Origin: Syntrophomonadaceae bacterium
Lineage (GTDB): Bacteria; Bacillota; Dethiobacteria; DTU022
NCBI GenBank assembly: GCA_007132095.1
Contig: SLPH01000064.1
Location: 1-59,878 of the forward strand
Length of the DNA stretch: 59,878 bases
Direction of reading: 5' to 3'
Every line of letters starts with the position of its first letter. Positions within the stretch are counted from its first letter, which is position 1. Under the pieces are notes generated by a model, which saw only the letters and a program-made list of their open reading frames with translations, did no database searches and was not told the DNA's origin. Shown piece after piece: positions 1 through 59,878 of the stretch. The translations under genes were made by a program, and so were the position numbers.

Positions 1-144
1 GAAAATGGCACAGAGCCGAAAGGCCCCGATCAGGATGAGCACCATGACAATATTCATGACCTGGTTAAACCGTTTGAGCCGGTTGACGTTATCGAAATGA
101 TTGATCAGGGTGCATCTAAAGACAGGGTTGACTTACCCTTTTAA
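1..144 (+). CDS. C-terminal fragment of an unidentified protein (5' truncated by window edge)
   Basis: Frame 1 is open from base 1 to TAA at 142-144: ...NIHDLVKPFEPVDVIEMIDQGASKDRVDLPF*. Followed by a terminator-like hairpin. Confidence 0.6.
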   Translation, partial: ENGTEPKGPDQDEHHDNIHDLVKPFEPVDVIEMIDQGASKDRVDLPF

Positions 145-170
145 TTAAGGGCAAACTTTACACAAAACAG

Positions 171-198
171 CCCTTCTCTGTCCGGGAAGGGTTTTTTG
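171..198 (+). terminator. Rho-independent terminator
   Basis: CCCTTC...GAAGGG stem followed by TTTTTT, just after the stop at 144. Confidence 0.75.
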
Positions 199-315
199 TT
201 GTCGTAACATGGGGGAAATAGTATTATTAGCTTAACGTTGGGGCAGGTAATGTTTGGTTTCCGGTTGTTATTTTTGAGCTCTCCTTTAATTATAAATCGG
301 TGGTGTGGTGAATAA

Positions 316-1011
316 ATGAGCGGGCGTATTTTAATAGTGGATGATGAAAAACCTATTGCTGAAATACTTAAGTATAACCTGGAAAAAGAAGGTTATGAAA
401 CGCTTCTTGCATATGATGGCGATGAGGCCCTGCGCATGGTTGAGCAGCACAACCCCGATTTGATCATTCTTGACGTGATGATGCCCGGTAAGGACGGCTA
501 TGCCGTGTGCCGGGAGATCCGGACGGCCAGAAAAGTCCCAATAATAATGTTAACGGCCAGGGAGACTGAGCTTGATAAAGTCTTAGGCCTTGAACTCGGA
601 GCAGACGACTACGTTACGAAACCTTTTAGCGCGCGCGAGGTAACGGCCAGGGTTAAAGCAGTGCTTCGGCGCTTCAGGGATCTTAATCATGACGCAGAAG
701 GGATTAAAGGCCGGCTGGAAAGCGGTGAAATGACTGTTGATTTAGATCAGTTCCAGGTTTATAATCGGGGCGAGTCAGTAGAAGTTACTTTGCGGGAATT
801 TAACCTGCTTGTATATCTCATGCAGAGACCGGGTCAGGTTTACAGCCGTGAACAGCTGTTAAACCAGGTATGGGGTTACGATTTTATCGGAGATGAAAGA
901 ACGGTAGATGTGACTGTGCGCCGGTTGAGAGAAAAGCTTGAAGTTGATCCAGCCAATCCTGAATTTATCCAAACAAAAAGGGGTGTAGGCTATTATTTCA
1001 GGAGGGCGTAA
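316..1011 (+). CDS. walR: Two-component response regulator WalR/YycF (OmpR family)
   Basis: Receiver domain (ILIVDDEKPI, DLIILDVMMPGKDG, KPFSAREV) plus winged helix (ERTVDVTVRRLREKLE); followed by walK-yycH-yycI. Confidence 0.95.
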   Translation: MSGRILIVDDEKPIAEILKYNLEKEGYETLLAYDGDEALRMVEQHNPDLIILDVMMPGKDGYAVCREIRTARKVPIIMLTARETELDKVLGLELGADDYVTKPFSAREVTARVKAVLRRFRDLNHDAEGIKGRLESGEMTVDLDQFQVYNRGESVEVTLREFNLLVYLMQRPGQVYSREQLLNQVWGYDFIGDERTVDVTVRRLREKLEVDPANPEFIQTKRGVGYYFRRA

Positions 1012-1054
1012 ACTATTTTCAGGCCTCCAGTGGAAGATTGTACTCATCTATTTT

Positions 1055-2806
1055 TTGCTCATACTTTTTTCCCTGCAGCTAATCAGCGTATATTTGGTTC
1101 AATCACTGGAAAAATACTATCTGGGGAATTACAAGGAAAGCTTTGAAAACCAGGCCAGGCTTATTTCTGCATTCATGGCTCCCCGTTTCGAAGAAGGCCA
1201 GGGTTGGGCGGAAGATACCGTACGACTGGCAAGAGAATTGCGGGAAATGCACGAAATGGAGATCATGGTTCTTGACAACTATGCTTTAATAATCGGCACT
1301 TCAGGTAATCAGGCTCTGATAGGCCGCCGTTTGGTCAGGGATGAAATTACGCGCGCTTTAGCCGGTAACTCCAGCGATTATATCCGTTACGATTCCATCA
1401 ACCAGGAGCGACGCTATTACCTTGCTTACCCAATTCAGGGGGAGCAGTCAACCCTGGGCATTATTTACCTCAGCGGCTCATTGGAAAGTGTTGATACAAC
1501 TTTGAACGAGGTTAAAGCGATCCTGCTCACCGGTGCCGGCCTTGCGTTACTGGTCAGTTTCATCCTCGGCATTGTTCTGACCAGAACAATAACGGAACCA
1601 ATTCAGGATGTAACGAAGCAGGCCCATCAGATGGCCAGCGGCGATTTTTCACGCAATATAAATGTACATTCTTCGGACGAGCTGGGCCGGTTGGGAGAGT
1701 CATTTAACTACCTGGCCGATAGGCTCAGCGATACAATTAGCGAAATGTCAACGGAAAAAAGCAAGGTTGAAGCGATAATTAATAACATGTCGGATGGAAT
1801 CATTGCCCTTGACGGTAAGGGCAGATTGATTCAAATCAATCCCGCTGCCCGGTTACTGCTTGATGACCTGCAGTTAAAAATACCTCCGGTTAACCGGTCC
1901 GGTTTCAGCCTTTTGCGAAACCTGATTGGCCCTGAAGCGACCAGGAGCTTTGTTCGTCAGCAAAACCCGTTAACCGCCGAGATTACAAGAAAGTCACCTT
2001 CCTGCACTGTTCAGGTTAAGTTGGCCCCCTTTAAAGCGGATATGGGCAAACTTGATGGCACGCTCATGGTTTTACATGATGTGACCAGGGAGCGCGAGTT
2101 GACTAAACGGCAGGAAGAGTTTGTTGCCGATGTCTCCCATGAGCTGAGAACACCGCTGACCACGATAAAGAGCTATATTGACACGCTTCTGGATGGCGCT
2201 TCGGAAGAGCCGGAGGTTCGTAACAAATTTCTCTCCGTTCTGGCCTCGGAAACAGACCGGATGGTTAGCATGGTAAAAGATTTGCTTTCCCTGTCGCAGA
2301 TGGACAACCAGGTCCACTGGAATAAATCGCCGATCGATCTATTAGATATCGCCCATGAAGCTGAAGAATTGGTTCGACAGAAGCTGGGAAGCGAAAAACC
2401 GGCCATAACCCTTGACTTCACACGGGGTTTGCCAATAGTCAATGCTGACAGGAATAAGATTATGCAGGTGTTTATAAACTTGCTCAGCAATGCAGCTAAA
2501 TTTACACCACCCGATGGAACGATCAGGGTTAAAGCTTCGGAAGAAGACGGGTTTGTCAGGATACTGGTTGAGGATACCGGTAAAGGCATTCCCCCGGATG
2601 AATTGCCCAAGATATTTGAAAGGTTTTACAGGGTAGAAAAAACGCGCAGCCGGGATTTTGGCGGCACCGGACTGGGCTTATCCATCGTTAGAAAAATTGT
2701 TGAAGCGCATGATGGTGAGGTCTGGGTTACGAGTGAGCCCGGTTTTGGAACGAAGGTATGGTTTACCCTGCCGTGCTCGCGGGAAGCAGAGGTGACTGGA
2801 AGTTGA
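1055..2806 (+). CDS. walK: Sensor histidine kinase WalK/YycG (TM, HAMP, PAS, HisKA, HATPase_c); true start probably upstream of 1055
   Basis: FVADVSHELRTPLTTIKSY H-box, GTGLGLSIVRKIVEAH G-box, HAMP and PAS regions; adjacent to walR. Confidence 0.94.
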   Translation: MLILFSLQLISVYLVQSLEKYYLGNYKESFENQARLISAFMAPRFEEGQGWAEDTVRLARELREMHEMEIMVLDNYALIIGTSGNQALIGRRLVRDEITRALAGNSSDYIRYDSINQERRYYLAYPIQGEQSTLGIIYLSGSLESVDTTLNEVKAILLTGAGLALLVSFILGIVLTRTITEPIQDVTKQAHQMASGDFSRNINVHSSDELGRLGESFNYLADRLSDTISEMSTEKSKVEAIINNMSDGIIALDGKGRLIQINPAARLLLDDLQLKIPPVNRSGFSLLRNLIGPEATRSFVRQQNPLTAEITRKSPSCTVQVKLAPFKADMGKLDGTLMVLHDVTRERELTKRQEEFVADVSHELRTPLTTIKSYIDTLLDGASEEPEVRNKFLSVLASETDRMVSMVKDLLSLSQMDNQVHWNKSPIDLLDIAHEAEELVRQKLGSEKPAITLDFTRGLPIVNADRNKIMQVFINLLSNAAKFTPPDGTIRVKASEEDGFVRILVEDTGKGIPPDELPKIFERFYRVEKTRSRDFGGTGLGLSIVRKIVEAHDGEVWVTSEPGFGTKVWFTLPCSREAEVTGS

Positions 2807-4173
2807 AAGAAAAATTAAAGAGTGTGGCGTTGATTCTTCTGATAGCCCTAAGTCTCTATTTAACCCACCAGCTCTGGTATGGGCAGCTTCTGGCGGAAGA
2901 ATCGGCAGAAGCGGTTTATGAAAGAGTAGTTGTAGAAAACCCTCGCCCTCTGACCCAGGTTCTGGCGCCGGCTAACATACTGGTTAGCCTGGATAACACA
3001 ATGTACTCTCTGCAGGAAAGCGGACCAGCTTTTACATATATGTGGCCTGAACTATCCGGCCTGCTTCAAGAGTTGGAGTATACAGTTTACCCGGAACCGG
3101 CACCTGAACTTGACCCACCTGATGCCTGCATCCACCTTTATTTTCAGCCATACCTGCCGGTTGGATCTGAACAACCCTGGGTTAAAGGGTCTCCCCCCGA
3201 ATTAGTCGACCAAATCCTGATCAGTTGTGATGGCGAGAGAGGGATGCTGAAAATGGTGCTTTCTGAAAATGGAGGGGCCGTTGTCCTCTCTTTATCAGCA
3301 GAAGTGATGGAAAAAATAGATGCCCTTATTGCCGGGCTTCCCCTGCAAGAACTTAACTCTGTCGCCGTTTTAAATTCTGATGCGGCCTCTGTGGCGGCAT
3401 CCCGGAATATTGTAATAAAAAAACCGATTGTCATACCAGATCAGCAGTTAATGATGACAAGCCTGGAATTAATGCCGGAAGATATAGACAGGGAACTGAT
3501 TTTGAAAACATTTTTTATTAATCCCGGATTAGTTCGAACAGTTGAGGAAAGAGACGGCGGCCTTCTTTACACGGACGGTGAAAGAGGTTTAAGGATTATT
3601 GAACACAACCTGGAATATTCCTTTCCCCTACTTGAATCGACCCAGGTCAACCTGAGTTATACTGAGGCACTTAACAGCAGCAGCTCATACTTAAGTTATC
3701 ATGGAGGCTGGACCCCAAATTTAAGGCTTGAGTCGCTAAATCCCGGGATAAGGATGGGTAACAGATACTACCAGGCTCAGTGGCGCATGTATTTTGAGGG
3801 TTACCCCGCTTATTCACGCAGGCCAGTAATTGCTATTTTTAATGACAGGGGCCTTTTGAACTATAATCGCTCTATTTACAAGCCGATTAGCATTGTTATT
3901 GAACCCGACACCGAAGATGATGACGATTTGGGGCCGGATATAGAAACAGCACCCTGGCAGGAAGCGTTGCGAGAAGCGCTGCTTTTGCGTGATCTGGAAC
4001 GATCAACAGCCCAGGATTCGGTCGTTCTTGAAGACTTACATCTTGGGTATGCTGTAACCGGAACAACTGCTACGATCCGGGCTTTGCCTGTCTGGGTGAT
4101 CAAGATTGACGGAATGCGCTTTCTTTTGCAGGCTGACAATCTCTCACTAATAACCGTGGAGGATTTGTTATGA
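2803..4173 (+). CDS. yycH: YycH-family regulator of the WalRK system
   Basis: One N-terminal TM helix, large extracytoplasmic domain, position after walK; TTG at 2803 overlaps the walK stop. Confidence 0.75.
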   Translation: MKEKLKSVALILLIALSLYLTHQLWYGQLLAEESAEAVYERVVVENPRPLTQVLAPANILVSLDNTMYSLQESGPAFTYMWPELSGLLQELEYTVYPEPAPELDPPDACIHLYFQPYLPVGSEQPWVKGSPPELVDQILISCDGERGMLKMVLSENGGAVVLSLSAEVMEKIDALIAGLPLQELNSVAVLNSDAASVAASRNIVIKKPIVIPDQQLMMTSLELMPEDIDRELILKTFFINPGLVRTVEERDGGLLYTDGERGLRIIEHNLEYSFPLLESTQVNLSYTEALNSSSSYLSYHGGWTPNLRLESLNPGIRMGNRYYQAQWRMYFEGYPAYSRRPVIAIFNDRGLLNYNRSIYKPISIVIEPDTEDDDDLGPDIETAPWQEALREALLLRDLERSTAQDSVVLEDLHLGYAVTGTTATIRALPVWVIKIDGMRFLLQADNLSLITVEDLL

Positions 4174-5060
4174 ATTTAGGTAAGGCTAAAATGATTCTGA
4201 TTGTAGCGTTTACCGGTCTTAACCTATTCCTGGGTTATTACCTGTTCTGGCCTGAAGTGGGCAGGTTGGCCAGTAATGGTTCATTTAGTCCGGAGGAACA
4301 GCGGCTGGCTGAAGAGTGGTTAAATGAAAACAACTACTACGTACAGGTTCCCATGGATAGATCGGTCAGGGTCAGCGATTTTATAACCGTTACCGCAGAT
4401 TTCAGGCTGCGGTCTCAGTTAATCGATCGTTTTGCCGAAACAGTCAGTTTTCCTGTCGAAACAATACAGTCTTTGTATTACAGGGGAGACAAAGAAGTTA
4501 TGGTTGTTCATTCAAACGGTTTGATCCAGCTCAGGTTTCAACCGCCGCTGGCTATGCTTACTGAAAACGTGGCAACAGCGGACCAGACCCTTCATAATGA
4601 AGCAGCTGATCTCTTAACCCGTGAGGGGCTTATGCCAGAAGGCCTTCGGTTTGACTATGTTGAATCGAAGCATGATGGTGAGCTGATATTGAATTATATC
4701 CAGGTTTTTGATGGGTTGCCCCTGTATGCGGGAACCTTTAAGATTTATGTAAAAAATGATATGATTGAACAGATTGATTATTACCTGTTAAGCCCGCTTG
4801 AAAGTTCGCCTGACAGGGAAATCGAAACTCTTGCTGCCATAGAAGCGCTGACAAGGCTGGTTGAAGACCTGGGGCCGAGTGATACGCCCCGTGCAGTTAG
4901 CGGGTTCGAGTTTGGTTACTATAGCGGTGAGTATGATGCGGAAAAATGGGAAGTGCCGCCTGTCTGGCGTTTCATTCTTGATGATGGGCAATACTATTAT
5001 GTCAATGCTTTCACCGGCAACATCGAATTCGAAGCTATCATACCAGAGCAGTTGCAATAA
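4170..5060 (+). CDS. yycI: YycI-family regulator of the WalRK system
   Basis: N-terminal TM, MNLGKAKMILIVAFTGLNLFLGYYLFWPE; ATGA overlap with yycH. Confidence 0.75.
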   Translation: MNLGKAKMILIVAFTGLNLFLGYYLFWPEVGRLASNGSFSPEEQRLAEEWLNENNYYVQVPMDRSVRVSDFITVTADFRLRSQLIDRFAETVSFPVETIQSLYYRGDKEVMVVHSNGLIQLRFQPPLAMLTENVATADQTLHNEAADLLTREGLMPEGLRFDYVESKHDGELILNYIQVFDGLPLYAGTFKIYVKNDMIEQIDYYLLSPLESSPDREIETLAAIEALTRLVEDLGPSDTPRAVSGFEFGYYSGEYDAEKWEVPPVWRFILDDGQYYYVNAFTGNIEFEAIIPEQLQ

Positions 5061-5146
5061 CTCTGTGTAGTTAGAGAGGGCTTTCATAGCCTGTGCAGGT
5101 TCCGCTGCCGAATGGCTGCAGCAAAATGAGACTATTGGAGGTCACA

Positions 5147-6436
5147 GTGGACAAATATATTATTAAGGGAGCAACGAAATTAAAAGGATCGGTAAAGATT
5201 AGCGGTGCAAAAAACGCTGCAGTGGCGATTCTTCCAGCTGCTATTCTGACCGAAAAAACCGTATCTTTACAAAACGTACCGGACATAGATGATGTTCGTA
5301 CCCTGATTCAAATTTTGGAAAACCTTGGCGCCAATATCCGCCGCCGGGGCAGGAACGCATTAGATATTACCCCCGGGGGACTATTCAGGCACGCTCCTGC
5401 TTATGAACTGGTTAAAAAGATGCGAGCCTCGTATTATTTTATGGGCAGCCTGTTGGCCCGTTTCGGGCAGGCTAAAGTGCCAATTCCCGGTGGCTGTGAT
5501 TTAGGACCCCGGCCTATCGATCAGCACCTGAAAGGATTCGCAGCGCTGGGGGCTAAAATTGAGATCAAGCACGGTATGATCAATCTCTCAACCAATGGGC
5601 TGAAAGGGTCGAGAATTTACTTTGATGTTGTTAGCATCGGAGCTACAGTAAACCTGATGCTGGCCGCTTCTGCGGCAGAAGGTCGCACTGTTCTTGAAAA
5701 TGTGGCCAAAGAACCGGAGATAGTTGACCTGGCAAACTTTTTAAATGCCATGGGAGCCTCAATCAGGGGTGCCGGAACCGACGTAATTCGTATTGATGGC
5801 GCTAAATCTTTTCATGGAGCTCAGCATGTAATTATTCCCGACCGAATTGAGGCCGGAACCTTCATGCTGGCTGCCGCTACAACGGGCGGGGACGTTCTGG
5901 TTGAAGATGTAATACCGAAGCACGTTGAAGCCATAACCGCGAAACTAAGGGAAACCGGAGCAGAGTTGGAGATAGAACCGGAGAGAATCCGGGTCTGGAG
6001 CAAGGGAGTGCTTAAACCCTCTGATCTTAAAACATTCCCTTATCCCGGTTTTCCCACCGACTTACAGCCTCCCGGCATGGTTTTATTGACCGCCGCTAAA
6101 GGGCTCAGTGTGGTTACCGAGAATGTGTTTGACGGTCGCTATAATCATGTCGACGAGCTGAAACGGATGGGTGCCAGGATAAAAGTTGAAGGCCGGACCG
6201 CCATGATAGATGGAGGAGTGAAGCTCACAGGAGCGCCGGTTCATGTAACTGACCTTCGTTCAGGGGCTGCCTTGATTATTGCTGCGATAGCAGCAGAGGG
6301 AGAAAGCGAAATCAATGCAATAGAGCATGTTGATCGAGGCTACGAAGATTTCAACAAAAAGCTGACAGGACTGGGCGCCTGCATCAGAAGGGTAGAGGGG
6401 CCGGTGGTTCAGGAAGAGCGGATCAATGACAAATGA
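5147..6436 (+). CDS. murA: UDP-N-acetylglucosamine 1-carboxyvinyltransferase
   Basis: DKYIIKGATKLKGSVKISGAKNAAVAILPAAIL and PIPGGCDLGPRPIDQHLKGFAALGA motifs. GTG at 5147 preceded by GGAGGTCACA is preferred over the ORF-track start at 5093. Confidence 0.95.
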   Translation: MDKYIIKGATKLKGSVKISGAKNAAVAILPAAILTEKTVSLQNVPDIDDVRTLIQILENLGANIRRRGRNALDITPGGLFRHAPAYELVKKMRASYYFMGSLLARFGQAKVPIPGGCDLGPRPIDQHLKGFAALGAKIEIKHGMINLSTNGLKGSRIYFDVVSIGATVNLMLAASAAEGRTVLENVAKEPEIVDLANFLNAMGASIRGAGTDVIRIDGAKSFHGAQHVIIPDRIEAGTFMLAAATTGGDVLVEDVIPKHVEAITAKLRETGAELEIEPERIRVWSKGVLKPSDLKTFPYPGFPTDLQPPGMVLLTAAKGLSVVTENVFDGRYNHVDELKRMGARIKVEGRTAMIDGGVKLTGAPVHVTDLRSGAALIIAAIAAEGESEINAIEHVDRGYEDFNKKLTGLGACIRRVEGPVVQEERINDK

Positions 6437-6490
6437 CAGGCTTTTCTGTTAAAATGAGTTATATGCTAAAGTTAAAAGGAGGACGCTGCA

Positions 6491-7663
6491 ATGAACAACT
6501 GGCATGATCCCGAATCAGGTAGGCACCGCGGTGGCCTGTGGTCATTTGTTGGGATGCTTTCTTTTGGGCTGCTTTGCATATTGCTGGGAGCGGCAATGGT
6601 TTATGGTCTATTTTCTTACTTCCTGCTGCCGGCAGATTCTGATCCGCCGGAGCTTGAAGGCGATGAGATTGCAGAACCAGCCCCTGAAACAGGAAATGGA
6701 ATTCTGGATCCTGTTCCAGATCTCGAAGGAAACGACCTGGTTGACATAGTACAGAATATTGTGCCGGCAGTGGTGGGCGTTAACAACCAGGTGGTGGTTG
6801 AGCAGTTTGGGCAGGAAACTACCAGGGATATAGAAACCGGTTCCGGTGTTGTAATCTCCATAGATGGTTATATAGTCACCAACCAGCATGTAATAGAAAA
6901 CGCGGAAAAGATTATGGTTCTATTCAGCGATCAAACCTACCGCGAAGCTGAACTGATCGGCTATGATACCCTGACTGATTTAGCTTTGCTTAAGGTTGAA
7001 GCGGAAGACTTAGTCTATATTCCGCTTGGAGACTCAGATCAGGTTAACGTAGGCCAGCGGGTTTTAGCTGTGGGTAATCCGCTTGGTTTCCAGCAGACAG
7101 TCACGTCCGGCATTATCAGCGCTCTTGACAGGCAGGTCAGGGTTCCGGGCAGTGAATATGCCTATACCTTTATCCAGACCGATGCGATGATTAACCCCGG
7201 TAACAGCGGTGGTCCCCTGGTAGATATGAATGGTAATATTATTGGCATCAATACGGCAAAAGTTTCATTGCCCGGAGTAGAAGGAATTGGCTTTTCCATT
7301 CCGAGCAATATTGTTAAAAGGGTCATTGACGACCTGGAGGAGCAGGGCAGAGTATCCAGGCCCCATCTCGGGGTTCTCCTGGAAGACTGGATAGATTATA
7401 GCGGGGAACAGGCCCGGCTTGGTGTAAGGATAGTGGACATTGCTGAAGGTACTCCGGCCGATGTTGCAGGATTATTACCTGGCGACGTGATCATAAGCAT
7501 CGAAGGAAAGCACGTTCACTTTTTTGCACAGCTCTTTGATCGCCTGTTCCAGTTTTACCCCGGAGACCAGATAACCATAGGTGTACTCCGGGAAGATATA
7601 GTAGAAACCTTTACAGTCGTACCAGATGAGAGGCCTGAAAGGCACCCGCTTGAAGGCGAATAA
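6491..7663 (+). CDS. htrA: HtrA/DegP-like trypsin-fold serine protease with C-terminal PDZ domain
   Basis: N-terminal TM; SGVVISIDGYIVTNQHVIENA, DLALLKVEAE, INPGNSGGPLVDMNG triad motifs; PDZ region. Confidence 0.92.
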   Translation: MNNWHDPESGRHRGGLWSFVGMLSFGLLCILLGAAMVYGLFSYFLLPADSDPPELEGDEIAEPAPETGNGILDPVPDLEGNDLVDIVQNIVPAVVGVNNQVVVEQFGQETTRDIETGSGVVISIDGYIVTNQHVIENAEKIMVLFSDQTYREAELIGYDTLTDLALLKVEAEDLVYIPLGDSDQVNVGQRVLAVGNPLGFQQTVTSGIISALDRQVRVPGSEYAYTFIQTDAMINPGNSGGPLVDMNGNIIGINTAKVSLPGVEGIGFSIPSNIVKRVIDDLEEQGRVSRPHLGVLLEDWIDYSGEQARLGVRIVDIAEGTPADVAGLLPGDVIISIEGKHVHFFAQLFDRLFQFYPGDQITIGVLREDIVETFTVVPDERPERHPLEGE

Positions 7664-7716
7664 TCACAATGCGATGCCTATATAAGCGCCGAAAGGGCGG
7701 ACTATAAGCGAAAGCA

Positions 7717-8646
7717 GTGTCATCTATGCGTGTTCTCTTGATTTTTATCGATGGAGTAGGGCTTGGTAAAGCAGCAGGCTCGAACCCGCTGTATTATTTA
7801 AACACTCCCGGTATTGCATCCATTCTTGGTGGTCAGCAGTTAATAAGCGACAGCATCGGGTTTGAGTGTGACAAGGCTTCTCTGCTCGGCCTTGACGCTA
7901 CGCTAAACGTACCCGGTTTACCCCAGAGCGCCACAGGACAGGCTGCAATTTTTACCGGAGAAAATGCAGCAGCTTTGGTGGGAGAGCACATTAATGGCTA
8001 CCCGGAAAAAACGATTAGAGATTTGCTATACGATAAGAGCCTCTTCAAAAGAATCAGGGAAAAAGGGTTCAATTGCTGTTTTGCCAATGCTTACCGTCCG
8101 GCTTTTTTTGAAATGTTAGAGCTTGGCCTGCCAGGATACACTTACTCCTGCTCAACCCTGGCCAGCTTTTTCGGAGGTTTAAATTTTTTTAGCCTCGACG
8201 ATATCCGAACCGGCGGAGCCCTGTACATGGATATTACTAATCGTGTTCTATTGCAAATGGGTTTTGACATTCCCATCATAGAGCCGGAAGAAGGGGCGAA
8301 AAGGCTTCTTGAAATCAGTAAAGATTACGACTTCTGTATGTTTGAGTACTTTTTAAGCGATATTGCCGGTCACACCGCCAACCCAGAGGAAGCAGAGCCG
8401 GTTATTGAAACGCTCGACCGTTTTATCGGAGCGATGGCCTCAGATATTTCTTCTGGTGAAGCCCTGATCATGTTTACCAGTGATCACGGGAACCTGGAAG
8501 ACCTGGCTACCAGAGAGCACACTTATAACAAGGTTCCGCTGCTGCTAATCGGTTCTCGCGCACTACGCCGGCTTCCCGAAATGCAAGCGCAATGCCTGAC
8601 CGATGTTTTGCCGGCAATAATTGCTGCCCTGCAGTATGATCGGTAA
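7717..8646 (+). CDS. Alkaline-phosphatase superfamily metalloenzyme (phosphoglycerate mutase/phosphopentomutase-like)
   Basis: N-term VLLIFIDGVGLG and C-term MFTSDHGNLEDL metal-binding motifs. Confidence 0.75.
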   Translation: MSSMRVLLIFIDGVGLGKAAGSNPLYYLNTPGIASILGGQQLISDSIGFECDKASLLGLDATLNVPGLPQSATGQAAIFTGENAAALVGEHINGYPEKTIRDLLYDKSLFKRIREKGFNCCFANAYRPAFFEMLELGLPGYTYSCSTLASFFGGLNFFSLDDIRTGGALYMDITNRVLLQMGFDIPIIEPEEGAKRLLEISKDYDFCMFEYFLSDIAGHTANPEEAEPVIETLDRFIGAMASDISSGEALIMFTSDHGNLEDLATREHTYNKVPLLLIGSRALRRLPEMQAQCLTDVLPAIIAALQYDR

Positions 8647-8684
8647 GCAGCGAAATCCTGAAAACCGGGGGAGAATGCAAGAGA

Positions 8685-9311
8685 ATGATTGTTGAAAATC
8701 TCGTCGTCAGTATGTTTGCCACTAACTGTTATATTGCGGTTTGTGAGGAGACCGGGGAAGGTATCGTAATAGATCCCGGAGCGGGCGCAGAATCTATTCA
8801 TAATCGAATTAAAGCTGTCGATGCAAAGATTAAATATATTGTAAATACCCATGGCCATGTCGATCATGTTGCCGCCAACGGCAAACTGAAAGAAATATTA
8901 GAGGTTCCCATACTGCTGAACCGCGATGATCTTGAACTTTATAAAAAGCCCGGTTTCGGGCTAAGTATATTATTAAGCAAGCTGCCGGAACCGGATCGTT
9001 TCATTTCTGAGGGAGACAAAATAAGGTTTGGCAACATAGCGCTAAATGTCCTGGAAACGCCGGGGCACACCCCGGGCGGAGTATCACTTTATGGAGAAGG
9101 GTGCGTTTTTACCGGAGACACTCTTTTTGCCGGCTCTATTGGCCGGACAGATTTAGCAGGCGGTTCTTTACCTGAAATACTGGGCAGCATTAAAGAGAAG
9201 CTCTTGTCTTTGCCGGACAATATGAAGGTTTATCCCGGGCACGGTCCCGCCTCGACGATCGGACACGAAGCGAAAACCAACATGTTCCTGATAAATTCTT
9301 CCAACCTCTAA
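8685..9311 (+). CDS. MBL-fold metallohydrolase (glyoxalase II-like)
   Basis: THGHVDHVA (HxHxDH), ETPGHTPGG, FTGDTLFAGSIGRTD, YPGHGP. Confidence 0.9.
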   Translation: MIVENLVVSMFATNCYIAVCEETGEGIVIDPGAGAESIHNRIKAVDAKIKYIVNTHGHVDHVAANGKLKEILEVPILLNRDDLELYKKPGFGLSILLSKLPEPDRFISEGDKIRFGNIALNVLETPGHTPGGVSLYGEGCVFTGDTLFAGSIGRTDLAGGSLPEILGSIKEKLLSLPDNMKVYPGHGPASTIGHEAKTNMFLINSSNL

Positions 9312-9584
9312 GCGGGCAGTTTATATCGGTCCATTATAACTTCTGCAGAATCTAATAAATTTAAATTTAATAAAGGATATTTGGGGTTTATATAGAATAA
9401 TAGCCTATCGACATTCATTATATCTTTATTGGCCGAGGTTCCTCAGAATAAGACATTTTAAAAATTATTTGCCAGTTCGAGGCTGGTCAGGTTTATTCCC
9501 GCGGAAAAGAGAGACAGGTCACTCCCGCCCGTCAGATCACCTAATGCATATAATTTAAATAATATCCTTTAGTCTGGAAAACAT

Positions 9585-10586
9585 ATGATCAATCCTTGGA
9601 TACAGTTCATAATCAGCGCTGCTTTAATTGTATGGGCCGGCAGCAGACTGACAAGAAGCGCGGCAGTGATTGCCGAAAATACCGGCATAGGTACCGCATG
9701 GGCAGGCGCACTGTTGCTTCCTCTTGCGACATCGCTGCCGGAGCTGGTGACAACCCTGCGCGCAGTGATGATTGACATCCCTGACTTAGCGGTGGGTAAC
9801 ATCTTTGGCAGCTGCCTATTTAACCTTTCTTTGCTGGCAGTAATTGATCTTGTCCAGGGCCGGGGGCCTTTGACATCCAGGGTGAGCACAGGGCATACCC
9901 TGACAGCGTCACTTAGCATTATCACCCTGAGTTTGGCTCTTTTAGCCATGCAGGGCCTGCTCATTTTTCCGGTCGGTTTTATAGGCCTCGAATCAATAGG
10001 AATAGCAGCTGTTTATATTTTTGGCAGCAGGTTTCTTTTTAATTATGAAAAAGGGAAAATTAAAAAGCCCGGGCCTGATTTGCCTGTTGTCCATCGAGGC
10101 AAGGTGGGTAGCAGCACACGTTCGGCCATTGCCCAGTTCACCCTGGCGGCAGCGCTCATTGTGGTTGCAGGTGTATTTGTCACTGATGCTTCAGATCTGA
10201 TAGCCCTGGAAACAGGACTTGGCCACAGCTTTGTTGGAACCATATTTCTGGCAATCAGCACTTCTCTTCCCGAAACTGTGACCACAATAACAGCAGTAAG
10301 GCTTGGTTATCTCGATATGGCGGTTGCTAATGTGTTTGGCGCCAACCTGATGAACCTGTTTATTATATTCCTGGCAGATTTGCTCTATCTTGGCGGCCCC
10401 ATCCTGGCGGTTGTTTCAGCCGGTCATATATTTTCAGCCCTGACTGTGGTCCTGTTAAGCGCGATTGTGATATTCGGTATAAATTACCGGTCCAGTTTTT
10501 CCCTCGGCGGCATAGGTTTGGATGCGCTGTTGGTTTTGTCCGGATATTTGATGGCAGTTTATGTTTTATTCTCCGCAAGCGGCTAA
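9585..10586 (+). CDS. Sodium/calcium exchanger family protein (CaCA superfamily)
   Basis: Two internally repeated Na_Ca_ex halves: LLPLATSLPELVTTLRA...VGNIFGSCLFNL and FLAISTSLPETVTTITAVRLG...VANVFGANLMNL. Confidence 0.88.
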   Translation: MINPWIQFIISAALIVWAGSRLTRSAAVIAENTGIGTAWAGALLLPLATSLPELVTTLRAVMIDIPDLAVGNIFGSCLFNLSLLAVIDLVQGRGPLTSRVSTGHTLTASLSIITLSLALLAMQGLLIFPVGFIGLESIGIAAVYIFGSRFLFNYEKGKIKKPGPDLPVVHRGKVGSSTRSAIAQFTLAAALIVVAGVFVTDASDLIALETGLGHSFVGTIFLAISTSLPETVTTITAVRLGYLDMAVANVFGANLMNLFIIFLADLLYLGGPILAVVSAGHIFSALTVVLLSAIVIFGINYRSSFSLGGIGLDALLVLSGYLMAVYVLFSASG

Positions 10587-10608
10587 TTTTTAAAGGTGGT
10601 GTAATAGT

Positions 10609-11853
10609 TTGGATAGTGAAAAGCTTAAGGCACTGACTCTGAGCGAGCTTCACCGTTTGGCAAAAGAGCATGAAATCAAGGGGCAATCTACGATGCGCAA
10701 GCAGGAATTAATTGATGCCCTCACAAAATTGTTTTCGGAGAACGGCGAGCAGCACAGCGCTTCAGGAATGCTGGAAATTATGAATGACGGGTTTGGTTTT
10801 CTGCGCAGGAAGAAATACTTTTTTTCTGATGATGACATCTACATATCGGCTTCGCAGATCAGGCGGTTTAATTTAAGGACAGGGGATATAATCACCGGAC
10901 GAATTAGGCCTCCCAAGGACAATGAACGTTATTATGCCCTTCTCCAGGTGGAGGAAGTAAACGGCGGAGATCCGGAATCGTTATCAAATCGCAAAAACTT
11001 CACATCACTGGTCCCTATTCACCCTGATGATGCCCTTCGCCTCGAAACCAAATCGCATATTCTTTCTACCAGGATTATTGATCTGCTCATACCGGTCGGA
11101 AAAGGACAGCGCGGCATGATAGTCGCCCCCCCCAAAGCCGGAAAAACCATGCTTCTGAAGCAGGTGGCTAACAGTATCTCTGTCAACCATCCGGAAATAG
11201 AGCTAATCATCCTGCTCGTCGATGAACGGCCGGAGGAAGTTACAGATATGGAGAGGAGCGTTAATGCTGATGTGGTCAGCTCAACATTTGACCAGAAGCC
11301 CGAAAACCACATCCGGATTGCCGAACTTGTCCTGGAGCGATCACAGCGTCTTGTTGAGCAGGGTAAAGATGTTGCCGTGCTTCTTGATAGTATTACCAGG
11401 TTGACCAGGGCTTATAACCTGGTTATTCCGCCCAGCGGGAGAACCTTATCGGGCGGTATCGACCCCGGCGCGTTTTACAAGCCTAAAAGATTTTTTGGCG
11501 CTGCCAGGAATATTGATGGCGGCGGCAGCCTGACCGTGCTTGCTACAGCCATAGTTGAAACGGGGAGCCGTATGGATGATGTTGTTTATGAAGAATTTAA
11601 AGGCACCGGGAACTTAGAGCTACATCTCGACCGCCGCATTGCCGAGCGGAGAATTTTCCCGGCTATCGATATTTCACGCTCTGGAACAAGGCGGGAAGAG
11701 CTTCTGCTGGATGAGCGTAAAATTGAGCTAATGTGGGCCCTGAGACGGGCGATGGGCTCTAGCACCAGTGTCGAATTCCTGGAAGCATTAATGGATCGCC
11801 TTCGTAAAACAAAAAGCAATGAAGAGTTTCTTAAGAATATGCATACTATGTAA
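10609..11853 (+). CDS. rho: Transcription termination factor Rho
   Basis: [25 protein letters not shown] (Walker A), [14 protein letters not shown]-terminal Rho_N and RNA-binding domains. Confidence 0.97.
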
Positions 11854-11883
11854 CAAAATGGGTAGTGTAATGCCGGATAGGCG

Positions 11884-11912
11884 TTGCATTAGAGCTCATT
11901 TTATGTTATGAT
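11884..11912 (+). promoter_or_regulatory. Putative sigma-A promoter for rpmE
   Basis: TTGCAT - 17 nt - TATGAT upstream of rpmE. Confidence 0.6.
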
Positions 11913-11947
11913 CCGTAATCGGGATTAACATGAGGAGGCTGACCAAA

Positions 11948-12145
11948 ATGAAAGAGAATCTGCACCCAAAATATTACCGCACCACGGCCACTTGCGCCTG
12001 CGGAGAAAGCTTTGAAACCGGATCGACCAAGGAAAACCTGAAGGTAGAAATATGTTCGAAGTGTCACCCTTTCTTTACGGGTAAACAAAAATTTGTCGAC
12101 ACCGGCGGCCGTGTAGAAAGGTTCCGCCGCAAGTACGGTATGTAA
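11948..12145 (+). CDS. rpmE: 50S ribosomal protein L31 (zinc-ribbon form)
   Basis: [59 protein letters not shown] with CxC and CxxC. Confidence 0.95.
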
Positions 12146-12155
12146 GCAATAAGCT

Positions 12156-12185
12156 AAGCAGAGCTCGTTGCTCTGCTTTTTTTTT
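12156..12185 (+). terminator. Rho-independent terminator after rpmE
   Basis: AAGCAGAG-CTCGTTG-CTCTGCTT followed by a T run. Confidence 0.9.
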
Positions 12186-12341
12186 GCCGGCAGCTTTTGG
12201 GCAGGGCTTCAGATACTACATGCTGCCTGCGGGAGCCGGCTTGTTGCTAATAATGCAGCTTATTTCATTGCGAATGTTGATTCATCGGCTCCGAATAAGC
12301 CTTTTGTGAGGCTGTTAATATTATAACTGACGAGGGCAATT

Positions 12342-13412
12342 ATGCTTGATAAGCTTGATAACATCACTAAAAGATACCATGAGCTGGAGCAGCTTTTAAG
12401 CGATCCTAAAACTCTTGAGAATCGCGAGGCCTGGATGCAGCTTTCGAAAGAAATGGCCTCACTGGCCCCGCTGAACGAACTTTACCAGGAATACCTTCAG
12501 GTAAGTAAAGAGCTGGATGACGCGGCAGATATGCTCAAAACTGCCGAAGATGCTGAAATGCTCGATTTCCTCAGGGAAGAAGAAAGCTCACTTAATACCC
12601 GTCAACAGGATTTGGAAGCCAAAATCAAGGAGCTTCTGCTGCCCAAAGATCCTTATGATGAAAAAGGCGTCTTTATAGAAATCAGGGCTGGCACCGGTGG
12701 AGAAGAAGCGGCTCTTTTTGCAGCAGATCTATTAAAGATGTATGTCCGCTATGCTGAAGGCAGAAACTATAAAACGGAGATTGTCGATTCTCACCCGACA
12801 GATATTGGCGGATATAAGGAAGTTATCCTTGGTGTTGATGGCAAGGGGGCATATAGCCGCCTTAAATATGAAAGCGGGGTCCATCGTGTGCAGCGGGTTC
12901 CTTCGACTGAATCGAGTGGGCGGGTCCACACCTCGGCGGCCACGGTGGCAGTGCTGCCGGAAGTTGAAGATATTGAAATAGAGATCAATCAAACCGATCT
13001 ACGGATAGATACATTTTGTGCCACAGGGCCGGGAGGGCAAAGCGTGAATACCACTCAGTCGGCAGTGAGGATTACGCACGAACCGAGCGGTATAGTAGTT
13101 AGCTGCCAGGATGAAAAATCTCAGCTTCAGAATAAGGAAAAGGCGCTGCGCATACTGCGCAGCAGGCTCCTCGACAAATATATGTCGGAGCAAAACGCCG
13201 AGCTGGCAGAAACGAGGAAAACAATGATCGGAAGCGGTGATCGCAGCGAGAGGATCCGAACCTACAACTATCCTCAGAACAGGGTTACAGATCACCGCAT
13301 TGGCTTGACCCTTCATAAAATGGACTTAATTTTAGCCGGCGATCTCGATGACATTATTGAGCAGCTGGCCGCTCAAGAACGGTCCGAAATACTTGAACAA
13401 AACCAGGCCTGA
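12342..13412 (+). CDS. prfA: Peptide chain release factor 1
   Basis: GGQ motif in [27 protein letters not shown]; full RF1 length; no frameshift. Confidence 0.96.
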
Positions 13413-13425
13413 GCAGGTATCTGAT

Positions 13426-14310
13426 ATGATAATGACTTTAACAATTGAGGAAGCTCTGCGCAGGGCTTCTTTTTGCTTTAAGGAGGCCGGGTTGGATAAC
13501 CGTCGCAGTGAGGCAGAGTTATTAATGATGCATGTCCTCAACTGCTCCAGGCTGGATCTTGTTCTGTCCGGGCAGGCAATATTACCCGAAGAGAAGCAGG
13601 AAGAGTTTCAAGGCCTGGTCCGGCGAAGACGGTTGGGTGAACCTGTCGCTTACCTCGTCCGTTCAAAATACTTCTATGGCCGCCCTTTTCGGGTTAACAG
13701 GAGCGTCCTTATACCGCGACCGGAGACAGAGCTGATTATTGATGCATCTGTTGAGTGGGCAAAAGGCAATCAATTTGTAGAGGGAGCCGGTATTACTGCC
13801 CTTGATCTGGGCACCGGCTCCGGTTGCCTCGCAATTACGCTTGCGGCCGAGCTGCCGCAGGCTAGCGTTTACGGAGTCGACGTTTCTAGAAGGGCTTTAG
13901 CAGTGGCAGCAGAGAACGCTGCATTGCTTGTGTCAGATAATCAGCCGAATTGGTTGGAAGGGACATTTAGCGAGGCGCTAAAAAGCCTTGAACCCGCGGT
14001 TCGTTTCAACCTCGTCGTAGCAAATCCGCCTTACCTGACCAAGGCCGATATGGATCAACTGTCCGATTCAGTAAAGAAATATGAGCCCTGCCTGGCTCTT
14101 TACGGCGGAGAAGATGGTTTGGATGCTTACCGGTGCATCCTGCAGGAACTGCCTTTACACCTTGAATCGCCGGGTGCGGTACTCTTTGAAATTGGTGCCG
14201 GTCAGGCGGAAGCGGTAAGAAAGCTGATTGTTGAAACGGCAGCTTTTAAATCGGTTACCTTTAAAGAAGATCTCGGGGGTTGGCCCCGTGTAGCCGAGGC
14301 GTTATTTTAA
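13426..14310 (+). CDS. prmC: Release factor glutamine methyltransferase
   Basis: NPPYL motif (VVANPPYLTKADM), SAM-binding LDLGTGSGCLAITLA, adjacency to prfA. ATG at 13426 preferred over 13348. Confidence 0.94.
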   Translation: MIMTLTIEEALRRASFCFKEAGLDNRRSEAELLMMHVLNCSRLDLVLSGQAILPEEKQEEFQGLVRRRRLGEPVAYLVRSKYFYGRPFRVNRSVLIPRPETELIIDASVEWAKGNQFVEGAGITALDLGTGSGCLAITLAAELPQASVYGVDVSRRALAVAAENAALLVSDNQPNWLEGTFSEALKSLEPAVRFNLVVANPPYLTKADMDQLSDSVKKYEPCLALYGGEDGLDAYRCILQELPLHLESPGAVLFEIGAGQAEAVRKLIVETAAFKSVTFKEDLGGWPRVAEALF

Positions 14311-14721
14311 ACCGGCCCCTGTTGAACTGATCGTTAATTTGCCGTGTTTGACTCCCTTGACTCCAATCAGTCGGTCGGCCAAATCTCTGGCCTCTGCCGC
14401 TTTTCCCTTAATAACCATAACTTCAAGGCAGTGCTCATGTTCAAGGTGAACATGCATCACGGAAACAATCATTCCGTGGTGGCGATGCTGCAGTTCTAAT
14501 AGCAGGTCACTCAAACCCTTGACATGGTGGTTGTAAATAATAGTTATTGTGCCGGCAACCTCTTCGTCGCCCCGGGACCAGTCAATTTCAACCAGCTGGT
14601 TGCGGATTAAATTCCGGATTGCTTCAGAACGGTTTGGGTAACCACGCTTTACTATTTCCTGATCCAGGCGCTGCAGCAGCTCTTTCTCCATGGAAATGCC
14701 GAACCTGATTAAACCGGACAA
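14302..14721 (-). CDS. nikR: NikR-type nickel-responsive regulator (ribbon-helix-helix + ACT)
   Basis: LSGLIRFGISMEKELLQRLDQEIVKRGYPNRSEAIRNLIRNQL and nickel-site VMHVHLEHEHCLEVMVIKG. TTG start with a GGGGGAAC ribosome site. Confidence 0.92.
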   Translation of the reverse strand: MSGLIRFGISMEKELLQRLDQEIVKRGYPNRSEAIRNLIRNQLVEIDWSRGDEEVAGTITIIYNHHVKGLSDLLLELQHRHHGMIVSVMHVHLEHEHCLEVMVIKGKAAEARDLADRLIGVKGVKHGKLTISSTGAGLK

Positions 14722-14883
14722 ATCTGTTCCCCCCAGTTTATTTCCCATTATAGCACAGGGCAGAGCAGCTGAAGCGTTAATCCTCCCACTGCGCTGAAAA
14801 TTTTGCCTAACTTCAGCGGGCAGGGAAACGAGGGTTAACATGGAATAGTTATAATAATAACAGGCGATGTTCATACCGGATTA

Positions 14884-14920
14884 ATAAATGTTTGTATTTA
14901 TAAGGGCCTTATTTTATAAT
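14884..14920 (+). promoter_or_regulatory. Putative promoter with palindromic operator upstream of the Na/Pi cotransporter gene
   Basis: TTGTAT (14892) - 17 nt - TATAAT (14915); perfect inverted repeat ATAAAT-GTTTGT-ATTTAT at 14884-14901 overlaps the -35. Confidence 0.5.
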
Positions 14921-14977
14921 ATGCTTTGGGCGCTTGTGACATTAAACTTTCGCGTCTTGCTGTGGGGAGGTTAGCCG

Positions 14978-16579
14978 GTGTTCTGGGATTTAGCATTCGG
15001 AGTCATTGGCGGGTTGGGCCTTTTTTTGTTTGGTATTCAGATCATGGCCTCAGGGATGCAAAAGGCTGCCGGCGACCGTTTTCGCCGCATCCTTGAAGTT
15101 CTTACCAATAAGCCGGTTCTCGGCGTTTTTACCGGAATCCTGGTTACGCTGCTGGTACAGAGCAGCAGCACGGCAACAGTTATGGTTGTAGGCTTTGCAA
15201 ATGCCGGGTTAATGAACCTATCCCAGGCGATCAGTGTTATTATCGGATCAAATATCGGCACAACCGTAACCGCCCAGATTATATCTTTTAAAATAGGTGT
15301 AATCGCTTATCCTGCCATAGGAGCCGGCTCGCTTATTAACTTTTTCGGCCGCCGGCGCATACATCGATACCTGGGGCAAACCCTGCTCGGGTTTGGTCTC
15401 CTGTTCCTCGGAATGACAACCATGTCCAGCGGCATGATGCCGCTTAAAGATCTTGATGCTTTTCATCGCCTTTTAACCCAGTTTAGCATTTACCCCATCC
15501 TGGGCATTCTCTGCGGAGCGGTATTCACAGCGCTCCTGCAGAGCAGCAGCGCCGCTACCGGTGTAATTATTGCCTTAACGCTGCAGGACTTGATCCCTTT
15601 TCACTCAGCTGTTCCCTTGATCCTTGGCACCAACATCGGTACCTGCTTCACTGCCATGCTGGCCAGCATCGGGGCCAATGTGGCGGCAAAGCGAGCTGCA
15701 GTGGCCCATGTTGTTTTTAATGTAATCGGTGTTTGCCTGGCCCTGATCCTTTTAAAACCCTTTACAGACCTTATTATTGAAACGGCGGCTACAGTGCCTC
15801 GCCAGGTCGCCAACACCCACACAGCTTTTAACATACTGAATACTATTGTATTCCTGACGTTTCTTAAACCATTTACTAAACTGGTTTGCCGGATTGTGCC
15901 CGGTGAGGACGAGAAGATTGAGTTTGGGCCCAAGTATCTCGATCCCCGTATATTAAAAACACCGGCTATGGCTATCGGGGGGGCTAAAAAAGAGCTTTTA
16001 AGGATGGCCAGCATAGCCCAGGACATGCTGGATGAGGCAATGGAGGTTTTTCTGAAAAACGATTTGAAGAAAATCAAGCATATCGAGCAGATGGAAGAAC
16101 TGGTTAATGGGTTGGAAAAAGAAATTAATGTTTACATTGCCGATCTGTCCCAGCATTCGCTGTCTCAGCATCAATCCAAAAAAGTAGCCGGCCTGATGTC
16201 TGCGGCAAACGACCTCGAAAGAATAGGCGATCATGCAGAAAACATAATGCAGCTTGCGGAGATCAAGGTTGAAGAACGCCTTCCCTTCTCTGAAGCCGCG
16301 CTTGAAGAGATAAGCGAAATATACGAGAAGGTAAAAGGTATGCTTGGCAGATCAATCAGGGCTTATGAGGAGGAAGACAAAGAGCTGGCGCTACTTGTTA
16401 TTCCTGAAGATGATGAAGTTGACGAAATGGAGAAGATGCTTCGAAACAGACATATTGAAAGAATTAATACTAAGAAGTGCTATCCTCATTCAGGTGTCAT
16501 TTACCTTGATCTTCTCAGCAACCTGGAGAGAGTGGCAGATCATGCCAACAACATCGCCCACCTGGTAACAGATGATTAA
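14978..16579 (+). CDS. Na/Pi cotransporter family protein with C-terminal PhoU-like domain
   Basis: Repeated QSSS(T/A)AT motifs (LLVQSSSTATVMVV, LLQSSSAATGVII); PhoU-like helical C-terminus (ANDLERIGDHAENI, LSNLERVADHANNI). Confidence 0.92.
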   Translation: MFWDLAFGVIGGLGLFLFGIQIMASGMQKAAGDRFRRILEVLTNKPVLGVFTGILVTLLVQSSSTATVMVVGFANAGLMNLSQAISVIIGSNIGTTVTAQIISFKIGVIAYPAIGAGSLINFFGRRRIHRYLGQTLLGFGLLFLGMTTMSSGMMPLKDLDAFHRLLTQFSIYPILGILCGAVFTALLQSSSAATGVIIALTLQDLIPFHSAVPLILGTNIGTCFTAMLASIGANVAAKRAAVAHVVFNVIGVCLALILLKPFTDLIIETAATVPRQVANTHTAFNILNTIVFLTFLKPFTKLVCRIVPGEDEKIEFGPKYLDPRILKTPAMAIGGAKKELLRMASIAQDMLDEAMEVFLKNDLKKIKHIEQMEELVNGLEKEINVYIADLSQHSLSQHQSKKVAGLMSAANDLERIGDHAENIMQLAEIKVEERLPFSEAALEEISEIYEKVKGMLGRSIRAYEEEDKELALLVIPEDDEVDEMEKMLRNRHIERINTKKCYPHSGVIYLDLLSNLERVADHANNIAHLVTDD

Positions 16580-16615
16580 GGCTGGATAATCTGCTTTTAA
16601 ACATAAGGAAAAAGC

Positions 16616-17641
16616 ATGAGCAAAAAAAAGTTGGCCAGGGGCACGCTGCTCCTAAAAAATGACGTTGCGTCAATAAACTATGCCGCCCGGATTATCCGCC
16701 GCGGCGGCACGGTCGCTTTTCCAACGGAAACTGTTTATGGGTTGGGCGCTTCGGCCCTGGATCCGGCGGCGATCGAGAAAGTGTTCCAGGCAAAAGGGCG
16801 CCCGACAGACAACCCGCTAATTGTCCACATTGAAAACAGTGCTGCGCTTGCATCGGTTGCCTCTTTTGTCCCGGATATGGCCTACCTTCTTGCTGAGCAT
16901 TTTTGGCCTGGCCCGCTCAGCCTGGTCCTATTAAAGTCTGATTTTATTCCGCCTGCAGTATGCGCCGGTTTAAGCACAGTTGCAGTTCGTGTTCCTGATA
17001 ACCACATTGCCCTTGATTTGATACGCGCTTCTGCGGTGCCTATTGCCGCACCAAGCGCAAACCGCTCCGGCCGACCCAGCCCAACCAGTTGGAAGCACGT
17101 TCTAAAAGACCTTGCCGGAAGTATTGATGCCGTAATAAGAAGCCCGGGCTGCGTGATTGGCGTGGAATCTACGGTTCTGGATCTTACCTCCCATGACCCG
17201 GTTATCTTGAGGCCGGGTGGAGTCACCAGGGAAGAGCTGGAGCAGGTTCTGAACCGGAAAGTAGCCGTGGCTGGGGCAAGCAGCGATTCAGAGACGCCTC
17301 TTTCCCCCGGGACGAAATATCGTCACTACACCCCCGAAGTGCCGCTCATCCTGGTAACCGGCAGCGGGGTAAAAGTTTTAAAAGTTGTAAAGGCCCTACG
17401 GCAAAAGTATGAGACCCGGGGCTTGAAAATCGCTGTTTTGGAGGCATCGCTGACTGCCGCCCGGTTTGGCCGGCCTGCTGATGTAAAGGCGTTGGCATCA
17501 GGATTATATGGATCGCTGAGATCACTTGAGAATAGCGGGGTCGATCTTATTATTGCCGCTGCGGTTAAGCCCAGGGGCATTGGAATGGCAGTTATGAACA
17601 GGTTATATAAGGCTGCGGACCGTGTGATTAAGGTCTGTTGA
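16616..17641 (+). CDS. L-threonylcarbamoyladenylate synthase (Sua5/TsaC with C-terminal Sua5 domain)
   Basis: GGTVAFPTETVYGLGASALD, KGRPTDNPLIVHI, SPGTKYRHYTPEVPL linker. Confidence 0.94.
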   Translation: MSKKKLARGTLLLKNDVASINYAARIIRRGGTVAFPTETVYGLGASALDPAAIEKVFQAKGRPTDNPLIVHIENSAALASVASFVPDMAYLLAEHFWPGPLSLVLLKSDFIPPAVCAGLSTVAVRVPDNHIALDLIRASAVPIAAPSANRSGRPSPTSWKHVLKDLAGSIDAVIRSPGCVIGVESTVLDLTSHDPVILRPGGVTREELEQVLNRKVAVAGASSDSETPLSPGTKYRHYTPEVPLILVTGSGVKVLKVVKALRQKYETRGLKIAVLEASLTAARFGRPADVKALASGLYGSLRSLENSGVDLIIAAAVKPRGIGMAVMNRLYKAADRVIKVC

Positions 17642-17683
17642 TTCTGCCAAAACCGCTGAACGGTTTGATGGAGGTTTAATATT

Positions 17684-18145
17684 ATGCATATACTCATAAT
17701 ATGCACGGGTAACACCTGTCGCAGCCCCATAGCAAAGGCCTTATTAAAAAATGAGCTTAACCTTTCAGGACTTGGTGCTGTCCATGCTGTGGATTCAGCC
17801 GGAATTGCCTCAATTGACGGCCAGCCGGCAGCAGATGCCGCTGTAAAACTTCTTGCGGAAAAGGGCCTGGATATAAGCGGGCACAGGTCAAAAAGGCTGA
17901 CACCAGCCCTTGTCGAATGGGCGGACCTGATCCTGGTAATGACTGTCAGCCAGCTTGAGCTGTTGCGATCCAGGTTTCCTGAAGGCGCGGATAAAGTTCT
18001 CCTGCTTAAGGAATATGCCGCGTCAATAAACTCAGGCTTGGAGATAGCGGATCCTTATGGCTACAATGATCAAATATATCGCCTTGTAATAGAGGAAATT
18101 CATGGCTGTGTCAAGAAAATTATGCCCAAACTAACGGGGGGTTGA
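17684..18145 (+). CDS. ywlE: Low-molecular-weight protein arginine/tyrosine phosphatase (YwlE-like)
   Basis: CTGNTCRSPIA active-site loop, DPYG motif, position between tsaC and rpiB. Confidence 0.87.
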   Translation: MHILIICTGNTCRSPIAKALLKNELNLSGLGAVHAVDSAGIASIDGQPAADAAVKLLAEKGLDISGHRSKRLTPALVEWADLILVMTVSQLELLRSRFPEGADKVLLLKEYAASINSGLEIADPYGYNDQIYRLVIEEIHGCVKKIMPKLTGG

Positions 18146-18150
18146 ACATA

Positions 18151-18591
18151 ATGAAGATTGCTTTGGGCAGCGATCATGCCGGGTTTGCCTTAAAGTCGGC
18201 TATAAAAGAACACCTTGAAGGAAAGGGGTTATGCTGCTACGATTATGGCGCTTTTGATGAAAAAAGCGTGGACTACCCGGACCAGGTACCCGCAGTGGTT
18301 GATGCGGTCAGGGGGAGAAACGCAGACCTGGGGGTACTAATCTGCGGAACCGGGATAGGCATGTCCATTGCTGCCAACAAGCATAAAGGTATTCGCGCCG
18401 CTCTCTGCGGAGATACATATTCCGCAGTGTACGCCAGGGCTCACAACGATGCCAATATTATTACTCTCGGGTCCAGGGTGATGGGGGTTGGCCTTGCCCT
18501 GGTCATAGTTGACGCCTTCTTAGAGAGCAGTTTTGAGGGGGGGCGCCACTCGCAGAGGGTTGACAAAATAAGAAAGTTTGAGAACAATTAG
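18151..18591 (+). CDS. rpiB: Ribose-5-phosphate isomerase B
   Basis: [50 protein letters not shown]. Confidence 0.95.
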
Positions 18592-18649
18592 TGATACTGC
18601 TATTGCATTAATAACAAAACAGGTTTGTACAGGAGATGATTTAGAGCAG

Positions 18650-19909
18650 ATGAACCGCAAATGCAATTCCATATTTACAGAACCCCTGGCGGATGTGGAC
18701 AATGAAGTCGCTGACGCTATAAGTAGAGAAATTGCCCGGCAGCAGGATAACCTGGTAATGATAGCTTCTGAAAACCTGGTCAGTAAAGCTGTGCTTGAAG
18801 CCCAGGGATCGGTAATGACCAATAAGTATGCTGAAGGGTATCCCGGCGCCCGATACTATGGTGGATGCAATTGTGTCGACAGTGTTGAGCAGCTTGCCTG
18901 TGATCGGGCCAGGCAAATCTTCAAAGCAGAGCATGTCAATGTGCAGCCACATTCGGGCACTTCTGCCAATATGGCTGTATTCCTGGCCCTCCTTAAGCCG
19001 GGAGACCACATTTTAGGTATGAATTTAAGTCACGGCGGGCACCTTACCCATGGCAGTAAGGTCAATATTTCTGGCCGCTACTACAAAGCCTTTAGCTATG
19101 AAGTCGATGAAAGTTCTTTCCTGATCGATTTAGAGCAGGTCCGCAGAAAAGCCAGGGAATCCGCACCTCGCCTGATCATAGCCGGCGCAAGCGCTTACCC
19201 CCGAACCATAGACTACAGGGGATTTAAAGAAATAGCCGATGAAGTCGGAGCGCTGCTCCTGGTCGACATGGCCCATACTGCCGGCCTGGTGGCTGCAGGA
19301 GTACACCCGAATCCGATCGAAGTTGCCGATGTGGTGACCGCTACAACTCATAAAACCTTCCGGGGCCCCCGGGGCGGGATGATTTTCTGCCGAGAAAAAT
19401 TTGCAGCAGCGATAGATAAAGCCGTATTTCCGGGCTTACAGGGCGGTCCGCTCATGCATATTATCGCCGCCAAGGCGGTTGCCATGCTGGAGGCTTTAAG
19501 GCCAGGGTATATAGACTATCAAAAAAGTGTTCTTGCCAACGCTCAGGTTTTGGCCGAAACCCTGGATGCCCACGGCTTTAAGCTTATGACAGGAGGGACA
19601 GATACTCACCTAGTTCTCGTCGATTTGAGAAACAAAAATATTTCTGGCAGAGAAGCCGAACAGCTGCTTGAAAGGGTTCATATTACAGTAAATAAAAATG
19701 TTATACCCTACGATCCCAGCGGGGCAAACGATCCCAGCGGAATTCGCCTGGGAACTCCTACCCTCACTTCAAGGGGTATGGGTACCGACCAAATGCGCAG
19801 CATCGCCGGCTTGATTAACGAAACGCTCGAGAAGCGAGCCGATTCCGTTGCCCTCGATCAGATCAGGGAGAGAGTTGCAGAACTTTGCCGGCAATACCCC
19901 CTGTGTTAA
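18650..19909 (+). CDS. glyA: Serine hydroxymethyltransferase
   Basis: [52 protein letters not shown]. Exact start uncertain. Confidence 0.96.
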
Positions 19910-19933
19910 ATTAGTTGAAGGAGGCTGGGCCTG

Positions 19934-20563
19934 GTGAATCAGGTAACAGTAGTTGATCACCCGCTGGTTCAACATAAGCTTACAACGTGCAGGATGAAAG
20001 AAACGGAAACCTGGCAATTCAGGGGATTAGTTGAAGACATAACAACCCTGCTTCTCTATGAAGCTTGCAGGCAAGCGCAAACAGAAGGGGTTGAAATCAA
20101 TACTCCGGTGGCAAAAGCAGAGGGCAGGGTTTTAAAAACCGATTCGCCATGCTTTGTTGCAGTTCTCAGGGCCGGGCTTGGCATGGTTCCCGGCGGGCTG
20201 CGCCTTTTTCCTTCGGCACGGGCCGGCCATATCGGGCTCTACCGGGATCATGAAACACATGCTCCCGTTGAGTATTATTGTAACCTTCCGCGGGGCATAG
20301 AGGCTTGCGATTGTTACCTGCTTGAACCGATGCTGGCAACGGGAGGTTCAGCTGTTCGTGCGCTCGACATTTTAAAAAAGGCCAATGCGGGCAGCATAAC
20401 GGTTCTCAGCCTGATTGCCGCTCCCGAGGGAGTGAAAATGATTACCGCCAGGCACAAGGATGTTCAGATATTCCTTGGCGCCCTCGATGAAAAGCTTAAC
20501 GATAAAGCATATATAATACCCGGGCTTGGCGATGCCGGCGACAGGATTTTCGGGACAGTTTAA
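19934..20563 (+). CDS. upp: Uracil phosphoribosyltransferase
   Basis: VLRAGLGMVPGGLRLFPSARAGHIGLYRD, LEPMLATGGSAVRALDILK, GDAGDRIFGT. Confidence 0.95.
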   Translation: MNQVTVVDHPLVQHKLTTCRMKETETWQFRGLVEDITTLLLYEACRQAQTEGVEINTPVAKAEGRVLKTDSPCFVAVLRAGLGMVPGGLRLFPSARAGHIGLYRDHETHAPVEYYCNLPRGIEACDCYLLEPMLATGGSAVRALDILKKANAGSITVLSLIAAPEGVKMITARHKDVQIFLGALDEKLNDKAYIIPGLGDAGDRIFGTV

Positions 20564-20587
20564 TGAACCGCTGATTGAGGTGCAGTT

Positions 20588-21034
20588 ATGAATGAAAGAC
20601 CTGACTGGAACCAGTATTTCATGGAAATTGCCCGGGTAGTGGCGACCAGATCCACCTGCCTGCGGCGCAAGGTAGGCGCGCTTTTGGTTATAAACAAACG
20701 CATCCTGGCTACGGGCTATAACGGCACGCCGAGCGGGTTAAAACACTGTGGCGAGGTAGGCTGCCTGCGCGAACAGATGAATGTCCCCTCCGGGGAGAGA
20801 CATGAGCTCTGCCGCGGCCTTCATGCCGAGCAGAATGCAATTATACAGGCCGCAATTCACGGCGCCGCCATCAATGGGGCTGTTCTATACTGTACGCATT
20901 ATCCCTGTGTCGTCTGCGCTAAGATGCTTATCAATGCAGGAATAAGCCGGGTCGTGATGGAAAATCACTACCCGGACAGTCTATCCAAAGAGCTTTTTAA
21001 TGAGGCTGGAATCGAGGTTGGTTTTGTAGTATAA
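20588..21034 (+). CDS. Deoxycytidylate deaminase (ComEB-like)
   Basis: [13 protein letters not shown] and [17 protein letters not shown] zinc deaminase motifs. Confidence 0.93.
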
Positions 21035-21139
21035 TTTCTTAAATATTGAAGCACAATTGTTTGAAATGTCTGTATAAATATCGTTTGAGACTGCTGCCCT
21101 TTTCCGGCAGCTTAATGCTCTAACAGGTGGTGATATTAC

Positions 21140-21466
21140 TTGACTCTTGAACTGGTTATAGCGGTTAAAGAAGCAGAAGAAAAAGCGGAACAAGAGCTTC
21201 GCGAAGCCCGTCTAAAAGCGCGTCAAAAGGTTTCTGATGCTGAGAACAGGGCTGAAGCGATTATTTCTGATGCAGTATCTGAAGCGAACGGGAAAGCTAA
21301 AGCTATGATTGAGAAAGCTGAAAAAGATGCGAAAGCTGAAGCCGAACCTCTGGCTGAACAAAACCGTAAAGATATTGAAACGCTGAAAGATAAGGCTTCA
21401 GACAAAATGCCCGAAGCAGTTGCCATGCTTACGCAGAAAGTAGTGAAACTCGATGCCGATCATTGA
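21140..21466 (+). CDS. V/A-type ATPase peripheral-stalk subunit G/H-like coiled coil
   Basis: Short, highly charged Ala/Glu/Lys-rich coiled coil directly upstream of the I subunit gene. Confidence 0.75.
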   Translation: MTLELVIAVKEAEEKAEQELREARLKARQKVSDAENRAEAIISDAVSEANGKAKAMIEKAEKDAKAEAEPLAEQNRKDIETLKDKASDKMPEAVAMLTQKVVKLDADH

Positions 21467-23414
21467 GATGAAAAAAGTTTTCCTGCTCGGCCACGAACAG
21501 GAAAAAAACACCATTGTCAGTGCGCTGCACAAGATGGGAGCAGTTGAACTGGTTGATGTAAAAGAGGGCGGTAGCTGGGAAGATTTCAGCCGCCTTTTAG
21601 AACCGGATCGGCCCGCAGAGGAAATTTCGGAATTGGAATCTACCCTTGGCGAGATTCGTTACTGCCTTGATTTTCTGCAGAGGTATTTCCCGGTCCGCAA
21701 AAGTTTTGTTGAGCAATTTACGGGCTCAAAGCTTTCCCTCGAACGGGAGCAGTTTGAACAACTAATCAAAAATCGCGATCAACTAAAGGATGTTGCCCGG
21801 GCCTGCCGCGAGGCTGATGAAAAAATGGCTCGTCTACGCAATGAAGAAACCCAGGCTCGCAACCTGATTGGGGAATTGGAGCCCTGGGCCTCTTTGGATG
21901 TGCCTTTTGCGGAAGTTAAAACAGGGGCCAGGGCAGTAAGAGAACTGATCACCGTACCTACGGACCGGTTCGAACTATTAAAGCAAGAGCTGGATTCCCG
22001 TTTTCCCGCTCACTACCTGGAGCCTGTTTCCGCTGATAACGAATACACCTACTGCCTGGCGATATACCTTGTTACCCATTCAGACGGAATAAGGGAGTTG
22101 TTTAAAGACGCCGCCGCTTCGACAGTCAATTTTGCTGATTTAGATAAGAAGGCGGCGGAAGAAATTGAGGAGACAAACCGACGCCTTGAAGCACTCGAAG
22201 ACAACCGGGCCGCTGTTGTGGAAGATATCGAGAAGCTGCTCGAACATCGTACCCTGCTGATGTCCTGTTACGATCATCTCCAGGCCGAAGTGGAAAAAAT
22301 GGCGGTTTCCGACAACCTGGCGCGAACAAGGTCAAGCTTTTTGCTTGAAGGTTGGGCTCCGGCCCTCGCTATCCCGGACCTCGAAAAGAAGCTCGAACAG
22401 GCAGCGTCCACTGCAGTTGTCGTTTCGCGGGATCCCGAGCCGGGGGAAGATGTGCCCGTTTTACTTCATAACAAGGGGCCTGTAGACGCCTATGAAGTAG
22501 TGACGAAACTCTACAGCACTCCCAAGAAAAATGAACTTGATCCGACGCCATACCTGGCGCCATTCTTTTTCATTTTTTTTGGCATCTGCCTGTCTGATGT
22601 CGGTTATGGAATAGTCCTATCGCTAATGGCCCTTTTTATTACCCGCAAGCTCAAACTCGGCGGGATGGGCGAGCAGCTGGTAAAACTATTATTCCTGGGC
22701 GGGATTGCTTCGATTGGGTTTGGTATACTGCTGGGAAGCTATTTTGGCGATTTGCTCGGGCTTACGCCGCTCTGGTTTAATCCGTTGGATGATCCTATGC
22801 GCATGCTGCTCTACTGCCTTATCATCGGGCTGGTTCATATTTATTTTGGGATGGGGCTGCAGGCTTATCGTAACATTAAAGCCGGTCGGCCCGTGGATGC
22901 CCTGTTTGATCAGGGCAGCTGGTTTATTTTTCTCAACGGTCTTGTTTTAATGGCTATACCGGAAACTGCGGCAATAGCAAGCTGGCTGGCAATTGGAGGC
23001 GCTGCGGCCCTGGTCTTAACTCAGGGGCGAACTCAGGACGGGGTAGTGAAAAAGTTGATGAGTGGTGTGCTCAGTCTCTACAACGTTACCGGATACCTGA
23101 GCGACGTGCTTTCCTATTCCAGGCTGCTGGCCCTGGGCCTCGCTACCGGAGTTATCGCTTCGGCCATTAATGCCATGGGAGGCATGGTCGCCGGAGGCAT
23201 TTTTGGCACTATAGTGATGGTAATCGTTCTCATGGGCGGACACCTTTTTAATATTATTATCAGTACGCTGAGCTCCTATGTTCATACGAGCCGGCTTCAG
23301 TATATCGAGTTTTTTGGTAAGTTCTTTGAAGGAGGAGGCAAGGCTTTTCAACCTTTCCGCACCTCCGGAAGTTATGTGGAGATCAATGAACCTGAAAAAG
23401 TAGAAGCGGGATAG
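21453..23414 (+). CDS. ntpI: V/A-type ATP synthase subunit I
   Basis: N-terminal cytoplasmic domain and multi-TM C-terminus; FFFIFFGICLSDVGYGI, DVLSYSRLLALGLATGVIA. Confidence 0.94.
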   Translation: MPIIEMKKVFLLGHEQEKNTIVSALHKMGAVELVDVKEGGSWEDFSRLLEPDRPAEEISELESTLGEIRYCLDFLQRYFPVRKSFVEQFTGSKLSLEREQFEQLIKNRDQLKDVARACREADEKMARLRNEETQARNLIGELEPWASLDVPFAEVKTGARAVRELITVPTDRFELLKQELDSRFPAHYLEPVSADNEYTYCLAIYLVTHSDGIRELFKDAAASTVNFADLDKKAAEEIEETNRRLEALEDNRAAVVEDIEKLLEHRTLLMSCYDHLQAEVEKMAVSDNLARTRSSFLLEGWAPALAIPDLEKKLEQAASTAVVVSRDPEPGEDVPVLLHNKGPVDAYEVVTKLYSTPKKNELDPTPYLAPFFFIFFGICLSDVGYGIVLSLMALFITRKLKLGGMGEQLVKLLFLGGIASIGFGILLGSYFGDLLGLTPLWFNPLDDPMRMLLYCLIIGLVHIYFGMGLQAYRNIKAGRPVDALFDQGSWFIFLNGLVLMAIPETAAIASWLAIGGAAALVLTQGRTQDGVVKKLMSGVLSLYNVTGYLSDVLSYSRLLALGLATGVIASAINAMGGMVAGGIFGTIVMVIVLMGGHLFNIIISTLSSYVHTSRLQYIEFFGKFFEGGGKAFQPFRTSGSYVEINEPEKVEAG

Positions 23415-23486
23415 CGTTAGCCTTTCGGGCTGGCTATAATCAATAATCCGGCTTAAAGCCGGTCAAAGAACAGTTTTATTAATTAA

Positions 23487-23981
<495 letters not shown>

Positions 23982-23994
23982 AGGAGTGAGTAGC

Positions 23995-24597
23995 GTGCAG
24001 GAGGGTGCAGAAAAAATAATCCGGCAGATCCGGGAAGATACGCAGCAGCAGGTCGATGCCCTTGTAAGCGAAGCGAACAAAACGGCTGACCGAATTATTG
24101 CTGACGCTGAAGAAAAGGCTGCCGGCAGAAAAGAACAGTTAATAGAAAAAGCTGAAAAAGAAGCTGCAGAACAGAAACGGCGTATTTTGGGCGTAGCACA
24201 ACTGGAAGCGCGCAAAGAACTTCTAACGGCCAAGCAGGAACTTATTGAAAAGGCGTTTCGGGAGTCATTGCAGAATTTAGCTAACCTGGAAGAAGATAAG
24301 TATTTTGAACTGATAAAAAAGATGCTCCTGGTTTATGCGCAAGGCACCAACGAAGAGGTCATCTTTTCGACGGCTGACAGGGCCAGGGTCCCCTCCGGGT
24401 TTTTAGATGCGGTTAATAAGGAGCTTGCCGAAGAGGGCAAAAAAGGTAAAATATCCCTTTCAGAAGAGGAGCGCGAGCTTCAGGGAGGCTTTATCCTAAA
24501 ATCTGAGGGGCTGGAAATAAACTGTTCTTTCAGTTCTCTGCTGAACATGCAGAGAGATGAACTGGAGACTGAAGTTGCATCGCTGCTCTTTTCTTAA
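23995..24597 (+). CDS. ntpE: V/A-type ATPase subunit E
   Basis: N-terminal coiled coil and C-terminal globular domain; position between K and C. Start GTG 23995 (or 23986). Confidence 0.87.
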   Translation: MQEGAEKIIRQIREDTQQQVDALVSEANKTADRIIADAEEKAAGRKEQLIEKAEKEAAEQKRRILGVAQLEARKELLTAKQELIEKAFRESLQNLANLEEDKYFELIKKMLLVYAQGTNEEVIFSTADRARVPSGFLDAVNKELAEEGKKGKISLSEEERELQGGFILKSEGLEINCSFSSLLNMQRDELETEVASLLFS

Positions 24598-24634
24598 GCA
24601 GTAAGCTTTCCTCCAGGAAAGGAGAGCAAAATAT

Positions 24635-25639
24635 ATGCCATCGGACGATACAATCTATGCATATGCGGTAGGGCGCACTAGGGCGCTTGAGAAAAGGCTG
24701 TTAGAAAAAAGCCAGATAGAGAGAATGATTGAAGCTTCCTCCGCGGAAGATGTAATCAAGGTTCTCTCCGAATCGGACTACGCCAATGCCCTGGCCGACC
24801 TGACGGATATTTATGATTTTGAAAAAGTATTGCAGTCTGAGTTGCAAAAAAGCCTGGAACTGATTAAGAGCATTAGCCCTAAACCTGAGCTCATTGCCTT
24901 GATGGCTCTCAGGTATGATGTTCATAACCTGAAAGTTATTTTTAAAGCGAAGTACCTGGGCATAAAAAGCGATCTGATTGTTCCGGCCGGCACTATCGCG
25001 GCACCCAGGCTGCAGTCGGCGGTTGATGAAGAAGACTTCCGTGATCTGCCGGACAGGCTGCGCAAAGCGTGCGAAATGATTACGGAAGGCTTTCCCGTTA
25101 GCAGGGATCCTCAACTGATAGATATAAACCTTGATCAGGCGCTGTTTGAGCAACTTTTGCATGATGCGAAAAGGCTGAATAACGCTTACATGGAGGGCCT
25201 CTTCTCCCGCCAGGTTGATTTGATTAACCTGAAAACCCTGGTCAGGGTAAAAAGGATGGGCCTGGATCGCGAATTTTTGAAGAAAGCCCTCATCAGCGGC
25301 GGCTTTCTTGCGCATGACCGGCTGACCGTTTTTATTGATGAGCCTCTTGAGTCATTGATAACCGGCCTTTCGATGAGCCAGTACAGCGAGCTCGCTGCAG
25401 AAGGGATCAGGGATTGGATTGACAAAGGTACTGCATCAAGGCTTGAAAAGCTGGCAGACGATTACATTACCGGCTACCTGAAAAAAGGCAAATGGTCTCC
25501 ATTCGGGGTTGAGCCGCTGATAGGCTATCTCTGGGCAAAGGAAATTGAGATCAAAAATATTCGCTTACTAATGGTTGGCAAGATCAATAAGCTGCCCTCT
25601 GAAGCGATCAGGGAGCGAATACGCGATGTCTACATATAA
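24635..25639 (+). CDS. ntpC: V/A-type ATPase subunit C (d-like)
   Basis: YAYAVGRTRALEKRLL, ALMALRYDVHNLKVIFKAKYLG, YLWAKEIEIKNIRLLMVGKINKLP. Confidence 0.93.
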   Translation: MPSDDTIYAYAVGRTRALEKRLLEKSQIERMIEASSAEDVIKVLSESDYANALADLTDIYDFEKVLQSELQKSLELIKSISPKPELIALMALRYDVHNLKVIFKAKYLGIKSDLIVPAGTIAAPRLQSAVDEEDFRDLPDRLRKACEMITEGFPVSRDPQLIDINLDQALFEQLLHDAKRLNNAYMEGLFSRQVDLINLKTLVRVKRMGLDREFLKKALISGGFLAHDRLTVFIDEPLESLITGLSMSQYSELAAEGIRDWIDKGTASRLEKLADDYITGYLKKGKWSPFGVEPLIGYLWAKEIEIKNIRLLMVGKINKLPSEAIRERIRDVYI

Positions 25640-25955
25640 AATTGCCGTTGTTGGCGATAATGATTCAATACTTGGCTTCAAAACAATTGGTATAGATACA
25701 TACCCGGCCAGCGATGCCCAAACCGGGTTAAGTATATTGAAAAAGCTGGCCGGCGAAAATTACGGTGTGATCTTTATAACCGAAGAGCTGGCTGCCGAGC
25801 TTGAAGATGTTATAAAAGAACTTAACAAGCGCATATTGCCCGCAGTGGTATTGATCCCGAACAGCAAAGGCACACTGGGCCTCGGGATGCGGCGGATAAA
25901 AGATAACGTGGAAAAAGCGATTGGCGCCGATATTCTTTTCAGGAAAGAAGGTTGA
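25626..25955 (+). CDS. ntpF: V/A-type ATPase subunit F
   Basis: [26 protein letters not shown] at 25626 overlaps ntpC. Confidence 0.93.
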
Positions 25956-25959
25956 TAAC

Positions 25960-27744
25960 TTGGATGCAGGCAGGATTACCAAGGTTTCAGGCCCTTTAGT
26001 TGTGGCAGATAAAATGAGCGATGCTCGTATGTACGATATGGTCAAGGTTAGCGATGCCAGGCTGCTCGGTGAAATTATTGAGCTGCGCGGTGACCGCGCT
26101 TCGATCCAGGTATATGAAGAAACAGGAGGCCTTGGTCCCGGTGAGCCGGTATACAGCACCGGTGATCCCTTAAGCGTTGAACTCGGACCCGGATTAATCG
26201 AAGCGATATTTGACGGTGTTCAGCGCCCGCTTGACGTGATCAGGGAGCAGGTTGGCGATTACATTACCCGAGGCGTTGAGGTCAACCCCCTGAGCCGCGA
26301 GAAACGCTGGCATTTCGTTCCCAGGGTTAAAGCCGGGGACAGCGTGGTGCCCGGTGACATTCTCGGCACCGTTCAGGAAACAACCCTGGTTGAGCACAGG
26401 ATTATGGTGCCGCCCAATCGTAAAGGCGGTACTGTAAAAGATATAAAAGAAGGAGAGTTTACGGTTGAAGATGTGATCGCTGTTATCGATACCGACGATG
26501 GCCGGCAGGAACTGACGATGATGCATCGCTGGCCGATTCGCAAGGGACGCCCCTACAGCGAAAAATTGGGCCCCCATGTTCCGATGATCACCGGCCAGCG
26601 GATCATTGACACTTTCTTCCCTGTTGCCAAAGGCGGTACGGCCTGTATCCCCGGACCGTTCGGGAGCGGCAAGACGGTAACGCAGCACCAGCTGGCCAAG
26701 TGGGCTGACGCTGAAATAGTTGTTTACATTGGCTGCGGAGAACGCGGCAATGAGATGACAGATGTGTTGATGGAATTCCCCGAGCTTAAAGACCCGAAAT
26801 CAGGGGAACCGTTGATGAAGAGGACAGTGCTAATCGCCAACACCTCCAATATGCCTGTGGCAGCGCGTGAAGCTTCAATATATACCGGCATTACCATTGC
26901 GGAGTACTTCCGCGATATGGGCTATAGCGTTGCCCTGATGGCTGATTCCACCTCTCGCTGGGCCGAGGCGCTCCGCGAGATGTCAGGACGCCTCGAAGAA
27001 ATGCCCGGTGAAGAAGGATATCCCGCTTACCTCGGTTCGCGCTTAGCTGATTTTTACGAGCGTTCCGGCAGAACAATCTGTCTTGGAAGCGATGGCCGTG
27101 AAGGCGCCCTTACCGCTGTCGGCGCTGTCTCGCCTCCGGGCGGGGACCTTTCGGAACCTGTTTCGCAGGGCACCCTGCGCATTGTTAAGGTCTTCTGGGG
27201 CCTTGACGCTTCGCTCGCATACCGGCGCCACTTCCCTGCTATTAACTGGCTGCTCAGCTACTCGTTATACCTTGAAGATGTTGCAGAATACTTCAGCGAA
27301 ACGATAGGCGAACAGTGGAACGAAATGAGGCGCGAAGCGATGAAACTGCTCCAGGAAGAGGCCGAATTGGAAGAAATTGTCCGCCTGGTTGGCGTTGATG
27401 CCCTATCTGCAAAAGAACGCTTGATCCTGGAAACATCGAAATCACTGCGCGAGGATTTTCTGCATCAAAATGCCATGCATGAAATCGATACTTACAGCTC
27501 CCTGGATAAACAGTTCAGCATGCTGGATATGATCCTGATGTTTCATCACGAAGCGCTTGCTGTTGTTGAAAAAGGAGAACTTGACCTGGATCTGGAAAAA
27601 ATGTTCGCCCTGCCTGTTCGCGAACGGATAGCCCGGGCCAGGTACGTGCCGGAAGAAGAACTGAAAGACCTGCAAACGATCAAAGATGATATTAAAAAGC
27701 AGATTGCCTCATTAACAGGGGAAGGAGGAGATGAGGATGCTTAA
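25960..27744 (+). CDS. ntpA: V/A-type ATPase catalytic subunit A
   Basis: [88 protein letters not shown] start at 25960. Confidence 0.97.
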
Positions 27745-29119
27745 AGAATATAAAACCATTATAGATGTCGCCGGTCCCCTGATGTTGGTGGAAAAAGTTG
27801 AGGGAATCAAGTACGGCGAGTTAACTGAAATCGAACTGCCGGGCGGCGAGGTCCGGCGCGGACAGGTTCTGGAAGTTGACCGCGATAGAGCGCTGGTTCA
27901 GATTTTTGAAGGCTCAACGGGCCTTAATATTGGCACGGCAAAGGTGCGTTTCCTCGGGAAAGCGATTGAACTTCCCGTATCGGTTGATATGCTCGGCCGG
28001 GTTTTTAGCGGGTTGGGTGCTCCCCGTGATAAGGGTCCCAAAATTATTCCCGAGAAACGCCTTGATATAAACGGGTTTCCCATTAACCCCTATGCCCGTG
28101 ATTATCCGTCAGAGTTCATCCAAACCGGAGTATCGGCCATAGATGGCATGAACACCATGGTCCGGGGCCAGAAGTTGCCAATTTTCTCCAGCTCGGGGCT
28201 GCCCCACTCCCGCCTGGCTGCCCAGGTTGCCCGCCAGGCCAAGGTTCTCGGCACCGAATCCAAGTTTGCTGTTGTTTTTGCCGCTATGGGCATCACTTTT
28301 GAAGAGGCCAACTATTTTATCACCGATTTCCGTAAAACCGGGGCCATTGAAAGAGCAATACTCTTCATAAACCTGGCCGACGATCCGACAATTGAAAGGA
28401 TTGCCACGCCAAGGATGGCCCTGACAGCGGCCGAATACCTGGCCTATGAGAAAGATATGCATGTGCTGGTTATATTAACCGACCTGACAAATTACGCTGA
28501 AGCGCTGCGCGAAATTTCTGCGGCCCGCAAAGAGGTTCCGGGACGGCGCGGTTATCCCGGTTACCTTTACACGGACCTTTCTTCAATTTACGAGCGGGCA
28601 GGCCGTATCCAGGGTCGTGATGGCTCGATTACACAGCTGCCGATCCTGACAATGCCTGAAAATGATAAAACTCACCCCATTCCCGATCTAACCGGTTATA
28701 TTACCGAAGGCCAGATTATTCTCAGCCAGGAACTGCACCGGAAAGGGCTCTACCCGCCCATCGATGTTCTGCCCTCCCTGTCGCGCTTAAAGGACAAAGG
28801 TATTGGGGAAGGCAAAACACGTGAAGACCATGCCGATACCATGAACCAGCTTTACGCGGCTTACGCCCGCGGCAAGGAAGCAAAAGAGCTGGCGGCAATC
28901 CTCGGTGAAGCGGCACTATCGGAGGCGGATAAAAAGTTTTCCCGTTTTGCCGATGAATTTGAGAGCCGCTATGTGACCCAGGGCGAGGAGGAAGATCGCA
29001 GCATTGAAGAAACCCTTGAACTGGGCTGGGAGCTTTTAGCCCTGCTGCCCAAGGTTGAACTCAAAAGGGTTCGCGATGCTTACATTGAAAAGTACCTGCC
29101 TGACCAGGAGGAGGGCTAA
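27737..29119 (+). CDS. ntpB: V/A-type ATPase subunit B
   Basis: [72 protein letters not shown]; no P-loop, as expected. Confidence 0.97.
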
Positions 29120-29121
29120 GC

Positions 29122-29766
29122 ATGGAAATTCGGGTTAATCCCACCCGCATGGAGCTTAACCGCCTCAAGAAACGCCTTAAAATGGCGGAGCGGGGTCACA
29201 AACTGTTAAAGGATAAACGGGACGAGTTAATCCGCCAGTTTCTGATCCTGGTGCGCAAAAACAAAGAACTGCGGGAACACATTGAAAAAGAGCTTTCCGC
29301 GGCTTTTGCCAAGTTTTTGCTGGCCAGGGCTGTCATGCCGGCTGAAACCATGGAAGAGGCTCTCATGTATCCGACAAGGCGTCTCAGCCTGCAGATTACA
29401 AAGCAGAACATTATGAGTGTATATGCTCCTAAAATGCAGTGGGACGAGGAAGAAGCTGCAGAAGGTGAGGGTGCCAGTATTTACCCCTACGGTTTTGCCG
29501 ACACCTCTGCCGAGCTTGATACTTCCATTGAAACGCTTTCCGGCATCCTGCCCAGCCTGCTTGAGCTGGCCGAAGTGGAAAAGTCGGTTCAGCTATTGGC
29601 CGAGGAAATTGAAAAAACAAGGCGCAGGGTTAACGCACTCGAGTATGTATTAATACCGAAGCTGCAGGAAACCAGCCGTTACATAACAATGAAGCTTGAT
29701 GAAAATGAACGCGGAGCCCTGACCCGCCTGATGAAAATTAAAGATGTAGTGCGCTCAAAAATGTAG
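29122..29766 (+). CDS. ntpD: V/A-type ATPase subunit D
   Basis: VNPTRMELNRLKKRLKMAERGHKLLKDKRDELIRQF, RRVNALEYVLIPKLQETSRYI. Confidence 0.96.
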   Translation: MEIRVNPTRMELNRLKKRLKMAERGHKLLKDKRDELIRQFLILVRKNKELREHIEKELSAAFAKFLLARAVMPAETMEEALMYPTRRLSLQITKQNIMSVYAPKMQWDEEEAAEGEGASIYPYGFADTSAELDTSIETLSGILPSLLELAEVEKSVQLLAEEIEKTRRRVNALEYVLIPKLQETSRYITMKLDENERGALTRLMKIKDVVRSKM

Positions 29767-29816
29767 GCCCGGCTGCATCAACTGTTAGCCTGGCCGGTTG
29801 CAGGCGGTTACTGCCT

Positions 29817-30866
29817 ATGTACATATATGCCGGCAATCTGCATATTCACAGTTCTTATTCAGACGGAAGCGGCAGCATTGAAGAGGTAGCTGCCGCTGCT
29901 GCCGATGCCGGTTTGAGCTTTATTGCCGTAACTGATCACCGGGTCCTTACGGGATTAAGGGAAGAGGCGTTCATCAACGGCGTTGCCGTTCTGGTAGGCG
30001 TCGAACTTAACCGGGACAGTAACCACTACCTGGCTTTCGGTCTTTCAAAAGTGCCCGTGATTGATGAAGATGATCCCCAGCAGTTGATCGACTGGGTCCG
30101 TAATGCCGGGGCTCTCGGTTTTCTTGCCCACCCTTTTGAGAAAGGTTCGCCTTACATAGAAAAGGGCCGCTGCTATCCCTGGCAGGTATGGCCTGTTTTT
30201 AACTTTAACGGCCTTGAAATATGGAATTATTCATCCCACTGGCGCGGCAGGCATCCTTCGCTTTTCAGAACCCTCTACTATTTCTTTTTAAACCGTAAGG
30301 CGGCAATGGACGGGCCTCCCCCGGAGCTTTTACGGCTATGGGATTGTTACAACGCGGCCGGTTATAAAGTAACGGCGATAGGAAGCACCGATGCCCATGC
30401 TTTTCCCTACCAGCTGGGTCCATTCAAAATGGAGCTCTTTCCTTATGCTTACCTTTTCAAAACCATTAACACCTATATCTGCCTCGGCGAAAGGCTGAGC
30501 ACTAACTTTGCAGAGGCAAAAAAACAGATCTACGGAGCCCTTGGCAGCGGCAGCTGTTACATATCTTTTGACAGCCTTTTTCCCGGAAAGGGATTCAGTT
30601 TTTACGGCGAGGTTAAAGGCCGGCAGGTAGCCATGGGGCAAACTCTGGTTAGCCCCGGCCGTTGTTTCCTGAGAATAGAAGCTCCGACAGAACGGGCTCT
30701 TCTGAGGCTGCTGCATAATGGCAGGGTTATAGAGTCATCTAAGGGCTCTAGCCTGGCAATAAGCGTGACCGAACCGGGGGTATACCGGGCAGAAGCTTTC
30801 TTCAAGCCACGATTGGGTAAGGCCAGGCCCTGGATTTATTCGAACCCAATTTTTATCGAGTCATAG
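29817..30866 (+). CDS. PHP-domain phosphoesterase-like protein
   Basis: NLHIHSSYSDGSGSIEEVAAAAADAGLSFIAVTDH, later AIGSTDAHAF. Confidence 0.85.
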   Translation: MYIYAGNLHIHSSYSDGSGSIEEVAAAAADAGLSFIAVTDHRVLTGLREEAFINGVAVLVGVELNRDSNHYLAFGLSKVPVIDEDDPQQLIDWVRNAGALGFLAHPFEKGSPYIEKGRCYPWQVWPVFNFNGLEIWNYSSHWRGRHPSLFRTLYYFFLNRKAAMDGPPPELLRLWDCYNAAGYKVTAIGSTDAHAFPYQLGPFKMELFPYAYLFKTINTYICLGERLSTNFAEAKKQIYGALGSGSCYISFDSLFPGKGFSFYGEVKGRQVAMGQTLVSPGRCFLRIEAPTERALLRLLHNGRVIESSKGSSLAISVTEPGVYRAEAFFKPRLGKARPWIYSNPIFIES

Positions 30867-30953
30867 TCTGTTTTTATCAGGATCACCCTCCCGCTTAAGG
30901 CCCCTGTAGTGTTATACTATAAGTAACGATAAATTTTCAGGAGGTAATTACTA

Positions 30954-31952
30954 ATGTTAAAATTGGGTATCAATGGCTTCGGCCGGATCGGCCGTTTAAT
31001 GATGCGCGCCTCTTTAGGGCGCGATGATGTAAAGGTAGTTGCGGCAAATGATCTGGCTGATAACGCAACGATGGCCCACCTGTTTAAATATGATTCTGTC
31101 TACGGCGCTATTGGAAGAGAAATTAAGGTAAATGATGAAGGATTTCTGCTTGACGGCGAGCAGATCAAAATATTTACTGAAAGAGAGCCATCCAACCTTC
31201 CCTGGAAAGATAGCGGCGTTGATGTTGTCATCGAATCCACCGGGATTTTCACCTCACGTGAGGCGGCAGCGGCACACCTGGAAGCAGGCGCTAAAAAAGT
31301 GATTATTTCTGCCCCGGCCAAAGTTGATGTCGTGCTTGTGCTTGGGGTTAATGAAGACAAATATGACCCAAAAGAGCACACAATTATTTCGAATGCATCC
31401 TGCACCACCAACGCCCTGGCTCCGCTCGTAAAAGTTCTCCACAACAGTTTCGGCCTTAAGAGGGGGCTGATGAACACCACTCACGCGTACACCAATGACC
31501 AGCAGCTTCACGATGCGCCGCACAAAGATCTGAGGCGGGCCCGTGCGGCCGCTGTATCGATGATTCCTACCACCACCGGCGCTGCGAAAACAGTGGGCGA
31601 GGTAATTCCGGAGCTTAAAGGCAGGATTGACGGTTTTGCTATCCGCGTTCCCAACGCTTCGGTTTCCCTGGTTGATTTTGTAGCTGATTTGGAGCGCAAT
31701 GTTACCGTGGAAGAGGTTAACGCAGCTTTTAAAGCGGAAGCGGATCAATCTCCTTATTTCGCATATAGCGATGAACCGCTTGTTTCGGTGGATTACGTGG
31801 GCAGCCCTTACTCATCAACCGTAGATGCCCTTTCGACCATGGTCATTGAAGGCAGCATGGTTCGGGTTCTGGCCTGGTATGATAACGAATGGGGTTATGC
31901 AAATCGCCTTGTGGATCTGGCGGCCCTGGTAAGCAAACGCGGCCTCCGGTAA
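30954..31952 (+). CDS. gap: Glyceraldehyde-3-phosphate dehydrogenase (phosphorylating)
   Basis: LGINGFGRIGRLMMRA, ISNASCTTNALAPLVKVL, WYDNEWGYANRLVDL. Confidence 0.97.
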   Translation: MLKLGINGFGRIGRLMMRASLGRDDVKVVAANDLADNATMAHLFKYDSVYGAIGREIKVNDEGFLLDGEQIKIFTEREPSNLPWKDSGVDVVIESTGIFTSREAAAAHLEAGAKKVIISAPAKVDVVLVLGVNEDKYDPKEHTIISNASCTTNALAPLVKVLHNSFGLKRGLMNTTHAYTNDQQLHDAPHKDLRRARAAAVSMIPTTTGAAKTVGEVIPELKGRIDGFAIRVPNASVSLVDFVADLERNVTVEEVNAAFKAEADQSPYFAYSDEPLVSVDYVGSPYSSTVDALSTMVIEGSMVRVLAWYDNEWGYANRLVDLAALVSKRGLR

Positions 31953-31986
31953 AGGCAAGGTTAAGAAAACGGAGCCGTTGCAGCTG

Positions 31987-32018
31987 AAAAAGGTTTCCTT
32001 CTCAGGGGGAGCCTTTTT
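31987..32018 (+). terminator. Terminator after gap
   Basis: AAAAAGGTTTCC...GGGGAGCCTTTTT stem ending in a T run. Confidence 0.75.
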
Positions 32019-32083
32019 CCTTACAGATGACGGCGATGGCCCGCAGTGTTATAATTAAGCCTATCAAACCCGGGGGAGGAGAT

Positions 32084-33307
32084 ATGGTGAAACAGATTCG
32101 GACAATCGAAGAGATAAATGAAAAGATTCGGGCAGGCAAAGTTGTGGTTATGACTGCCGAAGAAGTAATCGGCCTGGTTGAGGAAAAAGGAGTCAACGAA
32201 GCCGCTGCGGCGGTGGATGTTGTAACTACGGGAACATTTGGCCCCATGTGCTCCTCCGGTGTATTTCTCAACCTTGGCCATCCGCAGCCCAGGATCAAGA
32301 TCAACGAAGCTTACCTGAACGGGGTTCCGGCCTATGCGGGAATTGCAGCGGTTGATATATACCTTGGCGCTACCGCTCTTCCGCCGAGAGATCCGGCCAA
32401 CAGGAATTACCCGGGAGAATTTGTCTATGGCGGGGCACATGTTATTGAAGACCTTGTAGCTGGCAAAGAGATTCGCCTCGATGCATCCTCTTACGGAACC
32501 GATTGCTACCCCTTAAAGCGGATCAAGACCAGTTTCAGGCTGGCTGAAATAAACGAGGCCACCCTCTATAATCCCCGCAACGCCTACCAGAATTATAACG
32601 TGGCCGTAAATCTTGGCCAGAAGAATATTTACACCTACATGGGTATTTTGAAGCCGAACCTTGGCAATGCCAACTATAGTTCGGCCGGGCAGCTAAGTCC
32701 GCTTTTCAATGATCCTTACCTGAAAACAATCGGTATAGGAACGCGCCTCTTCCTCGGCGGGGGAATCGGCTACGTTGCCTGGAACGGTACGCAGCATAAC
32801 CCGTCGGCGGAACGCGGCAGTACGGGAGTCCCCAATTACCCGGCAGCAACCCTGGCCCTGGTTGGCGATCTGAAACAGATGAAGCCGCGCTGGCTCAGGG
32901 GCCTGAGCTATCTCGGCTACGGGGCAACTCTGCAGGTGGGGGTAGGTATTCCCATCCCAATTCTTGACGAAGGAATGATGTCGCACTGCGCAATTCGCGA
33001 CGAAGAAATTATGGCCCCAATTCTTGACTACCAGAGAGCCTATCCCTACCGCGAAAGCGGGAACCTGGGCCTGGTAAGCTATGCCGATTTAAAAAGCGGC
33101 TCCATCACGGTGAGCGGGAAAAAGGTTCCTACCGCATCGCTGTCGAGTTATGCCGGGGCAAGGGAAATTGCGGAAACCCTGAAAGAATGGATCAGCGGCG
33201 GTGATTTCGAGCTGACCAGCCCCGCTGCTTCCCTGCCTGCTCATGATGCCGGTATCAGCCTTAAGCCTATGCCGCAAAGAGATCCTGATGGACAGGAGGA
33301 CCAGTAA
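32084..33307 (+). CDS. DUF39/COG1900 homocysteine biosynthesis protein
   Basis: VVTTGTFGPMCSSGVFLNLGHPQPRIKINEAYLNGVPAYAGIAAVDIYLGA, GEFVYGGAHVIEDLVAGK, SYGTDCYP; followed by NIL-ferredoxin and UPF0280 genes. ATG at 32084 after GGGGGAGGAG. Confidence 0.9.
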   Translation: MVKQIRTIEEINEKIRAGKVVVMTAEEVIGLVEEKGVNEAAAAVDVVTTGTFGPMCSSGVFLNLGHPQPRIKINEAYLNGVPAYAGIAAVDIYLGATALPPRDPANRNYPGEFVYGGAHVIEDLVAGKEIRLDASSYGTDCYPLKRIKTSFRLAEINEATLYNPRNAYQNYNVAVNLGQKNIYTYMGILKPNLGNANYSSAGQLSPLFNDPYLKTIGIGTRLFLGGGIGYVAWNGTQHNPSAERGSTGVPNYPAATLALVGDLKQMKPRWLRGLSYLGYGATLQVGVGIPIPILDEGMMSHCAIRDEEIMAPILDYQRAYPYRESGNLGLVSYADLKSGSITVSGKKVPTASLSSYAGAREIAETLKEWISGGDFELTSPAASLPAHDAGISLKPMPQRDPDGQEDQ

Positions 33308-33309
33308 TT

Positions 33310-33735
33310 ATGATTAAACAGAAAATTGTGCTGCGCTTCCCCCCGCATGTGGTTGAGCAGCCCACGATATATCACCTGATTAAAGACTACGATCTGATGG
33401 TGAATATCCTGCGGGCTGATATTAACCCCCGCAAAGAAGGGCGCCTGATGATGGAGCTTAGCGGCAGTGAGTCAAATTACCAGCGGGCCCTGGAATGGAT
33501 GAAAGAGCAGGGGCTTAAAATTATAAGCCTTGAACAGCAGATTATCTGGCAGCAGGATCGCTGTACTCACTGCGGCGCCTGCACTGTGATCTGTCCTACC
33601 GGGGCGCTCTGTTTTACCCGGCCGGAAATGACTGTCCGGTTTGCCGAAGAAAAATGCGTTGTCTGCGAACTCTGCCTGCGGGCTTGCCCGGCTCGGGCGA
33701 TGGAAACCCTGGTTGACAGTGAAAATAGTCTATGA
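33310..33735 (+). CDS. NIL-domain protein with two 4Fe-4S clusters
   Basis: N-terminal NIL-like domain (KIVLRFPPHVVEQPTIYHLIKDYDLMVNILRADI...GRLMMELSG), then CTHCGACTVICP and CVVCELCLRACP. Confidence 0.92.
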   Translation: MIKQKIVLRFPPHVVEQPTIYHLIKDYDLMVNILRADINPRKEGRLMMELSGSESNYQRALEWMKEQGLKIISLEQQIIWQQDRCTHCGACTVICPTGALCFTRPEMTVRFAEEKCVVCELCLRACPARAMETLVDSENSL

Positions 33736-34487
33736 GCGGGAAGCGGGTTTACCGGAAAGAGCTGAACAGCGAGCGGTTAACCTCTTTCAGGGTAACAGTC
33801 AAAGAAACGGATCTCTGGATTGCCGTTAACAGCGCAAGCTATGATCAGCAGCTGCCCCAGTTAATAGAGCAATATGTCTGGGGATTACGCCGCCAGTTGG
33901 AACAATACCTTGCTGCCGAACCTGCTTTTGCGGCGGCGCTTGGCCTCTATTTAGTCGGCGATAACGCTCCGCCTATTGCCCGGGAGATGGCAGTTGCGGC
34001 AAACCGGGTCGGTGTCGGTCCCATGGCAGCCGTAGCAGGCGCTTTTGCTCAATCTGTGGGGCTGGAGCTTTTAAATTGTTCCCCCGAGGTGATTGTTGAA
34101 AATGGCGGCGATGTTTTCCTTAAAGTTGACGCGCCCGTTCTGGTTGGTATTCACGCCGGCAGCTCTGCCTTAAGTGACAAGCTTGCGCTTCAGGTTGATC
34201 CGGAGCAAACACCCCTGGGCGTCTGCACCTCTTCCGGCAGCGTGGGACCGTCCTACAGTGCCGGAAAAGCCGATGCTGCCGTGGTGGTTGCAGAGTCAGC
34301 CTCTTTGGCAGACGCCGCCGCTACTGCACTTGGCAATAGCGTGTCCGGTCCGGAGGACCTTGAAAAAGCGTTTAGTTTTATGCCGGAGGTTGAAGGAATA
34401 TGCGGGGGTTTACTAATCTATGCCGATCAGCTTGCCGCCTGGGGGAGGATTAATCTTAAAAAGACGGGCTCTCTCAGGGAGGATTAA
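33732..34487 (+). CDS. UPF0280 (COG2122, ApbE-like fold) protein
   Basis: EVIVENGGDVFLKV, GVCTSSGSVGPSYSAGKADAAVVVAESASLADAAATALGN; ATGA overlap with preceding gene. Confidence 0.88.
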   Translation: MSGKRVYRKELNSERLTSFRVTVKETDLWIAVNSASYDQQLPQLIEQYVWGLRRQLEQYLAAEPAFAAALGLYLVGDNAPPIAREMAVAANRVGVGPMAAVAGAFAQSVGLELLNCSPEVIVENGGDVFLKVDAPVLVGIHAGSSALSDKLALQVDPEQTPLGVCTSSGSVGPSYSAGKADAAVVVAESASLADAAATALGNSVSGPEDLEKAFSFMPEVEGICGGLLIYADQLAAWGRINLKKTGSLRED

Positions 34488-34684
34488 CGCGGCAGGTTCT
34501 TTGAAGCACCCACATCACCAAGAATAAAATGCTCCAAATCCGCTCGTGATTGAAAGCTGGCATTGAAGGGATTTTGAATTGCATTGATATTTACCTGTGC
34601 CGGTATAATGGAAAAATCGACAGGAATGAATCAACCTCAGTTTGGTCCATTGATAGGGTTGGCCCTGTTCGGGAGGTAATTATT

Positions 34685-35212
34685 TTGGGTATTCGCGGAT
34701 TTGACAAATACAGGCCAAAATTGGCGGCCGATGTTTTTATCGCACCGGGTTCTTTTGTTATCGGCAGGGTTGAAATTGGTCAATTCTCCAGCGTCTGGTT
34801 TAACGCGGTTGTGAGGGGCGATATAGACTGGATTCGAATCGGCTCTGAATCAAACATTCAGGATAATGCCACGGTGCATGTCGACCGGGATAAGCCGACG
34901 ATAATCGGCAATAAAGTAACAATCGGTCACAACGCTATGCTTCATGGCTGCACTATCGAAGACGGGATCCTGATCGGGATTGGCAGCGTCATCCTGAATG
35001 GAGCTGTTATCGGCCGGGACAGCATTATAGCGGCAAACAGCCTGGTTTCCCCCGGCAAAGTTATCCCGCCAAGGTCGCTGGTGATGGGATCGCCGGGAAA
35101 AATAGTTAAAACTTTAAGCGATGAAGAAATTCCGGTTAACGGAGGTTACCATCAGCGTTACGTGGACCTGGCCAGGCAATACCTCTCTTATGAAAGCGGG
35201 AACCTCGCCTAA
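34685..35212 (+). CDS. Gamma-class carbonic anhydrase family protein (left-handed beta-helix)
   Basis: Hexapeptide repeats; His triad in ATVHVD and IGHNAMLHGC. TTG at 34685 after GGGAGGTAAT preferred over 34550. Confidence 0.92.
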   Translation: MGIRGFDKYRPKLAADVFIAPGSFVIGRVEIGQFSSVWFNAVVRGDIDWIRIGSESNIQDNATVHVDRDKPTIIGNKVTIGHNAMLHGCTIEDGILIGIGSVILNGAVIGRDSIIAANSLVSPGKVIPPRSLVMGSPGKIVKTLSDEEIPVNGGYHQRYVDLARQYLSYESGNLA

Positions 35213-35314
35213 CCGTACCAGGGCCCGCTTCTCTTAAGCGGGCTGGGGGATCTTGATCACAGCCCTTTTCCGGGTTATAATTAAATCCGCCTTGGTTTAA
35301 CAGCGCTTGTTCAA

Positions 35315-35390
35315 GCCGGCATAGCTCAATTGGTAGAGCAGCTGAATCGTAATCAGCAGGTTGGGGGTTCAAGTCCTCTTGCCGGCTCCA
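35315..35390 (+). tRNA. tRNA-Thr (anticodon CGT), CCA encoded
   Basis: GCCGGCA acceptor pairs TGCCGGC; D-arm GCTC/GAGC; anticodon arm GCTGA-ATCGTAA-TCAGC; T-loop TTCAAGT; terminal CCA. Confidence 0.95.
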
Positions 35391-35653
35391 TCTACAGCCC
35401 TTTCCTATCAGCGGAACTGGGCTTCTTCTTTCCCGCAAAACGTAATAAGCTACAACAGCTTTATCTTAGTTCCGCTTTCAGCGCTTCCATTAAGTGTGCT
35501 CCATTAATTCAGTTAAATCTCCCCGTTTTTTGGTAATTCTACATTTAATTTTTTGAATATAGCGCTGATTCGTGGCGGAGGCAGGATTTTTAGGCACCGG
35601 GCATAGAATAGTAAATATAGAAAAAACTATGATCAGATCGAGGAGGTATAAGC

Positions 35654-36325
35654 ATGCCTGAAATTACATTCCTGGGACACGCTACTTTCGAGCTTGGCGA
35701 AGAAGGTAAGGAACTTTTGCTGTTTGATCCCTTTATCACGGATAACCCCCTGATGCCGAAAAAGCTGGAGGACATGAAAGCGGATTATATTTTGGTTTCG
35801 CACGGGCACTTTGATCACCTTGGTGATGCTTACGAAATAGCTAAAAACAACGATTCCATGATTATCTCCACGGCTGAGATTGCTACCCAGGCCGGAGAAA
35901 AAGGCTTAAAATCGCATCCCCAACACCTGGGTGGCAGGCACAGGTATCCCTTTGGCTCGGTTAAGCTGACCCTTGCCTTTCACGGGGCAGGTATACCCGG
36001 GGGGCACGCCTGCGGGTTTGTAGTAAATTATTATGGCAAAAACATTTATTTCCCGGGTGATACCGGCCTTTTCGGCGACATGAAGCTGATTGGCGAGCTC
36101 GATCCCCTTGACGTGGCCCTGCTGCCGATTGGAGACAATTTCACCATGGGAATAGATGACGCAGTCGTTGCCGCCTCCTTCTTAAAAGCAAAAACTGTAA
36201 TCCCCTACCATTACAACACCTGGCCTTTAATTGAAGCCGATCCGGAAGAGTTTAAAAAGAAAGTTGAAGCGAAGACTGACAGCAAATGTGTGATTGTTCC
36301 TCCCGGAGAAAGCTACAGCTTTTAA
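35654..36325 (+). CDS. UPF0173 metal-dependent hydrolase (MBL fold, YtkL-like)
   Basis: ITFLGHATFEL, LVSHGHFDHLGDA, FPGDTGLFGDM, VIPYHYNTWPLIEADPEEF. Confidence 0.93.
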   Translation: MPEITFLGHATFELGEEGKELLLFDPFITDNPLMPKKLEDMKADYILVSHGHFDHLGDAYEIAKNNDSMIISTAEIATQAGEKGLKSHPQHLGGRHRYPFGSVKLTLAFHGAGIPGGHACGFVVNYYGKNIYFPGDTGLFGDMKLIGELDPLDVALLPIGDNFTMGIDDAVVAASFLKAKTVIPYHYNTWPLIEADPEEFKKKVEAKTDSKCVIVPPGESYSF

Positions 36326-36376
36326 CCTCTTTTGTGCCAGTATGATCGTTTAACCACATGGATAGCCTCTATCAGC

Positions 36377-36409
36377 GGCCCGCTTTTAAAGTAAGCGGGC
36401 CTTGTTTTT
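36377..36409 (+). terminator. Rho-independent terminator
   Basis: Perfect 9-bp stem GGCCCGCTT / AAGCGGGCC followed by TTGTTTTT. Confidence 0.85.
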
Positions 36410-36673
36410 GTGAATTTAACCCAGCCGGACGAAGCCCTGGTGATCGGCGAGTTGAAAAAACACAAAAACCATTTTCCTCCGAAATGCATTGCCGCAAGGC
36501 TTCCCGGCCTAACCGTGTAAATTTAGGCGTAAAGTAAGAAAGCGGCGTACTTTCTGTAATTATCCGGTATGTTCCGAAAGGGCTGATCAGTTTGCCGGAA
36601 ATAGGTGAATATAGTAATATTAAAGAAGGCGATAAGAACATTTCCTAATAAAGGAGCCTAAACTTATACAGAT

Positions 36674-37591
36674 ATGACAACTATGAGTTTGCCTGATTTA
36701 AGAAAATCGTTTGACCGGGCCGGGTATATCTGTGATGAAGTGACCTCACTGACAGTATACCTTGCCCTTGAGCTTCAGAAACCCCTGCTCATCGAGGGTG
36801 CGCCCGGTGTAGGGAAGACCGAAATGGGCAAAGTGTTGGCTGAACTGCTCGATACAGACCTGATCCGCCTGCAGTGCTACGAAGGGCTTGATGAAACTAA
36901 AGCACTTTATGAATGGAACTACCAGCGTCAGCTTTTGCGGATCCAGATGGATCGCGAGCTGGGTGAGGGAAAGATCAGCGAAGAAGATCTTTTTTCGGAT
37001 CGTTACCTGCTGGAAAGGCCTTTATTAAAAGCGATTCGTTCAGAAAAACGCTCGGTCCTGCTGATAGATGAGGTAGATAAGTGCGATCCTGAGTTCGAGG
37101 CTTTTCTCTTTGAAGTGCTGTCCGATTTTCAGGTTTCCATACCCGAGTTGGGGACTATCCCGGCCCGTAATATACCGGTCGTAGTGCTGACCAGCAACAA
37201 CGAGAGAGAGCTATCAGACGGTCTGAAAAGACGCTGTATCTATCTCTATCTTGAGTTTCCCGAGGTTGAAAAAGAGGTCCGGATCATCAAGGCCAAGGTC
37301 CCCGGGGTTGCCGATCGGCTGGCCTGGGAAACTGCGCGGGTGATCTCCAGGCTCAGGCAGCAGTCTGAGCTGAGGAAAAAACCATCTATTGCTGAAACCC
37401 TTGACTGGGTCACGGCCTTAGTATCCCTGAACCGCACCCGCCTTGACGGCAGAACAGTATCAGAAACGCTTAATCTTGTTTTAAAAAACCACGCCGACAG
37501 GCAGGTGTTCGACCTGCAGCTGGGTGAGCGCGGAGTGGAAGAAATCCTGAAAGAGTCCGGAGGCGGGGGGGATATTTGCGGATGCCGTTAA
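36674..37591 (+). CDS. MoxR-family AAA+ ATPase (CoxD-like)
   Basis: LLIEGAPGVGKTEMGKVLAELL (Walker A), SVLLIDEVDKCDPEFEAFLFEVLSDFQVSIPELG, VVLTSNNERELSDGLKRRC. Confidence 0.92.
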   Translation: MTTMSLPDLRKSFDRAGYICDEVTSLTVYLALELQKPLLIEGAPGVGKTEMGKVLAELLDTDLIRLQCYEGLDETKALYEWNYQRQLLRIQMDRELGEGKISEEDLFSDRYLLERPLLKAIRSEKRSVLLIDEVDKCDPEFEAFLFEVLSDFQVSIPELGTIPARNIPVVVLTSNNERELSDGLKRRCIYLYLEFPEVEKEVRIIKAKVPGVADRLAWETARVISRLRQQSELRKKPSIAETLDWVTALVSLNRTRLDGRTVSETLNLVLKNHADRQVFDLQLGERGVEEILKESGGGGDICGCR

Positions 37592-38907
37592 CTGAAGAGA
37601 CCGGACAGGGCGGTTACCTGGAGGAGAACCTTTCTTCGTTCTGCTTTCTTTTACGCAATGAAGGTTTACCGGTTGGCACAACCGAACTGATTGATGCCCT
37701 TCATGCCCTGACCAGGATCGACTCAACCCGCCGCATGGAGTTTAAAGCGGCCCTGCAGGCCACCCTGGTGAAGAGCAGCCGCGACAGGGCAGTTTTTGAT
37801 CGCCTCTTTGATCAATACTTTGTGCCCGCCGAACAGCACCAGATGAGAAGCGAACTGCTGGAGCGGCAGAAAGAAAAGCGGGTCCGCAGTATTGATCAGG
37901 CCAGCTCGGATTTGCAATTTAAGGGCGAAACCCTTCAGTTGAACCCGGAAGAGCTATATCAATACAGTGCTCTCTCCAGCGACCAGCGCGATAAGCTCCT
38001 GGATTTTGTGACCAAAACGGAGCAGGGCAAGAATGTGCAACCCCGTTTCCGGCCCCTGCTCGAAACTGTAGTGAAAAGTCACCTGCGTTATTGTCGCAAC
38101 CAGGATGACAGGGTAGAACCCGGAAAGGGAATATCCGGCTCGGGGCAGGGGGCAGGATCGGGCGGCCCCGACGAACTGGCTCTACGTGATGTGGATATCA
38201 GGACTATAGCAGCTGCAGATTTGCCTGCCGCAGAACAGCTGCTGCAAAGACTGTCGCGAAAGCTGGCCGTAAAACTAATGCGCAGGAGGCGTTATGGATC
38301 GCGCAGCGGCCCCATTGACCTGCGTCGCTCACTGCGGGACAATATGCGTTTTGGCGGAGTTATATTTAATATCAGGCGCAGGCCCAAGCGGCGTCACCGC
38401 CAGCAGATCCTTTTACTCTGTGACTTTTCCGGCTCCATGAAAAGGTACAGCACATTTGTGATCCATTTTCTTTACGGTTTACGGGAGGTAGTTCGTGATC
38501 TATCCTGCTTCTCCTTTTCCGATCGCCTTCAGGATCTCACACCTGATATTAAAGATCGGGTTGCCTTGAAAATAATGCTTGACCGGGTAGTCCGCCGCAG
38601 TAAAACCTGGGGAGGAGGTACCGATATCGGCTGCTCCCTGGAAGATTTGCGCACAAAGCATGCCGGGACGCTCAACAGTCGAACCACCGTTATTGTGGTC
38701 AGCGATACGAGGACAGTATCTCTTAATGCTGCTTACCGGGAATTGTCCCTTCTAAGAGAAGAGGTAAGGCGGATCATCTGGCTGAACCCGCTGCCGCCGC
38801 AACAGTGGGCCGATTACCGTTCGGTGGAACTTTTTTCTGAAACAGCTGAAATGTGGCCCTGCAGCACAATTGCCCAACTGGAAGATATTCTAATCGGTCG
38901 GCTTTAA
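37582..38907 (+). CDS. VWA-domain protein (CoxE-like, COG3552)
   Basis: MIDAS motif LLLCDFSGSMKRYS, WGGGTDIGCSLEDL; overlaps the upstream MoxR ORF. Confidence 0.88.
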   Translation: MPLTEETGQGGYLEENLSSFCFLLRNEGLPVGTTELIDALHALTRIDSTRRMEFKAALQATLVKSSRDRAVFDRLFDQYFVPAEQHQMRSELLERQKEKRVRSIDQASSDLQFKGETLQLNPEELYQYSALSSDQRDKLLDFVTKTEQGKNVQPRFRPLLETVVKSHLRYCRNQDDRVEPGKGISGSGQGAGSGGPDELALRDVDIRTIAAADLPAAEQLLQRLSRKLAVKLMRRRRYGSRSGPIDLRRSLRDNMRFGGVIFNIRRRPKRRHRQQILLLCDFSGSMKRYSTFVIHFLYGLREVVRDLSCFSFSDRLQDLTPDIKDRVALKIMLDRVVRRSKTWGGGTDIGCSLEDLRTKHAGTLNSRTTVIVVSDTRTVSLNAAYRELSLLREEVRRIIWLNPLPPQQWADYRSVELFSETAEMWPCSTIAQLEDILIGRL

Positions 38908-39048
38908 GTCTGACACACCCGGCCATCTCTTTGACGGGGCCTGTAAACCACAGAAAGCGGTTCAATTGTTTTGATTTAACCCCAAATGATTTATGTTGGG
39001 TTATAATAACTGTATGTTTTAGCGATCTCAAGCAGGAGGAATCTAATA

Positions 39049-39804
39049 ATGACAAAACGTATCGCCGTCGCCGGTAAAGGTGGCACAGGAAAAACTACAC
39101 TAACCGCGCTCCTTATCCGCTACCTCATTGAAAACAGGCCCGGCAAAAGTATTCTCGCCGTTGATGCAGATGCAAATGCCAACCTGAATGAGGCGCTCGG
39201 GCTGGAAGTAAGGGATACGATCGGCACCATTCTCGAAGACACGAAGAAACCAAATGCCGTTCCCACGGGAATGACCAAGGATATATTTATTGAATACAGG
39301 CTCAGCCAGGCCCTGGTTGAAGAAAAAGCTTTCGACCTGCTGGTTATGGGTAATCCCCAGGGTCCGGGTTGTTATTGCTATCCCAACGATCTTCTAAAGA
39401 ACTATCTTGAAAAGGTCAGCAAAAATTATGATTACATGGTTATTGATAACGAAGCCGGCCTGGAACACTTAAGCAGGAGACTGCTGCCTATGGTCGATCT
39501 GCTCCTGGTGACCAGCGATTCTTCCGCGCGCGGGATCAGATCAGCCGGGCGTGTTCGGGAAATTGTTGAAACGGTGAAGATAGCTGTTTCAAAGATGGGC
39601 CTGGTGATCGGACGCAGCCGAACCGGCGACAGAGAACAGCTGGCAGGAGAAGTTGAAAACAGCGGTTTGAACTTGTTTGGAGAAATTCCCTATGACAACC
39701 TGGTGGTGGAATATGACCTAAACGGCAAAGCTCTTCTAAGTTTGCCGGATGAATCGGACGCAGTAGCCGCTTCCACGAAATTGTTCGATCAGCTGGACCT
39801 CTGA
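39049..39804 (+). CDS. CooC-family nickel-insertion P-loop ATPase (CODH/ACS maturation type)
   Basis: Deviant Walker A GKGGTGKTT, VDADANANLNEALG, GNPQGPGCYCYPNDLL with the CooC CxC motif (C108/C110). Confidence 0.88.
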   Translation: MTKRIAVAGKGGTGKTTLTALLIRYLIENRPGKSILAVDADANANLNEALGLEVRDTIGTILEDTKKPNAVPTGMTKDIFIEYRLSQALVEEKAFDLLVMGNPQGPGCYCYPNDLLKNYLEKVSKNYDYMVIDNEAGLEHLSRRLLPMVDLLLVTSDSSARGIRSAGRVREIVETVKIAVSKMGLVIGRSRTGDREQLAGEVENSGLNLFGEIPYDNLVVEYDLNGKALLSLPDESDAVAASTKLFDQLDL

Positions 39805-39892
39805 TTTCTTTAAGGCTAGTCGAGCAGCCCTATAATCGCTTTCAGCAGCGCGCGCAGCTTTGCGTTAATAACGAAACGGGGAGATGATCCAC

Positions 39893-40537
39893 ATGCCATT
39901 TACCGATCGACTTGAAGCAGGGAATCGCTTAGCCGAAAAACTGGCTCACTACCATGGCCAAAACCCCCTGATACTCGCCGTTCCCCGCGGGGGCGTTGCC
40001 GTAGCTGAACCGATCCTGGAGAAAATAGGCGGAGAGCTCGACCTGATCATAACCCGCAAAATCGGCGCGCCTCACCAGCGCGAGCTCGCTATCGGTGCGG
40101 TAACAGGAGATGGCTATGCCATGCTAAACGATGAACTTATTTCGCGGCTCGGCATTTTTCCCGATTATGTCAGAAAAGCGAGGGATAAAGAAGTCGAAGA
40201 GATTGCCCGCCGACTTCGGCTGTACAGGGGCGATCGACCCGAGCCTAAATATGAAGGGCGCCCGGTGATATTGGTCGATGATGGTGTGGCAACCGGTTAC
40301 ACTCTCCTCGCGGCCCTGCGCAGCCTGCAGGAAAAGAAGCTGGAAAAGCTTGTTCTGGCAGTTCCCGTTGGTCCTCCTGAAACCTTCAGGAAGCTTGAAA
40401 AGGAAGTTGATGAGCTCATATTCCTTGAAGCGCCCGAAGATTTTGCGGCAGTAGGGCAGTTTTACTTAAAGTTTGACCAGGTCAGCGACAGTTCTGTGGC
40501 AGATACACTCAACCGGGCCTGGTCGGGCAACCGGTAA
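39893..40537 (+). CDS. Phosphoribosyltransferase-domain protein
   Basis: ILAVPRGGVAVAEPILE, VILVDDGVATGYTLLAALRSL (PRPP loop). Confidence 0.85.
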   Translation: MPFTDRLEAGNRLAEKLAHYHGQNPLILAVPRGGVAVAEPILEKIGGELDLIITRKIGAPHQRELAIGAVTGDGYAMLNDELISRLGIFPDYVRKARDKEVEEIARRLRLYRGDRPEPKYEGRPVILVDDGVATGYTLLAALRSLQEKKLEKLVLAVPVGPPETFRKLEKEVDELIFLEAPEDFAAVGQFYLKFDQVSDSSVADTLNRAWSGNR

Positions 40538-40589
40538 CAGGTTTTCTGCTTTTGTGAGCAGGCTAAAATAACAACAGGGGCTGATTGCC

Positions 40590-41039
40590 ATTAAAGAAGC
40601 ATGTCTTGATATAAAAGCGATTCAATCAATACTGCCCCACCGCTATCCTTTTTTGCTGGTGGACAAAATTACCGGCCTGGAGCCGGGAAAAAGCGCTTCA
40701 GGCTTAAAAAATGTTACTGTGAATGAGCCCTTTTTCCAGGGGCATTTTCCCGGAGAACCGATTATGCCGGGAGTCCTGATCATAGAAGCGCTGGCCCAGG
40801 TAGGCGGAGTGGCTATTTTAAGCATGCCTGAAAATGAAAATAAGCTTGCTCTTTTCACGGGAATAGAAAAGTTTCGTTTCAAAAAAATAGTCAGACCCGG
40901 TGACTGCCTGAACATGACCGTCACCTTAACAGCCATGCGCCGCAACATCGGTAAAGGCGAAGCTGAAGCGCGCGTAGACGGCGCTGTTGCCGCTTCCGGA
41001 GAACTCTGGTTTGCGCTTGCTGACAGGGATAGCCTTTAG
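40590..41039 (+). CDS. fabZ: 3-hydroxyacyl-ACP dehydratase FabZ; non-canonical start or frame problem at the N-terminus
   Basis: Upstream in-frame sequence encodes ...[49 protein letters not shown] active-site region. The track ORF begins only at 40653. Confidence 0.88.
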
Positions 41040-41109
41040 CGAGGATTCCTTTTGCGATGAAGTGATAGATGAGTTGAAAGGGACGTTGCTGATTGAAATG
41101 TTTTTCTGA

Positions 41110-41138
41110 TTGACTTATGGTTAATGCTGGTTTATTAT
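41110..41138 (+). promoter_or_regulatory. Putative sigma-A promoter for the SAM riboswitch/metK transcript
   Basis: TTGACT - 17 nt - TATTAT immediately upstream of the riboswitch. Confidence 0.7.
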
Positions 41139-41161
41139 ATATGCCAGTTAAATACGATTTA

Positions 41162-41307
41162 CTCTTATCCAGAGCGGAGGAGGGACAGCCCCGATGAATC
41201 CCGGCAACCGGACCTGCAGGTTACGGTGCCAATTGCTGCGAAGCTGTTAAAGGCTTCGAGAGATGAGAGGCGCTGCGCAGGCCTCTTAAGGGAAAGGGGT
41301 CTTTTTT
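41162..41307 (+). ncRNA. SAM-I (S-box) riboswitch with intrinsic terminator controlling metK
   Basis: CTCTTATCCAGAGCGGAGGAGGGACAGCCCCGATGAATCCCGGCAACC...GGTGCCAATTGC...GATGAGAG matches S-box consensus; P1 CTCTTATC/GATGAGAG; terminator CCTCTT-AAGGGA-AAGGGG-TCTTTTTT. Confidence 0.95.
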
Positions 41308-41387
41308 ATTGCTAAAAGCTAAATTTGGAGCATAAAGCAGCAGCTGGATATTTAAATGTAATCACACATGAGACAGGAGGAATAATA

Positions 41388-42581
41388 ATGCGTCAAAACA
41401 ACTATTTATTTACTTCGGAATCGGTTACAGAAGGTCATCCTGATAAAATGGCCGATCAGATTTCTGACTCCATCCTTGATGCCATATTAGAGCAGGATCC
41501 CCGGGCCCGTGTAGCGGCAGAGACAATGGTAACCACCGGCCTGGTTTTGGTTTGCGGGGAAATAACAACAGAATGCTATGTTGATATACCCAAACTGGTT
41601 CGTAATAAGGTGAAAGAAATTGGTTACACCAGGGCAAAGTTCGGGTTTGACGGTGACACCTGTGCAGTGCTAACCTCGATAGACGAGCAATCGCCCGATA
41701 TTGCTCTTGGAGTAGACAAAGCGCTGGAAGTGAGGCAGAATGAAGCGGGCAACAGCTATGACGCCACAGGCGCCGGAGACCAGGGTTTAATGTTCGGCTA
41801 TGCCTGCGATGAAACACCTGAGCTAATGCCTTTGCCGATTGCCCTCGCTCACAAGTTGGCCCGGCGTCTTGCCGAGGTGAGGAAAAAGGGGCTGCTCAAG
41901 TACTTGCGGCCTGACGGCAAAACCCAGGTTAGCGTTGCCTACTGCGACGGTCGCCCCTCCCATATTCAGACAATAGTAGTTTCCGCTCAGCACAGCGACT
42001 CCGTCACCCTGGAACAGCTGGAAGGCGACATAATAGAACATGTGATCAAACAAGTGGTTCCGGAAGGGCTGCTTCTGCCCCAGACCAGGTTCCTGGTCAA
42101 CCCTACCGGCCGATTTGTAATAGGCGGCCCCCAGGGCGATTCGGGGTTAACGGGGCGAAAAATTATTGTTGACACCTATGGCGGCTACGCTTCTCATGGC
42201 GGGGGCGCTTTTTCCGGCAAAGACCCGACCAAGGTCGACCGGTCTGCGTCATATGCCGCCCGCTATGCGGCAAAAAATGTTGTTGCCGCCGGCCTTGCTG
42301 CCAGGTGCCAGCTGCAGGTTGCCTATGCAATCGGGGTAGCCCAGCCGGTTTCATTAATGGTGGAGGCTTTCGGAACTGAACGGATCCCCGTTTCGGTTAT
42401 CGAGGACCTGGTACGGAAGCATTTTGACCTGCGGCCTGCCGCAATAATTGATTATTTTGACCTGCGCCGTCCGATATACCAGCAGCTTGCCGCTTATGGG
42501 CATTTTGGCCGGACCGACCTCGAACTGCCGTGGGAGAAGCTGGATAAAGTCAACCTTTTGCAAGAGGCCCTGGGGTCTTAG
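41388..42581 (+). CDS. metK: S-adenosylmethionine synthetase
   Basis: [72 protein letters not shown]-like motif. Confidence 0.97.
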
Positions 42582-42646
42582 AAAGAATCGGGCTTCTCCG
42601 CGGATGCCTCCGACGAGGCATTGTGGTAGAATGAACTGATAAAAAT

Positions 42647-44857
42647 ATGTGCTCTGGAGGTGGCCTCCTGGAAAGTTTTGAAGGCACCCTGGAAAAAATA
42701 AAATTCTACAGCGAAGACAGCGCTTACCTGATCGGAACCCTGAGGTGCAAAGATGGTAAATGCGTCACCATCGTCGGCAATTTCCCTCCCATGCAGGAAG
42801 GAGAAACCCTTTCCCTGCAGGGTGAGTGGCAGATTCACAACCGCTATGGGAAACAGGTTAAAGTTGAAGAATGGGAAAGAATCATGCCCGCCACGGAGGA
42901 GGGCATAATTGGTTACCTCTCTTCAGGTTTAATCAAGGGGATTGGTCCGGTAACAGCCGCTCGCATGGTAAAAAAGTTCGGTTTAGATACACTTGAGGTG
43001 CTTGAAAAAGAGCCATACAGACTGCAGGAAGTAAATGGAATCGGTGATAAAAAAGCAGCCCAGATTATGCAGAGCTATAAGCGCTATAAAGATGTCCAAA
43101 ATGTGCTTGTCTTTTTACAAGGCTACGGCGTAGGAGTGGGGCAGGCAATGCGCCTCTTTCGCCGATACGGACCGCGAACCATAGAGTTGGTTCGCGAAAA
43201 CCCCTATCGCATGGCGGAAGATGTTTTCGGGATTGGATTCAAAACTGCGGACTCAATTGCCCGCCGCCTGGGGTTACCCGAGGGTTCTCCTGAAAGAGTT
43301 CAGGCCTCAATAACATACACCTTAAGCAGGGCTGCGGAACAGGGGCATGTATACCTGCCCAGGCCGGTCCTGTTTGAGAGGATCAGGGAGCTGCTTGATA
43401 TATCCGGAGAAGCTTTGCCTGAAGCATTCCTGGAAACCCAGCTTATGGCAATGATCGAAGGGAAACGCTTACAGAAGGAACAGCTTGAAGATGGCGAAGC
43501 TATTTACTATGCCCCGTTTTTTCAGGCTGAAACCGGAGCAGCCAGGTTATTCGCCGCCCTTTCCGCCGGCGCTGTCCGCTATGAAGATAAAAAAGAGGCT
43601 GAAGCGCTGGCTGCCGTTCAGAAAGAAGCCGCCCACCTGACAGGCGAACAGCAACAGGTGCTTGAGCAGTCATTAAGCTGCGGAGTGCTTATTGTGACCG
43701 GCGGGCCCGGAACCGGTAAAACCACTACGATCAAGGCTCTGCTCTCTCTATTCCAGAAGCTAAAAGAGAAGGTTTTGCTCGCCGCTCCAACCGGCCGGGC
43801 GGCGAAAAGAGTGACTGAAGCTACCGGGGAAGAAGCTTTTACGATTCACCGCATGCTGGAATACAGTTTTGTTGAGGATGAAGGCTTCCGGTTTCAGCGC
43901 AATGAAGATAACCCCGTCCAGGCCGGAGTAGTGATTGTCGACGAAGCTTCAATGGTAGACCTGCTCCTGGTTTACCAGCTTTTAAAAGCGATCCCGCCGG
44001 GCTGCCGCTTGATCATGGTCGGCGATGTTGACCAGCTTCCCGCGGTGGGGGCAGGCAACGTGCTGCGCGACCTGATCGGAGCCGGGAATATTTCCTGTAT
44101 CAGGCTCGGCCATATCTTCAGGCAGGCCCGGGAGAGCATGATTATTGTTAATGCGCACAGGGTAAACTGCGGGGAAATGCCCTATCTGAACCGGAAAAAC
44201 AAAGATTTCTTTTTCATCAATGAAGAAGATGCTGAAAACGCTGCCAGGCTCATTGTGCAGCTCTGCCGGGAGCGCCTTCCAAATTATGGCCCCTTTGACC
44301 CGCTGCTGGATATCCAGGTGCTGACCCCGATGAGGCGGACCGCTGCAGGCGTGGAAAGGCTTAACCTGCTGCTTCAGGAAGCGCTGAACCCCCCTTCATC
44401 CCGCAAACTGGAACAGATCGCAAAAGGTAATGTTTACCGGCTTGGCGATAAAGTGATGCAGGTTCGCAATAACTACCAGAAAGAAGTCTATAACGGCGAT
44501 ATCGGGCTTATAACCGCTATCGACAGGGAAGAGGGAGAACTGGTTGTAACATTCAGGGATTTGCTTCAGCCCCGGCCTGTTGTTTATGATTTCACAGAGC
44601 TTGATGAGCTGACTTTATCCTACGCGGTCTCTGTTCATAAGAGCCAGGGCAGTGAATATCCCGTAATTGTCATGCCTGTTTTAACCCAGCATTATATGCT
44701 GCTGCAGCGGAACCTGCTTTACACCGGCATCACCAGGGCTCGAAAGCTGGCGGTCCTCGTAGGCAGCAAGAAAGCCCTGGCCATAGCCGTAAAAAACAAC
44801 AAGGCAGAAGAGCGCTACAGCTATCTTGACGGTCGCTTAGCCGGAAAGAAGAAATAA
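42647..44857 (+). CDS. recD2: RecD-like helicase (RecD2/TraA family); start uncertain
   Basis: VTGGPGTGKTTTIKALLSLF Walker A, VIVDEASMVDLLL, helix-hairpin-helix N-terminal region, YAVSVHKSQGSEYPVIVMPV. Confidence 0.94.
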   Translation: MCSGGGLLESFEGTLEKIKFYSEDSAYLIGTLRCKDGKCVTIVGNFPPMQEGETLSLQGEWQIHNRYGKQVKVEEWERIMPATEEGIIGYLSSGLIKGIGPVTAARMVKKFGLDTLEVLEKEPYRLQEVNGIGDKKAAQIMQSYKRYKDVQNVLVFLQGYGVGVGQAMRLFRRYGPRTIELVRENPYRMAEDVFGIGFKTADSIARRLGLPEGSPERVQASITYTLSRAAEQGHVYLPRPVLFERIRELLDISGEALPEAFLETQLMAMIEGKRLQKEQLEDGEAIYYAPFFQAETGAARLFAALSAGAVRYEDKKEAEALAAVQKEAAHLTGEQQQVLEQSLSCGVLIVTGGPGTGKTTTIKALLSLFQKLKEKVLLAAPTGRAAKRVTEATGEEAFTIHRMLEYSFVEDEGFRFQRNEDNPVQAGVVIVDEASMVDLLLVYQLLKAIPPGCRLIMVGDVDQLPAVGAGNVLRDLIGAGNISCIRLGHIFRQARESMIIVNAHRVNCGEMPYLNRKNKDFFFINEEDAENAARLIVQLCRERLPNYGPFDPLLDIQVLTPMRRTAAGVERLNLLLQEALNPPSSRKLEQIAKGNVYRLGDKVMQVRNNYQKEVYNGDIGLITAIDREEGELVVTFRDLLQPRPVVYDFTELDELTLSYAVSVHKSQGSEYPVIVMPVLTQHYMLLQRNLLYTGITRARKLAVLVGSKKALAIAVKNNKAEERYSYLDGRLAGKKK

Positions 44858-44858
44858 T

Positions 44859-45599
44859 TTGGTCATCAGAGATAATCGGATCGCGGGAAAGCCTTCCGCT
44901 TTACAGCGCTTTTCGGAAACAATATGGGAGACCCTTTATCCGGATCGGTGCTTGTTCTGCCGTATTATTATGCCTCCGGAGGCCGCGTACCCTCTCTGCC
45001 TGGAATGCCAGGCGGTTTTCGTTCCGGCCGGCTTGCTCTGCATTCATTGTGAAAGGCCGATTGAAAGAAAAGTATGTGACTGTAAATTTTCCGGTCAGGC
45101 TCTCGCAGGTTTTTTTGCCCTGACCTGGTATAACCGGCATTGGCGCAAGATTCTTCACGGCTTGAAATATGGCTCCAGGCGTTCACTGGCCAGGCCCCTT
45201 GGGAAGTGGCTCGGCCGGGAAATAATGGATGGCCGCTACTTCGACGCTGATTATATTGTCCCTGTTCCTATCCACGAAAGCCGTTATCGGCAGCGCGGCT
45301 ATAATCAGAGCGCGCTGCTGGCGCAATACATGGGTCGCGAAATGGATCTGCCTGTTTATGATTTGTTGCAAAAAACGGTTCAGACTCCTCCACAAACGGG
45401 GCTCTCCCGCCGTGATCGCATCTCTAATATGCGCGGTTCCTTTACCTGCCTCAGTTTATCACTGCAGGGAAGCCGGGTCTTGCTGGTAGACGATGTTTTC
45501 ACAACGGGCGCTACGGTCAGGGAAGCATCTTCTGAACTGATTAAGGCCGGCGCATCGGTTTTCGGGGCAGTCGTCGCCTTTAACCCGAGGTTAAATTGA
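44859..45599 (+). CDS. comFC: ComF-family phosphoribosyltransferase-like protein
   Basis: Zinc-finger cysteines (CLFC, CLEC, CIHC), VLLVDDVFTTGATVREASSELIKAGA. Confidence 0.9.
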   Translation: MVIRDNRIAGKPSALQRFSETIWETLYPDRCLFCRIIMPPEAAYPLCLECQAVFVPAGLLCIHCERPIERKVCDCKFSGQALAGFFALTWYNRHWRKILHGLKYGSRRSLARPLGKWLGREIMDGRYFDADYIVPVPIHESRYRQRGYNQSALLAQYMGREMDLPVYDLLQKTVQTPPQTGLSRRDRISNMRGSFTCLSLSLQGSRVLLVDDVFTTGATVREASSELIKAGASVFGAVVAFNPRLN

Positions 45600-45690
45600 T
45601 TCTGCATCAGGGCAGGATTTTTTACTGGACAGGTGAATTATAACTGTAGTAATATGTTTATCAATATACGGCGGAGGGAGATAGATATAT

Positions 45691-46227
45691 ATGAAAGTAA
45701 TAGTGCGTGGTAAAAATATTGAAGCAACGCCGGCTCTTGTAGATTATGCCACGAAAAAACTGAGTAAACTGGAAAAGCACTTTGACCGCGCGGCCGATGC
45801 CCAGGTAGTGCTGTCTGTAATTAGAGAGGATCATATTGTTGAAGTAACTTTTAACCTCGACGGGCTTATCCTGCGCGGCGAGGAATCGACCGGTGATATG
45901 TATGCCTCTATTGATATGGTTGCCGATAAACTGGAAAAACAGATTGGAAAATACAAAACCCGCATGAACAAATCGATGCGTCAACAGGGGCTGCGGACAA
46001 TAAGCGAGAAACACGCGGCCAAAGAAGCTGAAGAAAGAGCATCCGAAGAACCAACTGTGGTAAAAACCAAGCGCTTCACGCTCAAGCCGATGACGGTTGA
46101 AGAAGCTATCATGCAGATGGACTTGTTGGGCCATGATTTCTTTGTCTATTCCGATGCGGACAGCGACTCCGTAAATGTGCTGTACAGGCGCAAAGATGGT
46201 AACTACGGGTTGATTGAACCTGAGTAA
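45691..46227 (+). CDS. hpf: Ribosome hibernation-promoting factor, long form
   Basis: N-terminal HPF domain KVIVRGKNIEATPALVDYATKKLSKLEKHF and C-terminal dimerisation domain VVKTKRFTLKPMTVEEAIMQMDLLGHDFFVYSDADS. Confidence 0.95.
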   Translation: MKVIVRGKNIEATPALVDYATKKLSKLEKHFDRAADAQVVLSVIREDHIVEVTFNLDGLILRGEESTGDMYASIDMVADKLEKQIGKYKTRMNKSMRQQGLRTISEKHAAKEAEERASEEPTVVKTKRFTLKPMTVEEAIMQMDLLGHDFFVYSDADSDSVNVLYRRKDGNYGLIEPE

Positions 46228-46233
46228 AGTTTC

Positions 46234-46260
46234 AAAACGGGCCGGCAACCCGGCCGTTTT
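46234..46260. terminator. Strong hairpin between hpf and the next ORF, possible terminator
   Basis: AAAACGGGCCGG / CCGGCCGTTTT with a short T4 end. Confidence 0.5.
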
Positions 46261-46277
46261 GCAGAAGAGGTAAATAG

Positions 46278-47411
46278 ATGCGCGACTCTGTTTCTGTCGT
46301 TATGTTTGAAGGCTCTGATCCCCGGAGCAGGGTTGAAGAAATGATTACCGCTGTTCGCCAGGCTTCCCTGCTGGACAACCTTGAAAAGATGAAGATGGTT
46401 CCTGAGATTGGATCCATCTATCTTTATACCAACAGGGCTGAGTTGGTCAGGGATGCAGAAAATGCCGGCGCGAGGGTTGAGCTTAACTCGACAGCCCCCG
46501 CCGGCTTTCACTTTGGCCGTGCCCTGCAGAAAGCGGTCAGGGACAACAACCTGACCCGGGTATTTTGTCTGAACGGTGCGGGATGCCCGCTGATCAGCCC
46601 TTCTGAGCTCTCAATGATCTGTCGGACCCTGCTGACCAGGGAAAATTTTGTCTATACCAACAATACTCAATCTGCGGATATCGCTGCTTTCACGGTAACT
46701 GATGGTTTTGCCGGACTGGAGCTGCCGGCAATGGATAACAGCCTGGCCCTGACCCTGCGGGACGAATTGGGCCTCGAAATGGAACTAATGCCGCACAGCT
46801 TAGGGCTGCTGTTTGACATTGATACCCCGTCTGACCTGCTGGTTTTGGGATCAGGCCCCTTTTGCGGAATGAAAACCAGGGCCGCCTTAGACTGCCTAAA
46901 CCTGGATTACACGCGGCTTGAGCAAGCCAAGCAGGTTCTCGGAAATGAATACCGCGACGTTGCCCTGGTCGGCCGTGTCGGGGCCCCTGTCATTGCGAGA
47001 CTAAATGCGATCCTGAAGCTGCGGCTGCGCATATTTTCCGAGGAGCGCGGTATGAAATCTTTAGGCCGGATTGCCTCGCGTGAAGTAGTCTCGCTGCTCG
47101 GGATGTTGATCGAACATTCCGGGTTGGAGAAATTCTTTTCTTACCTGGAAAAGGTCGCCGAATGTGCATTCATCGACAGCAGGGTCCTGATGTATCATTT
47201 CGGCTGCTATCTCTCCGATCAGGAGCGGTACCTGTCCGATCTCGGCCTCTGGCAAGAAATTGAAAACCCCTGGTTGCAAGAGTTTACCAGGCTGGCTTCG
47301 GAATGCGGCATACCGGTCATTCTCGGGGGACACTCGCTTGTCTCCGGCAGCCTCTGGGCGCTTACCTGCGAGCTGAATCCCGATGAGCGGGAATCATGGA
47401 GATCTTGTTAG
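46278..47411 (+). CDS. Hypothetical protein, N-terminal half possibly nucleotidyl-/glycosyltransferase-A-like
   Basis: Intact 377-aa ORF with a plausible ribosome site between hpf and secA; MFEGSDPRSRVEEMITAVRQASLLDNLEK and FDIDTPSDLLVL resemble a GT-A fold but are not diagnostic. Confidence 0.6.
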   Translation: MRDSVSVVMFEGSDPRSRVEEMITAVRQASLLDNLEKMKMVPEIGSIYLYTNRAELVRDAENAGARVELNSTAPAGFHFGRALQKAVRDNNLTRVFCLNGAGCPLISPSELSMICRTLLTRENFVYTNNTQSADIAAFTVTDGFAGLELPAMDNSLALTLRDELGLEMELMPHSLGLLFDIDTPSDLLVLGSGPFCGMKTRAALDCLNLDYTRLEQAKQVLGNEYRDVALVGRVGAPVIARLNAILKLRLRIFSEERGMKSLGRIASREVVSLLGMLIEHSGLEKFFSYLEKVAECAFIDSRVLMYHFGCYLSDQERYLSDLGLWQEIENPWLQEFTRLASECGIPVILGGHSLVSGSLWALTCELNPDERESWRSC

Positions 47412-47521
47412 CAGGCCGGTAGTTATGTTAATATGCATAGAGAAGCCGCGCATTCACAGCGCCTGCCGGTAAGGAGCCAAGAGGTTCCTTTTTGCTGAGT
47501 GCAGATGAAGGGAGTTTTGTG

Positions 47522-50506
47522 ATGGCTGCTTTTATTCATAAGCTATTTGGCGATCCAAACCAGAAAGAACTGCGACGGTTGGAAAAAACGGTTGCCCGGG
47601 TCAATGAACTTGAAGATTGGACCTCTTCTCTTGATGAAGCCGAATTTCCAATCCAGACCGAAAAATTTAAAACCCGCCTGGCAGAAGGGGAAAGCCTCGA
47701 TGACCTTTTGCCGGAAGCATATGCCCTGGTCCGGGAAGCGGCCAGGCGTAAAACGGGAATGCGCCCTTTCGATGTCCAGATTATTGGCGGTATCGTTCTT
47801 CATCATGGGCGCATCGCGGAAATGAAAACCGGTGAGGGGAAAACCCTGGTTGCAACCCTGCCATCCTATCTTAACGCGCTTACCGGTAAGGGGGTCCACG
47901 TAGTTACGGTGAACGACTACCTGGCCCGCCGGGATCGCTACTGGATGGGCCCGATTTTTGAAATGCTGGGCTTAAAAGTGGGGTTGATCGTGCAGGGGCT
48001 CGAACCGGAGCAGCGCCGGGAATCGTATCACGCTGATATTGTTTATGCCACCAACAACGAACTCGGTTTTGATTACCTGCGTGATAACATGGTTCTCTAC
48101 AAAAAAGACATGGTGCAGCGGGAACTGCACTTTGCCATTGTTGACGAAGTTGACAGCATCCTGATCGATGAAGCGCGCACCCCTCTTATTATCAGCAGCC
48201 GGGTTGAGTCCCGCGAAGAATATGGCCGTTGGAAAAATGAGGTTGAGCACTTAATCCGCAGGCAGGGTAAGCTGGTCAATGATTTGCTGAACCAGGCCCG
48301 AAAAGAACTCGATGATCAAAACCTGGAAGAAGCTGCAGAACTGCTGCTGCTGGCTCGTCGGGGTTCGCCGAAGAATAAAACCCTGATGAAGATGCTCAAG
48401 GAGCAGGGTGTCGAAAAGCTGGTTGAGAGGACACGCCAGCGGCTGATGACTGAGAAAAGACTCAACGCTCTCGATGAAGAGCTGTACTACCTGATTGATG
48501 AAGCAACCAGGCATGCCGACATCAAGGACAAAGGTTATCGCGAACTGGAAAAAATTAACCCCGAGCTGATGAAGCTGCTATCCCTGGACCGAGGCGGCGA
48601 AGAGTCTGAAGCCATGGACGATGTTGATCAGGCTGAAGCGGCGGGCGAACACCGGCATTATTTTGACCAGCTGATCAGGGCCTATTCGCTCTATGAGCGG
48701 GATGTTGACTACGTGGTTCAGGACGGCAAGGTAATCATCGTTGATCTTTTTACCGGCCGCCTGATGCACGGTAGACGCTATTCCGACGGACTGCACCAGG
48801 CTATCGAGGCCAAAGAGGGTGTAGAAGTGCAGGCGGCTACCCGCACGGTAGCCTCAATTACATTCCAGAACTACTTCCGCATGTATGAGAAGATTGCCGG
48901 AATGACCGGGACTGCCCTGACCGAAGAGGCCGAATTCCGCAGTATTTATGGCATGGATGTCGTGGAAATTCCGACAAACAAACATTTAATCCGGCAAGAG
49001 CTGCCAGACTTAATCTATAAGACCGATCGGGCTAAGTTTCAGGCTGTCATGGAGGAAATAGCCCAACTGCAGGAGCGCGGCCAGCCGGTGCTTGTCGGTA
49101 CAGTTTCTGTTGAAAAATCTGAAATGCTCAGCAAGATGCTCAAGCGGCACGGTATTGCCCACGAGGTTTTAAATGCAGTCAACCATACCCGTGAAGCTTA
49201 TATCATTGCCCAGGCCGGTAGGAAATCAGCGGTAACTATATCCACCAACATGGCCGGGCGAGGCACCGATATTATCCTGGGCGGCAACCCTGACTATCTG
49301 GCTCGCGAACAGCTGGAAAAAGAGTTTGATGCCCAACCTGGCGAACTCCAGGATTCTGAGAAAGAAAAATGGGAAGCCCGCCACAGGGAACTGTTGGATA
49401 AATATCTGGAGGAAGCCCGCCTGCAGCGCCAGGAAGTACTGCAGCTGGGAGGCTTGCATGTTTTGGGAACAGAGCGTCATGAGAGCCGGAGGATTGACAA
49501 CCAGCTGCGCGGCCGCTCCGGGCGGCAGGGCGATCCGGGCTCTTCCCAGTTTTTCGTTTCCCTGGAAGATGACCTGATGCGCCTGTTTGGCGGGGATAAT
49601 ATTGCATCTTTAATGGATCGCTTCGGCATCGAAGAGGATGTTCCCATCGACCATCCCCTTGTAGGGCGGGCTATCGAGAATGCCCAGAAGAAGGTCGAAT
49701 CCCGCAACTTTGAAATCAGGCGCAGCCTGCTGGACTATGACGATGTTCTCAATGCCCAGCGTAAAGTTATCTACAGCCAGCGCCGCCGCGTACTTGAAGG
49801 CGAAAACATGAAGGAGCCGGTCCTGGAGATGGTTCGGGAAGTTGCCGTTCGCATGGTCGGCGAATTTACCGCTGAACAGGGTTTTCTTGATGATCAGAGC
49901 GCCCGCAGCCTGCTGGAACAGGCTGAAGGGTCCTTCTTGCGCCGCGGCGCCGTGGATGTTGAAGAGATCTCTGACCAGGAAGAGCAGGACGTGCTTAAGA
50001 TCTTCCTTGACGAGGCCCGCGCATTTTATGAACAGCGGGAGCAGGAGCTAACTGTCGATGTAATGCGCGAACTCGAGCGCGTCATCCTGCTTAAAACGGT
50101 AGACCGGCACTGGATGTACTTTATAGATGTGATGCACGAATTAAGGCGCGAAGTGCACACCCAGGCCTACGCCCAGCGCGATCCCCTGGTAGCCTACAAA
50201 CGTCAAAGCTTTGATATGTTTGAAGATATGATCCAGCAGGTCCAGGCTGATGTAGTCAGGGCGGCATACCAGGTAAAGGTTTCTGCCGCGCCCCAGCGGC
50301 AGTCGGTGACCGGCCAGCAAACAACCGGCTTCAAGCCCGGTATCACGGCGGTGGGTGGAGGCAGACCTGCCTCTCAGCCTGGAGCGGGCCACCAGGCAGC
50401 GGGGGCAAAACAAAAGCAGCAGCCGGTAACCGTTGAGAAAATTGGAAGGAACGATCCCTGCCCCTGTGGCAGCGGTAAGAAATACAAAAAATGCTGCGGT
50501 AAATGA
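47522..50506 (+). CDS. secA: Preprotein translocase ATPase SecA, with extended insertion and C-terminal SEC-C zinc motif
   Basis: MKTGEGKTLVATLPSYLNAL, GLHVLGTERHESRRIDNQLRGRSGRQGDPGSSQFFVSLEDDLMRLF, C-term NDPCPCGSGKKYKKCC. Confidence 0.97.
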   Translation: MAAFIHKLFGDPNQKELRRLEKTVARVNELEDWTSSLDEAEFPIQTEKFKTRLAEGESLDDLLPEAYALVREAARRKTGMRPFDVQIIGGIVLHHGRIAEMKTGEGKTLVATLPSYLNALTGKGVHVVTVNDYLARRDRYWMGPIFEMLGLKVGLIVQGLEPEQRRESYHADIVYATNNELGFDYLRDNMVLYKKDMVQRELHFAIVDEVDSILIDEARTPLIISSRVESREEYGRWKNEVEHLIRRQGKLVNDLLNQARKELDDQNLEEAAELLLLARRGSPKNKTLMKMLKEQGVEKLVERTRQRLMTEKRLNALDEELYYLIDEATRHADIKDKGYRELEKINPELMKLLSLDRGGEESEAMDDVDQAEAAGEHRHYFDQLIRAYSLYERDVDYVVQDGKVIIVDLFTGRLMHGRRYSDGLHQAIEAKEGVEVQAATRTVASITFQNYFRMYEKIAGMTGTALTEEAEFRSIYGMDVVEIPTNKHLIRQELPDLIYKTDRAKFQAVMEEIAQLQERGQPVLVGTVSVEKSEMLSKMLKRHGIAHEVLNAVNHTREAYIIAQAGRKSAVTISTNMAGRGTDIILGGNPDYLAREQLEKEFDAQPGELQDSEKEKWEARHRELLDKYLEEARLQRQEVLQLGGLHVLGTERHESRRIDNQLRGRSGRQGDPGSSQFFVSLEDDLMRLFGGDNIASLMDRFGIEEDVPIDHPLVGRAIENAQKKVESRNFEIRRSLLDYDDVLNAQRKVIYSQRRRVLEGENMKEPVLEMVREVAVRMVGEFTAEQGFLDDQSARSLLEQAEGSFLRRGAVDVEEISDQEEQDVLKIFLDEARAFYEQREQELTVDVMRELERVILLKTVDRHWMYFIDVMHELRREVHTQAYAQRDPLVAYKRQSFDMFEDMIQQVQADVVRAAYQVKVSAAPQRQSVTGQQTTGFKPGITAVGGGRPASQPGAGHQAAGAKQKQQPVTVEKIGRNDPCPCGSGKKYKKCCGK

Positions 50507-50543
50507 TAAATTAAAGCAAATGCAGCTGAGAGCAGGTGGGAAG

Positions 50544-51654
50544 ATGTTGAAAGAGTATCGTGAAGAACTGGATCTTCAAAAAGAAAGGCTTGCTGAAATG
50601 AGGGCTTCTCTTTGAATATGAGAAGAAGCTCGAAAAGCTGGCTAAAATAGAAAAACAATCTTCCGAGCCCGGTTTTTGGGACAACAGCAACCGGGCCCAG
50701 GAGTATATGAAAAAACAGGGCGCATTGAAAGAGCAGATCCGGCCTCTTCAGGAACTGGAAACGAAGATTGAAGAAGCTGAAGTCTTCATTGAATTGGCCT
50801 CAGAAGGCGCAGGTGAAGAAGGGGAGGCATTTTCCGAGGCGGCCCCGATCCTGGAAGATATTAAGGAAAACCTGGATAAAATTGAACTGCAAACCCTTTT
50901 GAGCGGAAGTTACGATTTTAATGATGCCATAGTATCGCTTCACCCGGGAGCCGGCGGCCTGGATTCGCAGGAATGGGCTGAGATGCTCCTTAGAATGTAT
51001 ACCCGGTGGTGTGAAGCTAAAGGGCTTAAGGTTGAACTTGCCGATCTGCTTTCTGATGACGAGGCCGGCATCAAAAGCGCTACAATTATTGTGCGCGGCT
51101 ATGCCGCCTACGGTTACCTTCAGGCTGAAAAGGGCGTGCACCGGATGATCCGGATATCTCCTTTCGACACTTCGCGCAGACGCCATACTTCTTTTGCTTC
51201 AGTAGATGTGATCCCGGAGGTAGTAGAAGAAGACTTTGTTATCGATCCGGATGACCTGAAGATCGACACCTACCGCTCAAGCGGGGCCGGCGGCCAGCAT
51301 GTTAACAAAACTGATTCGGCCGTTCGCATCACCCACCTTCCAACCGGCACAGTGGTCACCTGCCAGAACGATCGGTCGCAGCACAGCAACCGGCAGCAGG
51401 CGATGATGATTTTACAGGCTAAACTGGCTGAACTGAAAAGGCTTGAGCAGGCCGAAGAGATAAATGCGGAACGGGGGCACCAGAGAGAGATTGCCTGGGG
51501 CAGCCAGATTCGGACCTATACATTTCATCCTTTCACCCTGGTAAAAGATCATCGCACCGGGGTGGAAGTGGGCCAGGTAGACTCAGTTATGAATGGCAAC
51601 ATAGATCCTTTTATCGAGGCTTTCCTGCGCTGGAAAGCGCGCGGTAACGGCTAA
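50544..51654 (+). CDS. prfB: Peptide chain release factor 2, joined by programmed +1 frameshift at CTT TGA (50610-50615)
   Basis: Zero frame ...KERLAEMRASL* then +1 frame EYEKKLEKLAKIEKQSSEPGFWDNSNRAQEYMKKQG...; GGQ in YRSSGAGGQHVNKTDSAVRITH. Confidence 0.96.
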
Positions 51655-51864
51655 AAAGGGCTGCAGCGACAGGGCTTTGTTTGCCGACCGGCTCATATTA
51701 AAGTAATACACAGTTCCTTAATTCATTGTTTGGAAGGGGACAGGGTCTTCTGCTAATAATTTGCAAAATAAGTAAAAATATTATAATATAAAGTGCAAAG
51801 GATGCTCTACTTAAAGCGGTTTTTTGGAAGCTGCTGTAGGGTGCGCACAGAAAGGTTAGGCTGC

Positions 51865-52551
51865 ATGGTCGAAGCAAAAAATCTCAGCATGAAATACGGC
51901 CGCGGCGGGCAGTATGCCCTTGATGACGTCAGCTTTTTTATTGATCGCGGGGAGTTTGTTTTTTTTGTCGGATCGAGCGGTGCGGGTAAATCAACCTTGC
52001 TTAAACTGATCATCAGGGAGTTAAGGCCAACAGATGGGGTTTTGAAGGTGTTTGGCCGCAACGTAGGGCGGCTGCCAAGGCACAGGCTGCCGTATTTAAG
52101 GCGTAATATAGGGATGGTGTTCCAGGATTTTCGCTTGATGGATGAACGCAGCGCTGCCGAGAACGTCGCTTTTGCCATGATGGTTACCGGCGCTTCCCGG
52201 CGCGAAATAAGAAGACGGGTTCCCCATGTCCTCGGGTTGGTAGGGCTGCAGGATAAAGCAAAAAGCAGAATTTGCGATCTTTCAGGGGGCGAGCAGCAGC
52301 GAGTAGGAGTAGCCAGGGCTATCGCAAACAGGCCCGCTATGATTGTGGCAGACGAACCGACCGGAAACCTTGACCCCGGCACATCCCTTGATATTATGAA
52401 CCTGCTGCGGAGCATTAACCTGCGGGGCACTACAGTGCTTGTGGCGACGCATAACCGTGAAATAGTCGACCTGTTTAAAAAAAGGGTTATCTATCTCGAG
52501 AACGGGAAAGTTGTCCGTGACGAGCAAAAGGGGATTTACACCGGTGTTTAG
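51865..52551 (+). CDS. ftsE: Cell division ATP-binding protein FtsE
   Basis: FVGSSGAGKSTLLKLI, LSGGEQQRVGVARAIANRPAMIVADEPTGNLD; followed by ftsX. Confidence 0.94.
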   Translation: MVEAKNLSMKYGRGGQYALDDVSFFIDRGEFVFFVGSSGAGKSTLLKLIIRELRPTDGVLKVFGRNVGRLPRHRLPYLRRNIGMVFQDFRLMDERSAAENVAFAMMVTGASRREIRRRVPHVLGLVGLQDKAKSRICDLSGGEQQRVGVARAIANRPAMIVADEPTGNLDPGTSLDIMNLLRSINLRGTTVLVATHNREIVDLFKKRVIYLENGKVVRDEQKGIYTGV

Positions 52552-53431
52552 CAGCGGAATCTTTTACATCATCGGGGAAACATTAAAAGGTCTTTACCGC
52601 AACCGCTGGATGTGCCTGACATCTACGGGAGTTGTGGTTGTTACCCTGCTCATGCTCGGCCTGTTTATGCTGATCAACATGAACGTGGGCCACATAACAG
52701 AAACGGTTAAAGAGCAGGTAGAAATTGTTGTCTATATTGACGAATATGCTTCCCAGGCTACCGTTGACGATCTTAAACAGAGGCTTCAGGCGCACAGCGG
52801 ACTCAGGGAAGTCAGGTATGTATCCAGCACCGAGCACATGGATCGGTTACAAAAACAGCTGGGAGGCATGCTGGAAGGTTACGACAGCATGGAAGATAAC
52901 CCCCTTCTGGCTTCTTTTGAGCTGAGAACAAATGTGCCGGAAGACGTTCCTTCAATTGCTCTTGAGCTTGAAACTTACCCCGGCGTGGCCACGGTATTCT
53001 ATGGCCAGGGCTACGTGGAGGATCTCTTTGCCGTAACGGGTGTAATTCAGATAGTCGGGCTTTCCCTGATGGTTGGCCTGGCGATAACAGCCGTGTTTTT
53101 AATATCTCACACAATTAAGCTTACTGTAATGATGCGTAAAAGAGAGATTACAATTATGAAATATGTTGGCGCTACTAACTGGTTTATTCGCTGGCCTTTT
53201 TTGCTTGAAGGTTTGCTGATGGGTTTTACCGGGGCCGCCCTTCCCCTGGTCGCCCTCTATTTTATCTATGAATATGCCATTGAGTGGGCTGCTGTCAATA
53301 ATCTGCTCTTCTTAACCCTGCTTCCCCTGCAGGTTGTTATTTATGAAGTGGCTAAATACCTGGTACCGTTGGGGACAGGTTTGGGAATACTGGGCAGTTC
53401 TTTTTCAATGGGCCGTTTCTTAAAGGTTTAA
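52511..53431 (+). CDS. ftsX: Cell division permease-like protein FtsX; exact start uncertain
   Basis: Four TM segments, large extracellular loop, MMRKREITIMKYVGATNWFIRWPFLLEGLLMG. Confidence 0.92.
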   Translation: MSVTSKRGFTPVFSSGIFYIIGETLKGLYRNRWMCLTSTGVVVVTLLMLGLFMLINMNVGHITETVKEQVEIVVYIDEYASQATVDDLKQRLQAHSGLREVRYVSSTEHMDRLQKQLGGMLEGYDSMEDNPLLASFELRTNVPEDVPSIALELETYPGVATVFYGQGYVEDLFAVTGVIQIVGLSLMVGLAITAVFLISHTIKLTVMMRKREITIMKYVGATNWFIRWPFLLEGLLMGFTGAALPLVALYFIYEYAIEWAAVNNLLFLTLLPLQVVIYEVAKYLVPLGTGLGILGSSFSMGRFLKV

Positions 53432-53561
53432 TGTGGAACAAATGTACGCCGGCAGCCAGGCCCGATCTTTTTTAATGACTACCTGAATGCTGACGGACTA
53501 TAAAGAAAGCGGATCAAGATTATATAGAAATATATAGAATTCCCGGGGAGGAAAACATGGG

Positions 53562-54758
53562 ATGATTAGCCGGGTAGGTTCAAAACTTATTCTGTTAATG
53601 GCGCTCCTGTTCCTAATTAGTTTCTGCGCTTTGCCTGTCTTTGCCAATATCCATGAGACAATTGAAGAAAAGCAAAAAGAACTGGAAGGTGTAGAACAGC
53701 GCCGCGAAGACGAAAAAAGCGCGCTCCAACAGCGCTTAAACCGTGAAGCGGCCCTGAAAGAAGAGCTTCTTGCCATTGAAAACAGGCAAATTGATTTGCG
53801 GCGCGAGCTTGAACGCCTCGTTGGCGAGATCGCCGTTGTTGAAGACGAAATCGCCCAGGCCGAAAAAGAGCTGGCAGAAGCGGAAGAGCAGCTTGGCTAC
53901 CAGGAAGATTTACTTAAAATGAGATTGCGCGCTATCCAGCAGCATGGTGTCGTCACCTACCTGGAAGTCTTGTTTGAAGCCGAAAGCTTCTCTGATTTTC
54001 TGACCAGGCTTCATAATTTAAGCCTGATAGCCTCTAATGATTTGCGGCTTATTGAAGAAATCCAGGCAATTAAGAGGATGATTGAAGAATGGCGTGATGA
54101 GCTTCAGGAGAAACGCGATCACCTTGTGTCGATGCGCCAGCAGGTAGTGGACAGGGAAGCCGAGCTCGAAAGGGCCGCTGAAGAGCGGGTTATCGTCTTG
54201 GCTGAACTGGAGCAGGAGATTTCTTTGAATCTTAAAGCGATCCAGGACCTTGAGCGGGAAGCCCAGGAACTGGATAACATGATCCGCCGCCTGATTGCTG
54301 AAGCGAGCCAGTTTTCCGGGATTTCCGGATCACTGCAATATCCTATCGAAGCTCCTACCTGGGTATCTTCAGGATACGGCTGGCGCCGGGATCCTTTCAG
54401 CGGCGCCCAGGCCTGGCATGGCGGGATAGATATTGCTCCTCACCATGGGGCTGCAAACTATATTTTAGCTGCTGAAGCAGGAAAAGTAATATTCTCCGGT
54501 TGGAATGGCGGTTACGGCAACTGTATTATGATCGATCACGGCGGGGGGACGGTTACCCTGTATGCTCACATGAGCAGCCTGTTGGTGCAGGCCGGCGATA
54601 TTGTCGCGCGCGGCCAGCGCATTGCCCGGGCCGGGACGACAGGGTATAGCACCGGTGTGCACCTGCATTTTGAGGTCAGGGAGTACGAGAAGCCGGCTAT
54701 TCGCAGCTTCCCCAGCGGAGCGGCGGATCATCGTTATAATCCTTCGGGCTATTTTTAG
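53562..54758 (+). CDS. EnvC-like murein hydrolase activator (coiled coil + M23 peptidase domain)
   Basis: Signal peptide, long coiled coil, WHGGIDIAPHHGAANYILAAEAGKVIFSGWNGGYGNCIMIDHGGG, HLHFEVRE. Confidence 0.92.
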   Translation: MISRVGSKLILLMALLFLISFCALPVFANIHETIEEKQKELEGVEQRREDEKSALQQRLNREAALKEELLAIENRQIDLRRELERLVGEIAVVEDEIAQAEKELAEAEEQLGYQEDLLKMRLRAIQQHGVVTYLEVLFEAESFSDFLTRLHNLSLIASNDLRLIEEIQAIKRMIEEWRDELQEKRDHLVSMRQQVVDREAELERAAEERVIVLAELEQEISLNLKAIQDLEREAQELDNMIRRLIAEASQFSGISGSLQYPIEAPTWVSSGYGWRRDPFSGAQAWHGGIDIAPHHGAANYILAAEAGKVIFSGWNGGYGNCIMIDHGGGTVTLYAHMSSLLVQAGDIVARGQRIARAGTTGYSTGVHLHFEVREYEKPAIRSFPSGAADHRYNPSGYF

Positions 54759-54871
54759 CTATTAATCTCTTAAATTGTTTTTATGTTATTATAAGGGGGT
54801 GGCAGGCTTGATATTAGAGGCTGACACCTCTTTTATATTCCTGCCTTTAGCTAAAACAGGGGATGATAATA

Positions 54872-56371
54872 ATGGAAACAGCAAGTAAGAATAATATAAA
54901 AGTATTGGTGGTTATATTTGCCGCCCTATTGATCATGACCAATGCGGCAAATTATTTTCTGGTAAGCTCCGGTACGCTTGGCGCTTTTGGCGGGAGTGAA
55001 ACTGAAGCGGAAGAGCCAACCCGGGTAATCAGGTATGATCCCGATCGGTATGTTTACGATGCCGAAACAGCCCTGATCTGGGAGACTATCGACGTTCTAA
55101 CAAAAAAACATTACAGCCCGGTGGATTTGCCTGTGCTTGTCGAAGGGGCGGTCAGGGGGATGCTTCAGAGCGTAGGCGATCCCTATGCCCAGTTCTACTC
55201 CCCGGAAGATCTGGAGGAATTTATTCTTGACACCAGGGGTACATATGGCGGTATCGGGGTCAGGATTATTGAAGTTGAACCCTACGTTGTCGTTTTCGAA
55301 ACGATGCCCGGTACTCCGGCAGAAAGAAGCAATCTCAACCCGGGGGATCGGATTATCGCAGCCGATGGGCACGACCTGATCGGCGAGGGTGTTACAAGGG
55401 CGGTTGAAATACTGCGCGGCCCGGAGAACACTTCCGTTGAAGTTGAAATAGTAAGACCCGGTTCCGATGAACCAATAAAAGTGATGGTTGACCGCGAAGA
55501 AATTGTGGTGCCTACAGTGGCCAGTGAAATGCTGAGCGATGGGTTGGGCTACATTTCTCTCAACGGGTTCGACAGTAACACGGCGGCCGAGTTTGGGCGC
55601 CGGCTGAGTAGTTTAGAGCAGCAGGGTCTGGAAAAAGGCTTGATTCTCGACCTGCGCAATAATCACGGCGGTCTTGTTGACCAGGCTATCGAGGTGGCCG
55701 AACACCTGGTGCCGGAAGGCGAAATAGCCAGTGTAATCGGAGGAGAGGGCGAAGTCTTGCGTACCTACTATTCCAGGGCGGTTGGAAAAACCTACCCGAT
55801 TGTTGTTTTGATCAATGAAGAGTCGGCCAGCGCCTCAGAGCTTCTCGCAGGCGCCCTGCAGGATAGCGGTGCGGCACTTCTTGTCGGTAAAACAACCTTC
55901 GGTAAGGCTTCGGTTCAGAACCTGGAGTACCTGCCTGGAAACTATGGGTTGTTAATCACCGTCGCTCGTTATTTTACCCCCTCCGGACATGATATTCATG
56001 AGCACGGCATCAGTCCTGATTTTGAAGTCGAAATGTCGGAAGCGCTGCGCTACTACCGCTACTTCTTTCCCGGCCGCTTAGAACGCGGTTCTTACGGTCC
56101 TGAAGTTGAGATGCTGCAGGTGATGTTAAACCAGATCGGTTATGAAGTTGAAGACAGCGGGTATTTTGATCAGCTCACCGCTGACGCGCTGGCCGAATTT
56201 CAGGAGGCAAACGATCTCAGGGCAACGGGAGAATTTGACGATAGAACCTGGTTGGTCCTCAGGGTGGCTCTTGATGAAGCGCTCTGGCGTGACGATGAAC
56301 AGCTTAATTATGCGATAGAGCTGATCGGAAAACCGGGGCTCTTTACCATAACGGGAGGCAATAACCAGTAA
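54872..56371 (+). CDS. Carboxy-terminal processing protease CtpA/CtpB (S41) with PDZ and peptidoglycan-binding domain
   Basis: GTYGGIGVRI, GLILDLRNNHGGLVDQAIEVAE, VLINEESASASELLAGALQD, TFGKASVQ; C-terminal PG_binding_1-like region. Confidence 0.94.
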   Translation: METASKNNIKVLVVIFAALLIMTNAANYFLVSSGTLGAFGGSETEAEEPTRVIRYDPDRYVYDAETALIWETIDVLTKKHYSPVDLPVLVEGAVRGMLQSVGDPYAQFYSPEDLEEFILDTRGTYGGIGVRIIEVEPYVVVFETMPGTPAERSNLNPGDRIIAADGHDLIGEGVTRAVEILRGPENTSVEVEIVRPGSDEPIKVMVDREEIVVPTVASEMLSDGLGYISLNGFDSNTAAEFGRRLSSLEQQGLEKGLILDLRNNHGGLVDQAIEVAEHLVPEGEIASVIGGEGEVLRTYYSRAVGKTYPIVVLINEESASASELLAGALQDSGAALLVGKTTFGKASVQNLEYLPGNYGLLITVARYFTPSGHDIHEHGISPDFEVEMSEALRYYRYFFPGRLERGSYGPEVEMLQVMLNQIGYEVEDSGYFDQLTADALAEFQEANDLRATGEFDDRTWLVLRVALDEALWRDDEQLNYAIELIGKPGLFTITGGNNQ

Positions 56372-57760
56372 ATGCAGCTTTTTATTGAACTGGGTCAGAT
56401 ATTCATCTATTCCTTTGCCCTGGCGGTATTTATGCCCGTATTCTGGGTTGTTCTCTTCCTGGTTTTCATGCAGTATCGACGCCTTGCCGCCAATGAAGAA
56501 AAGCTCTTTGGCAGAGTGATAAACCCGATTGGCAGGCAGATGCTTGCTGCCCTGGGGTACGGAATCATCGGGGGTTTTATTGCCAGCGCAATTCTAGTCC
56601 TGCTGGGGCTCTCCCTGGAGCAGATCGGGCTTTATTTTATCTGGCCCGTGGCCCTCCTGCTTCTGCTCATCAATCCCAGGTATCTTTGTTTTTCATATGC
56701 CGGCGGTATTGTTGCTGTAACGGTCCTCATAGTTCGGCATATAATTGCGCCCCTGTTCCCGGGCCTGGGTGATACCGTGGTTGTTGAAGCGCTTTTGAAT
56801 ATCCACATACCGGCTCTTTTAGTCCTAATCGGCTTGCTTCACCTGGTTGAAGCGCTGCTTATCTATATTGACGGAACGAGAGGCAGCAGTCCGGTATACC
56901 TGAAAATGGATAGCGGTGAAGTAGTCGGCGCTTTCAGCCTGCAAAGGTTTTGGCCCATCCCGCTGGTTGCGCTCCTGGTCTCCCTAGTGTTTCAGACTGA
57001 TATCATGGGCGTTACCATGCCTGAATGGTGGCCAGTTTTGCAATCTGCGCTAGAGCCCGGACCGGGGCAGAGCCTGCAGTATATGGCTGTCCCGGTTGCA
57101 GCGGGTCTGGGCTATGCGGATATGGCCCTGACATCTAAACCTGAAGCCCGGACAAAATACACGGCCAGGCAGCTGGCCGTGTACAGCGTGATTCTCCTGG
57201 TGGTTGCGATTGGGTCCGAATTTTATGGCTGGCTGGTGCTGCCCGGGGTAATTTTTGCTCCTGTCGGTCACGAGCTCTTAATTCTTTATGGTAAAAAGAA
57301 AGAGCGCTCAGAGAAACTGCTCTACAGGTCTCCGGAAAGTGGCGTTAAATTGATGATGGTTCTTCCCGGCACTATTGCTTTCGATGCCGGCCTGCAGGAA
57401 GATGATCTGATTACAGAGATTAATGGCGTTGCAGTTAACAGTAGCTCAGAGCTTATGGATAAGATTGAGGAAAGCTATTTTATGGTATTGATTCGGGGTT
57501 GGCGTCGTGGACAGCAATTTTCTGCAGTTATGCGCAAACGAGCGCAGCAGCCGGGTGATGAGAAAGAGCTGTTCCGCAGGAGCCTGATGAAGCATTCTGC
57601 CTATGCTTTGCCGCATAGAAGCGCAGAATTGGGCCTGATCCCAGTTCCTGATCACGATTCCAAGGTCTATTTCGAGATCAAAAAAAGCAACCCTTTCGCC
57701 TTTATCAGGCGCTTCGCCGGCCGGGTTAAAACAATGGTTGGCATAAACAGGGCTGGATAG
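56372..57760 (+). CDS. Multi-TM protein with C-terminal PDZ domain (MinJ-like by architecture and position)
   Basis: Multiple TM helices then a PDZ-like segment (GVKLMMVLPGTIAFDAGLQEDDLITEINGVAVNSSSELMDKI); between ctpA and uvrB, as minJ is in Bacillus. Confidence 0.7.
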   Translation: MQLFIELGQIFIYSFALAVFMPVFWVVLFLVFMQYRRLAANEEKLFGRVINPIGRQMLAALGYGIIGGFIASAILVLLGLSLEQIGLYFIWPVALLLLLINPRYLCFSYAGGIVAVTVLIVRHIIAPLFPGLGDTVVVEALLNIHIPALLVLIGLLHLVEALLIYIDGTRGSSPVYLKMDSGEVVGAFSLQRFWPIPLVALLVSLVFQTDIMGVTMPEWWPVLQSALEPGPGQSLQYMAVPVAAGLGYADMALTSKPEARTKYTARQLAVYSVILLVVAIGSEFYGWLVLPGVIFAPVGHELLILYGKKKERSEKLLYRSPESGVKLMMVLPGTIAFDAGLQEDDLITEINGVAVNSSSELMDKIEESYFMVLIRGWRRGQQFSAVMRKRAQQPGDEKELFRRSLMKHSAYALPHRSAELGLIPVPDHDSKVYFEIKKSNPFAFIRRFAGRVKTMVGINRAG

Positions 57761-57772
57761 GTGGGGCAATAA

Positions 57773-58336
57773 TTGCTGGCAGCGGCTTTTGCAGCTTTTC
57801 TCACTGTATTTATCGCCGAAATAGGTGATAAAACCCAACTGGTGTCGCTCTCAATGGCTTGCCGTTACCCGCCCCTGCAGGTTTTGGGGGGAGCTATGCT
57901 GGCCCTGGCCCTTGTTTTTGGTATCGGCATCGGGGCTGGTGCGTTGATCTATTCCGCTGTGCCTCACAGCCTGCTAAAAGTGCTTTCAGGGGCCATGTTT
58001 ATTATTATTGGGCTGGTATCCCTTTTAAACCGCTCGGGCGATAAAGTTGAAGCTGCCTGTGATCAGAACGGCAGGGGCTTTTACCAGACCCTGCTCATGG
58101 TCTTCGTGGCAGAATTTGGGGATAAGTCGCAGCTTGCTGTTATTTTGCTCGTAGCCGGAATGGGTTTCCCGCTGGCGGTTTTTTGCGGAGCGATGCTGGC
58201 CCTTTTTATAAATCATGTGCTGGCCGTCTACCTGGGGGCCCGCTTTCTAAGCCGGTTGAACCCGCAATACTTGAAATACGGAACAGCTGCTCTCTTTTTC
58301 CTCGTCGGTATCGCCGTTTTGACCCTTGATATTTAA
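57773..58336 (+). CDS. GDT1/TMEM165 (UPF0016) family membrane protein
   Basis: Two copies of the E-x-G-D-K-[TS] motif: VFIAEIGDKTQLVSL and VFVAEFGDKSQLAVI. Confidence 0.92.
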   Translation: MLAAAFAAFLTVFIAEIGDKTQLVSLSMACRYPPLQVLGGAMLALALVFGIGIGAGALIYSAVPHSLLKVLSGAMFIIIGLVSLLNRSGDKVEAACDQNGRGFYQTLLMVFVAEFGDKSQLAVILLVAGMGFPLAVFCGAMLALFINHVLAVYLGARFLSRLNPQYLKYGTAALFFLVGIAVLTLDI

Positions 58337-58430
58337 ACCCCCGGAAAAACAGATGTGCTATAATTATTAATCGAGACCGTTTCCGGTTTGTACCCCGGTT
58401 CGGTCGGTTATCTTTAGTGGAGGCGGGTTC

Positions 58431-59878
58431 TTGAGAAAAGATAATAAGTTCAAAATTAAGTCTGGCTTTCAGCCCGCGGGCGACCAGCCGGAGGCAATTG
58501 CGGCCCTGGTAGAAGGATTAAGCCGGGGCTGTAGCTACCAGACCCTGCTCGGTGTGACAGGTTCGGGTAAGACATTTTCCATTGCCAATGTAATTGAAAA
58601 AGTACAGCGACCGGCTCTCGTAATCGCTCCAAACAAGATTCTTGCTGCCCAGCTTTGCAGCGAGTTTAAAGAGCTCTTTCCCGATAATGCCGTGGAGTAT
58701 TTCATTAGCTATTATGATTATTACCAGCCCGAGGCCTACCTGCCTCACTCAGACACCTATATTGAAAAAGACTCATCGATCAATGATGAGATCGATAAAC
58801 TGCGTCATTCGGCTACCAGCTCTCTTTTTGAGCGTCGCGATGTTATTATTGTGGCCAGTGTTTCCTGTATATACGGTCTCGGTTCGCCGGAAGAGTATGG
58901 AGAGCAGGTTCTCTCCCTCCGCCCGGGGCAGGCTATCAGCCGGGATCAAATTATCGAGCGCCTGGTTGAAATTCACTATCAGCGGAACGAAATTGACTTC
59001 CACAGGGGCACTTTTAGAGCCAGGGGCGATGTTCTTGAAATAATCCCCGCCTCTTTTTCAGAGGCAGCCCTGCGGGTTGAACTGTTTGGCGATGAAATTG
59101 AGCGCCTCAGGGAGATAGATCTGGTTAGCGGCAAGGTGCTCGGCGATCGCAGCCACGCGGCTATATTTCCGGCGACTCACTACGTTACCGCTCCCGATCA
59201 GCTGAAAAGAGCAATTGCCGACATTGAAATGGAGCTTCAGCAGCAGCTGGCCCTCTTTAAGAGCGAAGGCCGTATCCTGGAAGCGCAACGTCTGGAGCAG
59301 CGTACCGTTTATGACCTGGAAATGCTTCAGGAGATTGGGTTTTGCAGCGGGATTGAGAACTATTCGCGTCATCTTGACGGCCGCCCGCCGGGCAGCCGTC
59401 CCTTTACCCTGATCGACTACTTTCCGGAAGATTATGTTGTAATCATTGACGAGTCGCATGTTACGATTCCTCAGATTAATGGCATGTATAAGGGAGACTT
59501 CACGAGAAAGAGCACTTTGGTTGAACACGGCTTCAGGCTGCCTTCCGCGCTTGATAACCGACCGCTCAAATTTGAAGAGTTCGAGGCTCTTGTGCAGCAA
59601 ACTATATTTGTATCCGCTACACCGGGCCCCTGGGAACAAGAACACGGTGAGCAGGTGGTGGAGCAGATTATCCGCCCGACGGGGCTGGTGGATCCGATTG
59701 TAGAAGTCCGCCCGGCAGAAGGGCAGGTAGATGATCTGTACGGTGAGATCAGATCCAGGGCTGACGCAGATCAGCGGGTGCTGGTAACAACCATGACCAA
59801 ACGCATGGCGGAAGATTTAACTGATTATTACCGGGATATGGGGATCAAAGTACGCTACATGCATTCCGATATAGGAGC
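58431..59878 (+). CDS. uvrB: Excinuclease ABC subunit B, 3' truncated by window edge
   Basis: [82 protein letters not shown]. Absent from the ORF track because no stop lies in the window. TTG start. Confidence 0.96.

Follow-up and report, generated by a model that had tools for sequence, protein, structure and literature searches.

A three-gene cassette for predicted homoserine-independent homocysteine synthesis in a Syntrophomonadaceae bacterium that also encodes metX-metY

Introduction

A homoserine-independent route to homocysteine has been described in Methanosarcina and in Desulfovibrio. In Methanosarcina, the two-subunit enzyme L-ASST (L-aspartate semialdehyde sulfurtransferase, COG1900a) converts aspartate semialdehyde to homocysteine, with Cys54 being essential and Cys131 dispensable (PMC12068725). 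The enzyme from Methanosarcina acetivorans (MA1821-MA1822) combines a COG1900 sulfurtransferase subunit with a NIL-ferredoxin subunit, while the COG2122 protein MA1715, encoded at a non-adjacent locus as judged by locus number, is required for sulfide to be assimilated efficiently (PMC12068725, PMC5764234) and has been characterized as a sulfur-trafficking protein serving L-ASST (PMC12068725). Proteins of the same families, i.e., DUF39 (DvMF_1464), NIL/ferredoxin (DvMF_0262) and COG2122 (DvMF_0044), are all required for methionine prototrophy in Desulfovibrio vulgaris Miyazaki. Methionine rescues mutants lacking any of the three, and the pathway does not pass through homoserine (PMC5764234). 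Judging by their locus numbers, the genes lie apart from one another in this organism, which lacks the classical routes. An adjacent cluster, DET0921:DET0919, is present in Dehalococcoides, a proposed user of the DUF39 pathway (PMC5764234).

Here, we analyze a 59,878-nt stretch of DNA (contig SLPH01000064.1, assembly GCA_007132095.1; termed the window in the following) from an anaerobic Syntrophomonadaceae bacterium, in which the three families are encoded in a single operon-like cassette. Unlike D. vulgaris Miyazaki, the organism combines this arrangement with a metX-metY pair. The cassette very probably represents the known homoserine-independent pathway from aspartate semialdehyde and sulfide to homocysteine, a prediction that assigns it a published and well supported function. 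Pathway and cassette type are thus already known, widespread and largely ordinary. The pathway as such is established, its chemistry and regulation less so. We add the coexistence with metX-metY, the pattern of replacement among relatives, the linkage of homologous genes with S-box riboswitches and with metH, metX or cysK, a near-invariant cysteine in UPF0280 and a DUF39 fold that finds no match among solved structures.

Gene arrangement and flanking signals

The three co-directional genes span positions 32084-34487 and were identified by profile searches as HcyBio (DUF39/COG1900; HcyBio is the current name of DUF39, PF01837), NIL-2[4Fe-4S] ferredoxin and UPF0280/COG2122 (Table 1). The sequence reveals a gap of 2 nt between the first two genes (33308-33309) and an ATGA overlap at 33732 between the second and the third. 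Both the tight coupling and the families had been proposed in an earlier note made by reading the sequence, and both were found as claimed. Because a terminator-like hairpin follows the upstream GAPDH gene and a promoter-like site is located at 32027-32055, we suggest that the cassette may be transcribed on its own, the leader being very short. The promoter consensus match implies some 20-25 nt, too short to accommodate a riboswitch. Further downstream, at 36674-39804, a MoxR-type AAA ATPase, a VWA-domain-like protein and a CooC-like nucleotide-binding protein are encoded in a row; the last has a profile match (CbiA/AAA_31), whereas the first two are named from reading the sequence.

Table 1. 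Features of the cassette region in the window, and homologous loci with an S-box ahead of DUF39
Feature	Position	Strand	Basis
Terminator-like hairpin and T-run 3' of the upstream GAPDH gene, setting the cassette apart from GAPDH	31995..32019	+	Consensus match only
Promoter-like site, ATGACG-17-TATAAT, extended TG (-10)	32027..32055	+	Consensus match only
407-aa protein of the HcyBio/DUF39/COG1900 family; predicted subunit of L-aspartate semialdehyde sulfurtransferase	32084..33307	+	PF01837, conserved columns, AF2 model
141-aa protein with a NIL domain and two [4Fe-4S] ferredoxin motifs; predicted subunit for electron donation and regulation	33310..33735	+	Profiles
251-aa protein of the UPF0280/COG2122 family; predicted to act in sulfide assimilation or sulfur delivery	33732..34487	+	Profiles, PDB 2o34 relative
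S-box-DUF39 loci (14): L062, L063, L065, L066, L067, L076, L079, L081, L082, L097, L108, L119, L121, L129

Properties of the encoded proteins

The first protein matches HcyBio along the whole profile (1-349 of 349; 506 bits against a cut-off of 26.2, E 4.9e-152), and the Pfam scan returned this as one unbroken match without a ferredoxin insertion. It ends about 30 aa past HcyBio, and no CBS domain was found in the Pfam scan. In this respect it differs from MA1821, which has such a domain; we regard a C-terminal CBS domain as a trait of the methanogen L-ASST and not as defining bacterial members. The cysteines in the motifs GPMCSSG (Cys56) and GTDCYP (Cys141), which the earlier note had described as looking conserved, are invariant in all 88 aligned homologues. 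Judging from motif and position, Cys56 would correspond to the essential Cys54 of the Methanosarcina enzyme, and the pair Cys56/Cys141 would by position be equivalent to Cys54/Cys131. MMP16/ComF (COG1900d) shares the COG1900 domain but contains an inserted ferredoxin domain, has its cysteines placed differently and yields coenzyme M. Identity of our protein with this coenzyme M synthase was rejected, as it scores 116.8 bits against TIGR03287, far below the cut-off of 363.95, and lacks the insertion.

An AlphaFold2 model of the DUF39 protein built with 88 sequences is confident (pLDDT 92.8, pTM 0.90); with 12 sequences only, pLDDT was 44. Neither a structure search nor a sequence search of the PDB gave a match: among the Foldseek matches listed, the best E-value was 0.3 and the TM-score over the query did not exceed 0.12, and the sequence search returned no credible match, only weak, mostly antibody-like ones. 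It thus appears that this fold has yet to be solved, and the combination of a confident model with the lack of a solved match makes the protein a worthwhile structural target.

In the second protein, a NIL domain (PF09383, 61 bits, E 8.7e-17) precedes two 4Fe-4S sites, and each of the eight cluster cysteines is retained in 96-98 of 98 aligned homologues. The third protein scores 269.1 bits against NCBIfam PRK04334.1-3, just below the cut-off of 271, and is related to PDB 2o34 (E 6e-35). One of its three cysteines, Cys165 in the motif GVCTSSG, is near-invariant (69 of 71 homologues) and has a counterpart in PDB 2o34, while the remaining two are not conserved in the same alignment. Cys165 thus offers a concrete residue for testing UPF0280 function. 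COG2122 has been called a distant relative of ApbE (PMC5764234), and an ApbE-like signature had been assigned to the protein in the earlier note. This signature was not recovered: four UPF0280 members did not match ApbE in Pfam at E-values up to 10, and a profile of 30 UPF0280 sequences searched against PDB chains found 2o34 alone with a meaningful E-value and no ApbE.

Proposed pathway

The three genes would form one transcription unit. The DUF39 enzyme is predicted to load sulfur as a persulfide on a catalytic cysteine, probably Cys56, and to pass it on to L-aspartate semialdehyde at the aldehyde carbon. Reduction of the presumed thioaldehyde to homocysteine would draw on electrons from the NIL-ferredoxin subunit, which may also sense methionine, while UPF0280 would aid in delivering sulfide or sulfane sulfur. 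Homocysteine would then be methylated to methionine by a homocysteine methyltransferase. By analogy with the described systems we infer that the copy in the window is active, that a thioaldehyde occurs as an intermediate and that UPF0280 acts as a sulfur relay.

Distribution of the cassette

We examined 60 genomes, consisting of that containing the window and relatives from the same family and order. HcyBio, NIL and UPF0280 are each present in the identical set of 51 genomes. In 50 of these the cassette is contiguous, on one strand and in the same gene order; in the 51st it is divided between contigs. Named genomes outside the order were scanned as well, yielding at least 579 stretches that encode relatives. 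In the 80 that were kept, which represent many phyla, the next gene is usually that for NIL-ferredoxin, and UPF0280 adjoins mostly in Bacillota and Chloroflexota, but often not elsewhere. A cluster from a Dehalococcoides MAG (L099) shows 63% identity to that in the window, although it stems from another phylum and its genes are more widely spaced. Units with all three genes are therefore common, being present across the order as well as in further phyla. The earlier proposal of a Firmicute with the full set as a single unit holds for the operon, though not as something special to this genome. Such cassettes make up compact expression units. One contig labelled Candidatus Nealsonbacteria (L058) carries a DUF39 gene that is 80% identical to that of the window and is probably a mis-binned contig from Bacillota.

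Linkage to SAM riboswitches and methionine genes

The genome contains a single SAM-I riboswitch (S-box). It is situated at metK (41162-41269, 85.1 bits; metK 588 bits), 6.7-7 kb from the cassette, in line with the distance of about 7 kb downstream given earlier, and belongs to a separate transcription unit. Rfam searches 5' of the cassette, both in the window and in 30 order-level cassette loci with flanks of only about 1.5 kb, detected neither S-box nor T-box nor any further regulatory element, and 20 loci from Chloroflexota and other groups likewise yielded neither S-box nor T-box. A different picture emerged in other Bacillota: in 14 of 34 scanned loci (Table 1), two of which, L062 and L063, are near-duplicates, an S-box ends 68-116 nt 5' of the matched DUF39 frame.

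In some loci, further genes are located between the riboswitch and DUF39. Four loci of the Syntrophomonadaceae type (L068, L077, L088 and L090) feature an S-box followed by a gene for a metH-like methionine synthase and then DUF39. The metH-like gene is of the B12-dependent type and short in all four; that of L068 encodes about 840 aa, matched to the MetH profile only up to position 858 of 1182. In L104 (1885-4451), S-box, metX and DUF39 reside in one apparent operon, such that both homocysteine routes lie behind one switch, and the Elusimicrobia locus L135 has the order S-box, cysK, DUF39. Profiles confirmed the neighboring genes in L068, L104 and L135. SAM control and the apparent co-transcription with methionine synthase in homologous loci are independent evidence pointing to a product that feeds methionine. 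Loci of this kind also tie DUF39, NIL-ferredoxin and UPF0280 to methionine by regulation in Bacillota. We found no earlier report of S-box control of DUF39 in the literature searched, which does not prove novelty. A further observation concerns an Atribacteria MAG, where a T-box leader is located directly before DUF39 (L126:4709-4956); its specifier may be AUG (Met).

Coexistence with and replacement of the acyl-homoserine route

The earlier note had proposed to search the rest of the genome for the textbook route and had named a complete metX/metY pathway as one half of what would speak against its assignment. This half is indeed present. MetY (650 bits, cut-off 495) and MetX (463 bits, cut-off 331) are encoded by an overlapping gene pair on a different contig from the cassette, accompanied in the genome by homoserine dehydrogenase (hom), aspartate semialdehyde dehydrogenase (asd) and a protein with a homocysteine methyltransferase domain; a search for MetA in the genome was negative. 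Because MetX and MetY are both there, the organism is by gene content not dependent on the cassette, which is not its only possible route, and a role in methionine synthesis is not forced. The cassette route would run in parallel to the complete metX-metY route. Genomes equipped with both caution against concluding from the presence of DUF39 that metX-metY is absent.

One way to account for the coexistence is that the metX-metY contig entered the assembly as contamination and that the cassette is the organism's sole route. The assembly does consist of 220 contigs with an estimated contamination of 4.93%, and the two gene sets reside on different contigs. Other genomes of the same family, however, have metX-metY genes that are 71-75% identical and arranged in the same way, which makes contamination appear very unlikely; the pair is moreover situated on a 63-kb contig, and G+C contents are similar (51.5% versus 50%).

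MetX, fragments included, is present in 30 of the 60 genomes. MetA was searched for in the genomes without intact MetX and in that containing the window, a scope that leaves the counts unaffected. Each of the nine genomes without the cassette has one of the two enzymes, MetX in eight cases and MetA in the ninth (G017). The 51 cassette-bearing genomes divide into 26 that also have MetX or MetA and 25 with neither, for which no homocysteine route other than the cassette was detected. At least one route was found in all 60 genomes. The statistics for the complementarity of cassette and MetX/MetA are modest, with a Fisher p of 0.007 across all of these mutually related genomes and no significance when restricted to genomes that are at least 90% complete (p 0.13). 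It is the replacement pattern expected if the cassette and the acyl-homoserine route supply the same product.

These findings also bear on the possibility that the cassette produces a thiol other than homocysteine and that methionine stems from metX-metY only. The full metX-metY set would allow for this, the cassette is outside the control of the genome's sole S-box, and the COG1900 paralogue MMP16 acts on sulfoacetaldehyde in forming coenzyme M (PMC12068725). We nevertheless consider such a specificity highly improbable in view of the score against the MMP16 model (116.8 versus 364 bits), the missing ferredoxin insertion, the linkage of homologues to S-box and metH, metX or cysK, and the 25 relatives that have the cassette as their only detected homocysteine route. 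Phyletic complementarity with MetX/MetA, SAM-riboswitch control and the co-operons with metH or metX all support homocysteine as the predicted product, in agreement with the assignment made from the sequence alone. The earlier reading is thus borne out for families, operon and pathway, though not for the ApbE signature, and it had missed the metX-metY pair of the same genome.

If both routes lead to homocysteine, it is conceivable, albeit tentatively, that the cassette serves as an isoenzyme for conditions of high sulfide and strongly reducing potential and metX-metY for others. This would be a refinement compatible with homocysteine formation by the cassette and concerns the physiological division of labor. 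Among the 51 cassette-bearing genomes, at least 21 also have metX and four more metA, metX and DUF39 occur together in the S-box-led cluster of L104, and the conserved arrangement in same-family genomes gives the metX-metY pair a native appearance. A more far-reaching scheme, in which UPF0280 is a dedicated relay that uses Cys165 to bring sulfane sulfur to Cys56 of the DUF39 protein with its unrepresented fold and, in dual-route genomes, enables the cell to switch between the routes according to sulfide and redox state, is speculative and rather unlikely. Apart from MetY, the genome encodes a second, divergent PLP enzyme of PF01053 (L013:6840-8315; G000 contig C53), whose score to OAH/OAS sulfhydrylase, 268 bits, falls short of the cut-off.
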